64,000 bases of DNA from Phycisphaerales bacterium. GTDB taxonomy: Bacteria > Planctomycetota > Phycisphaerae > Phycisphaerales > UBA1924. Made by a program: the position numbers and the translations under genes. The number at the start of each line of letters is the position of its first letter. The first letter of the stretch is position 1. The DNA is taken from contig JALHOJ010000007.1 in NCBI GenBank assembly GCA_022843045.1, positions 1-64,000 of the forward strand. The letters run 5' to 3'. This document shows, piece after piece, positions 1 to 64,000 of the stretch. The notes beneath the pieces are model-generated. The model ran no database searches. It was given only the letters and a program-made list of their open reading frames with translations, and was not told where the DNA came from.

Positions 1-75
1 CCCGCGATTGACCCCCCCCCCGCCCCCCCCGCCGGCGGGGGTGCCGCGTCCAAACCCCACACCCACGCCGCACGG

Positions 76-705
76 TTGAAGCAGTTGCTGCTCGCGGCAC
101 GAGGTGGCGACGGACGAGCGGGCGTGTTGCTCTGGGAGGCGGTCTCACCTCGATTGATTCCGTACGCGCGAGCGATTCTCAACTCCCGCGACGGCCACGA
201 CGCTCAGGATTGCCTCCAAGCCGCACTCCTCTCGCTCTCCAAGCTCTCCACGGCGCGAGTCACAGATATCCGCGACGTTTTCGGCTTCCTCGTCACCTGC
301 GTCCGCAACGCGGCGATGGACATGAAGCGTGCGCAGCGAAACGAAACCAGGCGTGTCAAGCTGGTCACCGCCCGCGACGGCTGCGACGCGATGCTCGATG
401 CCCCGCGCATCCTGCCCGATGCTCAGGAATCGCTGCTGGATCGAATCTGGACGCTCGACGAAGACCAGCGAGAAATCATCATGCTCCGCCATGTCGCGGG
501 ATTGTCGTTTGATCAGATGTCTCTCGCGCTCGACGCGCCCCGCTCGACGCTTTTCGGTCGCTACAAGGCTGCACTGGGGAGGCTCTCAGGCGCGGCGTGT
601 GCTCCAAACGCTACCGCAAGCAAGCCCACGCAAGAGTCGAACGTACTGAATGGAAGCGGGCCCTTGCCCTTGGTTGGAAGTTCGGTCGGAGGTGCGCCAT
701 GCTGA
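76..705 (+). CDS. sigma-70 family (ECF-like) RNA polymerase sigma factor
   Basis: DAQDCLQAALLSL (region 2-like) and LDEDQREIIMLRHVAGLSFDQMSLALDAPRSTLFGRYKAALGRL (region 4 HTH); exact start uncertain (TTG in track). Confidence 0.75.
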   Translation: MKQLLLAARGGDGRAGVLLWEAVSPRLIPYARAILNSRDGHDAQDCLQAALLSLSKLSTARVTDIRDVFGFLVTCVRNAAMDMKRAQRNETRRVKLVTARDGCDAMLDAPRILPDAQESLLDRIWTLDEDQREIIMLRHVAGLSFDQMSLALDAPRSTLFGRYKAALGRLSGAACAPNATASKPTQESNVLNGSGPLPLVGSSVGGAPC

Positions 706-1295
706 ACGCCGATGTTCCAAATGTGAACCACTCCCACGACGCGACTCGTGACGCCGCGAGCGGCGCGGCGCGCGAAGTGTCGGCAGACGCGTCGCAGACG
801 CTGACCGCCGAGGAACGCGCAATCGAGCAGCAGTTGGGCGCGCTCGGGGCCCGCATCGTCGACCTGCACCGCAACATCGCGCCGCCCGAGGTCGTCCTGC
901 CGCGCGAGCAGAAGCCCTGGTTCAGCGGCTGGGTGGCCATCACGGTGAAGCTCTCGGTCGCGACGGTGGCGGTGCTTGTGTTGTTGATTGTTGCGACAGT
1001 GTTTATCGTCGGGCCTGGAAAGGTCGTGCCGATCACGCCCGTCGTGCCGCAGGTTGCCGTTACCCCGCCCCCAGCCGTCGAACGCGCAATCGAAAACCCC
1101 ACGCTTGGCAATCTTCGCGTCATCGACTCACCCGAGCAGACCAAGTGGCTCGAACGCTCGCGTGCGTCCGCCGGGACCGCTACGGCGTCGCAGCCAACCT
1201 CGCCGTTGGCTCCGCGATTGGGCGACTTGTTGATCGGCCCATCGGGGCCCAGCCCGATGGCCACCGAACTCATGTCGATCCCGCGCCAGCCGTGA
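699..1295 (+). CDS. hypothetical single-TM protein, overlaps the sigma factor stop (possible anti-sigma partner)
   Basis: ATG at 699 overlaps upstream stop; one TM segment VKLSVATVAVLVLLIVATVFIVG. Confidence 0.55.
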   Translation: MLNADVPNVNHSHDATRDAASGAAREVSADASQTLTAEERAIEQQLGALGARIVDLHRNIAPPEVVLPREQKPWFSGWVAITVKLSVATVAVLVLLIVATVFIVGPGKVVPITPVVPQVAVTPPPAVERAIENPTLGNLRVIDSPEQTKWLERSRASAGTATASQPTSPLAPRLGDLLIGPSGPSPMATELMSIPRQP

Positions 1296-2259
1296 GGCGA
1301 GAGAAGACGCGCCGTGCCCACTCGTCGACCGGCGGCGTAGCAAGCTGCGTCACGGGATCAATCGCCGCGCCGCTCGCATCCAGCACCAACCCATCGCCTC
1401 GCGAACGAAGCCGCTTCAGCCACGTCCGCTGGTTCTTGGCGAATCGGCGGGTTTCGATCTTCACTCGCTCGACGGCGTCTTCCAGTGTGCATTGCCCGCG
1501 TAGATGCTCGATCAACTGCTTCGTGCCCAGCGCCTCACGCGCGGTCGGCCCCAGCGTCGGCATGAGCCGCTTGGCTTCTTCGAGCATCCCTCGTTCCATC
1601 ATCCCCTTGACACGGGCGTTGATGCGGCGGTTGATGGTGTCGATGGGCCAGTCCAGCACGATCAACAGGAAGTCGGAGTTGGACCCATCGTCCCACTGTT
1701 GCTGATGCTCCGAGATCGGTTTGCCTGTGAGTTCAAAAACCTCCAACGCCCGAATCGTGCGACGTTCGTCGTTGGGGTGGATTCGTGCCGCCGCGGCGGC
1801 GTCAACGTGTTCGAGCTGCTCGCGGAGGGATGCCAGCCCCCGAGATCGCAGCCGCTCCCGGAGCGCCTCGTCCGCCGCCGGGCCTTCGAACATGCCATCC
1901 ACCAGCAGCTTGATGTACAAATGCGTGCCACCCACGACGATGGGCAGCTTGCCAGCCACCCGACAGTCTTCGATCACACGCTTGGCCAGCGCGAGCCACT
2001 GGCTTGCAGTGAACGGTTCGCTGGGCTCAACCAGATCGATCAGCAAGTGCTCGCACGCCGCGCGATCTGTCGAGCCGGGTTTGGCGCTGGCGATATCCAG
2101 TCCGCGATAGACCTGAAACGCATCCGCCGCGAGGATCGCCGCGCCGCCGGGCCACTTTTCGCGCCCCTCGGGCGATTCCCGCACCAGGCGCGCGAGCGCC
2201 AGAGCAAGATCACTCTTGCCCCCGGCGGTGGGTCCACAGATGACAGGCGTCGGGTGCAC
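1270..2259 (-). CDS. miaA: tRNA dimethylallyltransferase
   Basis: N-terminal VICGPTAGGKSDLALALA P-loop, DAFQVYRGLDIASAKP, GGTHLYIKLLVDG, C-terminal RRFAKNQRTWLKRL. Confidence 0.95.
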   Translation of the reverse strand: MHPTPVICGPTAGGKSDLALALARLVRESPEGREKWPGGAAILAADAFQVYRGLDIASAKPGSTDRAACEHLLIDLVEPSEPFTASQWLALAKRVIEDCRVAGKLPIVVGGTHLYIKLLVDGMFEGPAADEALRERLRSRGLASLREQLEHVDAAAAARIHPNDERRTIRALEVFELTGKPISEHQQQWDDGSNSDFLLIVLDWPIDTINRRINARVKGMMERGMLEEAKRLMPTLGPTAREALGTKQLIEHLRGQCTLEDAVERVKIETRRFAKNQRTWLKRLRSRGDGLVLDASGAAIDPVTQLATPPVDEWARRVFSRLTAGAGST

Positions 2260-2273
2260 CTTCGCGAACTTGG

Positions 2274-2939
2274 TTACTTCGCCGGATCCTGAATCACCGC
2301 CGACGCCTGCCGCGAGAACGCTTCACGCGTGTAGTTCATCGTGAAGCCCTTCTCTTTGGAGTCGGGCGCGAAGTTCACATCGACGGCGAGCGTGTCTGGC
2401 CCGGTCAGGCGATACACGACGCTCGTGACCTGTGCCGCATCGCCGACGCCCACGAACTCAGCCCGGTTGTCGCCCGCTTGCTTGAGTTCAAACAGCGAGA
2501 GCTCGCGCCGGTTCTCGGGGACTTCGAGGTTCGCGTGCAGGTGACGCAGGCGGAGCATGACCTTGGTCGGCTGGCCTTCGCTGCCTGCTGCGGGCTTTTC
2601 CGCTGTGACCAGCGAAACCTCAACGAGTGCCGGCTTGCCGTCGCGCCGGATTTGGCGGTACAGGGCGACCATGTGGTTGCCGCGCGGGCTGGACCAGTGC
2701 TCTTCGTTGACGGTCTTGTTGGGATTGACGCTGACCCAGCGCCCGGCCATGAATGCCAGGGGCAGCAGTTCCGGCGCGGGCGCGGTGTTGGGCGGCAGTT
2801 CGAGCATGGGGGTCGCCGGGGCGAGGGTTTGCTGTTGCTTGGACCCGGCTTTGCAGGCTCCCAATCCCAGCGCCAGCGAAGCCAACACCAGACCAACCGT
2901 GCGAACTGCTCCAAAACTGCCAACTTGATGCTGCATCAT
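2274..2939 (-). CDS. DUF6265-like lipoprotein
   Basis: Lipobox LALGLGAC, FMAGRWVSVNPNKTVNEEHWSSPRGNHMVALYRQIRRDGKPALVE; start at MMQHQ more likely than the ORF start. Confidence 0.6.
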   Translation of the reverse strand: MMQHQVGSFGAVRTVGLVLASLALGLGACKAGSKQQQTLAPATPMLELPPNTAPAPELLPLAFMAGRWVSVNPNKTVNEEHWSSPRGNHMVALYRQIRRDGKPALVEVSLVTAEKPAAGSEGQPTKVMLRLRHLHANLEVPENRRELSLFELKQAGDNRAEFVGVGDAAQVTSVVYRLTGPDTLAVDVNFAPDSKEKGFTMNYTREAFSRQASAVIQDPAK

Positions 2940-3273
2940 GGCCCATGCTAGAGCGCGAAAACCCGAGCGGAACGGGCGCGCAGGGAGGTCGATTTCAGCA
3001 CTGAAACCGTGAGACTCGTAGAAAGGAGGAAGAAGAACCGGGCTTTCTTGTGGGCTGTCTGTTCTTTTCCCCCCCCAATCTCCAGATCCCTGTGCTGAAA
3101 TCAAGCCGCCCCATGCCTCCGCCCACCCTTCCCAACCCGACTTGAACCCACGCCCCACCCTGCCAATACTTCAGGCCCGGGACACTGCGTCTTGGTTTGG
3201 GTAGTGTTCGGATCGATCATTCTCCGGCTGCGGTGGCAGTCGCGACAGCCAACAGCAAAGTTTGAGGTGGACC

Positions 3274-3558
3274 ATGGGCTTTCAGTGTGAACTCACCGGC
3301 AAGAAGACGACCCGCGGCATGAAGCGCGCCTGGCGCGGCCAGGCAATCGCCAAGGGCGGCTTCGGCCTGAAGCCCACGGGCATCACCCCCCGCACGTTCA
3401 AGCCGAATCTGCAGGAAGTCGTCGCCGTCGTTGAGAAGGGCGGCGTCAAGACCACCAAGCGCATCCGCGTGAGCACCAAGGCCATCCGCACAGGCATGGT
3501 CACCAAGGCCCTCAAGCGCAAGTTCGGGTACACCCGCCAGAAGAAGGCCGGGGCCTGA
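3274..3558 (+). CDS. rpmB: 50S ribosomal protein L28
   Basis: CELTGKKTTRG...KRAWRGQ...FKPNLQ...KRIRVSTKAIRTG; GAGGT upstream of ATG. Confidence 0.9.
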   Translation: MGFQCELTGKKTTRGMKRAWRGQAIAKGGFGLKPTGITPRTFKPNLQEVVAVVEKGGVKTTKRIRVSTKAIRTGMVTKALKRKFGYTRQKKAGA

Positions 3559-3583
3559 ATCTCATTGCATCAGAATTTTGGCG

Positions 3584-3614
3584 ACCCCTCCAAATTGGAG
3601 GGGTTGTTCTTTTG
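3584..3614 (+). terminator. Rho-independent terminator after rpmB
   Basis: ACCCCTCCAAATTGGAGGGGT hairpin followed by TGTTCTTTTGTT. Confidence 0.7.
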
Positions 3615-3676
3615 TTGACACGAAAGAAGGCATCCAACCACAAGGCACGCGGCGGCAAGTCGGGTTACGATTTCCC

Positions 3677-4258
3677 ATGAAGTGCGACCACTGCGAGAAA
3701 GACGCCACCGTGCACGAACTCTCCGTGCACAACGGCGTCAAGATCGAACGGCATCTCTGCGAGCAGTGCGCCGAGCAGTTTGGCGTGAGTGTCCACCCCC
3801 AGCAGCAGATCACCGACCTCATCAAGCACTATGTGATGAAGCAGGGCCTGACGCCCGTCGTGCCGCCCATGGCCCAGCCGATGCGGGCCAACCAGTGCCC
3901 CACCTGCAAGACCACCTACCAGGAATTCAAGCAGCATGGCCTCCTCGGCTGTGCAGATTGCTATCGCAACTTCGAGGGCCAGCTCACGCCCCTTGTCGAG
4001 CGTGCCCACGACGGCGGCGTCGCTCACGTGGGCAAGACTCCCAAACGAGCCGCGGGCGCGCCCGTCGAAGCAGATGACAGCGCGGTCAAGGCCCTGCGCG
4101 AGCATCGCATGGAACGCATCCGCGTCCTGCGACACGAATTAGAGCAAGCCGTCCGCGACGAGCGATACGAAGCCGCGGCTCGCCTTCGCGACCAACTCCG
4201 CCAAGCCGAGAACGAGCCCGAGCAAGCCAAGAAGGCACCCGAAGGCGGTGACGCGTGA
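3677..4258 (+). CDS. mcsA: McsA-like UvrB/UvrC-motif protein (activator of protein arginine kinase)
   Basis: N-terminal CxxC pairs MKCDHCEKDATVHE...HLCEQCAEQ, CPTCKTTYQEFKQHGLLGCADCY, C-terminal UVR motif. Confidence 0.85.
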   Translation: MKCDHCEKDATVHELSVHNGVKIERHLCEQCAEQFGVSVHPQQQITDLIKHYVMKQGLTPVVPPMAQPMRANQCPTCKTTYQEFKQHGLLGCADCYRNFEGQLTPLVERAHDGGVAHVGKTPKRAAGAPVEADDSAVKALREHRMERIRVLRHELEQAVRDERYEAAARLRDQLRQAENEPEQAKKAPEGGDA

Positions 4259-5415
4259 GCCAGCCCGCCCCTCAGCCCGCGCCGCAGAACCCCGACGACG
4301 CCCCAAAATCCGCCACCAACGTCCCGGCACTCGAAGTCGGCGCGGAGTGGCTGCGGGGCGAGGGCGAACTGTCCGACGTGCTGCTTTCCTCGCGCGTGCG
4401 GCTTGCCAGAAATCTCGCCGGGAGACTCTTCGCGACCAAGGCCACCCGCCGCGACCGCCAGGAAACCCTCGATGTCTGCCGAGAGTGGCTGATGCGCGCC
4501 GAGCTCGCGTCGAAGATGATTTGGGTGGACCTGCACGGCTCCTCGCCCCTCGATCGCGCATTGCTGGTGGAGCGGCATCTCATCAGCAAGAACCACAGCA
4601 AGGGCAAAGGCACCAACCCCAACGAAGACCCGCGAGGCGTCGCCATCAGCGTCCCTGACGAGCGCCTCTCGATCATGATCAACGAAGAGGACCACCTCCG
4701 CATCCAGGCGATTCGCAGCGGCCTCTCGCTCTCACAGGCCTGGGCCGACATCGACAGCGTCGACGACAAGATCGAAAGCAAGCTCGACTACGCCTTCAGT
4801 CCGCGCTTCGGCTATCTCACGGCGTGCCCGACCAACGTCGGCACGGGCGTGCGCATGAGCGCGATGCTGCACCTGCCCGCGCTGCGACTCACCGGCGAGC
4901 TTGAAAAAGTGAAGCGTGCCGCCCAGGACATGAGCCTTGCCGTGCGCGGGTTCTATGGCGAGGGCAGCGAAGCGGTGGGGGACCTGTTCCAGATCAGTAA
5001 CCAGACCACCCTGGGCAAGAGCGAGCAGCAGATTCTGCAGGACCTCGAGGGCGACATCCTGCCCAAGGTCGTCGAGTACGAACGCCTCGCACGCCGGGAA
5101 CTGCTCGCCAAGCGCCGCGTGGGACTCGAAGATCAGGTCTGGCGCGCCTGGGGCGCGCTCAGCAACGCCCGCCTCATGAACACCGATGAAGCGATGCAGG
5201 CCCTGAGCCTCGTGCGACTGGGCGCGACCATGGGCCTGCTCCGCGGCGCATCGGGCACGCAGGACTCGCCCGACCCGCGCACCATCAACCAACTCATGCT
5301 GCTGGTGCAGCCGGCCCATCTGCAGCGGGCCGTGGGGCGTGAACTTGACCAGGAGCAACGCCGGGTTGCACGCGCGTCGCTGCTCCGCTCGCGGCTGCTT
5401 CGTCCCAAGTCGTAG
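4255..5415 (+). CDS. mcsB: protein arginine kinase McsB
   Basis: VLLSSRVRLARNLAGRLF, SIMINEEDHLRIQ, ACPTNVGTGVRMSAMLHLP; 4-nt overlap with mcsA. Confidence 0.92.
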   Translation: MSQPAPQPAPQNPDDAPKSATNVPALEVGAEWLRGEGELSDVLLSSRVRLARNLAGRLFATKATRRDRQETLDVCREWLMRAELASKMIWVDLHGSSPLDRALLVERHLISKNHSKGKGTNPNEDPRGVAISVPDERLSIMINEEDHLRIQAIRSGLSLSQAWADIDSVDDKIESKLDYAFSPRFGYLTACPTNVGTGVRMSAMLHLPALRLTGELEKVKRAAQDMSLAVRGFYGEGSEAVGDLFQISNQTTLGKSEQQILQDLEGDILPKVVEYERLARRELLAKRRVGLEDQVWRAWGALSNARLMNTDEAMQALSLVRLGATMGLLRGASGTQDSPDPRTINQLMLLVQPAHLQRAVGRELDQEQRRVARASLLRSRLLRPKS

Positions 5416-5436
5416 TTGGCACTTTCCCTCCACACA

Positions 5437-7257
5437 ATGCGCCTCGCGCTCGCCACCATCAACCCCACTGTCGGCGACGTCGCCGGGAACGCCGCGTTGC
5501 TCCGCGCCGCGGTCGCCAGCGCTCATGCCGCCATTGCTGACATCATCCTGTTGCCAGAACTCGCGTTGTGCGGGTATCCGCCCAAGGACTTGCTGGCGCG
5601 CGAGGGATTTGTTGAGTCGTGCGAACAGGCCGCGAAGGGCATCGCCGCCGATGCGCCCCGAGGCATCACCATCGTCTTCGGCTTGCCGCTTCGGATAGCC
5701 AAGGGGCCCAACGCTGGTGCGTGCGCGAATTCCCTGATTGTCGCGCGCGATGGTGTGATCACCGATCGCTACGACAAGCAGCTCCTGCCTACCTACGACG
5801 TCTTCGACGAAGACCGGTACTTTGAGCCAGGCGACCAAAGCGTTGCACTTGATGTGCCGACACGCGACGGCAGCGTGCGTGTCGGCCTCACCATCTGCGA
5901 GGACCTCTGGATGGGCGAGGACGCCGGCTTTGCGACGCGATACAAGGGCCACGCCGATCCCGTCGAGCAACTTACCGCACGCGGGGCGAAGGTCATTCTG
6001 TCCGCCAGCGCGAGCCCCTTTGTGCTCGGCAAGGGCCAGAAGCACCGCGACATCCTCGCGGGCCATGCGAAGCGTCACAAGGTCGCCGTCGCCTCCGTCA
6101 ACCAGCTCGGTGCCAACGACGAACTCATCTTCGATGGCCATCGATATCTCTTCGCCCCCGATGGCTCCCTCGCCGCGGCGGGCAGCCTCTTCGACGACGC
6201 GCTGCTCGTGGTGGACGTTGATGCGTCTGGTGTAGTTCGATCACGACAGAGCCACAGAGACACAGAGAAGGAAGGAGAGGAGAAGAAGACGACGGGTGCA
6301 GGTGCATCTTCGTCACCGTCTCACCGCCTCACCGTCTCACCGTCTCACTCTGCCCCCGACGCCGCCCACCTCCACCACGCCCTCGTCCTGGGAGTCCGCG
6401 ACTACCTCCGCAAAACTGGCTTCAAGCAGGCCATTCTGGGCCTCTCCGGCGGCATCGATTCCGCTCTCACCGCTGCGATCGCCGTCGCGGCAATCGGCGA
6501 GCAGAACGTCACCGGCTACGCCCTCCCCGGTCCTTATAGCAGCGAGCACTCCATCACCGACGCCCTCGCCGTGGCGAAGACCTTGGGGATGCGCTGCGAC
6601 GTCGTGCCCATCGCCAAGCCCATGCACGGCTTCCGCGACGCCATTGACCATCAGTTCGCATCGATGGGCACCACCACGCTGGGCGAGAAGCTTCCCGACC
6701 TCACCGAAGAGAATCTCCAATCGCGCATCCGTGGCACGCTCCTCATGGCGATCTCGAATCGCACCGGCGCGATCGTTCTCACCACCGGCAACAAGAGCGA
6801 AATGGCCGTGGGCTATTGCACGCTGTATGGAGACATGAACGGCGGCCTCGCCGTGCTCAGCGACGTGACTAAGCACTGGGTCTATGCGCTTTCGCGGTTC
6901 ATCAACGCCAACTACAAGTCGCTCCCGGGCCTCACGCACTGCACCGCGCCCCCGATCCCCGAGAGCACACTCACCAAGCCCCCCAGTGCCGAGTTGCGAC
7001 CGAATCAGACCGACCAGGACTCGCTCCCCCCCTACGACGTGCTCGACGAGATCCTCGCCCGCAGCATTGAGCGCCACCAAAGCCCCGCGACCATCGCTCG
7101 CGAGACCGGCTTCGACCGCGCGCTGGTTCAGAAGATCGCCCGGATGATCGACCTTGCGGAGTACAAGCGTCGTCAGGCCGCGATGGGTCTGAAGGTCACG
7201 ACAGTTGCCTTCGGCACGGGTCGGCGCATGCCCATTGCCCAGCGCACCGTTAGGTAG
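5437..7257 (+). CDS. nadE: glutamine-dependent NAD+ synthetase
   Basis: Nitrilase-type N-domain (LPELALCGYPPKDLL, TICEDLWM) plus synthetase GLSGGIDSALTAAIA, TTGNKSEMAVGYCTLYGDMNGG, LPPYDVLDEIL. Confidence 0.95.
   Translation: MRLALATINPTVGDVAGNAALLRAAVASAHAAIADIILLPELALCGYPPKDLLAREGFVESCEQAAKGIAADAPRGITIVFGLPLRIAKGPNAGACANSLIVARDGVITDRYDKQLLPTYDVFDEDRYFEPGDQSVALDVPTRDGSVRVGLTICEDLWMGEDAGFATRYKGHADPVEQLTARGAKVILSASASPFVLGKGQKHRDILAGHAKRHKVAVASVNQLGANDELIFDGHRYLFAPDGSLAAAGSLFDDALLVVDVDASGVVRSRQSHRDTEKEGEEKKTTGAGASSSPSHRLTVSPSHSAPDAAHLHHALVLGVRDYLRKTGFKQAILGLSGGIDSALTAAIAVAAIGEQNVTGYALPGPYSSEHSITDALAVAKTLGMRCDVVPIAKPMHGFRDAIDHQFASMGTTTLGEKLPDLTEENLQSRIRGTLLMAISNRTGAIVLTTGNKSEMAVGYCTLYGDMNGGLAVLSDVTKHWVYALSRFINANYKSLPGLTHCTAPPIPESTLTKPPSAELRPNQTDQDSLPPYDVLDEILARSIERHQSPATIARETGFDRALVQKIARMIDLAEYKRRQAAMGLKVTTVAFGTGRRMPIAQRTVR
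6241..6352. repeat. GA/CT-rich imperfect palindrome in frame within nadE
   Basis: GAGCCACAGAGACACAGAGAAGGAAGGAGAGGAG ... CACCGTCTCACCGCCTCACCGTCTCACCGTCTCACTC; translates to SHRDTEKEGEEKKTTGAGASSSPSHRLTVSPSHS between the two enzyme domains. Confidence 0.8.
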
Positions 7258-7594
7258 TGCTGTTGTCGCGATCCCACTTGTCAGACATGTCAGAATACTC
7301 TGGCGAGTTCTCACCCACGCCGTAAAAGTAATGAAAATAGACAGCGCCATCAGTGAACGTCTGTGCGGCGATTGACCGCAGCCGGAGTTCGTTGCTTGTC
7401 GCGTTCGTGCGAACGTACTTCGGCAGCGTTGCATCGATGAGTTTGCGGTCAAAGGCAGGCTCATCGAGCGTGTACCCAGTCAGCAAGCCAGTGAGTGCAT
7501 GGCGAGCGATCCACGCTTCTGCGAACTCTTTCGTAGAAAAGACGGCGTTCGCGAATCTGGAGTGGGTGCCGTGAAACACATACACAGAAGTCAT
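7250..7594 (-). CDS. hypothetical protein, possibly DUF7710-like
   Basis: MTSVYVFHGTHSRFANAVFSTKEFAEAWIARHALTGLLTGYTLDEPAFD; ends overlapping the nadE 3' end. Confidence 0.55.
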   Translation of the reverse strand: MTSVYVFHGTHSRFANAVFSTKEFAEAWIARHALTGLLTGYTLDEPAFDRKLIDATLPKYVRTNATSNELRLRSIAAQTFTDGAVYFHYFYGVGENSPEYSDMSDKWDRDNSTT

Positions 7595-7927
7595 TGATAT
7601 TCGCCTATTTCTGGTCAGCTTGGAAAGGCGTCGTTCTGACTAGCCGGTCCCGCAAGCACTGTCTGCGCGTTGCTTGTCGAACGATTGACGTTACGCAGGT
7701 GCACGCCGTCCAGCGCGTTTCGAAGAGATGTGCTCCCAACGGGTCCCGGCGCCCTCAATCTCCAAACAGTCACCCCACAAATTATTCAGATCGCGCAAAG
7801 CATCTGCTAAACGTTCTCTTTCGTGACCACGTCGCCCCGCTCGCCGGGTAGTGTTCGCCCCCCTCGGTCCGGAGGCCTTGGGGATTCGTTCGCACGCCCC
7901 CAACGGGGCCCAGAGAGAGAGAAACTC

Positions 7928-8626
7928 ATGAAGATCGCCCTTCTCGCGCTCGTCGCGACGGCTGGCATTGCCCAGGCCGACATCATCACCCAGTGGGACT
8001 TTAACAGCCTCCCCTCCGACAACAGCAGCAGCACCGGCACCCTGACGCCCAACGTCGGCGCCGGCACCGCTTCGCTCGTCGGCGGCACCACCGCCTCCTT
8101 CGCCAGCGGCAACGCCAGCGGCGGCAGCACCGATCCCGACGCCAGCCTCAACGACTCGGGCTGGAACATCAGCACCTGGGCCGCTCAGGGCACCGGCAGC
8201 GGCGAACGCGGCGTTGCCTTCTTCGGCAGCACCGTCGGCTTCACCGACATCATCGTCACCTTCGATCAGCGCCATAGCAACACCGTTTCTGCTTTCTTCG
8301 GCGTGGACTACACCACCGACGGCGGCGCGACTTGGACCAACGCCGCGATCTTCCAGGCCACTGCGGGCGACACCTGGTTCAACAACCGCACCGTCGACCT
8401 CAGCAGCGTCGCCGCGGTTGAGAACAACCCCAACTTCGGCTTTCGCGTCGTCGCCGTCTTCGCTCCCACCGGCGGCTACGTCGCCAGCAGCCCGACCGGC
8501 GCCTACGGCACCACCGGCACCGCCCGCTTCGACATGGTGACCGTCAACGGCGTGATCCCCACTCCCGGCGCTCTCGCACTCGCTGGCATCGGTGGCCTCC
8601 TCGCCGCTCGCCGCCGCCGCGCTTGA
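7928..8626 (+). CDS. exported protein with PEP-CTERM-like sorting tail
   Basis: Signal peptide MKIALLALVATAGIAQA; C-terminal IPTPGALALAGIGGLLAARRRRA. Confidence 0.8.
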   Translation: MKIALLALVATAGIAQADIITQWDFNSLPSDNSSSTGTLTPNVGAGTASLVGGTTASFASGNASGGSTDPDASLNDSGWNISTWAAQGTGSGERGVAFFGSTVGFTDIIVTFDQRHSNTVSAFFGVDYTTDGGATWTNAAIFQATAGDTWFNNRTVDLSSVAAVENNPNFGFRVVAVFAPTGGYVASSPTGAYGTTGTARFDMVTVNGVIPTPGALALAGIGGLLAARRRRA

Positions 8627-8658
8627 GTTGATTCCGCAGACTCTTCTTTAATCTCACG

Positions 8659-8694
8659 AACCCCGGCGCATCCCCGCGCCGGGGTTTGTTGTTT
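8659..8694 (+). terminator. Rho-independent terminator
   Basis: AACCCCGGCGC..GCGCCGGGGTT followed by TGTTGTTT. Confidence 0.75.
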
Positions 8695-8721
8695 GGGGGA
8701 AGAGACGCAGAGACAAAGAGC

Positions 8722-8760
8722 CGGAGAGACGAAGTGAAGGCGCAGCACTTCGTCTCTCCG
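8722..8760. repeat. intergenic CT-rich palindrome, 15-bp perfect stem
   Basis: CGGAGAGACGAAGTG / CACTTCGTCTCTCCG with 9-nt spacer, followed by TCTCTCCGTCTCTTCC. Confidence 0.85.
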
Positions 8761-8780
8761 TCTCTCCGTCTCTTCCTTCT

Positions 8781-9635
8781 CTACCTCGGCACCCCCACCA
8801 AAAAGCTCCCCTGCGTCACCATTTCCTCGCTGCCCTTACGCCGCGTCTGGAGTGTCGCGCCGTTCACGAGGTTGTGCGGGTATTTGGCCCGCAGCGCGGC
8901 GAGCGTCGCCGACTCGTAGGGCTTGGGCAGGTTCGTGATCGTGCCGTTTGCGTCGCGAACCTGCGTGACGTAATCGGCTTCGCTGAACAGGCCGATGGTC
9001 ACGGTGCTGCCGAACGGACCGTGATAGAAGAACGCCTCGTCGCCTGCCTGTCGCAGTTCGAGCACGGCCTTCTCCGCCGCCTCGCGGAAGCCGGCAAGTT
9101 CTTCGGGCGTGGGCTGGGCCCGATCGGTGTGCCCGTAGCGAGCGACCTGGAGCGTGTACTTGATGTCGTCGCTCACGCGATCACGCACGGTCGAAAGGTC
9201 AAACTGCATGAGCGTTGCCGCCGTCGCGCCGTCAAAAGTCGCGCCCACCACCGCGCGATCGCCGCTTAGGACATTCGCGCCGCTCAGCCGGGACTTTGCG
9301 CTTGCATCGCCCTCGCCCGTGCGAGTTGCGCCCGAAAGATCAAACAACGCGGCGATCTCGGGCGACATCTTCCCGTCACCACCCCCCGAACCCGCCCCAG
9401 TTTTGGCCCCCGCCCCGCCCGCTTGAGCATCCAAGCCCGTGCCCATCCGTCCCGCCAACTCCTGCTGCTCGCGCAGGCGTTCGCGATCGCGCCGGTACAA
9501 GAACTGCACGGGCGGCGCGGCCGCGCGCTCCTTTCCTTCTGCGGGTGCTTGAGTCTTGTCCCCCTCGTTGCCGTCCTGGGTACCCGCGCACGCGCCCAAA
9601 CCCATCGCGCAGCACACCAGCATCGCCCCGAACAT
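8781..9635 (-). CDS. hypothetical lipoprotein
   Basis: Signal/lipobox MFGAMLVCCAMGLGACAG; start set at that Met. Confidence 0.55.
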   Translation of the reverse strand: MFGAMLVCCAMGLGACAGTQDGNEGDKTQAPAEGKERAAAPPVQFLYRRDRERLREQQELAGRMGTGLDAQAGGAGAKTGAGSGGGDGKMSPEIAALFDLSGATRTGEGDASAKSRLSGANVLSGDRAVVGATFDGATAATLMQFDLSTVRDRVSDDIKYTLQVARYGHTDRAQPTPEELAGFREAAEKAVLELRQAGDEAFFYHGPFGSTVTIGLFSEADYVTQVRDANGTITNLPKPYESATLAALRAKYPHNLVNGATLQTRRKGSEEMVTQGSFLVGVPR

Positions 9636-10029
9636 GAAAATTCGCGTCGTCGTTCGCGGGCAGCAAGCCCCGACTTCGCGCTGTGCGCAACCACCGCCGC
9701 GCAGCACCTGCCCGCGCGTGCTTGCCGCCAAAAGTCGCGAAATATTTCCTTGCACGCTCACGCCTATAACTCAAACTAAGTCGTTTTCACTCAATATCTT
9801 GCGTCAAGTCTATACCCTAACGGCTTTTTTGTCCCTTGGCCCAACCCCACACCGATACCACCTCGCCACGTGGACGGTTCCACGCTGGTTCGCGAAGTTG
9901 GACGCCTGGATGCGTCCGTTCGCGAGTGTGTCTGGGGCCTTGGGGCCCAACGCCGGATGCGACGCCCAGCGGAGACGGGCGACCGCATCCAACTCGTTGC
10001 GATTGCCCGCCCGCCGGCGCTCGCGACCG

Positions 10030-10374
10030 ATGGACATTGATCACCACATGACCGACTTCGCTCCCATCCCGTCGTCCTTGAACGCTTCCCTCGGCGCCAG
10101 CACGGCTTCGCATGCCGCGATGCAGGCGAGCTCGGTCGCCAACGCGAACGCGGCCCGCAAATACGCCAAGGCGAGCGAGCCTTCCCGCACAGAGGACGAG
10201 GTGGACGTCTCCGACGAAGCCGCGGAGATCGCGTTCTACATGGGCAAGCTCCGCAACCTGCCGATCCGCCAGGAACTGGTCGATCGCGTCAAGGCGGAGA
10301 TCGCCAAGGGCAACTACGACACGCCCGAGAAGCTCAGCGCGGCGATCGATGAGATGCTCGCCGATGCGAACTGA
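10030..10374 (+). CDS. flgM: FlgM-like flagellar anti-sigma-28 factor
   Basis: C-terminal RQELVDRVKAEIAKGNYDTPEKLSAAIDEMLAD. Confidence 0.65.
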   Translation: MDIDHHMTDFAPIPSSLNASLGASTASHAAMQASSVANANAARKYAKASEPSRTEDEVDVSDEAAEIAFYMGKLRNLPIRQELVDRVKAEIAKGNYDTPEKLSAAIDEMLADAN

Positions 10375-10409
10375 ATCGACTTGAACTGATCCGTCAGCAC
10401 TCCAAAGTA

Positions 10410-10448
10410 AAGGCCGGACGCGCCACGGTGGGCGTCCGGCCTTTCTTG
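10410..10448 (+). terminator. Rho-independent terminator after flgM
   Basis: AAGGCCGGACGC..GGCGTCCGGCCTTTCTTGTTT. Confidence 0.8.
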
Positions 10449-10509
10449 TTTCGTGATTCCTCTCCGCGAGTCGCCGCGAAGCGGCCACCCGTGGCGAACG
10501 TGCCCTGCG

Positions 10510-13500
10510 TCACACCCCGCACAGCGTGCAAGGCCCTTCGCTGAACACAATCAGAAAGCTGTCAATGTCGCACGGATCAAACAGCGCCGCGTCGTTGTTG
10601 AAGTCGATGTCGTTGCAGGTGGCCGTCCCGGGCACGCACGGCCCCTCGCTGAACACGCTGAGGAACGCGTCGATGTCCTGAGGATCAAAGAACGACCCAT
10701 CGTTGTTGAAGTCAATCGAGCCGCACTCGGTGCCCGTGATCGTGAGCAGCACGGTGGTGGGGGTGTAGCTGACGCTGACCGTCACCGCGCTGGGGCCGAT
10801 CACCTGCACGCTGCTGAACACGCCCGTGCGTGTGTTATTGGTGCGGGCGATTTCATAGACGTCGCCGATCTTGGGCAGGAAGGGCGGCGTGATCACCACA
10901 CGGAGGGCCCCGGCAAGGCTCATGTTGCCGTTCGACAGAATCCGATCGCTGGGCAGGTTCGGACGGCCAAAGAGCGAGACTTCATACGTGCCGCTGGCGT
11001 TCTGCGTGTATGTGCCGCCGATGGTGAGCGTGCCGCTGTTGGATGGGGAGTCGCCCGGAGCCACGGTTGCGCCGGAGTTGGTCACCGCCTGGCCGAGCGT
11101 GCCGCGGCCTTCGAGGCGACCGCCAGCGAAAGCAAGAGGGCTGCCGGTGATCGACGCTCCGCTGCGGACCAGCGTGCGTGCTGCGGGTGCGGATTGCGTG
11201 AAGGTGCCGGAGATGGAGGCGGTGCCTTCAACCACATCGATGAGGCCCGAGTTGGTGAGCGGCAGGTTGGTGGTGAAGGTAGCGGCAGCGGTCTTGAGCA
11301 GCGTGCCGCTGTTGATGAGGGCATTTGTGCCACCGTTCGCAGCGAAGTTGATCGATCGAACATCGAGCGTGCCTTGGTTGGTGAAGATCATGCCAGTGAA
11401 GAAGCGGTTGTTGGAGTTTTCAACCCATGTGCCAGTGTTCGTAACTGCACCGACGTAGGTAAGGTTGCCCGCACCCGACGTGGAGAGGCTACCCGCGTTG
11501 GTGAGCGAGTTACCTACGCCACCGGCGGCGATGTTGCCCAACATGGCGAAGGGCTGGGCGGTGTTGATGATGGCGTTGCCGCTGGCGGTGATTGTTCCGC
11601 CGCTGCCGATGGCACCGGTGCCGGTTGCACGAAGCGTGCCAGCGATGATCATGTTGTTCAAGTGGACGGTTCCTGGAGCGGAGATATTGAAGGCCGCAGC
11701 ACCGTTGCCTGTGTACCTCGTGCTGTTGAAGTTCACAGTGCCGTCAAGCACATTAAACGCAGCGTTGTTGGTGAAGGGGATGTCGGTGGTCGCAACGACC
11801 GCGGCGGTCTTTCGGACGGTTGCGTTGTTCGTGAGGGTGTTGGTGCCTCCGTTGGCTGCGAGGTTGATGGATTGCAGCTCCCAAATGCCGTTGTTCACAA
11901 ACGATGCGCCGGTGTAGAAGCGGTTGTTGCTGTTCTCGATCCAGGTGCCGTTGTTGCCATTGACGATGGGGCCGACGTAGCTGAGGTTGCCTGCACCGCT
12001 GGTGCTGACGAGGCCCTGGTTCGTGAGGCTGTTGCCAGCATTGACGGTGACGTTGCTCAAGACTTGCAAAGGCGATGTGGTCGTCGTCGTGACGTTGCCG
12101 GACACGGTGAGGGTGCCTGTGCTGGCGAAGCTGCCCGCACCCGTGCAGTTGACGGTACCGGCGAGCGTCATGGTGTTGAGGTTGAGCGTGGCGCCGCTGG
12201 AAACGTTGATGTTTGCTGCGGGCACGGCGGTGTAGGTGGTGGAGTTGAAGTTCAGCGTGCCGCCTTGCACGTTGATGGTGGCGTTGTTGGTGATGGGGAT
12301 GTCGGTCGTTGCCGTGACAGCACCGACTTTGCGCATCGTGGCGTTGTTGATGAGCGAGTTGGTGCCGCCATTGGCAGCGAGGTTGATGGACTGCAGCTCC
12401 CAGATGCCGTTGTTCACGAACGACGCGCCGGTGTAGAAGCGGTTGCTGCTGTTCTCGATCCACGTCCCCGTCGCAGCATTGGTGAGCGTGCCCTGATAGG
12501 TCAGGTTGCTTGCGCCGCTGGTGCTGAGCAGGCCAGTATTCGTCAGGCTGTTGCCAGCGCCAACGGTGACGTTGCTGAAGAGGCGGAACGCGCTGGTGGT
12601 GTTGAGCGAAGCGGCGCCAACTACACCCAGCGAGCCAGCGCTTGTCAGCGTGCCCGCACCGGTAAAGTTGATGGTGCCGCCGATGGTCAAGTTGTTGAAA
12701 TTGCAGGCTGCGCCAGATGCGACCGAGACGCTGCCCGATCCGACGCCCGTGTACGCCAAGTTGTTGAGGTCAAGCGTGCCTGCTTGCACGTCGATGAGCC
12801 CGCTGTTGCTTATCGCGATGTTGCACGTTGACGTACCGCCAGTGGTCTTGCGAATCGTCCCGCTGTTGGCAATGCTGTTGGTGCCACCATTTGACACGAG
12901 ACCGATCGTTTGCAACTCAAGCACGCCCGCGTTGGTGAACGCGCAGCCCGTATAGAAGCGGTTGTTGGAGTTCTCAACCCACAGGCCTGACGCGGCGTTG
13001 GTGATAGGGCCGCTGTAGCTGATGTTCCCTGCACCGCCCGTGTTGACGCGGTTGTTATTGGTAAAGGATGAGCCGGGAATCGCGTTGGCGTTGAGGTCGC
13101 CGCTCAGGCGCAGGTTGCTGGCGACGTTGAAGATCGTTGCGCCGGAGGCGACAACGGTTCCGCTGCTGTTGATTTCGCCCACGCCTGTGGCGTTGATGCG
13201 GCCCACGAGGGTGTAATTGCTGAGATTGAGCGCTGCGCCGCCGCCTGCGACGGCGATGGTTGAGGTGGGTGAGCCCGTGAACGTGGTACTGAAGATGGTC
13301 AGGACGCCACCTGCTTGCACATCGATGCTGCCGTTGTTGGTGACGGGGACGTTGATGCTGGCGGTGCTGCCGCCGGACTTACGAAGGGTGCCCGTGTTGG
13401 TGTAACTGTTGGAGCCGCCGTTGGTGATAAGGTCGATGGATTGCAACTCAAGCGTACCGGCGTTAGAAAAAGACACACCCGCCAAGAAACGAGTGTTGCT

Positions 13501-13980
13501 GTTCTCGACCCAGGTTGCGCCGCCGCTGTTGGTGAAGGGGCCAACATACGAAGTATTGCCGCTGCCGCTGGTGTTGACCGAGCCGTTGTTGGTGAACCCG
13601 TTGCTCGTGGTCATGTTGTTCTGAAGCGCGAAGCTCACACCCGCGTTGATCGTGACCGAGCGCACGTTTGGAACGAAGTTGTTGAGCACGCCGTTCACGC
13701 CGAAGACCACGTCGTCGGCAGCGCCTGGGAAGAGCGGCGTGGCGTTGCAGGCGGTTTGTGCCCAGTTGTTGCGAGAGAGGACGCCGCCGACGCCGCAACT
13801 GCCGGGGGCGAGGTTGCAGATGGTGCCCCATGTATTGTCGCAAAGCGGGGTGAAGGTGAAAATCGCCGCCTGACTGCTCGCGGCACCCGCGAGGAGTGCC
13901 AGCAACCCGGCGGACCTGATCGTGCGGGAGGTGGAAACGGGGAAGGAACGATTGGAGGAACGAACGCGCGTGGTCTTCAT
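10510..13980 (-). CDS. large exported repeat protein (beta-solenoid type) with C-terminal GC-type dockerin repeats
   Basis: Signal peptide; five repeats containing NNRFxTGxxFxNxGxxELQSIxxxxNGGTNxxxNxxTxRK; C-term CGSIDFNNDGSFFDPQDIDAFLSVFSEGPC...CNDIDFNNDAALFDPCDIDSFLIVFSEGPCTLCGV. Confidence 0.85.
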   Translation of the reverse strand: MKTTRVRSSNRSFPVSTSRTIRSAGLLALLAGAASSQAAIFTFTPLCDNTWGTICNLAPGSCGVGGVLSRNNWAQTACNATPLFPGAADDVVFGVNGVLNNFVPNVRSVTINAGVSFALQNNMTTSNGFTNNGSVNTSGSGNTSYVGPFTNSGGATWVENSNTRFLAGVSFSNAGTLELQSIDLITNGGSNSYTNTGTLRKSGGSTASINVPVTNNGSIDVQAGGVLTIFSTTFTGSPTSTIAVAGGGAALNLSNYTLVGRINATGVGEINSSGTVVASGATIFNVASNLRLSGDLNANAIPGSSFTNNNRVNTGGAGNISYSGPITNAASGLWVENSNNRFYTGCAFTNAGVLELQTIGLVSNGGTNSIANSGTIRKTTGGTSTCNIAISNSGLIDVQAGTLDLNNLAYTGVGSGSVSVASGAACNFNNLTIGGTINFTGAGTLTSAGSLGVVGAASLNTTSAFRLFSNVTVGAGNSLTNTGLLSTSGASNLTYQGTLTNAATGTWIENSSNRFYTGASFVNNGIWELQSINLAANGGTNSLINNATMRKVGAVTATTDIPITNNATINVQGGTLNFNSTTYTAVPAANINVSSGATLNLNTMTLAGTVNCTGAGSFASTGTLTVSGNVTTTTTSPLQVLSNVTVNAGNSLTNQGLVSTSGAGNLSYVGPIVNGNNGTWIENSNNRFYTGASFVNNGIWELQSINLAANGGTNTLTNNATVRKTAAVVATTDIPFTNNAAFNVLDGTVNFNSTRYTGNGAAAFNISAPGTVHLNNMIIAGTLRATGTGAIGSGGTITASGNAIINTAQPFAMLGNIAAGGVGNSLTNAGSLSTSGAGNLTYVGAVTNTGTWVENSNNRFFTGMIFTNQGTLDVRSINFAANGGTNALINSGTLLKTAAATFTTNLPLTNSGLIDVVEGTASISGTFTQSAPAARTLVRSGASITGSPLAFAGGRLEGRGTLGQAVTNSGATVAPGDSPSNSGTLTIGGTYTQNASGTYEVSLFGRPNLPSDRILSNGNMSLAGALRVVITPPFLPKIGDVYEIARTNNTRTGVFSSVQVIGPSAVTVSVSYTPTTVLLTITGTECGSIDFNNDGSFFDPQDIDAFLSVFSEGPCVPGTATCNDIDFNNDAALFDPCDIDSFLIVFSEGPCTLCGV

Positions 13981-14089
13981 GGGTGTGCTCCCGAGGGGTT
14001 GCTGGAACGGACTCAGCAGGACCTAGGGAGCACGCACCAGTCGCCTGACAAGAAGCGGTGCGAAAAGCAGCGAACGCAATCGAATGCAG

Positions 14090-14581
14090 TTATCGAACCT
14101 CGCTGAACAGCCAGATGGTCCAAATCACGACGGCCCCGACGCTCGCCGCGAGGCACAGGTTGCGAACGAGCGTCTGGCGGGGCGTGGTATTGAACCACCG
14201 GCGGCCCTTCGCGCGAGTCAGCCGCCACCCAGTCCACGCCAACGCGGAGCACACCGCGAGCGGCGCAAGCAGATACATCGTCCACTGCTCAATGTCGCGC
14301 CCGCGTGCCAGATCCTCGAACATGTTCGGGAAGACATGATCCCCCGCGACGATCAGCACGATGGCGATCGCCGCAAGCCCGCCCCCGCCCACAATCCACA
14401 CCGGAATGATCGTCGTCAGCCACGACTTTGTCACCGGTCTCTGGAGCGTGACGTGCAGCATCAGTTGCTGACGACACTCCGGACACGCCTCGCTCGCCAA
14501 CCCCCGCAGGTTGTACCCGCACGCTGGGCAAGACACATCGCGCTCCGCGAGATATGCCTTGAGCAGTTCCGGGTTGCTCAT
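14090..14581 (-). CDS. zinc-ribbon membrane protein
   Basis: CPACGYNLRGLASEACPECRQQL plus three hydrophobic segments. Confidence 0.6.
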   Translation of the reverse strand: MSNPELLKAYLAERDVSCPACGYNLRGLASEACPECRQQLMLHVTLQRPVTKSWLTTIIPVWIVGGGGLAAIAIVLIVAGDHVFPNMFEDLARGRDIEQWTMYLLAPLAVCSALAWTGWRLTRAKGRRWFNTTPRQTLVRNLCLAASVGAVVIWTIWLFSEVR

Positions 14582-14670
14582 GGACTCCTCCGTGCCGCCC
14601 AGCCCCGTTCACCCCGCCGAGCCCCCGCCTTCAACATCTCAGCGAATCCCCAATCCCCAATTCCTCTCGC

Positions 14671-15162
14671 CTACGAAAACAGCCGCTGCTGATCCTTCAC
14701 GTCCCGAACTTTCCCGTCGAGCAGTTCGAGCTGCTTCTTGAGTTCGTCCACGCTCTTGAACTTGTAGTACTCGCTCGCAAACCGGATCCACGCGACCTCG
14801 TCGATGTCGCGCAGCCGCCCCATCAGCTTCTCGCCGATCACCTGGCTCTCCACCTCGCGGTCAAACTGCTTGTGCAATTCTTCCTCGATCTCGTCCGCGA
14901 CCTTCTGCTTGATGTCCTCGGGGATCTTCCGCTTGCCGCACGCAGAGGAGACGCCCCGGATGATGTTCTCGCGATCAAACGGCACGCGCCGCCCATCGCG
15001 CTTGATGACCATCAGCTTGGCCGTCGCCTCGACGCGTTCGTAGGTGGTGAAGCGTTTGCCGCACCCCAGGCACTCGCGCCGCCGGCGCGTGACCTTCCCC
15101 GCATCGCTGCTGCGCGAGTCGATGACCTTGTCGTTGTCGGTGTTGCAGTACGGGCAAAGCAC
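14671..15162 (-). CDS. nrdR: transcriptional repressor NrdR
   Basis: LCPYCNTDNDKVIDSR..CLGCGKRFTTYERVE, ATP-cone; GTG start at 15162 inferred. Confidence 0.93.
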   Translation of the reverse strand: MLCPYCNTDNDKVIDSRSSDAGKVTRRRRECLGCGKRFTTYERVEATAKLMVIKRDGRRVPFDRENIIRGVSSACGKRKIPEDIKQKVADEIEEELHKQFDREVESQVIGEKLMGRLRDIDEVAWIRFASEYYKFKSVDELKKQLELLDGKVRDVKDQQRLFS

Positions 15163-15248
15163 GGGCCAAGCGTACGGAGCCTTGCGGTGGCCCGGGCGCC
15201 CCGCCCGTGAGTCCGATGGGCTTCCAGTCCATCGAATCATCCAGTGCT

Positions 15249-15923
15249 TCACATGAGCATCGCAAAACCATCGCGAGCCATCATGCCAAGCCCGATCCCC
15301 ACCCCCGCCGCCAGCACAATCATCCCCAGACACCCGCTGCGTCGCTTCCCGCCCTCAATCGTCGCGTCTATCGCGTCGATGGTCTGCTTGGCCTCCGCAA
15401 GCCCCACGCCCGTCCGCTCGCGCAGCACCTTGATCGCCTCGATCTTCTTGCCTTGCCGCAGTAGCCCCATGATGTCGTCAGTGGGGAAGTCCTTGCCGTC
15501 GATCTGTCGCACGACGGTGTGCGTCACAGTCACATTGGATCGCTTCCCGTCCTCATCGCCCTCGGCCTGCGCCCGAAGCGCATCGATCATGCCCCGAAGC
15601 TCGATGGGCACCTCGCTCATGCTCGAGAAGATCTTCTTCTCACCGTTGATGTTGATCTCGATGCGCTCGCTGCGGATCGGGCGATTGGCTGGACCCGCCG
15701 GCATGCCTCCCAAGGGCTCCGACGCGAGATCGATCAGCCCATCGTCGCCACCGCCGCTGGCCGCGCCAGCCGGAGGTCTGTCCGCCTCCGCCTTCTCAAA
15801 CCGCACGCTCTTCACCGTGCTCGGATCAATCCCCCGCGCCCGCAACTCGGCCTCGAGCCGCTCGCGCTGCGCCCTGGGAAGTTCGTCCCACCGCCCACCG
15901 GATGCCGCGTTCCCCTGTTCCAT
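15249..15923 (-). CDS. ribosomal L7/L12 C-terminal-like domain protein with C-terminal TM
   Basis: [33 protein letters not shown] then [19 protein letters not shown]. Confidence 0.65.
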
Positions 15924-16090
15924 GGCAAGAGGATAGGGAACTGCCCCCGAAAGCCCCTCAAGCCATGGACTTTTCGCGTTTGCCCGCTATGCTCGTCCAG
16001 TTTGCGCGCACCCGGCCGCCCAGGCGTCACCCCAACGCCCCGCCCCGCGCTCATGTTCGCTTCTCGCTTTCCCGCTTTTCGCTTTTCCCC

Positions 16091-19000
16091 ATGCCCAAAC
16101 GCACCGACATCAAGACCATCCTCGTCCTGGGTTCCGGTCCCATCGTCATCGGCCAGGGCTGCGAGTTTGACTACTCGGGCACGCAGGCCTGCAAGGCCCT
16201 CAAGGCCGAGGGCTACCGCATCGTGCTGGTCAACAGCAACCCAGCGACGATCATGACCGATCCGCAGTTCAGCGATCGGACCTACATCGAGCCTATCACG
16301 CCCGAGTGCGTCCGCAAGATCATCGAGCTCGAACAGCAGCGCGGCCCGCGCATTGACGCCATCCTGCCCACCCTGGGCGGCCAGACCGCGCTCAACTGCG
16401 CCTGCGCCCTCTGGGACAACGGCACGCTGAAGGAATTCGGCATCGAGATGATCGGCGCCAACCGCGAGATCATCCATCGCGCCGAAGACCGCCAGATCTT
16501 CAAGGACATCTGCGAGAAGATCGGACTCACCCTCCCCAAAGCCAAGACCGTCAACACCCTCGCCGACGCCGAGGAGTTCCTCAAGGAAATCGGCCTCCCC
16601 GCGATCATCCGCCCCGCCTTCACGCTGGGCGGCACGGGCGGCGGCATCGCCTACAACCTCGAGGAATACCGCGACATCGTGACCCGCGGGCTCGCTGCGA
16701 GCATGATCACGCAGGTGCAGATCGACCAGTCCGTGATCGGCTGGAAGGAATTCGAGCTCGAAGTCGTCCGCGACAAGAAGGACAACTGCATCATCGTCTG
16801 CGGCATCGAGAACATCGATCCCATGGGCGTCCACACGGGTGACAGCATCACCGTCGCGCCGATTCTCACGCTCACTGACAAGGAATATCAGGCCATGCGC
16901 GACGCGGCTCTCGCGATCATGCGGGCCGTGGGCGTCGAAACAGGCGGCAGCAACGTCCAGTTCGCCGTCAACCCCAAGCCCAAGCCCCGTGCCGACGGTT
17001 CCCTGCCCTTCGAGATGGTCGTGGTCGAGATGAACCCCCGCGTCTCTCGCTCCAGCGCGCTCGCCAGCAAGGCGACGGGCTTCCCAATCGCCAAGATCGC
17101 CGCCAAACTCGCGATTGGCTACACCTTGGACGAACTCAAGAACGACATCACCGGCACCACCAGCGCGTGCTTCGAGCCCGCCATCGACTACATCGTCGTG
17201 AAGATGCCCCGCTGGACGTTTGAGAAGTTCCCCGAAGCCGACGAAACGCTCACGACCCAGATGAAGAGCGTCGGCGAAGCCATGGCCATCGGCCGTACCT
17301 TCAAGGAAGCCCTCCAGAAGGTCATCCGCTCCATGGAAGTCAAGCGTTTCGGCCTGGGGCTGGATCGCAACGACCGCTGGCTCACCGCCATGCGCGCCAT
17401 CGAGCACGACCAGTTGGTCCTAGACGTGATGGGCTCCCCCGACTCCGTCACTTCGTCACTGCGTCACTCCGTCGCTTCCCAAAGCGACACCGGCCTCCGC
17501 ACCGCCGACGGCCAGCCCATTGAGTGGCCCATTCCCCACGAAAAACTCTCGCGCAAGCTCGCCGTGCCCAGCCAGGGCCGGCTCTACTACATCCGCTACG
17601 CGATGAAGATGGGCTGGAGCATCGAGAAGATCCACGCCCTCACCAACATCGACCCCTGGTTCCTCGACCAGATCCAGCAACTCGTCGAGTTTGAAGACAC
17701 CCTCACCGACTACAAGACCCTCGCCGACGTCCCCGCCGACGTTCTCATGGAAGCCAAGCAGCTCGGCTACAGCGACGCCCAGCTTGCCAACCTCTACGAA
17801 GGCACCATCACCACCGACGCCATCCTCAAAGTCCGCGCCCACCGCAAGAGCCTGGGCATCAACCCCGTCTACAAGCTCGTCGACACCTGCGCCGCCGAGT
17901 TCGCGGCGATCACGCCATATTACTACTCGACGTACGAAACAGGTAGCCGCTCCATCGGCCCGAATGCCGAATCCCGAATCCCGAATCCCGTCTCGCCTGC
18001 TGAAGACGAAGTCCGCATCACCGACAAGAAAAAAGTTATCATCATCGGCGGTGGCCCCAACCGCATCGGCCAGGGCATCGAGTTTGACTACTGCTGCGTC
18101 CACGCCGCCTTCGCCGCCAAGGAACTGGGCTTCGAAAGCGTGATGATCAACTCCAACCCCGAGACGGTCAGCACCGACTACGACACCAGCGACCTGCTGT
18201 TCTTTGAACCGCTGACGTTGGAAGACACGCTCAACGTGATCGAACGCCTCAACGCGAAGTCCTCCGCCGTCCACGGCGTCATCGTCCAATTCGGCGGCCA
18301 GACGCCCCTCAACCTCGCACACGGCCTCCAGCAAGCCGGCGCACCCATCATCGGCACCTCCGTCGACTCCATCGACCGCGCCGAAGACCGCAAGCGCTTC
18401 GACGAGGTCCTCGACACCCTCAAGCTCCAACGCCCCGCCGCCGGCACCGCCCGAAACCTCGACGAAGCCCTCGCCGAAGCCAAGCGCATCGGCTACCCCG
18501 TGCTCATCCGCCCCAGCTACGTCCTGGGAGGCCGCGGCATGGAAATCTGCCAGGACGAAGCCGCTCTCCGCAGCTTCATCGGCACCGCCTTGAAGCAAGC
18601 CGGCGCCGACAACGCCCCCGTCCTCATCGACAAGTTCCTCGCCGGCGCAACCGAAGTCGACGTCGATGTGGTTGCTGATTACGGCACGTCTGACGAACGA
18701 CGCATTGGTGGATTCGAGGTACGCGGAGTCGCAGGGAACTCCAGCGATGTCGAAAGCGCTATCGCCCAACTAGCCGTGATTGGGGTCACGTCCGGCATTC
18801 TCTGGGGCACAACCCACCTCAATCCCAACGGTCTTCGCATGCTCGCTGAGTCTTCTGACGGGCGACTCTTCCTTGTTGATCCCGCGAAAAGAGAAGCGCC
18901 CAAAGACGTGTCAGAGTTTCGTGCCACACTCGCGAAGCAATGGCAGTCAATTCTGCCCGGCGTCTCGCCGAGCAACGAACCATCAATGACTACGGCTGCC

Positions 19001-20029
19001 CGGCGGGACGCCGAGCCTACAGCGATCGTCGCTGGCATCCTCGAGCAAATCGAACAAGCCGGGATTCACTCAGGCGACTCCGCCTGCACCCTGCCCCCCG
19101 CCTCGCTCTCCCCCTCCATCATCGCCCGCATCGAGGAATTGGCCCTGAACATGGCCAAGGAACTCCGTGTCAACGGCCTGATGAACCTGCAGCTCGCGAT
19201 CAAGGACGATCAGATCTTCGTCCTCGAAGTCAACCCCCGCGCCAGCCGCACCGTCCCGTTCGTGGGCAAGGCCACGCACACCCCCTGGCCCGCGATCGCC
19301 GCGAAAGTGATGATGGGCAAGCCCCTCGCCGAACTCGTCCCCGCGCAGCGTCGCAGCATGTGGCACAGCACCCCCAAGTACTACGCCGTCAAGGAATCTG
19401 TCTTCCCCTTCAGCAAGTTCCCAGGCGTCGACGTCGTCCTTGGCCCCGAAATGCGCAGCACGGGCGAAGTCATGGGCATCGACCAGTCCCTCCCCATCGC
19501 CTTCGCCAAGAGCCAGATGGCCGGCGGCACCAAGCTGCCCACCGATCCCAAGAAGGGCGGCGTTTTCGTCAGCGTGCGCGAACAAGATCGGCCCATGATC
19601 GTGGAGCCGATCCGCACCCTCATCCGCGAAGGCTTCGAGATCTACGCCACCGACGGCACCGCCGGCGCCCTCGCCGCCCAGGGCCTGAAGGTCAACGTCC
19701 TCCAGAAGATCGCCGCCGGCGCTCGCCCCAACGTGCTGGACCTCATGCACAACAACCAGATCGCCCTCATCATCAACACGCCCACCCGCACCGGCTGGAA
19801 GACCGATGAAGGCCGCATTCGCAGCACCGCCGTCAGGCTGAACATCCCCATGATCAGCACCGCCACCGCCGCCGTCGCCGCGGCGAAGGCCATCGAAGCC
19901 ATGCGCAAACAAGACTGGGGCGTCGCCGCGATGCAGGACTATCTGGCGATGAGCAAGGGCGAAGCGATCATCGAAGCCAGAACGGCCGTGCCATCCCCCG
20001 TGCCATCGATGTCATCGCCCAAGCGATGA
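16091..20029 (+). CDS. carB: carbamoyl-phosphate synthase large subunit
   Basis: [88 protein letters not shown]; contains in-frame insertions. Confidence 0.96.
17441..17480. repeat. CT-rich repeat in frame in carB
   Basis: GACTCCGTCACTTCGTCACTGCGTCACTCCGTCGCTTCCC, encodes [13 protein letters not shown]. Confidence 0.75.
17961..17990. repeat. (CGAATCCC)n short tandem repeat in frame in carB
   Basis: CGAATGCCGAATCCCGAATCCCGAATCCCG followed by TCTCGCCTGC. Confidence 0.8.
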
Positions 20030-20037
20030 CATCGATG
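20004..20037. repeat. 15-bp perfect hairpin spanning the carB stop codon
   Basis: CATCGATGTCATCGC-CCAA-GCGATGACATCGATG; carB ends at 20029 inside the right arm. Confidence 0.9.
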
Positions 20038-20047
20038 CGAGGATTCC

Positions 20048-20461
20048 ATGCAGTTCGCCCAAACAACCTGCATCGCCTGCGGTTATGAGCTCGCGGGCCT
20101 TATGGATTCCAAGGGACGCGTGACGTGTCCTGAATGCGGCCGTCGCTACCACCAAGGGCAACTCGAAATCCTGCACCAGCAGCGCGTCTACTGGGGAACC
20201 GCAGGCTGGGCGTTGGGCGCAACACCTCTGTTTCTGGTCTGCGGCGCAATGCTGACGCCGCTGCTGCCGGCGAGCTTTGGCCCGGTTTTACGCATAGGAA
20301 TCGGCACGCTGGTGTTCTTCTGGGTCTGGTCTTGGGTATATGTGTTCGTGATGAGCAATTCTCGCGCACGCTTGAGCGGCTTCTCTCATGTGGCGGGCGC
20401 ATGCATCGGCTTCATCGTGGCGATGCCGGTTGCATCATGTCTTGCTCTGGCGTTGCGATGA
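20048..20461 (+). CDS. zinc-ribbon membrane protein
   Basis: CIACGYELAGLMDSKGRVTCPECGRRYHQG plus TM segments. Confidence 0.65.
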   Translation: MQFAQTTCIACGYELAGLMDSKGRVTCPECGRRYHQGQLEILHQQRVYWGTAGWALGATPLFLVCGAMLTPLLPASFGPVLRIGIGTLVFFWVWSWVYVFVMSNSRARLSGFSHVAGACIGFIVAMPVASCLALALR

Positions 20462-20465
20462 ACGC

Positions 20466-21704
20466 TCACGCCTTCAGCGCCGCTGGCCCCAACGTCTGAA
20501 TCGTCATCTTCCCCAGTTCCCGCTTGGCCAAGTACGCATTCAGCTGATCCAGCGTCACGCCTTCGACTTCCGCCGCCGCCTCTTCAAGCGAGCGCGGCTT
20601 ACCCAGCCTTCGCACATCCGCCCCCAACGTCCCCGCCCGTGCCGCCGTGGATTCTCCGCTGAAGACCAGCGAGCTCTTGAGGCCCACCTTCGCGCGATGA
20701 AACTCTTCAGGCGTCACCTTGCCGCTGGGCGTCGTGATCCGCTCCAATTCACCCTTGAGCACATCCAGTGATTCCTGTGCCCGCTCGGGCGTCGTCCCGA
20801 CATACGCGCTCACGCCTCCGTACGTCTTGTCGCCCCGATACCCCGCCGCCACGGCGTAGCACAGCCCGCGCTTCTCACGCACCTCGCTGAACAGTCGCCC
20901 GGACATCCCCCCCGACAGCACGCCCACCGCAAGCTTCTCGAGCACGCTCTGTGGGCTCGATTCCGCCGGCGCGTCATACGCCACCACGATCTGCACCTGG
21001 CTCGCCCCCGCGTCCTGCTCATGCGCATACCCGCGTAGCGCATCGGCCCCCTCCAGAATCTCCGGTGCCGCCCCGCGCCATCCCGCCAGAACCTGTTCAA
21101 GCCGCGCCGCGATCTCGTCCGCATCCACGGCCCCCGCCACCGCGCACACCGCCTGCGCGGGTTTGGCAAACCGCGCCCAGTGCATCACCAGGTCATGCCG
21201 CGTCGCCGCCCCAAGCCCTTCCGCCGTCCCCATCCCCGACCGATTCAGCGGCTTGGCATGATGCCGCGCCCGCGCCAGCAGGCTCACCCGCTGCTGCGGA
21301 TCGTCCTTGAGCGACTCCAGACTCTGCAAGCACAAATCCCGGCACGGCTCCAAAGCCTCTTCTTCGAGCCGAGGCCGAAGCACCATGTCCGACAGCGGCC
21401 CCAGCACATCGACCATGCGCTCACCCACGCACGTCGCGGCGAACCTCATCGTGTACGTCCCCGCTTCGACATCGCGATTGGCCCCGAGGCTGTCAAACAG
21501 GTCGGCCTCCTGCCGCGAGTCACGCTGCCCCGACCCGCGCAGCAGCATCTCTTCGAGCAAAGGCGTAATCCCCTCGCGTTCATCGGGATCGGTGATGCAA
21601 CCCGCCGGCACCGCCCAACTGACCGACGCTGAGCGCACGCCCGTCATCTTCTCGACGACGAGCGTCATGCCGCAGGAGAGGGGGCGCACGCTGATGGAGT
21701 TCAT
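20466..21704 (-). CDS. M16 family (insulinase/pitrilysin) protein, HxxEH motif not preserved
   Basis: M16 organisation; expected HFLEHM site reads PLLEEM (GITPLLEEMLLRGSGQRDSRQEADLFDSLGA); SGRLFSEVREKRGLCYAVAAGY. Confidence 0.8.
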   Translation of the reverse strand: MNSISVRPLSCGMTLVVEKMTGVRSASVSWAVPAGCITDPDEREGITPLLEEMLLRGSGQRDSRQEADLFDSLGANRDVEAGTYTMRFAATCVGERMVDVLGPLSDMVLRPRLEEEALEPCRDLCLQSLESLKDDPQQRVSLLARARHHAKPLNRSGMGTAEGLGAATRHDLVMHWARFAKPAQAVCAVAGAVDADEIAARLEQVLAGWRGAAPEILEGADALRGYAHEQDAGASQVQIVVAYDAPAESSPQSVLEKLAVGVLSGGMSGRLFSEVREKRGLCYAVAAGYRGDKTYGGVSAYVGTTPERAQESLDVLKGELERITTPSGKVTPEEFHRAKVGLKSSLVFSGESTAARAGTLGADVRRLGKPRSLEEAAAEVEGVTLDQLNAYLAKRELGKMTIQTLGPAALKA

Positions 21705-21733
21705 ACCTATGTATAGGCCCAGAGTGGGCCGAC

Positions 21734-21763
21734 GCCGGGGCTGAGCAAAGCGAAGCCCCGGGT
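21734..21763. repeat. GC-rich palindromic repeat, intergenic copy
   Basis: GCCGGGGCTGAGCAAAGCGAAGCCCCGGGT; near-identical copy inside pdxA at 60941. Confidence 0.8.
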
Positions 21764-21837
21764 TGGTCGATTCGGCCGTGGCTCAAGTGGACGTAAAGCC
21801 TTGCTGGGCAACAGTCTGTGTCTCTGGCGAGGTGACT

Positions 21838-21876
21838 TCAAAAACAGCGACGCGAGGCCGTTTCGGGCCTCGCGTC
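21838..21876 (-). terminator. Rho-independent terminator on minus strand
   Basis: GACGCGAGGCC-6 nt-GGCCTCGCGTC, with T-run on the minus strand (A-run at 21840-21844 on plus). Confidence 0.75.
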
Positions 21877-22017
21877 AGCGTTGTTCGTTGCCCGTCCGCA
21901 TTCGTTCGGCGTGCGAGCCCCAAGGCCTCAAGTCAGAAGCCTGCGATGGGCATCAGAAGCACGGGGAACGGGTCAAACGCGGATCGGTCGGGCTGAAGGT
22001 TGTTCAGCGATCGCAAT

Positions 22018-22080
22018 TTACTTGCGGGTCGCCTTCTTGGATGCCTTCTTCTTGCCCTTCTTTTTTGCCTTCTTGGCCAT
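22018..22080 (-). CDS. unannotated 20-aa lysine-rich small ORF
   Basis: ATGGCCAAGAAGGCAAAAAAGAAGGGCAAGAAGAAGGCATCCAAGAAGGCGACCCGCAAGTAA = MAKKAKKKGKKKASKKATRK; AAGGAG 7 nt upstream; absent from the ORF track. Confidence 0.65.
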   Translation of the reverse strand: MAKKAKKKGKKKASKKATRK

Positions 22081-22326
22081 TTCAAAACTCCTTGGTTCAG
22101 ACGAATCACTTCATGCAACGCAACGCTGCGCCGCGCGAGTGATCCTCGACACCGGAACATCTTATCGGAAAGTGCGCGACTTGTGTTGCAGAATTGTGAA
22201 AAAATGTGAACAACCGGTGGAGATTTTTCTCTCACGCCTCTTCCGCGCGCGCTTCGCACGCACTCTCGCGCACATTCATGCGCTCTTCGTCGATGTCTTC
22301 TCCACTCGCGCATCGCACGATGCGCT

Positions 22327-23646
22327 TCACCACAGCACGCGCACCCGGACAGTCTCGGGTACTTGGCGAATCTCTTCCACAACCTTCCGCGCGTTGGTCG
22401 GATCCACATCGAGCACCATGTACCCGACCTGTTCGTTGGTCCGCAAGTACTCCGCGCTCACGTTCGCGCCCAAGCCCGCGATCCGCGCGTGCACCTGTCG
22501 AAGCACGCCCGGCACGTTGCGATGGAAGTGCAAAATACGGTGTTTTCTGGGCGTTTCGAGGCTCTTTCCGTCCCCCGTCCCCAGGTCTCCGTCGCGCTCG
22601 TTCATGCCCATCAAGTCCACGTGCTGGGGTGGCAGTTCAACCTCCGGCACATTCACAGCGCCCGTGGTTGTTCCAACGTTGACGAACTTGATCAGCTTCT
22701 CCGCGACGTCCATCGCGATCGTCTCCTGCGCCTCTTCGGTGCTGCCGCCGATGTGCGGCGTCAGGATGACGTTCGGAAGTCCGCACAATGGACTCTCAAA
22801 CTTCTCCCCCTTCGACGCCGGCTCATGCGGGAAGACATCCACCGCAGCGCCCGCGACCGTGCCGTCCTTGAGCGCGGCAACCAACGCGGGCACATGCACC
22901 ACGCTCCCCCGCGCGTTGTTGATCAGAAACGCCCCGGGCTTCATCAACTTGAACTGCCGCGAACCCATCAGCCCGCTCGTGGACTCGTTCGCCGGCACAT
23001 GCAACGTCACGAAGTCGCTCTCCCGGAGCAACTCGGCAAGCGACCGCACCGCCCGCGCGTTGCCGAGCGGCAGCTTGGGCACGATGTCGTAGTAAATGAC
23101 CCGCATCCCCATCGCCTCAGCAAGCACGCTCACCTGACTCCCAATGTGCCCATACCCCACGATCCCAATCGTCCGCCCCCGTACCTCGTGGGCCCCGGTC
23201 GCCGACTTATCCCATTGCCCTGCATGCATTTGCGTGCTCTTGGGAAACATCTGGCGAGACAGCGCAATCACCTCCGCGATCGTCAATTCCGCCACGCTCC
23301 GTGTGTTGCTGAACGGCGCGTTGAACACCGGCACGCCCCGATCCCGAGCCTCGCCCAGGTCTACCTGATCCGTCCCAATGCAGAAGCACCCAATCGCCAA
23401 CAACCGAGGCGACGCCTCCAGCACCTTCCGCGGCACCAGCGACTTGCTCCGCACACCCAAGACATGACACTCCGAGGCCAGCTTCAGCAGCTTGGCCTCA
23501 TCAGGCGCACCCGACAGGCTTTCAACATGAAACCCCTCGCCCCGAAACATCGCGGCACCCCGCGCATGCACGCCCTCAAGCAGCACCACGCGAATCTTGT
23601 CCTTCGGATAGCTGGTCTTGGCTTTGGTTTCGATCTCACTCTTCAT
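22327..23646 (-). CDS. serA: D-3-phosphoglycerate dehydrogenase
   Basis: FCIGTDQVDLGEARDRGVPVFNAPFSNTRSVAELTI, GIVGYGHIGSQV, ACT domain HFHRNVPGVLRQV. Confidence 0.93.
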   Translation of the reverse strand: MKSEIETKAKTSYPKDKIRVVLLEGVHARGAAMFRGEGFHVESLSGAPDEAKLLKLASECHVLGVRSKSLVPRKVLEASPRLLAIGCFCIGTDQVDLGEARDRGVPVFNAPFSNTRSVAELTIAEVIALSRQMFPKSTQMHAGQWDKSATGAHEVRGRTIGIVGYGHIGSQVSVLAEAMGMRVIYYDIVPKLPLGNARAVRSLAELLRESDFVTLHVPANESTSGLMGSRQFKLMKPGAFLINNARGSVVHVPALVAALKDGTVAGAAVDVFPHEPASKGEKFESPLCGLPNVILTPHIGGSTEEAQETIAMDVAEKLIKFVNVGTTTGAVNVPEVELPPQHVDLMGMNERDGDLGTGDGKSLETPRKHRILHFHRNVPGVLRQVHARIAGLGANVSAEYLRTNEQVGYMVLDVDPTNARKVVEEIRQVPETVRVRVLW

Positions 23647-23729
23647 GCCTAGACACTAGGTGGGTATCACCCCAGCGGGTGTCCTCGGGCGCTGAGAGGG
23701 GAGGATGATCGACCACCCGCGCGCGACTT

Positions 23730-26700
23730 TCACTCCTGCGTGAGCTCCTTCAGCTTTCGCAACTGATCGAATGCCTGCAGGGGCGTCAGATGATCCAGCT
23801 TCACCTCCCGCAGCGCATCCACCGCCGGGTGTGCTACGTATTCGCGGAAGAGCGCCATCTGCCCCTCCTCGCGCTGCTTGCCCCTTTTCGCCCCTGCCTC
23901 TGGAGGGGCCGGGGGGTTGGGGTTTGCATCCGCCGCCCTCGCCGCGCCGCCCACGCCCGCCTCGTGCACCGCCAAGGTCTTGAGCACCTCACGCGCCCGC
24001 GTCACCACGCCCTTGGGCATCCCCGCAAGCCGCGCAACGTGCAACCCGTAACTCTGATCCGTCCTCCCAGGCAAGATCCGGTGCAGGAAAACGATCTCGG
24101 CGTGATCCTCCCCCGCAGGCCACTCCCGCACCGCGACGTGCAGGTTCATCACCCGCCCCGGCATGCGATCCTCAAGCTCGGTGAGCTCGTGATAGTGCGT
24201 TGCAAACAACGTCCGAGGTCCCTGTGCTCCCTCTTCCCCCGCCAGATGCTCGACGATCGCCCATGCCAGCGACAAACCATCCAGCGTTGAGGTGCCGCGT
24301 CCGACTTCGTCGAGGATGACCAGGCTCCGTGCCGTCGCATGGTGCAGAATCTGAGCCGTCTCCACCATCTCGACCATGAACGTGGATTGCCCCGCGTGCA
24401 ACGCGTCATCCGCCCCGATGCGCGTGAAGATCCGATCCGTCACGCCCACCGTCATCGCCGAGGCAGGCACAAACGACCCCGCATGCGCGAGAATCGTGAG
24501 CAACGCGACCATGCGGATGTAGGTGCTCTTGCCCGCCATGTTGGGGCCGGTGATAAGAGCGAGTGACGAAGTAGTGGGGGAGGTGCCGGTTGACGAGTCC
24601 TCACTCGCTTGCGACTTCGTCACTTCTCCCAGCCCACAGTCATTCGCCACACACCCCCCGCCCCCGCCCCCCAGAATCTCATCCAATACCGGATGCCGTC
24701 CCTGCTCAATCGAAAGCACGGGCCGCTCGACCACCTCCGGCGCAACCCACCCCCGCAGCGCGGCCTTATCCGCGAACGCCAACAGCACATCGATGGCACC
24801 GACGGCCTCAGCGAGCGTGCTGATCCCGTGCACCCGCGCCACCGCCTTGTCGCAGAGGCCCTGGAACAACTCACGCTCGCGCTCCAGCGCCCGGGCCTGG
24901 GCGGTCGTCACCTTCCGTTCAAACTCGCCTAGCACGGGCGACGTGAATCGCTCCACATTCCGCAGCGTCTGCATCCGCTTGAGTTCGGGTGGGGCGTTGC
25001 GCGCTTGGGCCTCGGGCAACTCGATGAAGTACCCCGCGACCTTGTTGTACCCGACGCGCAGGCTGGGCAGCTTGTGCGTTTCAATCAACTCCGCCTGATA
25101 CTTCGCCAGCCAAGCCCCCGCATCGCGTTCCAGCAATCGCGCCTCGTCCAGCGCCGGGTCCACGCCATCGCGAATCAGCCCCCCATCACGCAGATGCGCG
25201 GGCGGCTCCTCAATGCACAGCCCCAAAATCTCCTCCGCCAGCCCGCGCAGCGGTCCATCTTTGTTCCCGGCCTGCTCTGCGATAACCCGCCGCCACGAAG
25301 CCACCGCGCCGGCCTGATCCAGCGCGTCCGACACCTCGCCGCACGCGACGATGCTGCGGGCCAAACCTACCAAGTCCCGCGGCGTCGCACGCGCTAACGC
25401 AATCCGTCCCGCGATGCGGGCGATGTCCTGAACTCGCGCCAGCCCGGTGCCCACCCGCTCGCCAAGCTCTCGCTGTTCCACAAACAGCCCCACCGCCCGC
25501 CGACGTTCCGCGATCCTTGTCAAATCCCGCAAGGGCCTGCAGATCCACTCCCGCAGCGCCCGCTTGCCCATCGCAGTGCGAGGCGTGCCTCGTCCGGCGC
25601 CCGCACCCAGGAACACGCCCACCAGCGTGGGATCAATCACCGTTCCTGAGCCGCCCCCGACCATCACGCCGCGGGTCCCACCCTCGCGCATCGTCCGCTC
25701 CACCTCGAGCGAACGCAAACTCACCGCATCGATCACTAATGCCCCGCCCGCGTCGTCGCGCCGAGGCGGCCGCAGATGCCGCAGACTACCGCGACGCACC
25801 GTTGCAAGCACGCTTCCAGCGCCGCCAGACGAGTCGGCGGACTTGCCCTTGGTGGGTCCGCCCGTGGACGCTTTCCCCGAAGCCGTAGCCGCCACCAACG
25901 CCGCCTCCGCCTCGCGAGACTCTTCTTCCCCCGCCGTCTGCGTCTCCTGCAAGTACGACAGCAGCGCCCCCGCCGCCCACACGCTCGGCTCATCATCCCG
26001 CAGCCCAAACCCCGCCAGCGTTGCCACCTGATAGTGCTTCTTCAGCGTGTCGAGGGATTCCTGACCGCGGAAGTGCCAGCTTGGGCGAGGCGCAAGTGCA
26101 ACCCCGATGTTCGCGAGCGCGCTCTGCACGCCGCGCAGTTCGGCCGGCACCGTCCCCGAACCGTCCAGATCCGCAAACAGAAGTTCCTTGACGCTTCGCC
26201 GCGTCAGTTCATCCACAAGCGATGCCGGCGAGCACTCGACGACCGTGAACGTGCCTGTCGCCACCTCCGCCGCGGCCAGCGCGAGGCGAGTCGGCTCGCT
26301 CTTGGCAGCCGCTTCAACGACGACTGCGCCCACCGCCACGCTCGCGTCGCTCTCCAGCAGCGATTCGTCCACCAGCGTGCCGGGCGTGATCACCCGTGTC
26401 ACCGCCCGTGGCACCACGCCCTTCGCGAGGCTCGCTTCGATCAACTGCTCGCACACCGCCACCCGAAACCCGCGCGTCGTCAGTCGCTTGAGGTACGTCT
26501 CTAACTGATGAAACGGCATGCCGCACATCGGCACACCCGCCGTGCGCTGCGTGAGCGTCAGGCCGATGGCCTGACTCACCTTCACCGCGTCGTCGTCAAA
26601 GAGCTCGTAGAAGTCCCCGATGCGGAACAGCAGCACGCAGTCAGGATGCCGCTTCTTGAAGCGGTAGTACTGCTGCATCGCGGGTGTTTCACGCGGATCG

Positions 26701-26756
26701 GGCACGACACAACTCTCCCACTCAACTCCCCCGGGGGGCGGGCGATCCATGCCCAT
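23730..26756 (-). CDS. mutS: DNA mismatch repair protein MutS
   Basis: PAMQQYYRFKKRHPDCVLLFRIGDFYELF, TGPNMAGKSTYIR, DEVGRGTSTLDGLSLAWA, HYHELTEL. Confidence 0.96.
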   Translation of the reverse strand: MGMDRPPPGGVEWESCVVPDPRETPAMQQYYRFKKRHPDCVLLFRIGDFYELFDDDAVKVSQAIGLTLTQRTAGVPMCGMPFHQLETYLKRLTTRGFRVAVCEQLIEASLAKGVVPRAVTRVITPGTLVDESLLESDASVAVGAVVVEAAAKSEPTRLALAAAEVATGTFTVVECSPASLVDELTRRSVKELLFADLDGSGTVPAELRGVQSALANIGVALAPRPSWHFRGQESLDTLKKHYQVATLAGFGLRDDEPSVWAAGALLSYLQETQTAGEEESREAEAALVAATASGKASTGGPTKGKSADSSGGAGSVLATVRRGSLRHLRPPRRDDAGGALVIDAVSLRSLEVERTMREGGTRGVMVGGGSGTVIDPTLVGVFLGAGAGRGTPRTAMGKRALREWICRPLRDLTRIAERRRAVGLFVEQRELGERVGTGLARVQDIARIAGRIALARATPRDLVGLARSIVACGEVSDALDQAGAVASWRRVIAEQAGNKDGPLRGLAEEILGLCIEEPPAHLRDGGLIRDGVDPALDEARLLERDAGAWLAKYQAELIETHKLPSLRVGYNKVAGYFIELPEAQARNAPPELKRMQTLRNVERFTSPVLGEFERKVTTAQARALERERELFQGLCDKAVARVHGISTLAEAVGAIDVLLAFADKAALRGWVAPEVVERPVLSIEQGRHPVLDEILGGGGGGCVANDCGLGEVTKSQASEDSSTGTSPTTSSLALITGPNMAGKSTYIRMVALLTILAHAGSFVPASAMTVGVTDRIFTRIGADDALHAGQSTFMVEMVETAQILHHATARSLVILDEVGRGTSTLDGLSLAWAIVEHLAGEEGAQGPRTLFATHYHELTELEDRMPGRVMNLHVAVREWPAGEDHAEIVFLHRILPGRTDQSYGLHVARLAGMPKGVVTRAREVLKTLAVHEAGVGGAARAADANPNPPAPPEAGAKRGKQREEGQMALFREYVAHPAVDALREVKLDHLTPLQAFDQLRKLKELTQE
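23885..23930. repeat. GC-rich repeat in frame near the mutS 3' end
   Basis: TTTTCGCCCCTGCCTCTGGAGGGGCCGGGGGGTTGGGGTTTGC; encodes ANPNPPAPPEAGAK on the minus strand. Confidence 0.55.
24562..24624. repeat. inverted repeat in frame in mutS just before the Walker A motif
   Basis: AGTGACGAAGT (24562-24572) / ACTTCGTCACT (24614-24624); encodes EVTKSQASEDSSTGTSPTTSS. Confidence 0.8.
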
Positions 26757-26796
26757 CTCGAAGACTCAACCGTTTCCTATTCCCCGAACGCGGACC

Positions 26797-27255
26797 TCAC
26801 GACACAATCGCGCCCGGCTCAATCTCCGTGAGTGGGCTCAGGATCACCACGCGTCGCTCGGCTTCCCCCGCCGCGTCCCCACCCTGAGATTTGGGCACGT
26901 TGCTGGCCGCCAGCAGCATCCCGCGCGACTCCTCGCCCCGGATCACGCGCGGCGCAAGGTTCGCGATGATCACGATCCGTTGGCCAAGCAATTCCTCGGG
27001 CTTGTAGTACGCGCGAATCCCCGCACAGATCTGGCGAGGCGTGCCGCTGCCGTCGTCGAGCTGAAGCTTGTACAGCTTGTCAGCGTTGGGGTGGTTCTCC
27101 ACCTTCAGGATCTTCGCCACCCGCAGGTCCAGCTTCGCGAAATCGTCAAACGCCACCACCGGCTTGGGCGCGCCAGGCACAGGAGCAGCCGCAGTGGCGG
27201 CAGTGGGGGCCGAGGAAGTGGGGGAACCAGCAGGCGAGGGCGGCGGGGTCGTCAT
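26797..27255 (-). CDS. tRNA-binding domain protein (CsaA / MetRS C-terminal type)
   Basis: FDDFAKLDLRVAKILKVENHPNADKLYKLQLDDGS, GQRIVIIANLAPRVIRGEESRGMLLAA. Confidence 0.85.
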   Translation of the reverse strand: MTTPPPSPAGSPTSSAPTAATAAAPVPGAPKPVVAFDDFAKLDLRVAKILKVENHPNADKLYKLQLDDGSGTPRQICAGIRAYYKPEELLGQRIVIIANLAPRVIRGEESRGMLLAASNVPKSQGGDAAGEAERRVVILSPLTEIEPGAIVS

Positions 27256-27404
27256 GTCGCAGGATAGGACCTTTCTCAACTAATCACCTTACCCCCGCAT
27301 CCGTGCAGCCCGCCCAATCGTGCCGCCCGCCCATCCGCAATCACCGGCTGCGGTCGCGAAGTTCTTGCTTTCTGCGCGAAACCCGTGGTGCATTCGGGCA
27401 TCTA

Positions 27405-27426
27405 TACTTGCACGATGACGCAAGTA
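27405..27426. promoter_or_regulatory. putative ArsR operator overlapping the arsR start
   Basis: TACTTGC-8 nt-GCAAGTA inverted repeat; TATACT -10-like hexamer at 27403-27408. Confidence 0.45.
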
Positions 27427-27891
27427 CGCATACATACCCAGGCCCGCAGGGGCGCCCCACCCGCCCGCGTTTTTCGGTCTCCCAAGCACGCCGCCGCCAA
27501 GGCCCTGCCCATCGACGCGTTGCTGGATCCCGATCTGTTCAAGGCCCTGTGCGATCCCACCCGCGTCAAGCTGCTCGCGTGCCTCGTCAAGTGTGCCCGC
27601 CCATGTTCAGTTGGCGAAGTGGGGGAGTGCTGCGATGTGGATCTCTCCGTCGTCTCGCGGCATCTGGCCTTTCTCGAGCGGGCGGGCATCCTGGCCAGTA
27701 TCAAGAAGGGCCGCATCGTCACGTACTCCGTGCGATCCAGCGACCTGTGCGCATCCCTGCGCGACATCGCCGACGCTATCGAGTCCTGCTGCCCGCCTGG
27801 CACCTGCGGCAGTTGCTCGACCAGTTGCGGCTGTCTGCCCGTAAGCGACGCCCAGTCCACTCGAACCCAAGGAGGCCGCCGTGTACGCTGA
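27415..27891 (+). CDS. arsR: ArsR family transcriptional regulator with Cys-rich C-terminus
   Basis: LFKALCDPTRVKLLACL, GECCDVDLSVVSRHLAFLERAGIL; tail SCCPPGTCGSCSTSCGC; start uncertain (27385 GTG possible). Confidence 0.85.
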   Translation: MTQVRIHTQARRGAPPARVFRSPKHAAAKALPIDALLDPDLFKALCDPTRVKLLACLVKCARPCSVGEVGECCDVDLSVVSRHLAFLERAGILASIKKGRIVTYSVRSSDLCASLRDIADAIESCCPPGTCGSCSTSCGCLPVSDAQSTRTQGGRRVR

Positions 27892-28357
27892 TCCTGCTCC
27901 CGCCCCCGCCCCCGCCCAATTCCAAGCCCGTTCCGCACGCAAACCCCGCATCCTCTTTCTCTGCACCGGCAACTCCTGTCGCAGCCAGATGGCCGAGGGC
28001 TGGGCCCGCGCGCTCAAGGGCGATGTGCTCGACGCCTACTCCGCTGGCACCCATCCGCACGGCCTCAATCCCCTCGCCGTGCGCGTGATGCGCGAGGCGG
28101 GCGTCGACATCACCGCCCACACCTCCAAGCGCCCCGAGGACATCGGCGTTGCGTTTGATCTGGTCGTCACCGTCTGCGACTCGGCTCACGAGTCCTGTCC
28201 CGTCCTTCCCGGGGCCAAGATCGTCCATCGTCCTTTCGATGATCCCCCCCGCCTCGCCAAAGACGCCAAGTCCGACGACGAAGCCCTTCCACACTACCGC
28301 CGCGTCCGCGACGAAATTCGTACGTTCATTGAAACCCTCCCAAGTTCGCTTCTCTAA
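27881..28357 (+). CDS. arsC: arsenate reductase, low-molecular-weight phosphatase type
   Basis: ILFLCTGNSCRSQMAEGWARAL, YSAGTHPHGLNPLAVRVMREAGVDI; overlaps arsR. Confidence 0.85.
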   Translation: MYADPAPAPAPAQFQARSARKPRILFLCTGNSCRSQMAEGWARALKGDVLDAYSAGTHPHGLNPLAVRVMREAGVDITAHTSKRPEDIGVAFDLVVTVCDSAHESCPVLPGAKIVHRPFDDPPRLAKDAKSDDEALPHYRRVRDEIRTFIETLPSSLL

Positions 28358-28425
28358 CGAAACGCGACCCTCAGGGAGCGTCCCACACCAAATGCTCGTG
28401 CCTCCTCAGGCTCAAAGGAACCCCC

Positions 28426-29421
28426 ATGTCCAAGCCCTCCCCCTCCTCCTCCCCCGCCTGCTGCTCTGACTCCTGCTGCCCCGCCGAATCCAAGCAACCC
28501 GCGCTCAGCACCGTGACCACCGCCGACACCGTCCGCGACCATGTCCGCGCCGGCTACTCCGCCATCGCCAAGTCCGGCGGCTGGTCCCCGGACCAATGGA
28601 TGCAGTCTGTCGCCTCCACCGACACGACACCATCCAAGCCCGCCCCGCAGTCCGCCGGCTGCTGCTCCGGCGCGGGCGGCTGCTGCGGCCCTGCGACGTT
28701 CTCACCCGAGCAACTCGCCCAGGCCATCGGCTACGCCCAGTCAGATGCCGCCCTTGTGCCCGAAGCCAACCTTGGCCTCTCCTGCGGCAACCCCACCGCC
28801 ATCGCTTCGCTCAAGCCAGGCGAAGTCGTGCTCGACCTCGGCAGCGGCGCGGGCTTTGACTGCTTCATTGCCGGCCCCAAGGTGGGCAGCACCGGCCGCG
28901 TCATCGGCGTTGACATGACTCCCGACATGCTTAGTCGGGCCCGGGCCAATATCCAAACCTACACCCGCCAGACCGCGCTCTCCAACGTCGAGTTTCGCTT
29001 AGGTGAGATTGAGCACTTGCCCGTTGCCGATGCGAGCGTCGATGTCGTCATCTCCAATTGCGTCCTCAACCTCTCCCCCGACAAGTCCCAAGTCTGGCGC
29101 GAGATCGCCCGCGTCCTCCGCCCGGGCGGGCGCGTCGCCGTCAGTGACCTCGCCTTGCTCAAGCCCCTGCCCCCCGCCGTCGAGCAAGACGTCGCCGCCC
29201 TCATCGGCTGCGTCGCCGGCGCGGTGCTGGTCGAGCAAACCCGCCAGCAGATGCTCGCGGCGGGCTTCGCCCAGATCGACCTGCGCTCCAAGCCCGAGTA
29301 CATCGACGCCATGACCAACTGGGAGGACCCGCTCTACCGCCAGATCCTCGCCAAGCTTCCCCAGGGTTCCAAAGCCAGCGACTACATAACCAGCCTTGAT
29401 ATCTCCGCGCGCAAGGCCTGA
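28426..29421 (+). CDS. arsM: arsenite S-adenosylmethyltransferase with extra Cys clusters
   Basis: SCGNPTAIASLKPGEVVLDLGSGAGFDCFIA, VISNCVLNLSPDKSQVWREIARVLRPGGRVAVSD; CCSDSCC and CCSGAGGCCG. Confidence 0.92.
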   Translation: MSKPSPSSSPACCSDSCCPAESKQPALSTVTTADTVRDHVRAGYSAIAKSGGWSPDQWMQSVASTDTTPSKPAPQSAGCCSGAGGCCGPATFSPEQLAQAIGYAQSDAALVPEANLGLSCGNPTAIASLKPGEVVLDLGSGAGFDCFIAGPKVGSTGRVIGVDMTPDMLSRARANIQTYTRQTALSNVEFRLGEIEHLPVADASVDVVISNCVLNLSPDKSQVWREIARVLRPGGRVAVSDLALLKPLPPAVEQDVAALIGCVAGAVLVEQTRQQMLAAGFAQIDLRSKPEYIDAMTNWEDPLYRQILAKLPQGSKASDYITSLDISARKA

Positions 29422-29508
29422 ATCGCCGATCTGTGGCCCATGCCGACGATGACTCGCTTCGCCGAATCGTCGCGCTGGTCCGCACCTTGATCGCCCGATT
29501 CCCCCACC

Positions 29509-30288
29509 ATGCTCCGCCTCCTGCTCATACTCCCCCTCCTCGCCCTCCTCCCCGCCTGCCAGCGCCAAGTCCGCGAGGAGCGGCTCGACGCCCCGCGCAC
29601 GCTTACGACTCCCTACGACACCTCCGCGGGTGAGGTCCTCTGGGCCGTGGTCCCCCTCCGCAACGAATCGGGCACCTCCGTTGCCGATCCGCTCGCGCTC
29701 TCGGACCATCTGGTGGGCGCGATCGAAGAAGTCGAAGGCATCCGCTGTCTGCCCTTGGATCGCACGCTCGCCGCTATGCAGTCGCTCAAGCTCCGGGCGA
29801 TTCAGAATCCCGCACAGGCACGGTCACTCGCCCAGGCCATGGGCGTCGACGGCGTTGTCGTCGGCAGTGTCACCGCCTACGACCCCTACACGCCCTTGAT
29901 GGGCCTCTCCCTCGCGCTCTACGCACGCCCCGGCGCCACCATGACCGCCCGCCCCAACCCCGCGTTCGACCCGCGCGAACTCACCGAGTCGCCCACCGAC
30001 CAGGCCGTCACCAACACCGACTCGGGCTACAACGAAAGACCCCTCGCGGTCTGGTCGGGCCGGCTTGACGGCAAAAACCATCAGACGCTGATGGACCTGC
30101 GCATCTACGCCAGCGGCCGCACCCGCGATCTCTCCGCGATGGGTTGGCGCCGCTACACCGCGAGCATGGACCTGTACAGCCAGTTCGCGATGTACCGGGG
30201 CGTCGACGGGCTGCTCCAGCAGGAATGGACCCGTGTAGCTCGTGCCCAGATGCCCAAGGCGATCGAGCCGCGGGCTGAGGCCGAGTGA
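29509..30288 (+). CDS. hypothetical lipoprotein
   Basis: Lipobox LLALLPAC; ALAQAMGVDGVVVGSVTAYDPY. Confidence 0.6.
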   Translation: MLRLLLILPLLALLPACQRQVREERLDAPRTLTTPYDTSAGEVLWAVVPLRNESGTSVADPLALSDHLVGAIEEVEGIRCLPLDRTLAAMQSLKLRAIQNPAQARSLAQAMGVDGVVVGSVTAYDPYTPLMGLSLALYARPGATMTARPNPAFDPRELTESPTDQAVTNTDSGYNERPLAVWSGRLDGKNHQTLMDLRIYASGRTRDLSAMGWRRYTASMDLYSQFAMYRGVDGLLQQEWTRVARAQMPKAIEPRAEAE

Positions 30289-30371
30289 GAAACCAGGGAA
30301 GCCGCCCCGGCGGACCTCCTTGCGCACCTGTGTGCATGATGGCGTTCGGCCGGCGGCTTTGGCCGCTCATT

Positions 30372-31349
30372 TCATACGCCGCACAACGTGCACGGCCCCT
30401 CGCTGAACACCAGCAAGAACGCATCGATATCGCACGGGTCAAACAACGATCCGTCGCCGTTGAAGTCCACGCTGCCGCACGTCGCGCTTGCCGGGATGCA
30501 CGGCCCTTCGCTGAAGACGCTCAGAAGCGCGTCTACATCCATCGGGTCAAACAGTGAACCGTCGCCGTTGAAGTCGATGCTGCCGCACGTCGTCTCTCGG
30601 GTCCGCAGCGTCAACGTCGTGGTGGTATCAAACGCGCAGTAGCCGTTCACGCTGGGAAAGCCAAACGCGGGCCAGTTCGTGCCCACTCGCGCACTCACTC
30701 GCATCGACACTTCATACTCGCGCCCCGCCTGCAGCGAGCCGGCGGGAATCACAAAAGTGCCCGTGGCAAACCCCACCTGTCCCTGAGCGCGGATCACCCC
30801 GCCAGCGCTCCAATCCCGGACGCTCCAGAACACGCCACCTTGATTCACCTGCACAGGCAGCTGCGGGTTGTTGAACTGCACGAAAACATCACCTGCTGCG
30901 CTCGCGTCCTGCAAGCCGCTCCAATTCATCGCGTACGGCACCACGCCCCAGTAGTCCGTGGTGGGCTGGTTCAACAGTCGGACCCACGGCCCCAGACTGC
31001 CGCCATCGATGCGGAAGGCGTAGGGACCGGGCTGAGTTTCGATGTCGATGTCCGCCTCGGTCGGGCCGTTGGCGAACAGATTGCTCACCACCGTTCCAGT
31101 AGGTTCAAAGTTGAGCGTGCGTTCCTGCAGGGTGAACGAAGGCCGCACCGTTGCAATGCCGATCGTCGCAGGCGTCAGGTCCGTGCCGGCCATGCGATGC
31201 TCCGCGGTGTAGAGCAAGGCGTCGTCGGTCACTGGCCCGGGCCCCGCCTGCTCAAACCACCGCGACTTGATCGTGGAGTACTCGCTGATGATGACTTGGC
31301 CCAGGCACGGACCCGCCGCGCACATCGCAACCAGAAGCGACACTCGCAT
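30372..31349 (-). CDS. exported protein with C-terminal GC-type dockerin repeats
   Basis: Signal MRVSLLVAMCAAGPCLG; CGSIDFNGDGSLFDPMDVDALLSVFSEGPC...CGSVDFNGDGSLFDPCDIDAFLLVFSEGPCTLCGV. Confidence 0.85.
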   Translation of the reverse strand: MRVSLLVAMCAAGPCLGQVIISEYSTIKSRWFEQAGPGPVTDDALLYTAEHRMAGTDLTPATIGIATVRPSFTLQERTLNFEPTGTVVSNLFANGPTEADIDIETQPGPYAFRIDGGSLGPWVRLLNQPTTDYWGVVPYAMNWSGLQDASAAGDVFVQFNNPQLPVQVNQGGVFWSVRDWSAGGVIRAQGQVGFATGTFVIPAGSLQAGREYEVSMRVSARVGTNWPAFGFPSVNGYCAFDTTTTLTLRTRETTCGSIDFNGDGSLFDPMDVDALLSVFSEGPCIPASATCGSVDFNGDGSLFDPCDIDAFLLVFSEGPCTLCGV

Positions 31350-31516
31350 GATGCTCTCCTCCTGCGTCCCACGACGCGCAACCAAACGGGCGTGACCAAG
31401 CCGTCCAGCCCGGTCATCCCTTCGCGTTGCTCCGTCTTCTTCTGCGGCTTCCGCGATCCTGCGTCTGCCCGCCGCACCACGGTTCCAAAGCATCGGCGAC
31501 TTGCGTCGCTCGGCCC

Positions 31517-31783
31517 TTACGCAGTCTGCAGCATCTCAATCGTTGTGTACTGATCCAGGTTCAGGTACACGATCTCGCCATCATCCTTCTTGAGCTGCAG
31601 GCGATCCAGCCACAGCTTCTTGTCCTTGCTGTGGGCGTACCAACTGCCCGTCTTGCTCTGCGTAAACGCCACCACCGCGCCCTCAATGGGCGTCGCCGCG
31701 ATCGTGTCGCGGCCGTTGCCAAGGTGCGGAATCTGTTGGGTCACGCGCACACGCGTGCCGGGCTGGTAGTTGTCAGCGTTCAT
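31517..31783 (-). CDS. conserved hypothetical protein
   Basis: Compact 88-aa ORF WYAHSKDKKLWLDRLQLKKDDGEIVYLNLDQY with coding character. Confidence 0.6.
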   Translation of the reverse strand: MNADNYQPGTRVRVTQQIPHLGNGRDTIAATPIEGAVVAFTQSKTGSWYAHSKDKKLWLDRLQLKKDDGEIVYLNLDQYTTIEMLQTA

Positions 31784-31975
31784 GCCCGATCATACGCCGT
31801 TTCCAGACGACGATGCGCAGCGCGGGTCTTCCGCGTCCTGCCAGCGACAACTCCAGTCGCAACCGGTTCGCTATGACGCGAGACGCGCCCGAAGACAATC
31901 ACCACCCAGCGATCAGCATCGGGAGTGTCATCCTGTATGGCAGACTTCCGCCTCGGATGGATAGCACTCATGAGT

Positions 31976-32191
31976 TCAAGCCTTGCACGTGAGGCAGCAG
32001 CCCGAGGAGTCCCCCCCGGCGTGTTCGGTGAGTGATCGACCGATCATCGGCACTTGGGGAATTCTGACCACCGGCTCGCCCGTCCGCGGATGACGACGAA
32101 GGGGTGCGTCCCTGATCGACTGGACGACTTCCAGCGACTCTCCGAGCGACCCGTCGAACCTCTTGACTCGGTACACGTACGTCGGCATCAA
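31976..32191 (-). CDS. FmdB-like small protein lacking the usual CxxC zinc ribbon
   Basis: MPTYVYRVKRFDGSLGESLEVVQSIRDAPLRRHPRTGEPVVRI resembles FmdB MPTYEYRC..CG pattern without the cysteines. Confidence 0.5.
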   Translation of the reverse strand: MMPTYVYRVKRFDGSLGESLEVVQSIRDAPLRRHPRTGEPVVRIPQVPMIGRSLTEHAGGDSSGCCLTCKA

Positions 32192-32237
32192 TGCCCGCCC
32201 GCGCGTTTCCGCGCTGGCGGGCCTCGTAAGAAGAAGA

Positions 32238-32495
32238 TCACCTGCCCGTTAGCAAGATCGGGCGACGCCGCCACGCGGTCACGATCCGTCGCGCGATTAC
32301 AACCCCGCAGAGCGTCACGCCGATCATCGCCGCCCCCGCCCCCGCGCTCGCCATGGGAACCGTGAGGCCCATCACGGTGACGCCGCCGCACGACGCGCAC
32401 GCGTGCACTGGCGCGACGCCCGCGGTCTGTCCCGAACCGCACGCGGCGCAGCATGCATGCCCCGATGGCGCGAACCTCGATGCAATGTCCGACAT
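32238..32495 (-). CDS. small Cys-rich (double CxxC) membrane protein
   Basis: HACCAACGSGQTAGVAPVHACASCGG plus one or two hydrophobic segments; start at MSDIASRF. Confidence 0.55.
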   Translation of the reverse strand: MSDIASRFAPSGHACCAACGSGQTAGVAPVHACASCGGVTVMGLTVPMASAGAGAAMIGVTLCGVVIARRIVTAWRRRPILLTGR

Positions 32496-32559
32496 GATTC
32501 GACTCCTGTGTCGCACAAGCGAAGCCGCGCGACAAGCGCGTGCCGCTTGGCCCTTTGTG

Positions 32560-33846
32560 TCAGTCCCTTCGATCACTCGCAATGTGCTGCATGCCCTCGA
32601 TGTGCCACGCTGGGAACGGGTCTTCGTACGCGGCCCACGCGCTGGCTCCTTCGGCGAGTTCCTCGTCGCTGAGTAGGCACAACTCAAGCCCCAGCCGCTG
32701 CGACTTAGAGTCCATATCCACGCCGATCATCACCAACTGCTGTCGCCTGTCCCCGTGTGGCTCGATCCACTGCTTCGCGAGCCACTCGCGGGTTTCCTCG
32801 TCCGCGGGGGGGTCGGACCGCGCGGCCCACCAAACCCCGGCGGGCTCCAGGCGGAAGCTGCCTCCCGCCTGGCTCCACACCGCGGCGACGTCATTGCGAT
32901 TCGCAAGCCAAATGAACCCCTTGCTTCTGACGGTTTGGAGCATGCCCTGCGTGATGAAGTCGTACAGGCGCCTGGGGTGAAAGGGTCGGCGGGCTTCGAA
33001 CACGAAGCTCGACACGCCATACTCCTCAGTCTCGGGCGTGTGCTCGTTATTGAGTTCCTTCAGCCACTTTGCGGAGGAGCGGGCCTTGTCCATGTCAAAG
33101 AGCCCTGTGTTGAGCACCTCCTGCAGCGGCACGCGACCCTCGATGCTTCGAACGATCCTCGCGTCCGCGTTGAGCGACCGAATGGTGGCCTCGATCTTTC
33201 GCAGCTGCGATTCATTCGCCAAGTCGCACTTGTTCAGCACGATGATGTCCGCGAACTCCACTTGATCCGTCAGCAGGTCCGCGATGCTTCGGGAGTCGCT
33301 CTCATCGATCTCCAGTCCGCGATCCGTCAGATCGTCCTCGCTCGCGAACTGCGACAGGAAGTTGTGCGCATCGACGACCGTCACCATGGTGTCGAGACGA
33401 GCGACCTCGGAGAGCGAGCGACCCGATTCGTCCTCAAACGTGAACGTCTGTGCGACCGGCAGCGGCTCCGCGATGCCCGTTCCCTCCACCAGGAGATAAT
33501 CAAACCGACCCGCGCACGCAATCCGCGACACCTCGCGAAGCAAGTCCTCCCGAAGCGTGCAGCAGATGCAGCCGTTCGACAGCTCGACCAGTCGTTCGTT
33601 CACGCGATCGAGCACCGCATCTCCAACTGTGCCCCCGGTCTTCACCAGTTCGGCATCGATGTTGACTTCCGACATGTCGTTCACGATGACCGCGACGCGG
33701 CGACCCTCCCTGTTTGCCAGCACGTGATTGAGAAGCGTTGTCTTGCCAGCGCCCAGAAACCCCGACAGCACCGTTACCGGCAGGCGACGCTCGCGATGTC
33801 CCCCATCGGGGTGCGGGGTGGTGTCTGAAGTGCGTCGCTGGTCCAT
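32560..33846 (-). CDS. COG0523 (CobW/ZNG-type) GTP-binding metallochaperone
   Basis: [58 protein letters not shown]. Confidence 0.9.
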
Positions 33847-33903
33847 GCTGGTCCTTCTCTTCGGCGGTGGTGGGATCGGTGCGCCTGAGCCGTGTCATGA
33901 GAA

Positions 33904-33919
33904 TGATAATGCATTATCA
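33904..33919. promoter_or_regulatory. Fur/Zur-family-like operator
   Basis: TGATAATGCATTATCA perfect 16-bp palindrome 58 bp upstream of the COG0523 gene. Confidence 0.65.
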
Positions 33920-34053
33920 AGAAAAAGCAAGTCGCTTTCTTGCCAGTTCGCTCGTAAGGAAAATGGCCGGATAGTCCCGCACTCGGGTCGGTCCCAGCGA
34001 AGAAATTCCACAGGTTTCCTTGCTTGAGCGTCTCCGTGTGGTCTGATAGTGGC

Positions 34054-34815
34054 ATGACTCCACTCGCGCCCGCTTCCGTTCGCTCGTCTCGATGCATGAC
34101 GTGTGCCGCATGTGGATTGCTGCTGTGTTCGCCAGCCCTCGCCGTCGTCACCACCTTCGACAACGGCCTCGAAGGCTGGTCCATCTCCGGTCGCACCACC
34201 ATCCTCCCCACGGGCGGCAACCCCGGCGCCAACCTCGGCCCCCTTGTCACCGACGTCTTCGGCATCGACATCCGCAACAACACCAATGCCGCGTTCCTGG
34301 GCAACTACAGCCAGTTCTGGCAAACCAATGGCGGCGGCCCCGGCGCGCCCCTGCGACTCTCGATTGACACCAAGACCAACTCGATCGACTTCTTTGGTAG
34401 CCAGGTTTCGCGCAACCTGATCGTTGAACTGCGTGACTACACCAACCCGCCGCCAAACTACCCGTATGTCTCCGTCTGGTACAACCTAGGCACCATCGCC
34501 GCGAGTTTGCCCGGTTGGCGCACGTTCTCAATCGACATCGTGAACCCCAACAGCACGACCCTGCCCAGTGGGTGGGGCGGCACGGGTGACGAAGACCCCC
34601 AGGCCAACCCCCGCTTGCCCGCCAATCGCACGTTCGCAAGCGTGCTCGCAGGCGTGGACGAGATTTCGTTCACGACGTTCCAGCCCGGATTCTTCTACGG
34701 CTTCACCAACTTCAACGTGCAGGTGGACAACCCGACGCTGACGGTAGTGCCAAGCCCCGCAACCCTCGCGGCTCCGGCGATTCTGCTCGCGTGCGCTCGA
34801 CGCCGCCGGCGGTGA
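34054..34815 (+). CDS. exported protein with PEP-CTERM-like tail
   Basis: Signal sequence ending PALA; C-terminal VVPSPATLAAPAILLACARRRRR. Confidence 0.7.
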   Translation: MTPLAPASVRSSRCMTCAACGLLLCSPALAVVTTFDNGLEGWSISGRTTILPTGGNPGANLGPLVTDVFGIDIRNNTNAAFLGNYSQFWQTNGGGPGAPLRLSIDTKTNSIDFFGSQVSRNLIVELRDYTNPPPNYPYVSVWYNLGTIAASLPGWRTFSIDIVNPNSTTLPSGWGGTGDEDPQANPRLPANRTFASVLAGVDEISFTTFQPGFFYGFTNFNVQVDNPTLTVVPSPATLAAPAILLACARRRRR

Positions 34816-34827
34816 ATCGAAGAGAAT

Positions 34828-35032
34828 CACCACGGAGGGCCACAGAGAGCCACGGAGATTGCACGGAGAGAAGACAGAAAGAGTGGCCGCGGATCTGCGC
34901 GGATTCGCGCGGATAGGAAAGAACCCTGTCTTGATCCGCGTCAATCCGCGCAAATCCATGGCCACTCTTTCTGTCTTCTCTTGTCTCTTCTCTCCGTAGA
35001 AGCTCGGTGGCTCCCCGTGGTCCTCCGTGGTG
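34828..35032. repeat. 205-bp imperfect inverted repeat
   Basis: Ends CACCACGGAGG / CCTCCGTGGTG; inner 20-bp perfect arms AGAAGACAGAAAGAGTGGCC (34869-34888) / GGCCACTCTTTCTGTCTTCT (34960-34979). Confidence 0.9.
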
Positions 35033-35051
35033 AAATCCGCATTCCCCTCGC

Positions 35052-36374
35052 TCACCTTGCCTCCATCGCCGGCCCCGGCATCGGCCCCTTCATCCCCTTC
35101 TTGATCGCGCACAGATGCGCCCGCACATACGCGATGTTGTTCACGCGATGGAACTCGTTGGGGAAGTACGTCATCAGCTTCACGGGATAGAACGCGCCCG
35201 TGAACCTCGGGATGAACCTCGCAAACTCGTCACGCGTGTAGTACCAGAAGCTGTTCTGGTTGAAGAACGCTACGTGCGTGGGGTCCTGCCACGCCCCGCG
35301 CCCGTCGGTGCTGGGCACCTCGATCATGAACATCCCGCCCGGAGCGAGCACCCGCCACGCCTCGTTAAACGTGTTGATCGGGTCCTTGAAGTGCTCGATC
35401 GCGTCCCACGCGCGCACGATCCCAACGCTGTTGTCCGCGAAGGGCCACTTCCCATCGAGGTTCGCCACCGTGTCCACCGCCGGCCCTGCATGCACATCAA
35501 CGCCGTGATAGCCCGTGGGCTTGTTGTGCGCGCTGCCCAAGTCCAGCGGCAGCAGATTCCGATCCTTGCACCAACGCAGCATCATCGCATACGCGTTGTG
35601 GTCGTAAATCTGCCCGACGATGTCCTGGATGCGAGCGTTGCGTTCCTTGTGCGTGTTGTTCGCCGTCATCCGGTAGAAGTACAAACACTCGGGGATGTGC
35701 GCGAACCGCTTGCCCGCGCAGTAGAACTTGACCATCAAGTCATAGTCATCGCCCACGTCGAGCGCCGGGTTGTGGCCCCCAACCTCGTCATACGCCTTCC
35801 GCGTCCACGCCCGCACGTGATTGGGCGCGTGCGTCAGCGACAGAATCCACGGCGGTTCCACAGGCATCGCGTGCGCCGCCTTGTAGCCGCGCCCATCCGG
35901 CCCCACCACATCCCGATACCGCCAACCAAACGCGCTGCTGTACGTGTGGGGCGATCCATCAGCATCATTGAACTCCGCGAAGTCGGAATACACGAAGTCC
36001 ACCGGTTGCGAGGGAGTGCCGCTCTTGAAGGCCTTGACGATCGACTCGATCGCGTGCAGCGAGAGGAAGTCATCGTGGTCCAGCTCGACGATGATGCCCC
36101 CGCCGCTCGCCCGCGTCGCGATGAGCTTGTACGCGCCCACCGAAGACCGGGGCGAAGTCGTCTGATCCGCATTGCGAACGATCTTGATCCGCGGATCATT
36201 GAGCGCGGGCAGCACCGCCCCCGAGTTGGGCACGATCACCCATTCCCACTTCGGGTAGCTCTGCCGCTTGAGATTCTCGTAAATCGACGCGATAAACAGC
36301 GGATTGTGCGTCGGCGTGATGATCGACACCAACGGGTCCGCGTCCGTGACTGCAACCGTGCGAAGCGTGGCCAT
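35052..36374 (-). CDS. GT2 glycosyltransferase fused to a C-terminal SAM methyltransferase-like domain
   Basis: PLVSIITPTHNPLFIASIYENLKRQSYPKWEWVIV, LDHDD; then GYHGVDVHAGPAVDTVANLDGKWPFADNSVGIVRAWDAIEHFKDP. Confidence 0.85.
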   Translation of the reverse strand: MATLRTVAVTDADPLVSIITPTHNPLFIASIYENLKRQSYPKWEWVIVPNSGAVLPALNDPRIKIVRNADQTTSPRSSVGAYKLIATRASGGGIIVELDHDDFLSLHAIESIVKAFKSGTPSQPVDFVYSDFAEFNDADGSPHTYSSAFGWRYRDVVGPDGRGYKAAHAMPVEPPWILSLTHAPNHVRAWTRKAYDEVGGHNPALDVGDDYDLMVKFYCAGKRFAHIPECLYFYRMTANNTHKERNARIQDIVGQIYDHNAYAMMLRWCKDRNLLPLDLGSAHNKPTGYHGVDVHAGPAVDTVANLDGKWPFADNSVGIVRAWDAIEHFKDPINTFNEAWRVLAPGGMFMIEVPSTDGRGAWQDPTHVAFFNQNSFWYYTRDEFARFIPRFTGAFYPVKLMTYFPNEFHRVNNIAYVRAHLCAIKKGMKGPMPGPAMEAR

Positions 36375-36460
36375 ATGCCAAGATTATGTGGCCAGTACAG
36401 CGCGGCGTCCTGAGGCGGCGGTTCGTGGGTTGAGTGCTTTGAGTGATGGGTGGCCCCACC

Positions 36461-36595
36461 AACGCAGAGGAAGACAGAGAGGCTGAAAAGAGCAAGACAG
36501 AGAGACGGTGGTGGGGTGCCGTGCCAACGCATTCGCTGCTATCCGCGAAGCTCTCTGCGTTCCTCTGCTTCTCTCTTCCTTCTTCCTCTGCGTTC
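36461..36595. repeat. intergenic GA/CT-rich imperfect inverted repeat
   Basis: AACGCAGAGGAAGACAGAGA ... CTCTCTGCGTTCCTCTGCTTCTCTCTTCCTTCTTCCTCTGCGTT. Confidence 0.85.
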
Positions 36596-36606
36596 AACCC
36601 CGCTTC

Positions 36607-38226
36607 CTACCCAATCACCCGCCCCGCCTCATCCAGCACTGCGCGAGCCTCCGCCACGCTCGGCGCCTCCGCAATCAACCGCATGATCGGCTCCGTATTG
36701 CTCGCCCGCACATGCAGCCACGCCCGATTCGCCAGTTGGCCCGACGTGAAGTTGACCCACGCCCCATCGCGCAGGTCCACCTCCTGCTTTCCCCCCTCCG
36801 CCCCGCGATAGAACGCCGCGATCTTCGCCACCGCCTCCGCCGCGTCCTCCTTGCGAGCAAGGTCCACTTTCCGCTTCTCGATGCTGTACGCAGGCACGCA
36901 CGCCGCGACCCTGCTGAGCGCATGCCCCCTCGCGCTCGGCACGCCCAACCCCTTCCCCAACTCCGTCTCGTGCGCATGCCGCAGCAGCCACAACGTCAGG
37001 GCCATCGCCCCCAGCGAATCCCGCACATAACAACTCCGCGGCCAGATCGTCCCACCATTCCCCTCGCCCCCCGCGATGGCCCCCTCGCGCTTCATGACCT
37101 CCACGACGTTCGCCTCGCCCACGGGCGTCCGCAGCACCCTCGTTCCAAATGTCGCCGCGACATCGTTGAGCATCCGGCTGGTCGACAGGTTCGTGACCAT
37201 CACTATCTGCTCGCCGCCCGCTGGCCCTCGCTCTCCGCTGCCCCCTCCCCCCGCTCCCCCCGCTCCCCCCGCTCCCCGCGCCGCCGCGAGAATCGCCCAC
37301 GCGCTCAATGCCAGCGTGTATTCCTCGCCCACATATCGCCCCTGCTCATCGATCAACGCCAGTCGATCCGCATCCGGATCCAGCGCGAATCCCACCTGGC
37401 ACCCCTGCGCCCGCACACTGTCGCACAGTCCGCCCGCGCCCGAAAGATTCTCCAGCGTCGGCTCCGGCGCATGCGGAAACAGCCCGGCACGCTCCCCTTC
37501 CAGTTCAGTATTGAGCGCAACGACTTCGCAGCCCAGACTCCGCAGGAACATCGGTGCCGTCGCGCTGCTGCTCGCATTCACGCAGTCCACCGCAACCTTG
37601 AGCCCCTCGCCCAGCTTGCTGGGCATCGCACACAGCCCCGACGCCTCGAGCGCCTGCATCACCCGCTCGATGTGCGTCTCTCGCGCCTCCGCATCCCGCG
37701 ACAGCACACCCAGCCGCTCCCAAGTGACGCTCAGGCCGCCACTCGCGCTGCCTCCCTTGAACCGCGCGATGATCTCATTCGCCAATGCCGCCGGCGGCGC
37801 GCACGCCCCCGCCCCATGCAGTCCCACCGGCTCGCGCAGCAAGCACTTGAGCCCGTTCCATTGCTGCGGGTTGTGGCTTGCTGTGATCACCATGCCCGCG
37901 ACCATCGCGCCAGCACCGCGCCCGCTCCGCTCCCGTGCCACAGCGTCCGTCATCACCGCCGCCGTGGGTGTCATCGCGATGCCGACGTCCACGACGTCGC
38001 ACCCGCTGCCCAGGAGCCCCGCCGTCGCCGCCGCGTGGATCGTTTCGCCGCCCCGCCGCCCATCCCGCGCCAATACCACGGTTGGCACCACCGCAGGTTT
38101 CGCTCCAGCCGCCCGCTCCCGCAGCACACTCCCAAACGCTCCCGCAAACCGCGCCGCCACCTCAGGCGTCAACGTCTCGCCCACCACTCCCCGGCACCCA
38201 GAAACCGACAGCATCAGCATCGACAT
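36607..38226 (-). CDS. glmM: phosphoglucosamine mutase / phosphohexomutase
   Basis: SVSGCRGVVGETLTPE, ITASHNPQQWNG, FALDPDADRLALIDEQG, C-terminal RASNTEPIMRLIAEA. Confidence 0.88.
   Translation of the reverse strand: MSMLMLSVSGCRGVVGETLTPEVAARFAGAFGSVLRERAAGAKPAVVPTVVLARDGRRGGETIHAAATAGLLGSGCDVVDVGIAMTPTAAVMTDAVARERSGRGAGAMVAGMVITASHNPQQWNGLKCLLREPVGLHGAGACAPPAALANEIIARFKGGSASGGLSVTWERLGVLSRDAEARETHIERVMQALEASGLCAMPSKLGEGLKVAVDCVNASSSATAPMFLRSLGCEVVALNTELEGERAGLFPHAPEPTLENLSGAGGLCDSVRAQGCQVGFALDPDADRLALIDEQGRYVGEEYTLALSAWAILAAARGAGGAGGAGGGGSGERGPAGGEQIVMVTNLSTSRMLNDVAATFGTRVLRTPVGEANVVEVMKREGAIAGGEGNGGTIWPRSCYVRDSLGAMALTLWLLRHAHETELGKGLGVPSARGHALSRVAACVPAYSIEKRKVDLARKEDAAEAVAKIAAFYRGAEGGKQEVDLRDGAWVNFTSGQLANRAWLHVRASNTEPIMRLIAEAPSVAEARAVLDEAGRVIG
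37229..37280. repeat. 9-bp tandem low-complexity tract in glmM
   Basis: CGCTCCCCC repeated; encodes GAGGAGGAGGGGSGERG. Confidence 0.7.
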
Positions 38227-38431
38227 GGCGCATGGTAGTGAAACCCCGCTGGCGATGCCCCAGCCAATGTGTCGCGTTCCCTTCTTGATCCAATCCCAGT
38301 CGTAAAGCCATGGGATTCATCGATTTGAGTCATTGCGGACAGAAGTATACAATTATTTGGAGACCATCTAGTCCAGAATGTCGCATGCAATGGTGGGAAG
38401 AGCCCATTTGAACCCAATCAAGGAGCACGCC

Positions 38432-40945
38432 ATGAAGACCACCTCGACTCGTTCGCTCGTTCTGCTCGCCGGCCTTGCCGTCGCGAGCCAGTCTGCCTTT
38501 GCGTTTCCGCCTCCCGTGACGAACGTCGGCCTGATGCCGGGCGACCTCGCCGTCGGCCCTGCCGCCAACGCCCAGCACGAGCAGGTGATCGCGGCGGGCA
38601 CGCTCAACGGCCAGCCCATCTACCTCGCCGTCTGGAGCGACCTGCGCAGCCGACAGGTGGGCGGGGCGAGCGTGCAGACCGACAGCGACATCTACGCGAT
38701 TCGCCTGGACGCGAATCTCGCACCGATCGATCCTGTGCCCTTCGTCATCTCGGGTCGATACGGCAACCAGAGCCTGCCGCGGGTTGCGTGGAATGGCGAG
38801 AACTTTCTGGTGCTGTTCGTAAGTCAGGATCCGACGGCGGGGTACTTCGCCGACCAGATTCGCGCCGTGCGCGTGGCGCCGACGGGCGAACTGCTGGACG
38901 CTACGCCCATCCTCTTCCCGCCCAACCAGTTTGATCCCAGCACCATCGGCCTGCAACTCGCTGGGCAGGGCGGGCAGTGGCTGGCGATCCGCTGCGTGTA
39001 TCACAACGACGGTTACGGCACGTACCTCGCCGGCCAGCGCATCAACGCCCAGGGCCAGCTGGTCGACGCGTCGCCCGTGATGATCAACGATTGGGTCTAT
39101 GGCCAGACCAAGCTGCTCGTGAACAACGGCGAGTACTTGGCCGTCGGCCCAGATTGGAACAACAGCTCAACGACCAAAGCCCGGCGCGTCGGACTCAATG
39201 GCCAACCCATCGGCAACTCGTTCACGCTGCCCAGCAGCACCGTCGAATCCAACGGTGCGGGCGAGTACTACGTCGTCTGGACCCGCAACTTCGTCGACCT
39301 CGTCGGCTCTCGCGTCACGAGCACGGGCACGCTCCTGACGCCCGCCGGCACGACCCTCGTGCCCAACATCAATCCATACTCGATCCCGAGTCTCGCCCAT
39401 GACGGCACCCGCTGGTGGATGGAATGGACCGATCCCGTCGGCCAGTTCACGATGCGCATCGCCAGCAACGGGTCGGTCATCGATCCAGGCGGCACGTTCT
39501 TCGCAGGGACACTCAGCACCTATCGCTCCTTCCGCGGCAAGCCAGACGGCGGAGCTCTGTTCGCATGGACCGACTTCCCGATCTCCGGCTCAGACGTGCG
39601 ACTGACCGCCGTCAGCCCGACAGGCGAAGCTCTGCCCAGCGTCGTTGCGTCCACTGGCACCAAGACCCAGCGCAGCCCCGACTTCGCCCAAGGCGCTGAC
39701 GGCCGCAAGGCCCTCGTGTTCGTCAGCGAGACCGGCCCCGAAGGCCGCGTGCTCGTGCAGTTCCTACTCCCCAACGGCCAGGCGACGAGCTCCGAGCCGA
39801 TCGAAGTCGCGACCGCGTCCAGCATCGGCCGCAGCGCGATCGCATGGAATGGATCGATGTACATGATCACCTGGGACACCAGCACGGGCGTCAAGGCCCG
39901 ACGCATGAACCCCGACGGCTCGTTCGTGGACAGCCAGCCCTTTGACGTGATGCCCGGGTTCAGCCCCGATGTTGAGGCCTTGGGCGAAGACTTCCTGATC
40001 GCGTGCTCGCGATTCGGCACGTATCCGCAGAACATCTTCGCGTACATGCGCATCATCGACGGCCCCACGGGCGCGTTCCAGAACAACGCGACACTCATCG
40101 GCGGCAACTACGTGAACGTCGGCCCCAACGTGAAAAGCGACGGCACGCGATGGATCGTCACGTACCAGTCCCTGTGGTCGCACGACTCCAGCCAATCCGA
40201 CGCGACGTACAACTTCGTGGATGCGAGCGGCGTCTTCACGCCCCAGCTCAATCCGCTCACCACCAGCGGCGGGGCCGGCACGCCCGACGTGGCCTTCGGC
40301 AACGGCAAGTACCTCTGGGTCTGGCGCAACAACACTCTCTCCAGCGCCAACAACTTCATCGCCGGGCGGATCATGAATGCCGACGGCTCGTTCGCCACGG
40401 GCCACTTCACGATCGCCGAGGCGCCCGGCCGCCAGCTCCGCCCCGTCGTGAGCTTCGACGGCACCAACTTCATCGTTGCGTGGGACGATCAACGCAACCA
40501 AGTGACGTTCTTCGACGCCCGCACCGACATCTACGCGGCCCGCGTGACCACCGCCGGCACGCTGCTGGACACCACGCCCATCGAAGTGGTGCGGGGCCCG
40601 TATGGCGATGCGCTCGCGGCGCTGCTAAGTGACAACGGCACGACCTATCTGGCCTCCAGCCGCATGGTCAACGGCATCGCCAACGGCGCGACCTACGACT
40701 CCTACCGCATCGGCGTCAGCATCTTGGGGCAAGTGCCCCGCGTCTGCGATCCTATTGACTTCAACAACGACGGCTCGCTCTACGACCCGCAGGACATCGA
40801 CGCGTTCCTGAGCGTCTTCAGCGAAGGCCCCTGCATACCCGCCAGCGCGACCTGCAACGATGTGGACTTCAACAACGACTCCAGCCTGTTTGATCCGGCC
40901 GACATCGACGCGTTCCTGCGGGTGTTCAGCGAAGGGCCATGCTGA
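38432..40945 (+). CDS. large exported protein with C-terminal GC-type dockerin repeats
   Basis: AAGGAG upstream; signal MKTTSTRSLVLLAGLAVASQSAFA; CDPIDFNNDGSLYDPQDIDAFLSVFSEGPC...CNDVDFNNDSSLFDPADIDAFLRVFSEGPC. Confidence 0.85.
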   Translation: MKTTSTRSLVLLAGLAVASQSAFAFPPPVTNVGLMPGDLAVGPAANAQHEQVIAAGTLNGQPIYLAVWSDLRSRQVGGASVQTDSDIYAIRLDANLAPIDPVPFVISGRYGNQSLPRVAWNGENFLVLFVSQDPTAGYFADQIRAVRVAPTGELLDATPILFPPNQFDPSTIGLQLAGQGGQWLAIRCVYHNDGYGTYLAGQRINAQGQLVDASPVMINDWVYGQTKLLVNNGEYLAVGPDWNNSSTTKARRVGLNGQPIGNSFTLPSSTVESNGAGEYYVVWTRNFVDLVGSRVTSTGTLLTPAGTTLVPNINPYSIPSLAHDGTRWWMEWTDPVGQFTMRIASNGSVIDPGGTFFAGTLSTYRSFRGKPDGGALFAWTDFPISGSDVRLTAVSPTGEALPSVVASTGTKTQRSPDFAQGADGRKALVFVSETGPEGRVLVQFLLPNGQATSSEPIEVATASSIGRSAIAWNGSMYMITWDTSTGVKARRMNPDGSFVDSQPFDVMPGFSPDVEALGEDFLIACSRFGTYPQNIFAYMRIIDGPTGAFQNNATLIGGNYVNVGPNVKSDGTRWIVTYQSLWSHDSSQSDATYNFVDASGVFTPQLNPLTTSGGAGTPDVAFGNGKYLWVWRNNTLSSANNFIAGRIMNADGSFATGHFTIAEAPGRQLRPVVSFDGTNFIVAWDDQRNQVTFFDARTDIYAARVTTAGTLLDTTPIEVVRGPYGDALAALLSDNGTTYLASSRMVNGIANGATYDSYRIGVSILGQVPRVCDPIDFNNDGSLYDPQDIDAFLSVFSEGPCIPASATCNDVDFNNDSSLFDPADIDAFLRVFSEGPC

Positions 40946-41000
40946 AGAAGTTGCTTGACGGTAAAGCAAAAGCGACGGACTGACATCGACAGACCAGGAT

Positions 41001-41034
41001 AAAAAAAGCCCCGCCAACGCTGGCGGGGCTTTCT
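41001..41034. terminator. bidirectional terminator between convergent genes
   Basis: AAAAAAAGCCCCGCCAACGCTGGCGGGGCTTTCTC. Confidence 0.85.
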
Positions 41035-41056
41035 CATTGCGGTTTCTGAATCACGC

Positions 41057-44000
41057 TCAGCGGGTCGACAGGCTCAGCGACTCCGACAAGCCCGGGAAGT
41101 TCTCTTCTTCCTTCTCGGACTGGATCAGGATCGTGGGCTTGAGCAGGATCAGCAGCGTGTTCTCTTCGCGAGTCATCACGCGGTTGGTGAAGAGGCGGTT
41201 GAGCACCGGAATCTTGCTCAGAACCGGCACGCCCGACTCGACTTCCTGTTCGGTCGTCAGGCGCTGACCGCCCAGCAGGATCGTGCCCTGGTCGGGCACG
41301 GTCACGGTCGTGGCGACGCGAGTCACCGTGACCTGGGGCAGCTGGATGAACGACTGGGCCGAGGCGGAGTTGACGAGCTGGCCGCCCGCGATCGCCGTGA
41401 CGGGCAACTGCGAGATGGCGTCGACGCGAGTCACGCCGGCGATGATGTTCATCGTGACGTACTTGCGGTCCGCCGCCACCGTGCCGTCCACTTCCATGAC
41501 GACGCCTTCCGCGACGGTCGCGGGAGTCGGGTCAAAGGCAGCGGCCGATTCGCTGGTCACGGGCTCGAGATCGCTCACGAAGGAGACCTGCGTGATGACG
41601 TAGATGTTGGAGATCTGGCCGTTGGTGAAGGTCAGGCGGGGAGCCGTCAGCGACACCGTGCGCCGGTCGGCCTGCGTGGCCTTGATCATGAAGTCAACCT
41701 GAATGTCGTCCAGGAACTGGCCGGCGATGCCCAGCGCGGGAGCAGTCTGGAAGACGTCCTGCGCGAAGTCGGTGCCGATCAACGATTCCGAGAGGCCAAG
41801 GCTGTTCTGGCCCACGCCAATCGGAGACCACGGGTCACCCAAGGGCGTGCGGTTGGTGTTGGCGCCGGTGGCGCCGGCCTGCGGGAACGTGTCGCGGTAG
41901 CGGCCGCTGACGGGATCGAAGAAGTCGCTCGCGCGGGTCGTGGGCCGGGTGCCCCGGGCCTGGCGGACGACGTTGCTGTTGGCGTTCAGATAGACGTCCA
42001 GGTCGACGCCGATCTGCTCGAAGAAGTCCTGGCTGACCAACAGGAAGCGGGTTTCGACGTTGATCTGCAGCGCGCGATACTCGCGGAGCTTGCTGAGCAG
42101 GCCATGGATGCTGCGGTGGTTGGCGGGCGTGTTGGTGATGATGAGCAGGCCGCTGAGCTGCTGGATGTAGCCGGTGTCGCCGCCATTCTCGCGCCAGCCG
42201 TCGGTATCGACGTTGGTCGTGAGGATGTCGATGATCTCCTGCGTGCGTTCCGCGAGCGTGCGGCGCTCAGGGTCTTCGTCGCCTTCCTGCTGGAAGGGCG
42301 ACTGACCGCCGCCGCCGCCACCCTGCTGGCTGGCCTGGAGGGCCTGCTGCAGGTCGAGCTCGGGCGCGTCTGGGTAGTCGGGGACTTCGACGATAAGGTC
42401 TCGGATATCGTAGATCGCCAGCGTGCGTTGGCGGTTGATCACTTGCTTGCTGGCGATGTTGATCACGCCGTCGGTGATCGTCCAGCCTGCGCCGCCCTGG
42501 CTGTCGCCTGGCGGGCTCACCTTCTCGGTGATGCGGTTGAGGACGGTTTCGAGCGTGACGTTGGTGAGGTTCAGGTTGACCGTCGTGCCGCGATCGATGC
42601 CCTGATCTTCGAGGCTCGTCCAGTCGGTGTCGATGTTGAGCTGGCTGACGGTCTGGATGAAGCCGATCGCCGCTTCCAGAGGCGTTTCTTCGAACTTGAC
42701 GGGGATGCGCTTGGTCTGGAGCGTCGCCAGAGCCCGGCGGTTCTCTTCCGCCTCGGCAAACGCCACCGGCGTCCCGCGCGTCGCGGAGATCGCGGGCCAG
42801 TCGCTGGGGTAGTTCACGATGTCGCCTGGTGCGATCGCCGCCTCGGCGTTGTCAAGGTCCTGGTTGCCATACGACCGAGCCGCGGCCCGGTTGATGTCGT
42901 TGTACCGGCGCCACACGATCGTGTCGCTCAGGACGTCTCGCAGCAAGAGGCCCGTGGGGTTGGTGGGGTCCAGGAACAGAATCTGGCTCTCGACCACCTG
43001 CAGAGCCTCTTCATACTTCTGCTCGATCTGGAGCGAACGAACCCGATCAATGCTCTCGTTGAGCTTGCGGGCCTTGTCCTGGGCCTGTGCCTGGGCCTGC
43101 TCCGCGGCGGTCCGCTTGGCAACGTCGGCCTGCTCCTGGATGTTGCGCGAACGATTCTCGGCTTCCGTGGAATCGATGCGGGCCATCAGCTCGTCCACGC
43201 GGCTGCTGTACCCCTCGACTTCCTCGTTCGTGAAGACCGTCCGGTTGCTTCCGATCCGCACGCGGGCCTGGGCCGCGAGGTCGCGGGCCCGCTGGGTGTC
43301 GCCGCGAGACAGGGCCGATTCGGCCTGGGCGAGGTCGTTGGTGTACTCGGCCTCGGCGCTCTGGCGGGCGATGCGGTTGCTCTGCAGGACGTTCTCGAGC
43401 AGGTTGCCCTGGGCGGCGTCACTGCCCAAACGCACCTGGGCGTCGCTCATGCGCTGGCGGGCCTGCTGGGCCTGCTCGGGAGTCAGTTGATCGTTGAACT
43501 GATTGAGCAACTGGCTGTACTTCTGCACCGCCTCGTTGAAGCGGTTCTGGCTGAACGCGAAGTCGGCCTCGGCGAGCAGGCTCTGGGCCTGCCACTGACG
43601 GGCCGCGGCGATCGGGTCGCCGCTGGACTGGGGCTGGGCCACCGTCACGGGCTGCACCTGCTCGAGCATTTCGTTCGCGGGGGCGGGGGCCGGGGCGGGT
43701 TCGGGCTGGGCCTGTTCAACCGGCGCGGAGGCGGGGGCTTCCGTCGCCGGCGCGGGTTCGGGCTGCGGCGCGGGCTCGGGTGCGGGCGTCGGCGTCGGAT
43801 TCGTGCGACGCTTCACCACGCCCGGCTGCATCATGCCAGCCATCGCGGTGTTGCTGTCCATCGCGCCGACCAGTTCATTCTGAGCAAAGGTCAGGCGAGC
43901 CTGATCCTCAGCGGACAGCGCCACGCCGCTCCGCATCACATCCTGTACCTTGGCGCGGGCCGAGGCCGAGTGTCCGCCCGCGATGTCCGCCAGGGCCTCG

Positions 44001-44500
44001 GTCAGCTTGGCCGGAATCGAGGGAGCAAGTTCGGCCTGCTTGGCCTGCACCTGCGTCAGCAGTTCGCGAGCGACCGACACCTGGCCGTTGGTCGCATCCT
44101 TGGATTCGATCACTGCGTTGGCCTGCGCCACCGCAAGGCTCAACTCGCCCGTGGTGTTCGCATACTGGGCGGTCTGCAAGCTGGCTTCGACGGGCGAAAG
44201 CGCACGGAACTTGCGATTGGCGTTGTTGGCCAGAGCCAACGCGCGGGTCTTTTCCGCATCCGTCAGTGCGGTCGAGCTGCTCATCTCCACCAGCATCGCG
44301 CGGGCCTGCACGATCTTGCCCGAGTCCAGCAGCCGAGCCGCCTCGTCAAGCCGCTCCGCAACCGACATCGCGGCGGTGGGGGCCTCTTGCGTCTGGGCCA
44401 TCACGCCCGGCGCGATCAGCGCGACGCTTGCCGCGCCCGCGGCAAACAGCAAAGAACGAACGGATGTGCTGAAAGGTCGGCGAACGCTCGTGCCACTCAT
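41057..44500 (-). CDS. type II/III secretion system secretin-like protein
   Basis: C-terminal secretin signatures VPDQGTILLGGQRLTTEQEVESGVPVLSKIPVLNRLFTNR; N-terminal TPR-like repeats. Confidence 0.9.
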   Translation of the reverse strand: MSGTSVRRPFSTSVRSLLFAAGAASVALIAPGVMAQTQEAPTAAMSVAERLDEAARLLDSGKIVQARAMLVEMSSSTALTDAEKTRALALANNANRKFRALSPVEASLQTAQYANTTGELSLAVAQANAVIESKDATNGQVSVARELLTQVQAKQAELAPSIPAKLTEALADIAGGHSASARAKVQDVMRSGVALSAEDQARLTFAQNELVGAMDSNTAMAGMMQPGVVKRRTNPTPTPAPEPAPQPEPAPATEAPASAPVEQAQPEPAPAPAPANEMLEQVQPVTVAQPQSSGDPIAAARQWQAQSLLAEADFAFSQNRFNEAVQKYSQLLNQFNDQLTPEQAQQARQRMSDAQVRLGSDAAQGNLLENVLQSNRIARQSAEAEYTNDLAQAESALSRGDTQRARDLAAQARVRIGSNRTVFTNEEVEGYSSRVDELMARIDSTEAENRSRNIQEQADVAKRTAAEQAQAQAQDKARKLNESIDRVRSLQIEQKYEEALQVVESQILFLDPTNPTGLLLRDVLSDTIVWRRYNDINRAAARSYGNQDLDNAEAAIAPGDIVNYPSDWPAISATRGTPVAFAEAEENRRALATLQTKRIPVKFEETPLEAAIGFIQTVSQLNIDTDWTSLEDQGIDRGTTVNLNLTNVTLETVLNRITEKVSPPGDSQGGAGWTITDGVINIASKQVINRQRTLAIYDIRDLIVEVPDYPDAPELDLQQALQASQQGGGGGGQSPFQQEGDEDPERRTLAERTQEIIDILTTNVDTDGWRENGGDTGYIQQLSGLLIITNTPANHRSIHGLLSKLREYRALQINVETRFLLVSQDFFEQIGVDLDVYLNANSNVVRQARGTRPTTRASDFFDPVSGRYRDTFPQAGATGANTNRTPLGDPWSPIGVGQNSLGLSESLIGTDFAQDVFQTAPALGIAGQFLDDIQVDFMIKATQADRRTVSLTAPRLTFTNGQISNIYVITQVSFVSDLEPVTSESAAAFDPTPATVAEGVVMEVDGTVAADRKYVTMNIIAGVTRVDAISQLPVTAIAGGQLVNSASAQSFIQLPQVTVTRVATTVTVPDQGTILLGGQRLTTEQEVESGVPVLSKIPVLNRLFTNRVMTREENTLLILLKPTILIQSEKEEENFPGLSESLSLSTR

Positions 44501-44776
44501 GGTGTTGCTCCGAATGAAACGTCAAACAGCTGGACGGTGGTCGGTCGGTTGTGCGTCTACTTGCTAAGGTTGCTTCCCAAGGCTTCTCGCTGGGCGACGC
44601 GTTCGTCACCCAACACCCCTCGTCGCGGTCCTCCCGACCCAATCCCTGGGGCGACAGGATACGGCCATCAACGGACGTGGGCGACGGGTGAAGGCACGAA
44701 TCTTCCCATGCCTTCCTGATCCTCCCCCGAGAGTCGCGCCCGACGGTCGACAAGAGGATCAAGCTCTGTTCGTCCG

Positions 44777-44824
44777 CGAACCACGTGGCGAACCACATGG
44801 CGAACCACATGGCGAACCACATGG
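44777..44824. repeat. 4 tandem copies of a 12-bp unit upstream of the secretin gene
   Basis: CGAACCACGTGG CGAACCACATGG CGAACCACATGG CGAACCACATGG. Confidence 0.9.
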
Positions 44825-45127
44825 ATAGAGACGAGGGGCCGAAACGTCGCTCGCTTGGTCTAGGAGTTCGGGGGCGGATCCGATCCGCAAGCCGCATCTG
44901 ACTTGCAGGGGTCCGCAGCCAGAGCCAGCCTCACGCAACACTGCCCAGCCGCGCCCCATTGAGGCACAGCCAGTCCGGTCGCATCCCATCCTCTTGTTCC
45001 TCCGGGCCCTCCCGGCGGTTCCGCCCTTTCGATCAAGTCGCGCAGGATTGAGCGCTGATCGCGTGCGGCCCGCTCAATCTACCCGAAAATCGCCCCTGAT
45101 GCAAGCCCGGAAAGCTAAATCGGCGAC

Positions 45128-46384
45128 TCACGGTCCATCCAACCAACGCGCAAAATGCACCCGCCCGGGAATGATCCCTGACTTGGACTTGGAAGCCTTG
45201 CCCCCCTCCTTGGCCTTCGCCGGGGTCTTGGTCTTGCCTGGCTTGCCTTCCACAAGTCCAGCATTTTCAAGGATTTGGCCAAGCATAGCGGGGGTAATGC
45301 GATCGATGATCACCAAGCGGGCGTCGGACCAATCGTCCTCCTCGACGCCGCCCTCCCGGGCCGCGTCGCTGAGTTCCTCGATCGCCGTGAACGCCACCTG
45401 CTCGGCCTGGCGGAAGTTTTCCGCGTCAAAGACCGTCTCGGCGTACCGGGGCGGGGCGTCGTCAAACTCGCACCGAACCAGGGCCCGCCAACTGGTGGGG
45501 CCTAGTTCGTTCCCCTCATCATCCTTATTGGTGTCCGGATCGACATTGAGCAGCATCCGCCAGCCGTCTACCAGGTCCTCGACGACTTCCTCGGGGGTCA
45601 GGAACTCGGGGTTGTTGGCCGGGGCGGACAGGACCGACCGGTGTTCGTGGGCGGCTGCGTCGACGCCCGCGGTGTGCTCGGTTTGTTCGAGATCGAACGC
45701 GGCGAGCACGCGCTCGACGCGCTCTTTCATCTCTGGCTGGGCCCGGACGGTCACGATTTTGTGCTCATCAACGAAGACGTACAGGAACGGGTCTTCGCTC
45801 ATCGCGCCAAAGCCGGCCATGCCGTCTTCGTACAGGAAGTCGTGGAATTCCCGCACGCCGTCGATGAAAACGTCCAGCCCGACCAAGTCGTACGCGATGT
45901 ACGGATCGATCTCCCGATACGCGTCTTGCCCCAGCACATCCAAGATGGGATACACCCGGCCTTGGGTCCAGCCCGGCATCGAAGCCGATGGCGGCGTGTC
46001 AAACAGCAAGAACAACGCCCGGCACAGGCTTGGCAGGCGCTCGGCGGAGACGACGATGTCGAACGCGTAGCGATCGGGCCACTCTTCGAGTTCGCCTGAA
46101 CCACGCGGCGATGGTCCGTCGTCGGGATCGCCCTTGCGGCTGCGCTTGGGCTTCTCCTCACCAAATTCATCATCCCGCGGCCCGCCCCCCCCCGGCCCGT
46201 CATTGGGACCCCCATCGGCCTGCTCAAAGTGGACCGAGTACCCCTGGCGAGGTACGAGCGGCTGGTCCTTGGCAGCGCCTTCGTCGTCCACGGGATACAC
46301 CCCCAGCGCGAACTGGAAGTCGCCGCCGCCATGGGCGGGCAAAGAAACGCGCTGGATGGAAGGATCAACCTTGATGCGGGGCAC
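45128..46384 (-). CDS. hypothetical protein with Lys-rich C-terminal linker
   Basis: GTG start (VPRIKVDPSIQRVSLPAHGG...) inferred; KTKTPAKAKEGGKASKSKSG. Confidence 0.6.
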   Translation of the reverse strand: MPRIKVDPSIQRVSLPAHGGGDFQFALGVYPVDDEGAAKDQPLVPRQGYSVHFEQADGGPNDGPGGGGPRDDEFGEEKPKRSRKGDPDDGPSPRGSGELEEWPDRYAFDIVVSAERLPSLCRALFLLFDTPPSASMPGWTQGRVYPILDVLGQDAYREIDPYIAYDLVGLDVFIDGVREFHDFLYEDGMAGFGAMSEDPFLYVFVDEHKIVTVRAQPEMKERVERVLAAFDLEQTEHTAGVDAAAHEHRSVLSAPANNPEFLTPEEVVEDLVDGWRMLLNVDPDTNKDDEGNELGPTSWRALVRCEFDDAPPRYAETVFDAENFRQAEQVAFTAIEELSDAAREGGVEEDDWSDARLVIIDRITPAMLGQILENAGLVEGKPGKTKTPAKAKEGGKASKSKSGIIPGRVHFARWLDGP

Positions 46385-46422
46385 GGGCGGAGGATAGCGA
46401 GGTGGGGGGTGGGGCCTCGCCC

Positions 46423-46953
46423 TCACATCGCGCTGGGCAGGCCCACGCAGCGCCGCCAGGTGCTGATCTGGCCCAGGTGCATCATGGGATGGCCCAGCAG
46501 CAGGAAGTTGATCATGCTGCCGACGAAGGGGAAACGGGCCCGGCGGGATTCGTCGGCGGTGATGGCGACGAGCTGGGCGTCGTGGGCTTGAGCCATGACT
46601 TCGATCGCGAGCTGCGCGCTGCGGTGGTAGTGCTGCCAGACCGTGTCCCACGCGGGGTACTTGGTGCGCTCCGGATCGTGATGGCACGGCGCGCCGGCCT
46701 TGAACAGTTCCTCCCAGCCCTGCGGAGCGCGGATTCCATCCGGCGCGGGCAGGTTCAACGCATCGCACACGCGGGCGTGATACAGCCCAAGGTGTCCGTA
46801 CAGGAACAGCGGGTGGTTGCAGTCAATCAGCTTGCCGTCGTGGCCAACGGGCTTGCTGGATGCGATCTTGGCGTCGATGCCTTTGGCGAGCATTTCGGCG
46901 TATCCAAGCGTGAATCGAGCGCCGGAGGCGAGGATGTCTGCGTGCGTGCCCAT
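46423..46953 (-). CDS. DinB-like family protein
   Basis: GYAEMLAKGI..NHPLFLYGHLGLYHARV...FLLLGHPMMHLGQISTWRR. Confidence 0.6.
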   Translation of the reverse strand: MGTHADILASGARFTLGYAEMLAKGIDAKIASSKPVGHDGKLIDCNHPLFLYGHLGLYHARVCDALNLPAPDGIRAPQGWEELFKAGAPCHHDPERTKYPAWDTVWQHYHRSAQLAIEVMAQAHDAQLVAITADESRRARFPFVGSMINFLLLGHPMMHLGQISTWRRCVGLPSAM

Positions 46954-47046
46954 AGTGGTCCTTTCGGGAAAGGTCGTCAGAAGTCGAATTGTGCCGCAGG
47001 AAGTCGCCCACCCCCGCCTCAACCCTTCCCTCGGGGAAGGGCTTGG

Positions 47047-48810
47047 TCAGAGCGTCACGACTTCCATGTCCGGCTCGCGGACAGCATTCGATGCCGGAAC
47101 GCTCACGCCGGTCGCAAAGATTGCGAGGGCCGGATTGCTCCGCGCCATCTCCGCTCGGCAGTTTGCCGGGTTGAACAGCTCGGCCCGGGGCGTTGCGACC
47201 TGCACGCTCGCCGCGACCTGGCCGCGGGTGGTTTCCAGTTCCAGCGAAGCGACGTTGTGATCCTGCACGGGCTTGCCCGCCAGTACCGCCAAAAGGTCGG
47301 TGGCAATCTGCCCCTCGCTCTTGGCCATTTCGATCACCGGGATCGCCTGCTCAAAGGCCTGCAACTGGTGCTTCCAGTTCTCAAACGTGCCGGCCTTCTC
47401 GGCGAAGGATGCGCCGGGCAGGACGATGTCCGCGGCGTCCATCGCGTCGCTGGCGAGTGTGTCGATGAGCGTGACAAACTTGCCCGAGAGCGCCTCGCGT
47501 GCGTCACGCGTCAGCCACTCGCTGGGGTAGTTGCCCGTCAGGATCACGCTGCCCACGTCGCTGCTGCCGGTGCCCTTGCCCAGGCGGGCGAGCACGTCGT
47601 TCCATTCCAGGACGGGGCCAAACCCGCCCAGCACGCGTCGCACGCCGCGAGCGTTGGGGGCCTTCTCGGCGCAGATCTTGAACGCGTTCTTGTCGGTTTC
47701 CTTGGCGCCGGTGGGATAGACCTTGTCCTGGCCATGCACGGGCACGGGGCCGACCGCGAGAATCGCGCTGCTGTCCAGAGCCTTGGCGACGCGGGCGAGT
47801 TGGTACGCCTCTTCGCACGTGAGCATCGGGCTCACCACGACGGCGAGCCGCTTGCCCTGATTCGTACGCGAGCGCACGCCCTCGATGATGCCGTCATACG
47901 CGCGGTTGTAATCAGCCTCAACGAGCGTGCCGTATTGGCGGCGCATCGGGCTGCGCAGGCGGTTCTCGCTGTGCACGAACTTCCAGCCGTACCGCACTTC
48001 GTCTGTGATCCACCACTTGTTGACCGAGAGGTTCGTGCGCGGCTTGACGCGATAGATCTTGCCCTCGTTGTGATGGATCGAGATGTTGTCCCCGCTCGCC
48101 GTGAGCGGGTCGACGCCCGCCGCTTCCTTCAGGAACCACACACGCTGGGCGAACAAAAAGTCCTTGTCCAGCAGCGCGCCCACGGGGCACAGGTCGATCA
48201 CGTTCGCCGAGAGTTCGTTGTCCAGCGGCACGCCCGGGAAGACGTCGATCTCTTCGCGGTTGCCCCGGCCCGTGACGGTGAGTTCGCTCGTGCCCGTGAC
48301 TTCGCGTGTGAAGCGGACGCAGCGGGTGCACATGATGCAGCGATCGCTGTACAGGAACACGTGCGGCCCCACATCCTTCTTGGGCTGCTTGACCTTCTGC
48401 TCCTCGAAGCGCGACACGCCTCGCCCGTACATATAGGAGTAGTCCTGCAGGAAGCACTCGCCAGACTGGTCGCAGACCGGGCAATCCAGCGGGTGGTTGA
48501 TGAGCAGGTACTCCATCACCGCCTTCTGATTGGCCACGCTCTTGGGGCTGTCGGTGTAGACGACCATGCCGTCCATCGCTGGCGTCTGGCAAGTGGGAAA
48601 GAGCTTGCCGCCCATGTACGGCGCGAGCTGGCCCGTCTTGGCGTCGGGCGCGAAGGCCTCGCCCAGGCAGATGCGGCACGAAGCCACGATGGAAAGCCCG
48701 TCGTGGTAGCAATACTGCGGGATTTCGACGGCGTTGGCGTTGGCGACCTGGAGGATCATCTGTCCAGGCGTGAACTCGCACTTCTTCCCGTTGATGGTGA
48801 TCGTCGGCAT
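47047..48810 (-). CDS. nuoG: NADH-quinone oxidoreductase subunit G-like protein
   Basis: MPTITINGKKCEFTPGQMILQ; CYHDGLSIVASCRICLGE; CPVCDQSGECFLQDYSY; CIMCTRCVRF; molybdopterin-type C-half. Confidence 0.88.
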   Translation of the reverse strand: MPTITINGKKCEFTPGQMILQVANANAVEIPQYCYHDGLSIVASCRICLGEAFAPDAKTGQLAPYMGGKLFPTCQTPAMDGMVVYTDSPKSVANQKAVMEYLLINHPLDCPVCDQSGECFLQDYSYMYGRGVSRFEEQKVKQPKKDVGPHVFLYSDRCIMCTRCVRFTREVTGTSELTVTGRGNREEIDVFPGVPLDNELSANVIDLCPVGALLDKDFLFAQRVWFLKEAAGVDPLTASGDNISIHHNEGKIYRVKPRTNLSVNKWWITDEVRYGWKFVHSENRLRSPMRRQYGTLVEADYNRAYDGIIEGVRSRTNQGKRLAVVVSPMLTCEEAYQLARVAKALDSSAILAVGPVPVHGQDKVYPTGAKETDKNAFKICAEKAPNARGVRRVLGGFGPVLEWNDVLARLGKGTGSSDVGSVILTGNYPSEWLTRDAREALSGKFVTLIDTLASDAMDAADIVLPGASFAEKAGTFENWKHQLQAFEQAIPVIEMAKSEGQIATDLLAVLAGKPVQDHNVASLELETTRGQVAASVQVATPRAELFNPANCRAEMARSNPALAIFATGVSVPASNAVREPDMEVVTL

Positions 48811-48898
48811 AGGCGGGGCGATGGTAGCGCGGGAGAGCCGCCACAACGCCGGCCGGGAGAGGTTTGGATATCCCAACCATCCTGCAACTACCGACGCC

Positions 48899-50113
48899 TC
48901 ACCGCGGCCCGGGCAGCAAGTACGTGATCTGCACCGCCTTCACGGCGGTGGACGAGGCTCCGGCCCAGTCTAGGCAGAAGACGTCCACGTTGTACTGCGC
49001 CGTGGACTGATCCACAACGTGCGCAGGCGAGAGGGTCACAGTGAGCGAGCGTGCCGTCGCCACTGCACCGCTGGTGGTGCCAGTTGCCAACTGACTCACG
49101 CCGTTCACCGAGAACGTGCCGCGCGTCAGGCGCACGGTGAGATCAGCCGCGACATTGTCGATGTACTGCATCGTGATGCTCGTGATGGTGACGCCGTCGG
49201 GCAGCATGACCGGCGCATACGCGATCGCCTCGGCCGTGGCACTCGCGAAGCTGAATCGGTCATTGAACAGGCTCACGTTCGCCGCGCTGGCTCCATCCGC
49301 AAGGAATGCAGAGAACGGAATCGTCATCGTGCGGGTCTGGGCCGTCGTGTAGTTGAAGTTGTTCGCCTTCACCACCCCGGTGGCCGCCGCATCGCCAAAG
49401 ACCTGCAGGCGCTCCGAGGCGTTCGGGAAGTTGCCCACGCCCAAGAGCCCAGCGGAGTTCACGATCACGGAGGTGTTGCCGGCGACGACCAGTTGGAAGC
49501 GGCCGTCGCTGCTTGCGACCCGGGCCTCCGCCAGCGAGATGTTGTTCGCCGACCAGCCGTAGTAGGGCGTGCTGTTCGCGCCCGTCGTGTTCACGTACAT
49601 CCCGCCCAGCGAGGTCGTGTCGCGGTTGACCGTGAACACCGTGTCGGTGAACGGCGCGGAGCTGGCGTTGATGAATACCGACGTGGTGCCCGGATCCGTG
49701 CGCACGCCGGTGGCGCCCACTGGCGTCCATCGCTCGTTCAGCGACCGAATCGCATACGGCGCGGGATCAATCCGCCGCCGAGGCGACAACTGCTCAAACG
49801 CGCCGACGCCCGTGGGCCGCACGGCAATGTCCAGCCAGCGCGTCGCACCTGGAAATGTCCCCGCCGCCGCGGCGATGGTCGTGCTGAAGCGCCCATCCGT
49901 CACCTGCGTCGTCGCCTGCGTCGTGATCCCTACCTGCGTCCCGCCCAATTCCGCATCAAAGACGCGGAATTGGAAGTCAAAGAGCCCGTTGGCATTGCTG
50001 CCACCCTGCTCGAGTTCACCCTGATAGCTGAACTGCTGGGCGAGAGCGCTGCGCGGAGTCCCAAACGCCAGCAACATGCCAGCCGAAAACAAAACCATCG
50101 CGATGCGACGCAT
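48899..50113 (-). CDS. exported hypothetical protein
   Basis: GGAGG upstream of MRRIAMVLFSAGMLLAFGTPRSALAQQFSYQGELEQGGSNANGLFDFQFRVFD. Confidence 0.7.
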   Translation of the reverse strand: MRRIAMVLFSAGMLLAFGTPRSALAQQFSYQGELEQGGSNANGLFDFQFRVFDAELGGTQVGITTQATTQVTDGRFSTTIAAAAGTFPGATRWLDIAVRPTGVGAFEQLSPRRRIDPAPYAIRSLNERWTPVGATGVRTDPGTTSVFINASSAPFTDTVFTVNRDTTSLGGMYVNTTGANSTPYYGWSANNISLAEARVASSDGRFQLVVAGNTSVIVNSAGLLGVGNFPNASERLQVFGDAAATGVVKANNFNYTTAQTRTMTIPFSAFLADGASAANVSLFNDRFSFASATAEAIAYAPVMLPDGVTITSITMQYIDNVAADLTVRLTRGTFSVNGVSQLATGTTSGAVATARSLTVTLSPAHVVDQSTAQYNVDVFCLDWAGASSTAVKAVQITYLLPGPR

Positions 50114-50266
50114 GACAATCCTCCAAGGATGCGAAACAGATTGACCCGATCTCATCTCGGAACGTATCACCCGGGCAGGACACGAAACATGCGACTTTCC
50201 CCGAATAGGACGTCGATTCGCGTCCAATAAGCCCGAACTGCTCGTCTGCACAGGTTGTTCGAACTT

Positions 50267-51358
50267 CTAGGGCGGGTTGAACGCATCCCAATAGGACTGA
50301 AGGTCCCTGGCACGCGACTGCGTCGTCGCGTCAGGATCACTTCCCGCGATCTGATCCACGATCTCCCGAAATGGCGGCGCGGGCACGCGGGGCAACGTCC
50401 CCGGTGCGGTGCGAAGCGTGCTTTCCCGCATGACGCTCAGATGCACGCGATTGGAAAGTCGGGACAGGCCGTACTGACGCACGACCGCGCTGGGATGCGC
50501 GAGGGCCTGCTCGATGATCGCATCGGGCGTCGTGGTCCAGTCGGGTCGATGGTCATACAGCGCGCCGGGGAACTGCGCCTCACTCAGCACCCATGCCAAT
50601 CGGATCGTCCGCGGGTCCGCGTCGCCGTGCTCCGCTCGCGCAGCTTGCCAGGCCCGGGCCACACGAAGGCGGGCCCGATCCACCGGCCATCCATCCACCA
50701 TCGGCATCACCTGCAAGCGGTTGTACAAGTCGTGCATCTGGGCTAGTTTCGCCGCGAGATCGGCGAACTCGTCGTCGCCCAGCGGGCCCGCGCCACGCTG
50801 AGCGTGCATCACGCAGGCGTCGATCGCGAGTCCCACGTCGTGGGCCCAGACCAGATTTTGCCAGCCGTGATTCGGATACGACGTCCCGCCCCGCGGCGCG
50901 GGAATGCCCGCGGGGCCCAAGGCCGGCGTCCCCTGTAGCGCCAGCAGCCCGCGCAGCAGGATCGGCGGCGTCTTCCGCGTCCAGTGCGCAGGCAGCAGGA
51001 ACCAGATCGCCACCGGCACCAACACCGCGAGCGCAACAGTCGCCCCGCGTTGCGCACGTTGACGCGGTCTGGCCCTGAACAACTCGCGTTCGCGCTTCGC
51101 GGCATGTCCGCACTCGGGGCATTGCAGACCATCCAGACTCCGCATGTCATACCAGCATCGCGGACACCGCCGCAAGTCCGTGCGACCATCCCCCCGCTTC
51201 GCCCACGCCAAAAGAGCGATCAGGCCCGCGAAGACGAGCGCCACGAACAAGATCGGCAGGAGCGCGATGCCAAAGCCTCCCACGAGATACTCCTTCGATG
51301 CTGCGAAGCCGAACAACTTCGACCACGTTGCCGACGATGCAACCAAACTCCGCGTCAC
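50267..51358 (-). CDS. zinc-ribbon membrane protein
   Basis: RCPRCWYDMRSLDGLQCPECGHAAKRERELFR flanked by TM segments. Confidence 0.6.
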   Translation of the reverse strand: MTRSLVASSATWSKLFGFAASKEYLVGGFGIALLPILFVALVFAGLIALLAWAKRGDGRTDLRRCPRCWYDMRSLDGLQCPECGHAAKRERELFRARPRQRAQRGATVALAVLVPVAIWFLLPAHWTRKTPPILLRGLLALQGTPALGPAGIPAPRGGTSYPNHGWQNLVWAHDVGLAIDACVMHAQRGAGPLGDDEFADLAAKLAQMHDLYNRLQVMPMVDGWPVDRARLRVARAWQAARAEHGDADPRTIRLAWVLSEAQFPGALYDHRPDWTTTPDAIIEQALAHPSAVVRQYGLSRLSNRVHLSVMRESTLRTAPGTLPRVPAPPFREIVDQIAGSDPDATTQSRARDLQSYWDAFNPP

Positions 51359-51397
51359 AAGCCTTGTTGGGGCGCAGCCGCGGCAGGTTTCGCGTGG

Positions 51398-51631
51398 CTA
51401 CTCCATTCGCGCCAGCGCCATCTCCCACCACTTCGCCGCCAGCCGCGCCCCGTTCGCCAGCGACAGCAGCTTCGAGAACCCGCCCTTCTCCACTGGCTTC
51501 ATCGGAATCCGCGGATACGTGCGCCCCGTCGCGAGGGCCTCGGTCAGAAACGCCGAATGCTGGCGGCGAGCCGCCGCGCCGGGGGTCTCGGCGTAGCCAT
51601 CGCGGGCGAGCATGCGCTTCCAGAAAGACAT
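51398..51631 (-). CDS. small hypothetical protein
   Basis: MSFWKRMLARDGYAETPGAAARRQHSAFLTEALATGRTYPRIPM. Confidence 0.5.
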   Translation of the reverse strand: MSFWKRMLARDGYAETPGAAARRQHSAFLTEALATGRTYPRIPMKPVEKGGFSKLLSLANGARLAAKWWEMALARME

Positions 51632-51734
51632 GGCAGTAGTGTAATGGATTTGGCCGGAAACGCAAGAGCACGCGGCGTTGGATCCAGAACTGCACGATCC
51701 CGACGAAGTGCTCGTTCCCGTGGTTATGCGATCT

Positions 51735-52922
51735 TCACGCCGGGGCAACATTCCCCGACGCATCCCGCCCCCGCCAGGAACGCTTCCCGCGCAGGTGCAG
51801 CACAAAGGAATGCCACTGGATCGCCGTCATCATCAGCACACCCATCGGATGCAGCATCGCGCCCAGCATGCTGGTTTGCAGGCGTGACGCGAGCATCGCC
51901 CGCTGGACGACCTGAATCGCGCACGCGAGCAGCGCAACCAACCACCACCAACGCGACACGTCGCCCCCGGCTTGTGTCGAAACCCCCGCAAGGCCCATCA
52001 CCACCAACACCCAAGGCAGCACATGCCCCACAAGATGCATCAATGTCAGGAACACCAGCAGCCCCACGCTGCCCAGCCCTTCATACGCGTTCTTCGCAAA
52101 ACCCCGCCACGTACTCCGCCACCCAAAGTACATCCGGCAACTCACCACGTCCGTCGCGTCAAACAGATCGGTCGCAAACCCTGCCTTCCGCACCAGCCGC
52201 GGCAGCTTGATCCCGTCGTGCATGCTGTCCCTGAACGCCTCGTGCGTGCCCGCCGCGAAGTACGCCTCGCGGGCGACGAACAAGAACTGCCCGCAGCCCG
52301 CGCTCGCGGAGGGATCCAGCGAGTTCTGCATCCGCACAAACGGCAGATAGCTGAACAGAATGAAAAAGATCATCGGCACCACGAGATGCTCGGGCAGCGT
52401 CGCGGTGATCTGCCGCGGAAACGTGCTCACCAGCCCCTTCTGTCGCTGCTTCGCATCGGGCGAAGCAATCGCCGCCAGCGATCGCGCCACCGCACCAGGC
52501 TCAAACCGCACGTCCGCGTCGGTGAAGAGAAAGAACTCGCCCTTGGCCGCCTGGGCCATTCGCCAGCAGGCGTGCTGCTTGCCGTTCCAGCCCTGCGGCA
52601 GTGCATGCGTTGCCACACGCCGCACCCGCGGGTCCTCACGCTCCAGCCGCTCCAGAATCCGGGGCGTCTCGTCGGTGCTCTGGTCGTCATAGACCAGAAC
52701 CTCGACATTCGCATGCGTCTGCGCCAGCAGCCCCCGCACGCACGCCTCAATGTTCGCCTGCTCGTTGCGAGCAGGAATGCAGATCGACACCAGCGGCCCG
52801 CCTCCGCTCACAGCACCACCCATGCGCGGCACGCGATACCGCGAGAGGTTCCACGCAGCCATCGCCAGCGCTTGCGCGCTGATCGCCGCCCCCGCGATGC
52901 TGAGCGCCATCAGCGTGTTCAT
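51735..52922 (-). CDS. GT2 glycosyltransferase (carotenoid-type, CruC/CrtQ-like)
   Basis: PLVSICIPARNEQANIEACVRGLLAQTHANVEVLVYDDQSTDETPRIL, WNGKQHACWRMAQ, FTDADVRF. Confidence 0.75.
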   Translation of the reverse strand: MNTLMALSIAGAAISAQALAMAAWNLSRYRVPRMGGAVSGGGPLVSICIPARNEQANIEACVRGLLAQTHANVEVLVYDDQSTDETPRILERLEREDPRVRRVATHALPQGWNGKQHACWRMAQAAKGEFFLFTDADVRFEPGAVARSLAAIASPDAKQRQKGLVSTFPRQITATLPEHLVVPMIFFILFSYLPFVRMQNSLDPSASAGCGQFLFVAREAYFAAGTHEAFRDSMHDGIKLPRLVRKAGFATDLFDATDVVSCRMYFGWRSTWRGFAKNAYEGLGSVGLLVFLTLMHLVGHVLPWVLVVMGLAGVSTQAGGDVSRWWWLVALLACAIQVVQRAMLASRLQTSMLGAMLHPMGVLMMTAIQWHSFVLHLRGKRSWRGRDASGNVAPA

Positions 52923-53773
52923 GCCGTCGCCTCCCGATGAGTCTGTTCCCGCTGGCGATCTCGCAGCGCCGCGTCCTTGCCGCGAAGCCGCAGCCACCAG
53001 TCATACACCGGATGGATGTTGGCCGAAGACGCCCCGCCCAGCAGAGGCGTGAACGCGTTCGCATCCCGCGCGATCACCAGCCGCGAAAGCTCGCCCGCGT
53101 TTGCATTCATCGCGCTTTCCATCGCGCTGTGCCAATGAGGCGTGCTCGGGCTGGCCGGCGCGGGCACGCAAGCCGCCCGCACGAAAATCTCCGGTCGCTG
53201 ATCCAGCCAGAACGCATATTCAAGCGTCACGCTCAAGACGCGGACGTTCTTCGCGCGAGCCGCGATCGCCGCCGCCCCGGGCCGCATCCGCACCGGCTCG
53301 CGCACATCGGCAAACGTCCCCTGGGGCGTGATCCACAGCGTCGGTCGCGTCTCGCTCCCAAACCGCGCCAGCACATACTCGCACATCGCCGGAAACGACC
53401 GCGTATCGCTCGGATCCACGCCAAACAGACCGAGCCGCCTGAAAAACCCAAACTTGCGAAGCTGCTCAATATCCATCGGCGCACACGCCGAGCGCTCCGC
53501 CAACCCGTCCCGCCGCCAGCACTCCGCCAGCAGCAGCGGCACCAACGGATCCCACCACGCGCTGTGATTGAGCAGCACGATCAGCGGCCCATCGTGCGCC
53601 CCCGCCTCGCGCAGCGCGGCGTGTGTCCCCGGCGCAGTACGCAACGCATGAAACTTCTTCGCAAACAGCCGCTTGGCATACCACGTGAAGAAACGCACGA
53701 ACCGGGGCGTGAAGTTGCCTGGCAGAATCTGCGGCGGGTGAGACGGTGAAGAAGATGGACTCATTGCAGTCAT
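52919..53773 (-). CDS. lysophospholipid acyltransferase-like protein
   Basis: LLNHSAWWDPL (NHxxxxD motif), ITPQGTFADVREPVRMRPGAAAIA; overlaps the GT gene by 4 nt. Confidence 0.75.
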   Translation of the reverse strand: MTAMSPSSSPSHPPQILPGNFTPRFVRFFTWYAKRLFAKKFHALRTAPGTHAALREAGAHDGPLIVLLNHSAWWDPLVPLLLAECWRRDGLAERSACAPMDIEQLRKFGFFRRLGLFGVDPSDTRSFPAMCEYVLARFGSETRPTLWITPQGTFADVREPVRMRPGAAAIAARAKNVRVLSVTLEYAFWLDQRPEIFVRAACVPAPASPSTPHWHSAMESAMNANAGELSRLVIARDANAFTPLLGGASSANIHPVYDWWLRLRGKDAALRDRQREQTHREATA

Positions 53774-53810
53774 CGCCGTTCCATCACTCCGTCACTTCGT
53801 CTCTTCCCAC

Positions 53811-55469
53811 CTACACCAACGCCGCCTCGCGCCCCTTCGGCTCCGCCAGCGACCAATGCACGGGCGTATTGGGTTCGATGCCCGCGCCCAAATCGATGCG
53901 ATCCGTGTTCGTCAGTCCCGTGTCAATCGCCAACGCCCGCGCCGCCGTCACGCCGCTCATCAGCACCATGGGCACGCCTGGCCCCGGATTCGCAGACCCG
54001 CCCGCAAGGTACAAGTTCTTGAACACCTTGCTCCGGTTGCGAGGCTTGAACCCGCCCTTGAGCTTGCCGTGGCTGGCCAGGCCATAAATCGCCCCGCCCT
54101 CGGCGTTATACATCCGATCAATCGACTGCGGCGTGAGCGTCTTCTCCACCACAATGTTCTCTTCGAGGTCCGTAAAGCCCATCCGCCGCATCTTGTCCAT
54201 CACCACCGGGCGATACTGCTCAAGCAGCCCGCCCGAGCCTTCCCAGCGTTGTCCGGGCCGCATATAGGGCGTGTGAATAAGGATGTACAGAGCCTCGCAG
54301 CCCTTGGGCGCCTGCGTCGGATCGGTCCGGCTGGGGGCCGCGATATACAGCGTCGGATCGCGCGCCGGAATGCCCGCGCGATAGATGTCATCAAACTCGT
54401 CGTGGCTCACCTTGCTGAACAGGAAGTTGTGGTGCGACAACTGCTCGTACTGCTTCTTGAGGCCCAGGTACAGCACCACGCCGCTGCACGCAGGCGTGTA
54501 GTCCGCCGCGATCGACTTCTGCTCGCGCTGCGCCCGAGGCGTCGCCGTGAGGTCGCGGTACGTCCGCTGCACGTCGCAGTTGCTCACCACCGCATCCGCG
54601 GCGACCGTCCGTCCGTCTTCGAGCACCACACTCGTCACTTTCGTGTCGCTGGACTCAATCCGCGCCACGCCCGTGCCCGTGATGATCGTCACGTTGGGCA
54701 TCTCGCGAGCGATGCGCTCCAGGCTCCGCGCCACCATCCGCGTCCCGCCGGTCTTGCCATTGGGGTCCATCGCGTACCAGCACCCGTGATCCACCTGCGC
54801 CGCCGCGATGAGAGTCAGAATCGCCGGCGCAAGGAAGGGTGATGAACCGACGTACTGCAGGAAGTGCTCGCACATCTGCCGGACGTGCGGTTCTTGGATG
54901 TGCTTCTCGATCGTCCCCGCGACCGTCGAGTGCATCCGCATGTTCAGCACATCGCTGAGCAACCCCGGCTCGGTCGGCGGCTTCTTCATCATGTCCGCCA
55001 CGCCGCCCAAATCTCGATAATAAAAGACCTTCTCCGACAGTCGCATCATCCGCCGGGAATACTCGACAAACGAGCGATAGCCGCTCCCCGCCCCCGAACC
55101 CGGAAACTGCTTGTCGAGCGCCGCGGTGAGATCATCCACCTTCAGACGCAGGTCAATCGTCGTCCCATCCTCATACATGCACCGCCACTGCGGGTCCAGG
55201 TTGATCAGGTTGATGTAGTCTTCGACCCGCCGCCCGCTCCGCCGAATGATCCCCCGCAGCACCTGCGGCAGGGTGATGATCGTCGGCCCCATGTCAAATT
55301 CGAACATGCCTAGCGAGGTCTGCTCGCGCAGCAGGTTCATCTTCCCGCCCAGATGCTGATTGCGCTCCACCAGCGTGACCTGCGCTCCCAGCGAGCCCAA
55401 CTCCACCGCGCTGGCCAATCCCGCCAGCCCGCCGCCAACCACCACAACACGAACGCCAGAACCAGCCAT
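53811..55469 (-). CDS. phytoene desaturase family (CrtI/CrtN-type) FAD oxidoreductase
   Basis: VRVVVVGGGLAGLASAVELGSLGAQVTLVERNQHLGGKMN; C-terminal NLYLAGGSANPGPGVPMVLMSGVTAARAL. Confidence 0.88.
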   Translation of the reverse strand: MAGSGVRVVVVGGGLAGLASAVELGSLGAQVTLVERNQHLGGKMNLLREQTSLGMFEFDMGPTIITLPQVLRGIIRRSGRRVEDYINLINLDPQWRCMYEDGTTIDLRLKVDDLTAALDKQFPGSGAGSGYRSFVEYSRRMMRLSEKVFYYRDLGGVADMMKKPPTEPGLLSDVLNMRMHSTVAGTIEKHIQEPHVRQMCEHFLQYVGSSPFLAPAILTLIAAAQVDHGCWYAMDPNGKTGGTRMVARSLERIAREMPNVTIITGTGVARIESSDTKVTSVVLEDGRTVAADAVVSNCDVQRTYRDLTATPRAQREQKSIAADYTPACSGVVLYLGLKKQYEQLSHHNFLFSKVSHDEFDDIYRAGIPARDPTLYIAAPSRTDPTQAPKGCEALYILIHTPYMRPGQRWEGSGGLLEQYRPVVMDKMRRMGFTDLEENIVVEKTLTPQSIDRMYNAEGGAIYGLASHGKLKGGFKPRNRSKVFKNLYLAGGSANPGPGVPMVLMSGVTAARALAIDTGLTNTDRIDLGAGIEPNTPVHWSLAEPKGREAALV

Positions 55470-55642
55470 GCAACCTCCGAACGCTGTCACCGGATACCGA
55501 CAGTCGAAACCGACAGCCAAAGCGGACTGCCAAATCCGACAGTAGTGTACGTTTCGTGACCGCCCGCCCTCCCGATGCACGCCCCCATGCCAGCACCGGG
55601 CGATGTTTGGTGCGTCCAACTCATACGCTGACAGCACGAGCC

Positions 55643-58600
55643 ATGAGTACACCAGCCCAACCCAACTCCTCAACCAACCTCCCCAAGAAGTCTCGCAAGA
55701 AGCTGCTGCTGGGCCTTGCCGCTGGCGTCCTCGTGCTGGTGGGCGGGGTCATCCTGCTCGCCCCGACCCTCGCCGGAGCCTTCGCGCCGGGCATTATCGC
55801 AGGCCAAGCCGGCAAGTTCGTCAAAGGCAAAGTGGCCGTCGCCGACGCCAGCTTCTCCTGGGGCGGTCCCCAGCGCATCCAGGGCCTGACCTGGACCGAC
55901 GACCAAGGCAAGGAAGTCGTCAAGACCACCGTCTCTACCAGCGCGGGCCTGATCGGCCTGATCACCGGCAGCCTCGACATCGGCCAACTGAACGTCAGCG
56001 ACACCTCCGTCAAGCTCGTCCGCCACGCCGACGGCCAGCTCAACGTCCAAAAACTGCTCGTCCCCCAGCCCGCCGGGCCCGCAGGCGGCGCTGCTCCCGC
56101 TGGTGAATCTCAATCCAAGCCCATCCAACTCCCCAAAGGCCTCAAGGCCAAACTCACCGTCAACAAGGTCGACCTCACCCTCATCGACGAAGCCGGCGTA
56201 GGTGGCGCCGCAAGCCCGACCACCGTCCGCCTCGCCAACGTCCTCGCCACCGCCGACATCGATCCCACCCAGCCCCTCAAAGCAACCTTCGCCGCCGATG
56301 CAAGCAGCGGCACTTCCGGCGAAGGCAAGATCGAACTCGACCTGACCGCCACCAACTGGGCCGACAGCGCAGGCATCGTCACCATCGACGCCGCGACTCT
56401 GCAAGCCAAGCTGGGCATCACCAGCCTGCCCATGGCCCTCGTCGATGGTCTCGTCGGTCCGGTCGTCAAGGATCAATCCGGCAAGCCCGTCCCCCTCGCC
56501 GCCGCGCTGGGCCCGACGCTCAACGTCACCGTCAACGCCAACGGCACCATCAAAGACGCCGCCGCAGACCTCAACGTCACCCTCCAGCGCCTGACCGCCA
56601 ACGGCACCCTCCGCGTCGCCGACGGCACACTCACCGCAACCCAGCCCGTCACCGTCGCCATCAAGGGCGCCGCCCTCACCGACCTCGTCCCCGCCCTCCG
56701 CGCCGCCCTCGCCACCAACCAGCAAGCCAACTCCAATCAAACTGGCATCGACGCCATGCCCGACGTCACCGCCCGCCTCGCCGACGTCCGCGTCAAGCTC
56801 CCCCAAGGCGGCGCACCCCTCGACCTCCGCGGCGCAGCCGCCACCATCGCCCTCGAAACCACCCAAGTCACCGGCTCCGTCGTCACGACCGAAGGCGAAC
56901 GCCCCCGCGTCATGCGCATCGCGCCCCTCGCCGCGACCCTCCGCACCGCCGACCTCGCCCAAGGCGCGAACCTCACGCTGCAAACCAACGCAACCTTGGA
57001 CAGCCAACCCGCCGGCGACATCGCCGTCAACGCTGCCGTCGCAGGCCTGCTCGACGCCCAAGGCGCGCCCGTCAAGGGCATGCCCAGCAGCATCGACGCC
57101 GATCTCCGCGTGCAGCGCATCGCCACCGCAGTCGTCCAGCCCTTCGTGCGCGCGATGAACCTCGACCTCGCCCGCGACATCGGCCCCACGCTGGACCTCG
57201 AACTCTCCGCCAAAACCGCCGCGGCGAGCAACGCGCCGGCAGGAACCCAACCCCCCCTCGACATCAACCTCCGCGCCGACGCCGCCATGCTCCGCGCCCG
57301 AGGCGGCTTCACCCTCCGCCAAGATGCGCTCGCAGGACGGGCAGTGGGAGGGCAAGGCGAGCCCGTCCTCATCATCGAAGCCGACGCAGGCGGCCGCCTC
57401 GCCGAAGCCATCACCTCCAAGGGCCCGTGGAAGGTTTCCGCCGCGCCGGGCGGCAGCGGTAAGACCATGGTCCGCGTGAACTGGTTGAATCTCCCGCTGA
57501 CCAGCGATCGCAAGCCCGACCTGCGCCAAGCCGACGGATCGGTGGGCATCGACCTCGAGCAACTGGTCATCACCAAGGTCGACGCAGCATCCACTGCATC
57601 GCCTGCGACCGCCCCCCGCGCGATCACCCTCCCCAAGTTCGGCGCAGGCGTCTCCATCGCCAAAGGCGGCAAGCTCGCCGTCGGCGCGCAAGGCCAATTC
57701 GCCTACGCCGGCCAACAAGGCGGCATCGGCGCGAACTTCACCGTTCCCGACGCCATCATCGCCGCCCCCGCCGGCTCCGCCCAGCCATGGGCCATCGCCG
57801 ACCCCATGACCCTCCGCCCCGAAGGCGGCGTCGAAATCGTGAATCTCTCCACCGCCCTCGCCGAGCTCTTCGTCGCGCCCCCAGCGGTTGATCCAGCCAC
57901 CGGCAAGCCAGGCCTCGACATCGTCGCCCTGCTGCGCGAAGTCGTCGGTCCAGGCGTCGTCATAAGGGCCAACACCAAGCCCGCCGCCAACCAGGCCGAC
58001 GCACTCGCCCTCGACGCTGTTATCGATTCAGGCCAGTTCAAACTCACCACCAACGCCACCCTCGCCCCGACGCTTGTCACCATCGCGGGCCTCGCCCTCG
58101 ACACCACCCTCTCGCCCCAATCCGCCGCCAGCGTCCTCGCCACGCTCGCGCCCGACATGCCCGAAGCCGATCGCCCGCGCCTCGCCGGCCCGGCTCGCGC
58201 CACGTTCACTGTCGAGCCCCTCACCATCCCCCTCGACAAGGATCGCAAGCCCAAGCTCGCCGAGGCGGGCACGCTCAAGGCCAAGTTCACGCTGCCAGGC
58301 CGCGTGCTCGTGGACAACCTCAAGACCAGCGACACACAGCGCGCCCGCGCGGGCGTCGAGGACTTCACGCTCGACCTCGAAGCCCCCGTGTCGAGCCTGC
58401 TCGCCACCGACCAAGGCGGCAAGCCAGGCGAAGCCGGCCTCTCCCTCCGCGGCAACCTCCTGGGCGCCCCCCAAGGCACCACCGAACGCGCCCTGGGCGA
58501 ACTCGATGGCTCCGCCCGCATCGCCCTCGCCGCCGCCAAGCCCCAATCCCTCCGCGCCGACATTGCCCTCGCCAAGCTCAGCACCGCCGGCCTCGACAGC

Positions 58601-60181
58601 CTGCTCGCCAAAGACGGCTTGCTCGTCGGCGCGCTGGGCCAGACCGCCGACATTCGCGTCGTCGCCAATTCCAACGCCGATGCGTCTCAGGCAGACGCCG
58701 CCATCACGCTCACCGCCCCCAACGTCACCACCACCGGCCCGCTCAAACTCCGCCAGGAACCCACGCGCCTCTCGCTCGTCGAGCCCGCGCGATTCACGAT
58801 CAAGGCCCAGCCCTCCTTCGTCGAAGCGCTCCTCAAGCCCAAGGACGCAGCCAACACCGCAGCCAAGGCCCCCCCCCTCGCCCTCTCGCAAGAAACCACC
58901 ATCGACCTCGCGATCAACACCCTGGTCCTCCCTCGCGCCGCCAAGAACGCCGACGGCACGCCCGCCAAGGCCCCGCCGCCGGACGTCGCCCTCGCCCTGA
59001 CGATTCCGCAGGCCGCCCTCCGCACCAGCGACAACCAGATTCTCAACATCGCCAACACCCGCGTCACCATCAACCCCGCGACCAACATCGCTGGCGTGAC
59101 CCCGGGCGACAAGCCCCTCGCCTTCGACATCGCCGTCGACAGCGTGCAGGTGCCCAACCAACAAGTTTCGGGCTCCGAAGCATCCGGCAAGGTCGCCCTC
59201 ACCGGCAACGTCCGCAACCTTGTCGACGCCACAGGTGCCTTCAGCATGGACGGCGCAATCCTCGACGCCCGAGGCGACATGCCCAGCGTCCCCACCGCCC
59301 TGCTCGACGTGCTCGCAAAGAAAGATGGCTTGCTCGTCGAGGCTCTGGGCCCCATCATCGAAGTGAAACTGCTCGCCGAGCGCTATCCGCTGATGGGCAA
59401 GCCCGTCGCGGGCGTCGCGCCAGGCGTGCTGGACCTCCATGCCAAGAGCGGCCGCGCCAGCGCGAGCATCAAGGGCAACCTCGAAGACGCCGTGCTCGTC
59501 TCCAGCGAGCCCATGCGGGCCGACCTCCTCGAGATCACTGCCGGCCTCGCGGGCCGCGTCGTCAAAGGTCTGCCCTTGCTTGGCACATTCGAAAAGAAGC
59601 GCGAGGATCGCCCCGCGAGCCTCGTCGCCACCGGCCTGCGCGTCCCGCTCAGCAACGACCTGTCCAAACTCAGCGGCCAGGTCACCATCGACCCAGGCCA
59701 ACTCCGCTTCGGCGCAGGCTCAGAATTCGCGCAACTGCTCAACCTCGCCAAGATCAAGACCAACACCAGCATCGGCACGCGGCTTGATCCCCTCACCATC
59801 ACCGTCACCAACGGCGTCGCAACCTACCCCAAGTGGCGCGTCCCCCTGGGCGAGTTCACCATGGAAACCGAAGGCACCGTCGATCTGGTCAATCGCCAAA
59901 TCGACGTCGTGACGTACATCCCCTTCGGCGCCCTCGCCGACGAAGCCGCCGGCCTCTTCAACACCGGCGCAGGCGGCAAGCTGAGCGAACTCCTGGGCGG
60001 CGCAAGCCCCATCATCAACGCCGCCAGCATGATGCCCTTCCGCACCAAAGGCTCGATGGACAAGCCCAGCACACGCCCCGACCTCGAACTCTTCGGCAAG
60101 CAATTCCTGAACCAACTCAAACCCGAGAACCTCATCGAACGCGGGCTGGGCGAACTGCTCAAGCCCCGCGAAAAGAAGTAA
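55643..60181 (+). CDS. large AsmA-like protein (N-terminal TM, repetitive lipid-transfer-like body)
   Basis: N-terminal KKLLLGLAAGVLVLVGGVILLAP; long low-complexity Ala/Thr-rich body; C-terminal IDVVTYIPFGALADEAAGLFNTGAGGKLSELLGGASPIINAASMMPFRTKGSMDKPSTRPDLELF. Confidence 0.7.
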   Translation: MSTPAQPNSSTNLPKKSRKKLLLGLAAGVLVLVGGVILLAPTLAGAFAPGIIAGQAGKFVKGKVAVADASFSWGGPQRIQGLTWTDDQGKEVVKTTVSTSAGLIGLITGSLDIGQLNVSDTSVKLVRHADGQLNVQKLLVPQPAGPAGGAAPAGESQSKPIQLPKGLKAKLTVNKVDLTLIDEAGVGGAASPTTVRLANVLATADIDPTQPLKATFAADASSGTSGEGKIELDLTATNWADSAGIVTIDAATLQAKLGITSLPMALVDGLVGPVVKDQSGKPVPLAAALGPTLNVTVNANGTIKDAAADLNVTLQRLTANGTLRVADGTLTATQPVTVAIKGAALTDLVPALRAALATNQQANSNQTGIDAMPDVTARLADVRVKLPQGGAPLDLRGAAATIALETTQVTGSVVTTEGERPRVMRIAPLAATLRTADLAQGANLTLQTNATLDSQPAGDIAVNAAVAGLLDAQGAPVKGMPSSIDADLRVQRIATAVVQPFVRAMNLDLARDIGPTLDLELSAKTAAASNAPAGTQPPLDINLRADAAMLRARGGFTLRQDALAGRAVGGQGEPVLIIEADAGGRLAEAITSKGPWKVSAAPGGSGKTMVRVNWLNLPLTSDRKPDLRQADGSVGIDLEQLVITKVDAASTASPATAPRAITLPKFGAGVSIAKGGKLAVGAQGQFAYAGQQGGIGANFTVPDAIIAAPAGSAQPWAIADPMTLRPEGGVEIVNLSTALAELFVAPPAVDPATGKPGLDIVALLREVVGPGVVIRANTKPAANQADALALDAVIDSGQFKLTTNATLAPTLVTIAGLALDTTLSPQSAASVLATLAPDMPEADRPRLAGPARATFTVEPLTIPLDKDRKPKLAEAGTLKAKFTLPGRVLVDNLKTSDTQRARAGVEDFTLDLEAPVSSLLATDQGGKPGEAGLSLRGNLLGAPQGTTERALGELDGSARIALAAAKPQSLRADIALAKLSTAGLDSLLAKDGLLVGALGQTADIRVVANSNADASQADAAITLTAPNVTTTGPLKLRQEPTRLSLVEPARFTIKAQPSFVEALLKPKDAANTAAKAPPLALSQETTIDLAINTLVLPRAAKNADGTPAKAPPPDVALALTIPQAALRTSDNQILNIANTRVTINPATNIAGVTPGDKPLAFDIAVDSVQVPNQQVSGSEASGKVALTGNVRNLVDATGAFSMDGAILDARGDMPSVPTALLDVLAKKDGLLVEALGPIIEVKLLAERYPLMGKPVAGVAPGVLDLHAKSGRASASIKGNLEDAVLVSSEPMRADLLEITAGLAGRVVKGLPLLGTFEKKREDRPASLVATGLRVPLSNDLSKLSGQVTIDPGQLRFGAGSEFAQLLNLAKIKTNTSIGTRLDPLTITVTNGVATYPKWRVPLGEFTMETEGTVDLVNRQIDVVTYIPFGALADEAAGLFNTGAGGKLSELLGGASPIINAASMMPFRTKGSMDKPSTRPDLELFGKQFLNQLKPENLIERGLGELLKPREKK

Positions 60182-60247
60182 ACCAAATGCCACGTTGCGG
60201 GCTAGGCGTCAGCAAGCGCCGAACGCTCAGCGGCGTGCGTTACCCCT

Positions 60248-60344
60248 CGAACGCAGAGGAAAACAGAGACAGAGCAAACGAGGAAGACAGAGTTCACTCT
60301 CTGTTTTCCTCTCTTCTTGGCTCCTCCGTCTTCCTCCGCGTTCG
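60248..60344. repeat. intergenic GA/CT-rich inverted repeat
   Basis: GAGGAAAACAGAGA (60256-60269) / TCTCTGTTTTCCTC (60298-60311); ends CGAACGCAGAGGA / TCCTCCGCGTTCG. Confidence 0.9.
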
Positions 60345-60397
60345 ACGGGCCGGACACGACCAGAATTGATCCGCCCTCCCGTTTCGTACACTTCCCC

Positions 60398-61531
60398 GTG
60401 CTCCCCCTCATCGCAATCTCCATGGGCGATCCCCTCGGCATCGGCCCGGAAGTGATCGCCAAATCCCTCGCAGACGGCGCGGTGCGTTCCCGCGCGCGAT
60501 GGGTCATCTTGGGCGATTCCCGCACCATGGCGAACGCGGCAACCGCCTGCAACCTCCCCGCCCTCTGGACCGACCTCCCCGCCGCCGCCCTCGCCAGCAA
60601 CCGCTTCGTCCCCGATCGCGCAGGCGAGGTGGTCGTGGTGGACATCCACGCCGACGAGGACCAACCCGAATCGTCGCGCTCAAATGCACGCGCAACCCCT
60701 GCACAAGCCGGCGCAGCGTCGTACGCCTACGTCGAGCAAGCCATCGCCCTCGCCAAATTCCCCGCCGATCACCCCTGGCACGCGAGCGCCGTCGTCACCG
60801 CCCCCATCAGCAAGCACCACTGGTCCCTCGCCGGCCACACGCGCTTCCCGGGCCACACCGAACTCTTCGCCCACGCGACCAACACGCCCAAGTTCGCGAT
60901 GATGTTCCACGCCCCGCCCATCGAAGACGCTTCGCCAAACGCCGGGGCTGAGGCTCTGCGAAGCCCCGGGTCCCACCCTCCGCCCATCTCCCACGTCGGC
61001 CTCAACCTCATCCTCGCCACCGTCCACCAACCCCTGCGCACCGTCGCCAGCACGCTCACCACCCAGCGCATCGTGGACGTCATCACCTTGGGCGCTCAGC
61101 AACTCCAACGCATGGGCATCGAGAGCCCCCGCATCGGCGTCTGCGGCCTCAACCCCCACGCCGGCGAACAAGGTCTGCTTGGCGACGAAGACGACCGCAT
61201 CATCGCCCCCGCGGTTCTTCAGGCTCGCGCCGCAGGCTTGAGCGCCACCGGCCCCCACCCCGCCGACACCATCTTCCAATCCGCCCTCTCCCGCCTGTCA
61301 AGGGGCGTCCTCCACGCCCCCGCCCGCTTTGACCTCGTCGTCGCCATGTACCACGACCAGGGCCTGGCACCACTGAAGACCCTCGCCTGGGACCGCGCCG
61401 TCAACCTCACCGTCGGCCTCCCCTTCCTCCGCACCAGCCCCGACCACGGCACCGCCTTCGACATCGCGGGCAAGGGCCTCGCCCACGAAGGCAGCATGAA
61501 GGCCGCCCTGCTCCTCGCCACGCCCCAGTAG
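60398..61531 (+). CDS. pdxA: 4-hydroxythreonine-4-phosphate dehydrogenase
   Basis: IAISMGDPLGIGPEVIAKSL, VVTAPISKHHW, GHTELFA, MYHDQGLAPLKTLAWDRAVNLTVGLPFLRTSPDHGTAFDIAGKG; GTG start inferred. Confidence 0.93.
   Translation: MLPLIAISMGDPLGIGPEVIAKSLADGAVRSRARWVILGDSRTMANAATACNLPALWTDLPAAALASNRFVPDRAGEVVVVDIHADEDQPESSRSNARATPAQAGAASYAYVEQAIALAKFPADHPWHASAVVTAPISKHHWSLAGHTRFPGHTELFAHATNTPKFAMMFHAPPIEDASPNAGAEALRSPGSHPPPISHVGLNLILATVHQPLRTVASTLTTQRIVDVITLGAQQLQRMGIESPRIGVCGLNPHAGEQGLLGDEDDRIIAPAVLQARAAGLSATGPHPADTIFQSALSRLSRGVLHAPARFDLVVAMYHDQGLAPLKTLAWDRAVNLTVGLPFLRTSPDHGTAFDIAGKGLAHEGSMKAALLLATPQ
60941..60971. repeat. GC-rich palindromic repeat in frame in pdxA
   Basis: GCCGGGGCTGAGGCTCTGCGAAGCCCCGGGT; encodes AGAEALRSPG. 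Confidence 0.85.
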
Positions 61532-61554
61532 CACGGGCGTCCCGCCCGTGAGTC
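61532..61554. repeat. CACGGGCGTCCCGCCCGTGAGTC palindromic repeat
   Basis: Immediately after the pdxA stop; related CCCGGGCGCCCCGCCCGTGAGTC at 15191-15213. Confidence 0.75.
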
Positions 61555-61811
61555 GCGGAGGGCCGGGCCTTCTAGGCCCGAGCCCGCACCCAAGAAACCA
61601 GTGTTAGAAGCAGACGCTCTCCTTCCAACCACCAGCAACGCCCCGCGGCACCAAAACCCACATTCCCGCCTCGACCACCCACCCACCAAACCCACAACCA
61701 GCCGCAAAGCCAGCAGGCTGTGGCATGGTACAATTGCTGGTGTAAGGCCGTGCTACGTGCCGTGCCTGCTGGTTTTATCGCCGACACACCCACAAGCCGT
61801 GGCCATAAATT

Positions 61812-62165
61812 ATGAAGTATTATGCAAACAAGAGAATGCTTTGTCTTACTCTCTTGTGGTGTGGATTGTTGTCGATTATTCCTTTGTTCTACATAATCTC
61901 GGCAACACACGCTGCCACGAAGTACCCTACCTCACTGTCAATTGCCATGTTTGCTTTATTCGGATTTTTGTTTTTTATTGCTGTACTTAACATACCTCAA
62001 AAGATAGTAATTACAAACCGATATGTTTTTATCAAGAGGATAATGTGCACGCGGAAATACTCTACAAACCAAGTGTTTAACTGCAAAAACATTCTTTTGA
62101 TCAAAAATAAGAACGGTGCAATTATCGAAAGAATCGACATGATATATTTTGATAAAATTCCATGA
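61812..62165 (+). CDS. AT-rich ORF, membrane protein of unknown function
   Basis: MKYYANKRMLCLTLLWCGLLSIIPLFYIIS...IVITNRYVFIKRIMCTRKYSTNQVFNCKNILLIKNKNGAIIERIDMIYFDKIP; composition clearly AT-rich against GC-rich neighbours. Confidence 0.55.
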   Translation: MKYYANKRMLCLTLLWCGLLSIIPLFYIISATHAATKYPTSLSIAMFALFGFLFFIAVLNIPQKIVITNRYVFIKRIMCTRKYSTNQVFNCKNILLIKNKNGAIIERIDMIYFDKIP

Positions 62166-62436
62166 TCTTCGTGTCCGTATCCGGTGGTCGGGCGGGTGGC
62201 GCAACCTGACTTCCTGAAACAGCAGGCGGAAGCTCTCCACCCGTGCCACATGCTTCGCCGCAGCTTTGGGCGGCGATGCTTGTGGCGAATCACCGCAAGC
62301 ATGCCCAACCGGCTTCCGCTACGCGATCACACTCGCGGCCAATTGCCAGGTGCGCCCACACTGTCGCTCTATCGCTCTATCGCTCTTCCCCACTCCGTCT
62401 CTCCGTCTCTTCTCTCCTCTTCCCGTACCCTCCCCC

Positions 62437-63159
62437 ATGCCCGCCCCCTGGCTCCCTCTCCCCCTCCTCGCACCCATCCTCATCGCCCTCGCCTTCTTCG
62501 CCGGCTCCATCCCCTTCTCGCTCCTCATCGGCAAGCTCAAAGGCGTTGACATCCGCACCGTGGGCAGCGGCAACGTCGGTGCGACCAATCTTGGCCGGGC
62601 CCTGGGCCGCAAGTTCTTCTTCTTTGGCTTCTTTGCAGACATGCTCAAAGGCCTGTTGCCCGTGCTGCTTGCCGGGTTTGCCCTCGGCACCATCGCACAT
62701 TGGGAAGCACCCTTGGACCGCACCTGGATCTGGCTCGCCTGCGTCGTCGCCGCGACCCTCGGCCACATCTTCTCTCCCTGGATCGGCTTCAAGGGCGGCA
62801 AGGGTGTGGCCACCGGCTTCGGCGGTTTGCTGGGCGTCTTTCCGATGCTCACGTTCGCCGGCGGCGGCGCGCTGGTCGTGTTCCTCATCTGCTTCGCGAT
62901 CTCACGCCGCATCAGCGTCGGCTCGATCGCCGGGGCGATGTCGGTCTGCCTGTGGGTCCTGCTGCTCGCCTTCCGCAGCGACGGCTGGAAAGTCGGCGCG
63001 CTGCTGAAGGGCAGCTCGGCGATCTACTTCTGGGTGACGCTGGGCATCGGCCTGCTGGTCGTCTTCACGCACCGGGCCAACATCAAGCGCCTGCTCGCCG
63101 GGACCGAGCCGCAGTACCGCCCCAGCAAGGCCGGCCCGACCCCGCAGGCGCAGCAGTAG
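62437..63159 (+). CDS. plsY: glycerol-3-phosphate acyltransferase PlsY
   Basis: GSIPFSLLIGKLKGVDIRTVGSGNVGATNLGRALG, GHIFSPWIGFKGGKGVATGFG. Confidence 0.93.
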   Translation: MPAPWLPLPLLAPILIALAFFAGSIPFSLLIGKLKGVDIRTVGSGNVGATNLGRALGRKFFFFGFFADMLKGLLPVLLAGFALGTIAHWEAPLDRTWIWLACVVAATLGHIFSPWIGFKGGKGVATGFGGLLGVFPMLTFAGGGALVVFLICFAISRRISVGSIAGAMSVCLWVLLLAFRSDGWKVGALLKGSSAIYFWVTLGIGLLVVFTHRANIKRLLAGTEPQYRPSKAGPTPQAQQ

Positions 63160-63304
63160 CCGCACTTTTGTTATCGGGCATGGAACAATTCCTGCTGACA
63201 ACGCCCGAATCTTGGGTCGTGCATGCCAATTCGCCGATGGCCTGAAACGGCTGCGCCGTCTAGCGCGGCGTCGCCCTCTCGCGACCTCGATTTGGAGCCC
63301 CTTC

Positions 63305-63664
63305 ATGCGACTGAGCACCCCAAGTGAATCGCACAATCTCCCGATGTCCTTGCGTGGTATGGGTTTGCGAAGTATTCGCAAGCCCGCCCCAAGCATCGGA
63401 GGTCGATGGATGCGAAGTGACGCCAACGTTGATGCTCTGACCGCCCCCCTCCGCCTGACCGGCGAAGGCTCCTTCCCCGAAGCCCCCGCCCGCACCTGGC
63501 GCCCGCGAAACAACTGGCAGCCCGGCGCGCACGAATCGATGGATTCGATCGCCCAAGTCGAGTCCGCTCTCGAGCACGTCGAACGCCAGTTCGAGAACCT
63601 CAAGATTCTCCTGCACCTCGACGACCCCCAGGGCAGCCCCAACAGCGGCCCCCGCGCGGCCTGA
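63305..63664 (+). CDS. hypothetical protein, start uncertain
   Basis: C-terminal half SMDSIAQVESALEHVERQFENLKILLHLDDPQG is protein-like; followed by a terminator. Confidence 0.4.
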   Translation: MRLSTPSESHNLPMSLRGMGLRSIRKPAPSIGGRWMRSDANVDALTAPLRLTGEGSFPEAPARTWRPRNNWQPGAHESMDSIAQVESALEHVERQFENLKILLHLDDPQGSPNSGPRAA

Positions 63665-63683
63665 ACAACAAACACCATGACGG

Positions 63684-63716
63684 ACGAGCCGCTCCACGCG
63701 GCTCGTGGCGTTTTTG
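63684..63716 (+). terminator. Rho-independent terminator
   Basis: ACGAGCCGC-TCCAC-GCGGCTCGT then GGCGTTTTT. Confidence 0.8.
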
Positions 63717-63732
63717 GGAGCTGTTGGCTCGT

Positions 63733-63792
63733 GAACGCAGAGGAAAACAGAGGGGCACGAAGTGAAGAACGCGGAGAATCTCCTCTGCGTTC
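63733..63792. repeat. GA/CT-rich inverted repeat copy
   Basis: GAACGCAGAGGA (63733-63744) / TCCTCTGCGTTC (63781-63792). Confidence 0.9.
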
Positions 63793-64000
63793 AAGGGCTC
63801 ACGGGTCCGGATGGATGCTCGACGCTTCCTGACGGGCGCGTTTCGTGTGGGAAAACCAAAAAACTTCTCGAAACATGGAAAGAAGTTCGTGAACTTCGGG
63901 AGCCGACAGGTAGACTGTGGGAGCGAGACTTTGCGTCATCATCGCACCCGTGTGGGGCAGGGTGCGTATGTCCGGAAGGGGTCGGTGGGGGCTTGGGAAA

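Follow-up and report, generated by a model that had tools for sequence, protein, structure and literature searches.

In-frame octameric hairpin repeats as putative linker DNA in NAD+ synthetase and other genes of a Phycisphaerales bacterium

Rickettsia is the main known source of in-frame palindromic repeats, to which scattered REP cases can be added. The Rickettsia RPEs are the classic palindromes read in frame (Ogata et al. 2000, reviewed in PMC10969869). As described in that review, they are dispersed, lie in frame in unrelated housekeeping genes and add a peptide with no evident harm to the protein; they form families of ~150 bp with a conserved encoded peptide and belong to obligate intracellular hosts (PMC10969869). 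Intragenic REPs are documented for the GTAG and CGTC superfamilies, Opitutus terrae being one of the hosts; most copies in these superfamilies are intergenic and some are genic. The genes concerned include those for DNA repair, DNA polymerase I, tRNA synthetases and pseudouridine synthases; in two species, recB carries the repeats at roughly the same position (PMC3733652). Coding palindromes have also been described in nematomorph mitochondrial genes, as inverted repeats within functional genes; there both arms encode conserved protein and no dispersed repeat is inserted (PMC6649704), whereas the extra residues discussed here lie in variable loops. The phenomenon is thus known. What is new here is octameric hairpins with repeated occupation of the same sites, affecting several housekeeping genes at once in a planctomycete known from metagenomes alone.

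The window analysed is the first 64 kb (64,000 nt) of contig C7 of a draft genome of 4.08 Mb in 147 contigs, which orthologue searches place among the Phycisphaerales, Planctomycetota. On the plus strand, nadE (5437..7257, with the ATG at 5437 and the stop codon ending at 7257) encodes a glutamine-dependent NAD+ synthetase of 606 aa that is present as a single full-length copy in the genome. Pfam assigns CN_hydrolase (PF00795) to residues 1–265 and NAD_synthase (PF02540) to residues 312–578 (numbering from 5446), giving the nitrilase-type glutaminase and NAD synthase domains with the catalytic residues of this enzyme class. Residues E41, K114 and C154, which we take to be the usual glutaminase triad of the nitrilase family, and the SGGIDS loop are invariant or nearly so in an alignment of 14 orthologues, and by sequence both catalytic domains are intact. 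When the protein is aligned with solved NAD synthetases, the first aligned domain stops at 264 and the second restarts at 309, leaving the linker as an unaligned gap. The earlier note had placed the peptide SHRDTEKEGEEKKTTGAGASSSPSHRLTVSPSHS (residues 272–305; 6250..6351, plus strand) between the two domains, and both the Pfam boundaries and this gap bear that out. An AlphaFold2 model computed from the 14 orthologue sequences (pTM 0.81) gives pLDDT below 50 for residues 271–306 (block means 28–38), flanked by well-predicted domains, and the linker is accordingly predicted to be disordered.

At the DNA level, the foreign-looking segment covers ~115 nt (6235–6350, plus strand). Its start had been put at 6241; we move it to 6235, where homology to a repeat family begins with GTTCGAT. 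The base counts agree with the description of a purine-rich arm followed by a pyrimidine-rich arm (21 A, 20 G, 7 C and 1 T at 6249–6297; 23 C, 13 T, 6 A and 6 G at 6305–6352). The reading of the segment as a GA/CT palindrome does not stand. Aligned with the reverse complement of the pyrimidine half, the purine half scores 12.5, a value reached by 251 of 500 shuffles, and the palindromic look is a consequence of base composition. The two halves belong instead to two repeat families. Local alignment matches the purine half (6235..6286, plus strand) to the left arm of hairpin family A, GTTCGAT...CACAGAGACACAGAGA...GGAGAGGAGAAGA, with a score of 29.5 that includes the GTTCGAT end, and the pyrimidine half (6313..6348, plus strand) is an octamer array, (TCACCGTC)n, that matches family C with a score of 34; none of 500 shuffles does as well in either case. 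The linker DNA is therefore a composite of half of a family A hairpin and a family C octamer array. The segment has 50 related places in its own genome, itself included, and the family C pattern CCGTCTCACCGTCTCAC has 52 matches there, and 5 when it is reversed as a control. By a dicodon score whose training set was the long ORFs of this genome, the element reaches −3, −2 and +6 per 60 nt, compared with +4 to +21 elsewhere in the gene and ~+12 across most of it. As DNA the element does not stand out in folding (z 0.01), as RNA it folds slightly better than shuffles (z −2.3, a modest value), and an Rfam search of the window returned no match.

A linker is present between the same anchors in all 89 distinct NadE orthologue sequences, ranging from 19 to 61 aa (median 29) compared with 57 here; in some lineages lengths reach 61–77 aa. 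Repeat DNA therefore lengthened or replaced a pre-existing variable linker. The proposal that repeat DNA had been converted into a tolerated linker is well supported by repeat families found across the genome, by at least eight further genes with copies in frame, by the low coding score, the predicted disorder and the intact domains, but the repeat did not create the linker. None of the 89 sequences carries the same linker peptide in a distant genus. A single congener, G003, shares the family C octamer at this place in nadE, as a pyrimidine array without the purine half, and more distant genomes carry other repeats there, namely AAACCCG heptamers with GGGAC-type repeats in G040 and CCACTCCT in G013. 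Repeats of period 7 to 10 (at least 17 of 20 positions) are present in 5 of 89 linkers and in 0 of 89 upstream domain segments, although the latter are longer than the linkers (one-sided p = 0.03).

Two other accounts of the linker can be weighed against these comparisons. A variable linker may have grown in place by replication slippage, with no dispersed repeat inserted. This would fit the variation of NadE linkers in length and sequence, the tandem nature of the pyrimidine half, which slippage could extend, and the array of G003 that has no purine half. We nevertheless regard it as improbable, since the octamer is dispersed in the genome and also found between genes, its unit length is indivisible by 3, the purine half fits the family A arm up to its GTTCGAT end and similar inserts occur in unrelated genes. 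It is also conceivable that the linker serves a selected function, such as passing on ammonia or making contacts between subunits, and that the repeat DNA was retained as an improvement to the enzyme. The recurrence of long linkers in some lineages, up to 61–77 aa, speaks for such a role; an unconserved linker sequence, a length range of more than threefold, the predicted disorder and similar inserts in unrelated enzymes make it very improbable.

Hairpins were counted in 61 stretches totalling 1.24 Mb, ~30% of the assembly. Some of these stretches were picked for known matches, so that densities are not unbiased, and detection was ungapped, so that counts are lower bounds. On this basis, 45 biased-arm hairpins are purine-first and 1 is pyrimidine-first (p = 1e-12). 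The arms are often 8-bp periodic, with purines on the 5′ side and pyrimidines on the 3′ side, and fall into several families: A, CAGCACAGAGACACAGAGATCAGGAG..., whose loops look unrelated between copies; B, (GAGACGRA)n; C, (GGTGAGAC)n; D, GCGCGGAT; E, AACGCAGAGGAAGACAGAG; and F, CCACAAAGACACAAAGA. In the window, an intact intergenic family B hairpin with 28-nt arms and a 9-nt loop lies at 8709..8773 (DNA fold z −5.6), nested family D hairpins lie in an intergenic gap at 34827..35033 and a family E hairpin lies at 36461..36594, all three unstranded. With gene positions taken from a custom gene caller on a draft metagenome assembly, and with tests resting on small sets, 38 of the 45 hairpins are intergenic, and gaps between divergent genes seldom hold one (2/36 gaps divergent versus 122/569; p = 0.02). 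A first pattern census was noisy for weak single matches (53 clusters versus 28 in the reversed control), and a loose scan for purine-then-pyrimidine runs inside genes (27 RY versus 21 YR) was too noisy by itself and served only for finding candidates. Contigs C6, C18, C40, C71, C78, C107 and C122 begin or end in octamer arrays, and copy number and array length are therefore probably underestimated.

The hairpins resemble REPs in being numerous, dispersed, mainly intergenic palindromes that are scarce between divergent genes, in the overlapping kinds of genes that contain them and in the same-site cases; they differ in having no GTAG/CGTC tag, longer octamer-periodic arms and RAYT genes that stand beside another repeat (PMC3733652). 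The GTAG and CGTC tags were each found at the stem ends of 1 of the 45 hairpins (controls 1.4 and 8.0). A PF01797 profile search of the genome gave two strong loci for RAYT-type Y1 transposases, G000:C35:39600-39944 and G000:C53:4663-5007 (regions L160:3300-4330 and L161 around 3900-5300), flanked by a GTAG-type repeat of the GTAGCCACGGGT type, and purine-first hairpins were found at the flanks of neither. With neither the tag nor the RAYT association, the hairpins fall outside the GTAG/CGTC REP families; in how they work they are like RPEs and intragenic REPs. The RAYT genes and their GTAGCCACGGGTGGAGCG / CCCCTCCGGGGC repeats form an ordinary REP/RAYT pair of their own, apart from the purine/pyrimidine hairpins.

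RAYT as the mover of the hairpins is unsupported, the local genes being flanked by a different REP. A flanking direct repeat of at least 6 nt, the target-site duplication by which a MITE would be recognised, was seen at 0 of 45 hairpins (9% in controls), and neither the flanks of the two RAYT loci, nor hairpin tags, nor target-site duplications pointed to a mover. Cyanobacterial STRRs, heptanucleotide tandem repeats that are dispersed in the genome and differ in copy number, offer another likeness. Like the octamers, they consist of short tandem units whose length three does not divide; they are not known as purine-first hairpins translated within many proteins.

In-frame repeats are found in valS, dus, mfd, rarA, polA, carB, an RluA-type gene and an MBL hydrolase gene; the MBL, Dus and RluA-type labels, like that of a DnaE-like gene below, come from sequence motifs and conservation among relatives. 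Family B hairpins are in frame in ValS (where the repeat reads GARDEETKRSRDEVGAGGGETSSLRLSVSPSLL), the MBL hydrolase, Mfd and RarA, unrelated proteins as in the case of RPEs. Within the window, carB contains two in-frame inserts on the plus strand, an octamer repeat (TCACTTCG-like; 17438..17479) of 14 residues between aligned blocks and a heptamer repeat, (AATCCCG)n, of 22 residues (17942..18007) where E. coli CarB is shorter. The extra residues of NadE, ValS, the MBL hydrolase, RarA and Mfd are gaps relative to relatives or PDB chains, those of PolA and CarB are gaps relative to PDB chains, and the Dus repeat region is variable among relatives. In DNA polymerase I, an insert of (CATTTGGC)-like units (L132:8109-8223) lies directly 5′ of the HDELVFE motif; a position adjoining a catalytic motif is an unexpected one.

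Compared with the RPEs covered by PMC10969869, the hairpins described here have 7–8-bp periodic arms, unrelated-looking loops, genome-specific units and a Phycisphaerales host, a separation that is made by description, and the nadE copy itself is not self-complementary. One could also suppose that misassembly joined a repeat into nadE, as the assembly is a draft and several contig ends consist of these repeats. This is scarcely credible: nadE lies inside a 91-kb contig with both domains matching one orthologue in frame, all the conserved genes listed above keep their frame and repeats turn up at the same sites in relatives that were assembled independently.

Why such inserts would be tolerated can be approached through the stop codons. 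Every stop codon needs T and A. A purine arm free of T, or a pyrimidine arm free of A, therefore contains no stop in any frame of either strand. Since the unit is 8 nt long, each frame yields the same 8-residue cycle, RDEETKRR from one arm and SLRLSVSP from the other, and for this reason look-alike inserts appear in different proteins. In the 1.24-Mb sample, family B hairpins have a mean of 4.3 of 6 frames open and 4 of 7 lie inside genes, whereas family A hairpins have 1.9 frames open on average and 0 of 15 lie inside genes (Fisher p = 0.005 for the genic share). Random segments of the same length have 3.4 frames open in this GC-rich genome, so that B is somewhat above and A clearly below that value. 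The nadE copy agrees with such a stop filter in part. Its family A half is stop-free purine sequence and family C is represented by its stop-free pyrimidine side only, the family C purine arm having TGA every 8 nt and thus being closed to read-through. As a counterpoint, the DNA in nadE is of families A and C, whereas the genic copies are dominated by the stop-free family B.

The reading that we favor, and consider quite likely, is that selfish palindromic repeats hit permissive loops and that stop-free arms survive there as disordered spacers. The scheme would begin with repeats that are dispersed as purine-first hairpins and are, as observed, mostly intergenic. A hairpin landing in a gene would persist only while the reading frame stays open, and insertion at a loop or domain boundary would, by sequence logic and structure prediction, yield a hydrophilic disordered spacer. 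NadE would be expected to work as usual with its longer linker, and the linker repeats are predicted to be translated as a loose spacer between working parts of the protein. We infer the act of insertion and its boundaries; no target-site duplication was found. The same loops, which are observed to be shared among related species, would be hit again, presumably independently, by whichever repeat is active there.

The comparison between genomes shows that the octamer units are genome-specific. Dimers of GGAGTACC number 66 in G001 and are absent from the present genome (G000), and GAGACGRA occurs 149 times in G000, 30 times in G011 and at most twice in each of the other 29 genomes. The MBL site in G001 holds a (GGAGTACC)n hairpin. 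The RarA site contains AAAGTGGC in G001, CATTCGG in G003 and AATCCGG in G028; the Mfd site has a CACTTCGT array in G001 and a degenerate purine/pyrimidine pair in G003; and the Dus site in G001 has CACTTCGT. The ValS site of G001 holds a REP-like insert that belongs to a different class and resembles the repeats beside the RAYT genes. Within the genus, both occupied and empty sites occur. The most economical reading of these sequences would be a small number of insertion-tolerant loops that are hit repeatedly by the active repeat.

Alternatively, the elements at shared sites may be ancestral, their octamers having been swapped later, by conversion, for the repeat active in each genome. The RarA, Mfd and Dus sites are occupied in G000, G001 and G003 (in part weakly), and the sole near match to the family C pattern in the whole G003 genome is in nadE, as this alternative would have it. 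Against it stand the insert of another class at the ValS site of G001, the mixture of empty and occupied sites within the genus and a tree that does not group G003 with G000 but places G003 outside G000+(G001,G002) with 90% support. We consider ancestral occupation with conversion a minority possibility, about one chance in a few. Returning to repeated insertion, its fullest version combines a mobile octamer-periodic purine-first hairpin, species-wise turnover of the unit, arm asymmetry selected for readability in any frame and protein loops serving as reoccupied safe sites; we put this combination forward tentatively, as it is doubtful in its entirety.

A literature search on planctomycete octamer hairpins found no description, and a tag-less, octamer-periodic, purine-first hairpin with differing units in congeners, as the sequences suggest it, was not found described. 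The stop-proof arms would offer a simple reason for tolerance, and orthologous loops carry different repeats in related species; these features open the origin of new protein linkers from selfish DNA to comparative tests. They also yield a list of loops that accept 12–40 extra residues.

Several further observations concern repeats outside this argument. G011, which represents another genus of the family, has GAGACGRA octamers while the congeners have almost none, and a DnaE-like gene of G011 contains the GAGACGRA repeat as well; horizontal spread is a possible explanation of this sharing. A dispersed inverted repeat, ACGAAACGCGACCGTGAGGGAGCGTC, without octamer periodicity is present at L139:11129-11215, L199:19216-19323 and L124:3955-4076. 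Finally, four direct repeats of ~300 nt, 60–77% identical and spaced by ~520 nt, lie at 11711–13579 of the window in a long minus-strand ORF, which probably encodes a repeat-domain surface protein.

Follow-up and report, generated by a model that had tools for sequence, protein, structure and literature searches.

A 20-codon lysine-rich gene of a Phycisphaerales bacterium, probably the minimal form of an order-wide histone H1-like gene

Between a serA-type gene and the gene for an M16-family peptidase, a 64,000-nucleotide stretch of Phycisphaerales DNA (hereafter the window) carries an open reading frame of only 20 codons, MAKKAKKKGKKKASKKATRK, and the question is whether so short a reading frame is a gene and, if it is, what its product would do. 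The initial annotation took it for a small gene with its own signals, encoding something like a minimal histone H1-like tail, and raised the possibility that the transcript is a dual-function RNA. The location of the ORF and of an AAGGAG ribosome-binding site (RBS) 7 nt upstream is exactly as described there, and Pfam matches bear out the serA–M16 intergenic placement, with serA upstream, M16 downstream and both genes, like the ORF, on the minus strand (Table 1); serA also lies near the peptide gene in a genus-mate (G002). The basic residues had been overcounted by one: 12 of the 20 residues, not 13, are Lys or Arg (11 K and 1 R), and the rest are M, A, G, S and T. On both strands of the 64-kb window this is the sole ATG-initiated ORF of at least 12 aa in which K+R make up 50% or more and K outnumbers R. 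The strong minus-strand terminator said to follow about 140 nt later is also present; its hairpin starts 140 nt past the peptide stop, ahead of M16. A CCGATA box upstream of the RBS, overlooked in the initial annotation, is a candidate promoter mark.

Table 1. Features of the peptide locus and its neighbours (window coordinates).
Feature	Position	Strand	Basis
Probable minimal H1-like peptide ORF MAKKAKKKGKKKASKKATRK	22018..22080	-	ORF reading (ATG at 22080; 20 aa plus stop); orthologues
Ribosome-binding site AAGGAG	22088..22093	-	7 nt (TTTTGAA) before the ATG; orthologues with GGAG-type RBS
Conserved downstream promoter-like box TTCCGATA	22163..22170	-	CCGATA (22168-22163) 88 nt before the ATG
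Upstream box position, 17 nt before CCGATA	22186..22190	-	Consensus TCAAG; degenerate in the window (TGCAA)
Predicted 5' leader hairpin (GGATCACT...AGTGATTC, inner GCGCA/TGCGT stem)	22103..22146	-	Single-sequence fold
Intrinsic terminator	21838..21877	-	12-bp stem, 9 G-C pairs, then T-rich tail CTGTTTTTGA (21877-21848)
serA-type D-3-phosphoglycerate dehydrogenase, upstream neighbour	22327..23646	-	Pfam 2-Hacid_dh, 2-Hacid_dh_C, ACT
M16-family peptidase, conserved neighbour, downstream in the window	20466..21704	-	Pfam PF05193/PF00675 (Peptidase_M16, M16_C)

Because a protein search with the 20-mer alone gave only weak E-values, homologues were sought with DNA patterns in 163 genomes of the family to which the window belongs, each pattern being paired with its reversed form as a control. 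A degenerate pattern of the first 12 codons matched in 24 of the 163 genomes, and a looser one, combining an RBS, the start MAKK and further lysines, in 67; the matches to the latter were of two clearly distinct kinds, free-standing ORFs of 13-24 aa and proteins of greater length. The main pattern, CCGATA-N58-88-GGAG-N3-10-ATGGCNAARAAR, in which the last element encodes MAKK and codons past the fourth are unconstrained, matched in 111 of the 163 genomes, with a single match in all but one of them. None of the three reversed controls gave a hit. Among the 107 loci that were read, the product consists almost wholly of K, R, A, T, S and G at 100 and is not K-rich at 7 (HU and others); 97 of the 100 K-rich loci are complete, and the 3 cut by sequence ends were left out of the length classes used below. 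Of the 966 residues past codon 4 in the short forms, K makes up 575 and A 204, followed by S (50), R (47), T (46) and G (40), with 3 V and 1 M. Both the ORF and its RBS, whose conservation in close relatives had been suggested as a check, are kept in all three genus-mates. Three genomes (G112, G113 and G115; loci L137, L138 and L139) have a tandem duplication of the peptide gene: two ORFs of 13-16 aa, separated by about 95-101 nt, lie within a single transcript region, and each has an RBS of its own.

Beyond the family, a narrower pattern of RBS, ORF and stop picked out 15 stretches among 85,462 species genomes. Fourteen come from planctomycete MAG records (Phycisphaerales, Phycisphaerae, Phycisphaeraceae and one Planctomycetaceae), and the fifteenth from a record titled Leptolyngbya sp. 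PLA1, on a 58,116-bp contig of the same size as contig C62 of family genome G113. A strict pattern of promoter, RBS and MAKK matched in three more families of the Phycisphaerales, where the K-rich products have 31-75 aa, again with no hit for the reversed control, and gave no match in the other sampled orders of the class. A single-copy H1-like gene is thus present in at least four families of the order. With orthologues, a fixed promoter spacing, an RBS, a terminator and synteny all at hand, the small gene proposed at the outset is almost certainly real and peptide-coding.

The complete orthologues fall into two length classes, one of 12-29 aa (56 loci, about 57% of the total) and one of 37-150 aa (41 loci) with KKATRKKA-type repeats. 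When neighbouring genes were called by a codon-usage score, the upstream neighbour was M16, dapB or c3 (a protein of about 175 aa) at 51/56 short and 38/41 long loci, and c2 (a protein of about 200 aa) or Amidohydro_3 lay downstream at 39/56 short and 24/41 long loci; at the 7 loci that are not K-rich neither arrangement was found. The M16 neighbours form a cluster of 60. M16 is divergent from the peptide gene in most relatives and codirectional with it in the window, where it is the next gene and where the strong terminator that goes with this locus is likewise found. On the M16 tree the short/long state changes 8 times, against 15.0 when shuffled, and on the amidohydrolase tree 4 times against 13.6, both trees being quick ones with many weak branches; so few changes imply that the state is inherited and has been switched only a few times. 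In genus g28, for example, the 17-aa form is found in all eight species. Short and long genes are, as read from their sequences and surroundings, one orthologous locus in two sizes.

It is the long orthologues that connect the locus to the histone H1-like proteins. The Pfam HC2 model matches the peptide locus of one genome (G015) at 48.1 bits without an intervening stop, that of a second (G077) at 45.4 bits when one stop is read through (26 for the protein alone), and that of a third (G073) at 31.1 bits, the cut-off being 40. In 20 sampled genomes, HC2 scored above the cut-off in 7 of 9 with the long form and in none of 11 with the short form, and 14 control genomes gave one match, below the cut-off; every one of these matches rests on composition. 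The window 20-mer matches no Pfam or NCBIfam model, HC2 (PF07382) included, and by the profile test it is therefore not a member of the Hc2 family. The likeness to an H1-like tail seen in the initial annotation holds instead by orthology: longer genes with the same synteny and promoter are Hc2/H1-like, and the window peptide is best read as their minimal orthologue.

Comparison with known proteins is consistent with this assignment and also marks its bounds. Like Hc2 of Chlamydia (hctB, PF07382), the window peptide is a low-complexity polycation rich in Lys, Arg and Ala, and, as in Hc2, length at the locus is polymorphic through lysine-rich repeats. Hc2 ranges from 165 to 237 aa within C. trachomatis in this way, and BpH1 varies from 182 to 206 aa (PMC2848022). 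The window product, however, has 20 residues and most complete orthologues 12-29, far fewer than any Hc2; the pentameric repeats and the 165-237 aa of Hc2 have no counterpart in the window, KKATRKKA-type repeats occurring in the long orthologues only; and the promoter and synteny of the Phycisphaerales locus are distinct, with DNA binding there being only presumed. The resemblance to BpH1 (hist_H1_lk_Burk, NCBIfam NF038053) lies in lysine-rich repeats and size variation, but BpH1 is proteobacterial, has long forms only, and its model scores a long orthologue weakly, at 23.9 bits against a curated cut-off of 80. In the papers that we found, repeat-driven length change in Hc2 and BpH1 does not reach the scale of 12-150 aa. 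AlgP of Pseudomonas aeruginosa has an H1-like, lysine-rich disordered tail, a KPAA tail that binds DNA, and the protein spaces polyphosphate granules (PMC9239181); its 124-aa N-terminal helical domain and its KPAA repeats are both absent from the window peptide.

We therefore consider it likely that the ORF is the translated minimal form of an order-wide H1-like/Hc2-like gene and that its product is an H1-like polyanion binder, a reading that draws on conservation, single copy, promoter spacing, RBS, terminator, synteny, the continuum of lengths and the Hc2 similarity of the long orthologues. The peptide gene would be driven by its own promoter region, of the TCAAG-N17-CCGATA type, and the transcript would consist of a structured leader of about 75-80 nt, a strong RBS, the ORF and the intrinsic terminator. 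The product, an almost pure lysine polycation and disordered by composition, would bind polyanions without sequence specificity, neutralising or condensing them; these could be nucleoid DNA, RNA or polyphosphate. Transcription and translation are predicted here from the DNA, and binding and its physiological target from charge and from the Hc2 and AlgP precedents; since the H1-like AlgP associates with polyphosphate granules (PMC9239181), polyphosphate is a credible alternative target. The gene reaches 150 aa in some orthologues, with several lineages, that of the window among them, retaining only 12-29 aa. More tentatively, the H1-like gene may have changed repeatedly from one size to the other, encoding either repeat proteins of up to 150 aa or a self-sufficient unit of 12-29 aa, so that in short-form genomes, where no long Hc2-like protein would remain, a near-pure oligolysine with a nearly private two-box promoter would be the sole H1-like polycation; we hold this possible, though somewhat less probable than its opposite. 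The locus raises the question of how far an H1-like protein can shrink before selection ceases to maintain it. Its orthologues form a natural series that spans 12 to 150 aa while promoter and position stay unchanged, which makes the relation between length and function of lysine-rich tails testable. It also points to a class of peptide genes that the length cut-offs of annotation would be expected to miss.

Could the RNA rather than the peptide be what is conserved? The locus would then encode a small regulatory or dual-function RNA, a transcript of about 320 nt in which the structured leader is maintained and the ORF is of lesser importance. A terminator is present after 65 of the 91 orthologues, against 0.8 expected from dinucleotide shuffles, and its median distance from the stop is 102 nt. 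The ORF-free 3' region of about 100 nt would suit an RNA function. The window leader folds at -30.9 kcal/mol (z -2.9), and the average leader folds better than its shuffles (mean z -1.05, with z below -2 for 20 of 100), but these z-scores come from mononucleotide, not dinucleotide, shuffles. Alignments within clades retain leader hairpins with compensatory changes, at 7 of 24 pairs in genus g28 and 5 of 24 in genus g58, with weak signal in the genus of the window. Across the set, however, leaders cannot be aligned, RNAalifold of 82 leaders together gave no common structure, and the covariance models of Rfam 15 gave chance-level hits only, far below gathering scores. Moreover, the composition of the protein is kept while the product reaches 150 aa, of which an RNA function has no need. 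An RNA as the main product is thus unlikely, and of the interpretation first offered for this locus, the real gene and the H1-like tail stand, and a dual-function RNA is a possibility, with clade-specific hairpins kept in the leader. In one group of relatives (L084, L085, L093, L094, L124, L126-L128, L130 and L131), the GGAG RBS of the peptide gene is immediately adjoined by a small hairpin with perfect pairing (e.g., CGGACAATTGTCCG).

Alignment of the upstream regions revealed two boxes, CTCAAG and TCCGATA. At 90 of the 100 K-rich loci, the distance from TSAAG to the CCGATA downstream of it is exactly 17 nt (among complete loci 87 of 97, with 51/56 short and 36/41 long; 0/7 for those not K-rich), and the TSAAG/TCAAG box was absent from the search pattern by which the loci were found. 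Set against this locus type (TSAAG-N17-CCGATA, GGAG, MAKK), the window has correctly spaced CCGATA, RBS and MAKK elements and an upstream box that reads TGCAA, a degeneracy shared with its genus-mate G002. A scan for canonical sigma-70 promoters did not detect this two-box class, and an order-wide element of fixed spacing suggests a promoter class beyond the reach of such a scan; alternatively, it may serve as an activator site and not as a promoter. The two boxes are nearly identical to those of the FliA promoter of E. coli flgK, TCAAG-N15-CCGATAAT (PMC4183435, Table 2), which would make the peptide gene a member of the flagellar sigma-28 regulon. FliA-family models match all 163 genomes, 154 of them above the cut-off, and since every genome has FliA, its presence or absence is uninformative. 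The spacer, however, is 17 nt and not 15, the flagellin upstream regions of the genus of the window lack the motif, and enrichment elsewhere in ten genomes is not clear (25 hits against 9 in the control), 7 of the 10 hits with exactly N17 being the peptide locus itself. Sigma-28 control, unsupported by spacing, flagellin upstream regions or genome-wide enrichment, is in our judgement improbable. A TCAAG-N16-TCCGATA site also precedes genes for ParA/MinD-like ATPases in the genome of the window and in G002 (L175 and L176), at a distance of about 90-145 nt from the start. In the same genus (L183-L186), the flagellin RBS lies within an inverted repeat, GCAATCaCGGAGGATTGC, just before the ATG, which suggests that the RBS would be sequestered and flagellin controlled at the level of translation.

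A very small, basic, single-copy and vertically inherited peptide might instead bind rRNA and not the nucleoid, as a ribosome-associated peptide like THX, which is of similar size. The peptide matches no Pfam or NCBIfam model, its gene lies outside any ribosomal operon, and a tenfold range of length with no conserved positions is unlike a protein that occupies a defined site, so that we give this alternative little likelihood. The terminator that comes after runs of Lys codons, together with dapB, a lysine biosynthesis gene, as a neighbour at 27 loci, calls to mind a leader peptide sensing charged tRNA-Lys and attenuating lysine biosynthesis or the downstream gene. However, dapB is divergent wherever it is the upstream neighbour, the downstream gene varies (M16 in the window, c2, amidohydrolase and others elsewhere), products of 37-150 aa from the same promoter are not leaders, and no codirectional amino-acid-biosynthesis gene comes straight after the terminator; orientation and variable downstream genes rule the attenuator out for practical purposes, and we regard it as very unlikely. 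A chance or decaying ORF would account for 20 residues of low complexity that tolerate changes of length, but with RBS, promoter spacing, terminator and synteny kept in about 100 genomes, and short lengths stable within genera, the odds of this are negligible.

Other proteins of the family bear lysine-rich extensions. HU proteins with a lysine-rich N-terminal tail (L143-L149 and L294) share with the peptide a MAKKTKKK-type start and occur in the same family of genomes, but they have the HU fold (PF00216), lack the TSAAG box and the synteny, and belong to a different locus. Lysine-rich N-terminal tails of the MAKK type are found on many DNA-related proteins of the family (HU, TopA and topoisomerase VI B-like proteins) and also on a chorismate mutase/prephenate dehydratase (all tailed proteins: L092, L098, L135, L136, L142-L155 and L168). 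A second small family joins a domain of about 40 aa (SSKGKKLYAVRD..GKFKDIQ.Y.RAH..D), for which two members gave no match in Pfam and nothing informative in NCBIfam, to a lysine-rich tail (L029, L032, L036-L038, L050, L053, L160, L161, L164 and, on contig C18 of the genome of the window, L004 at about 1354-1590). In that genome the protein has 78 aa, with the tail at its C-terminus, and is encoded beside flgI; in the relatives the tail is N-terminal.
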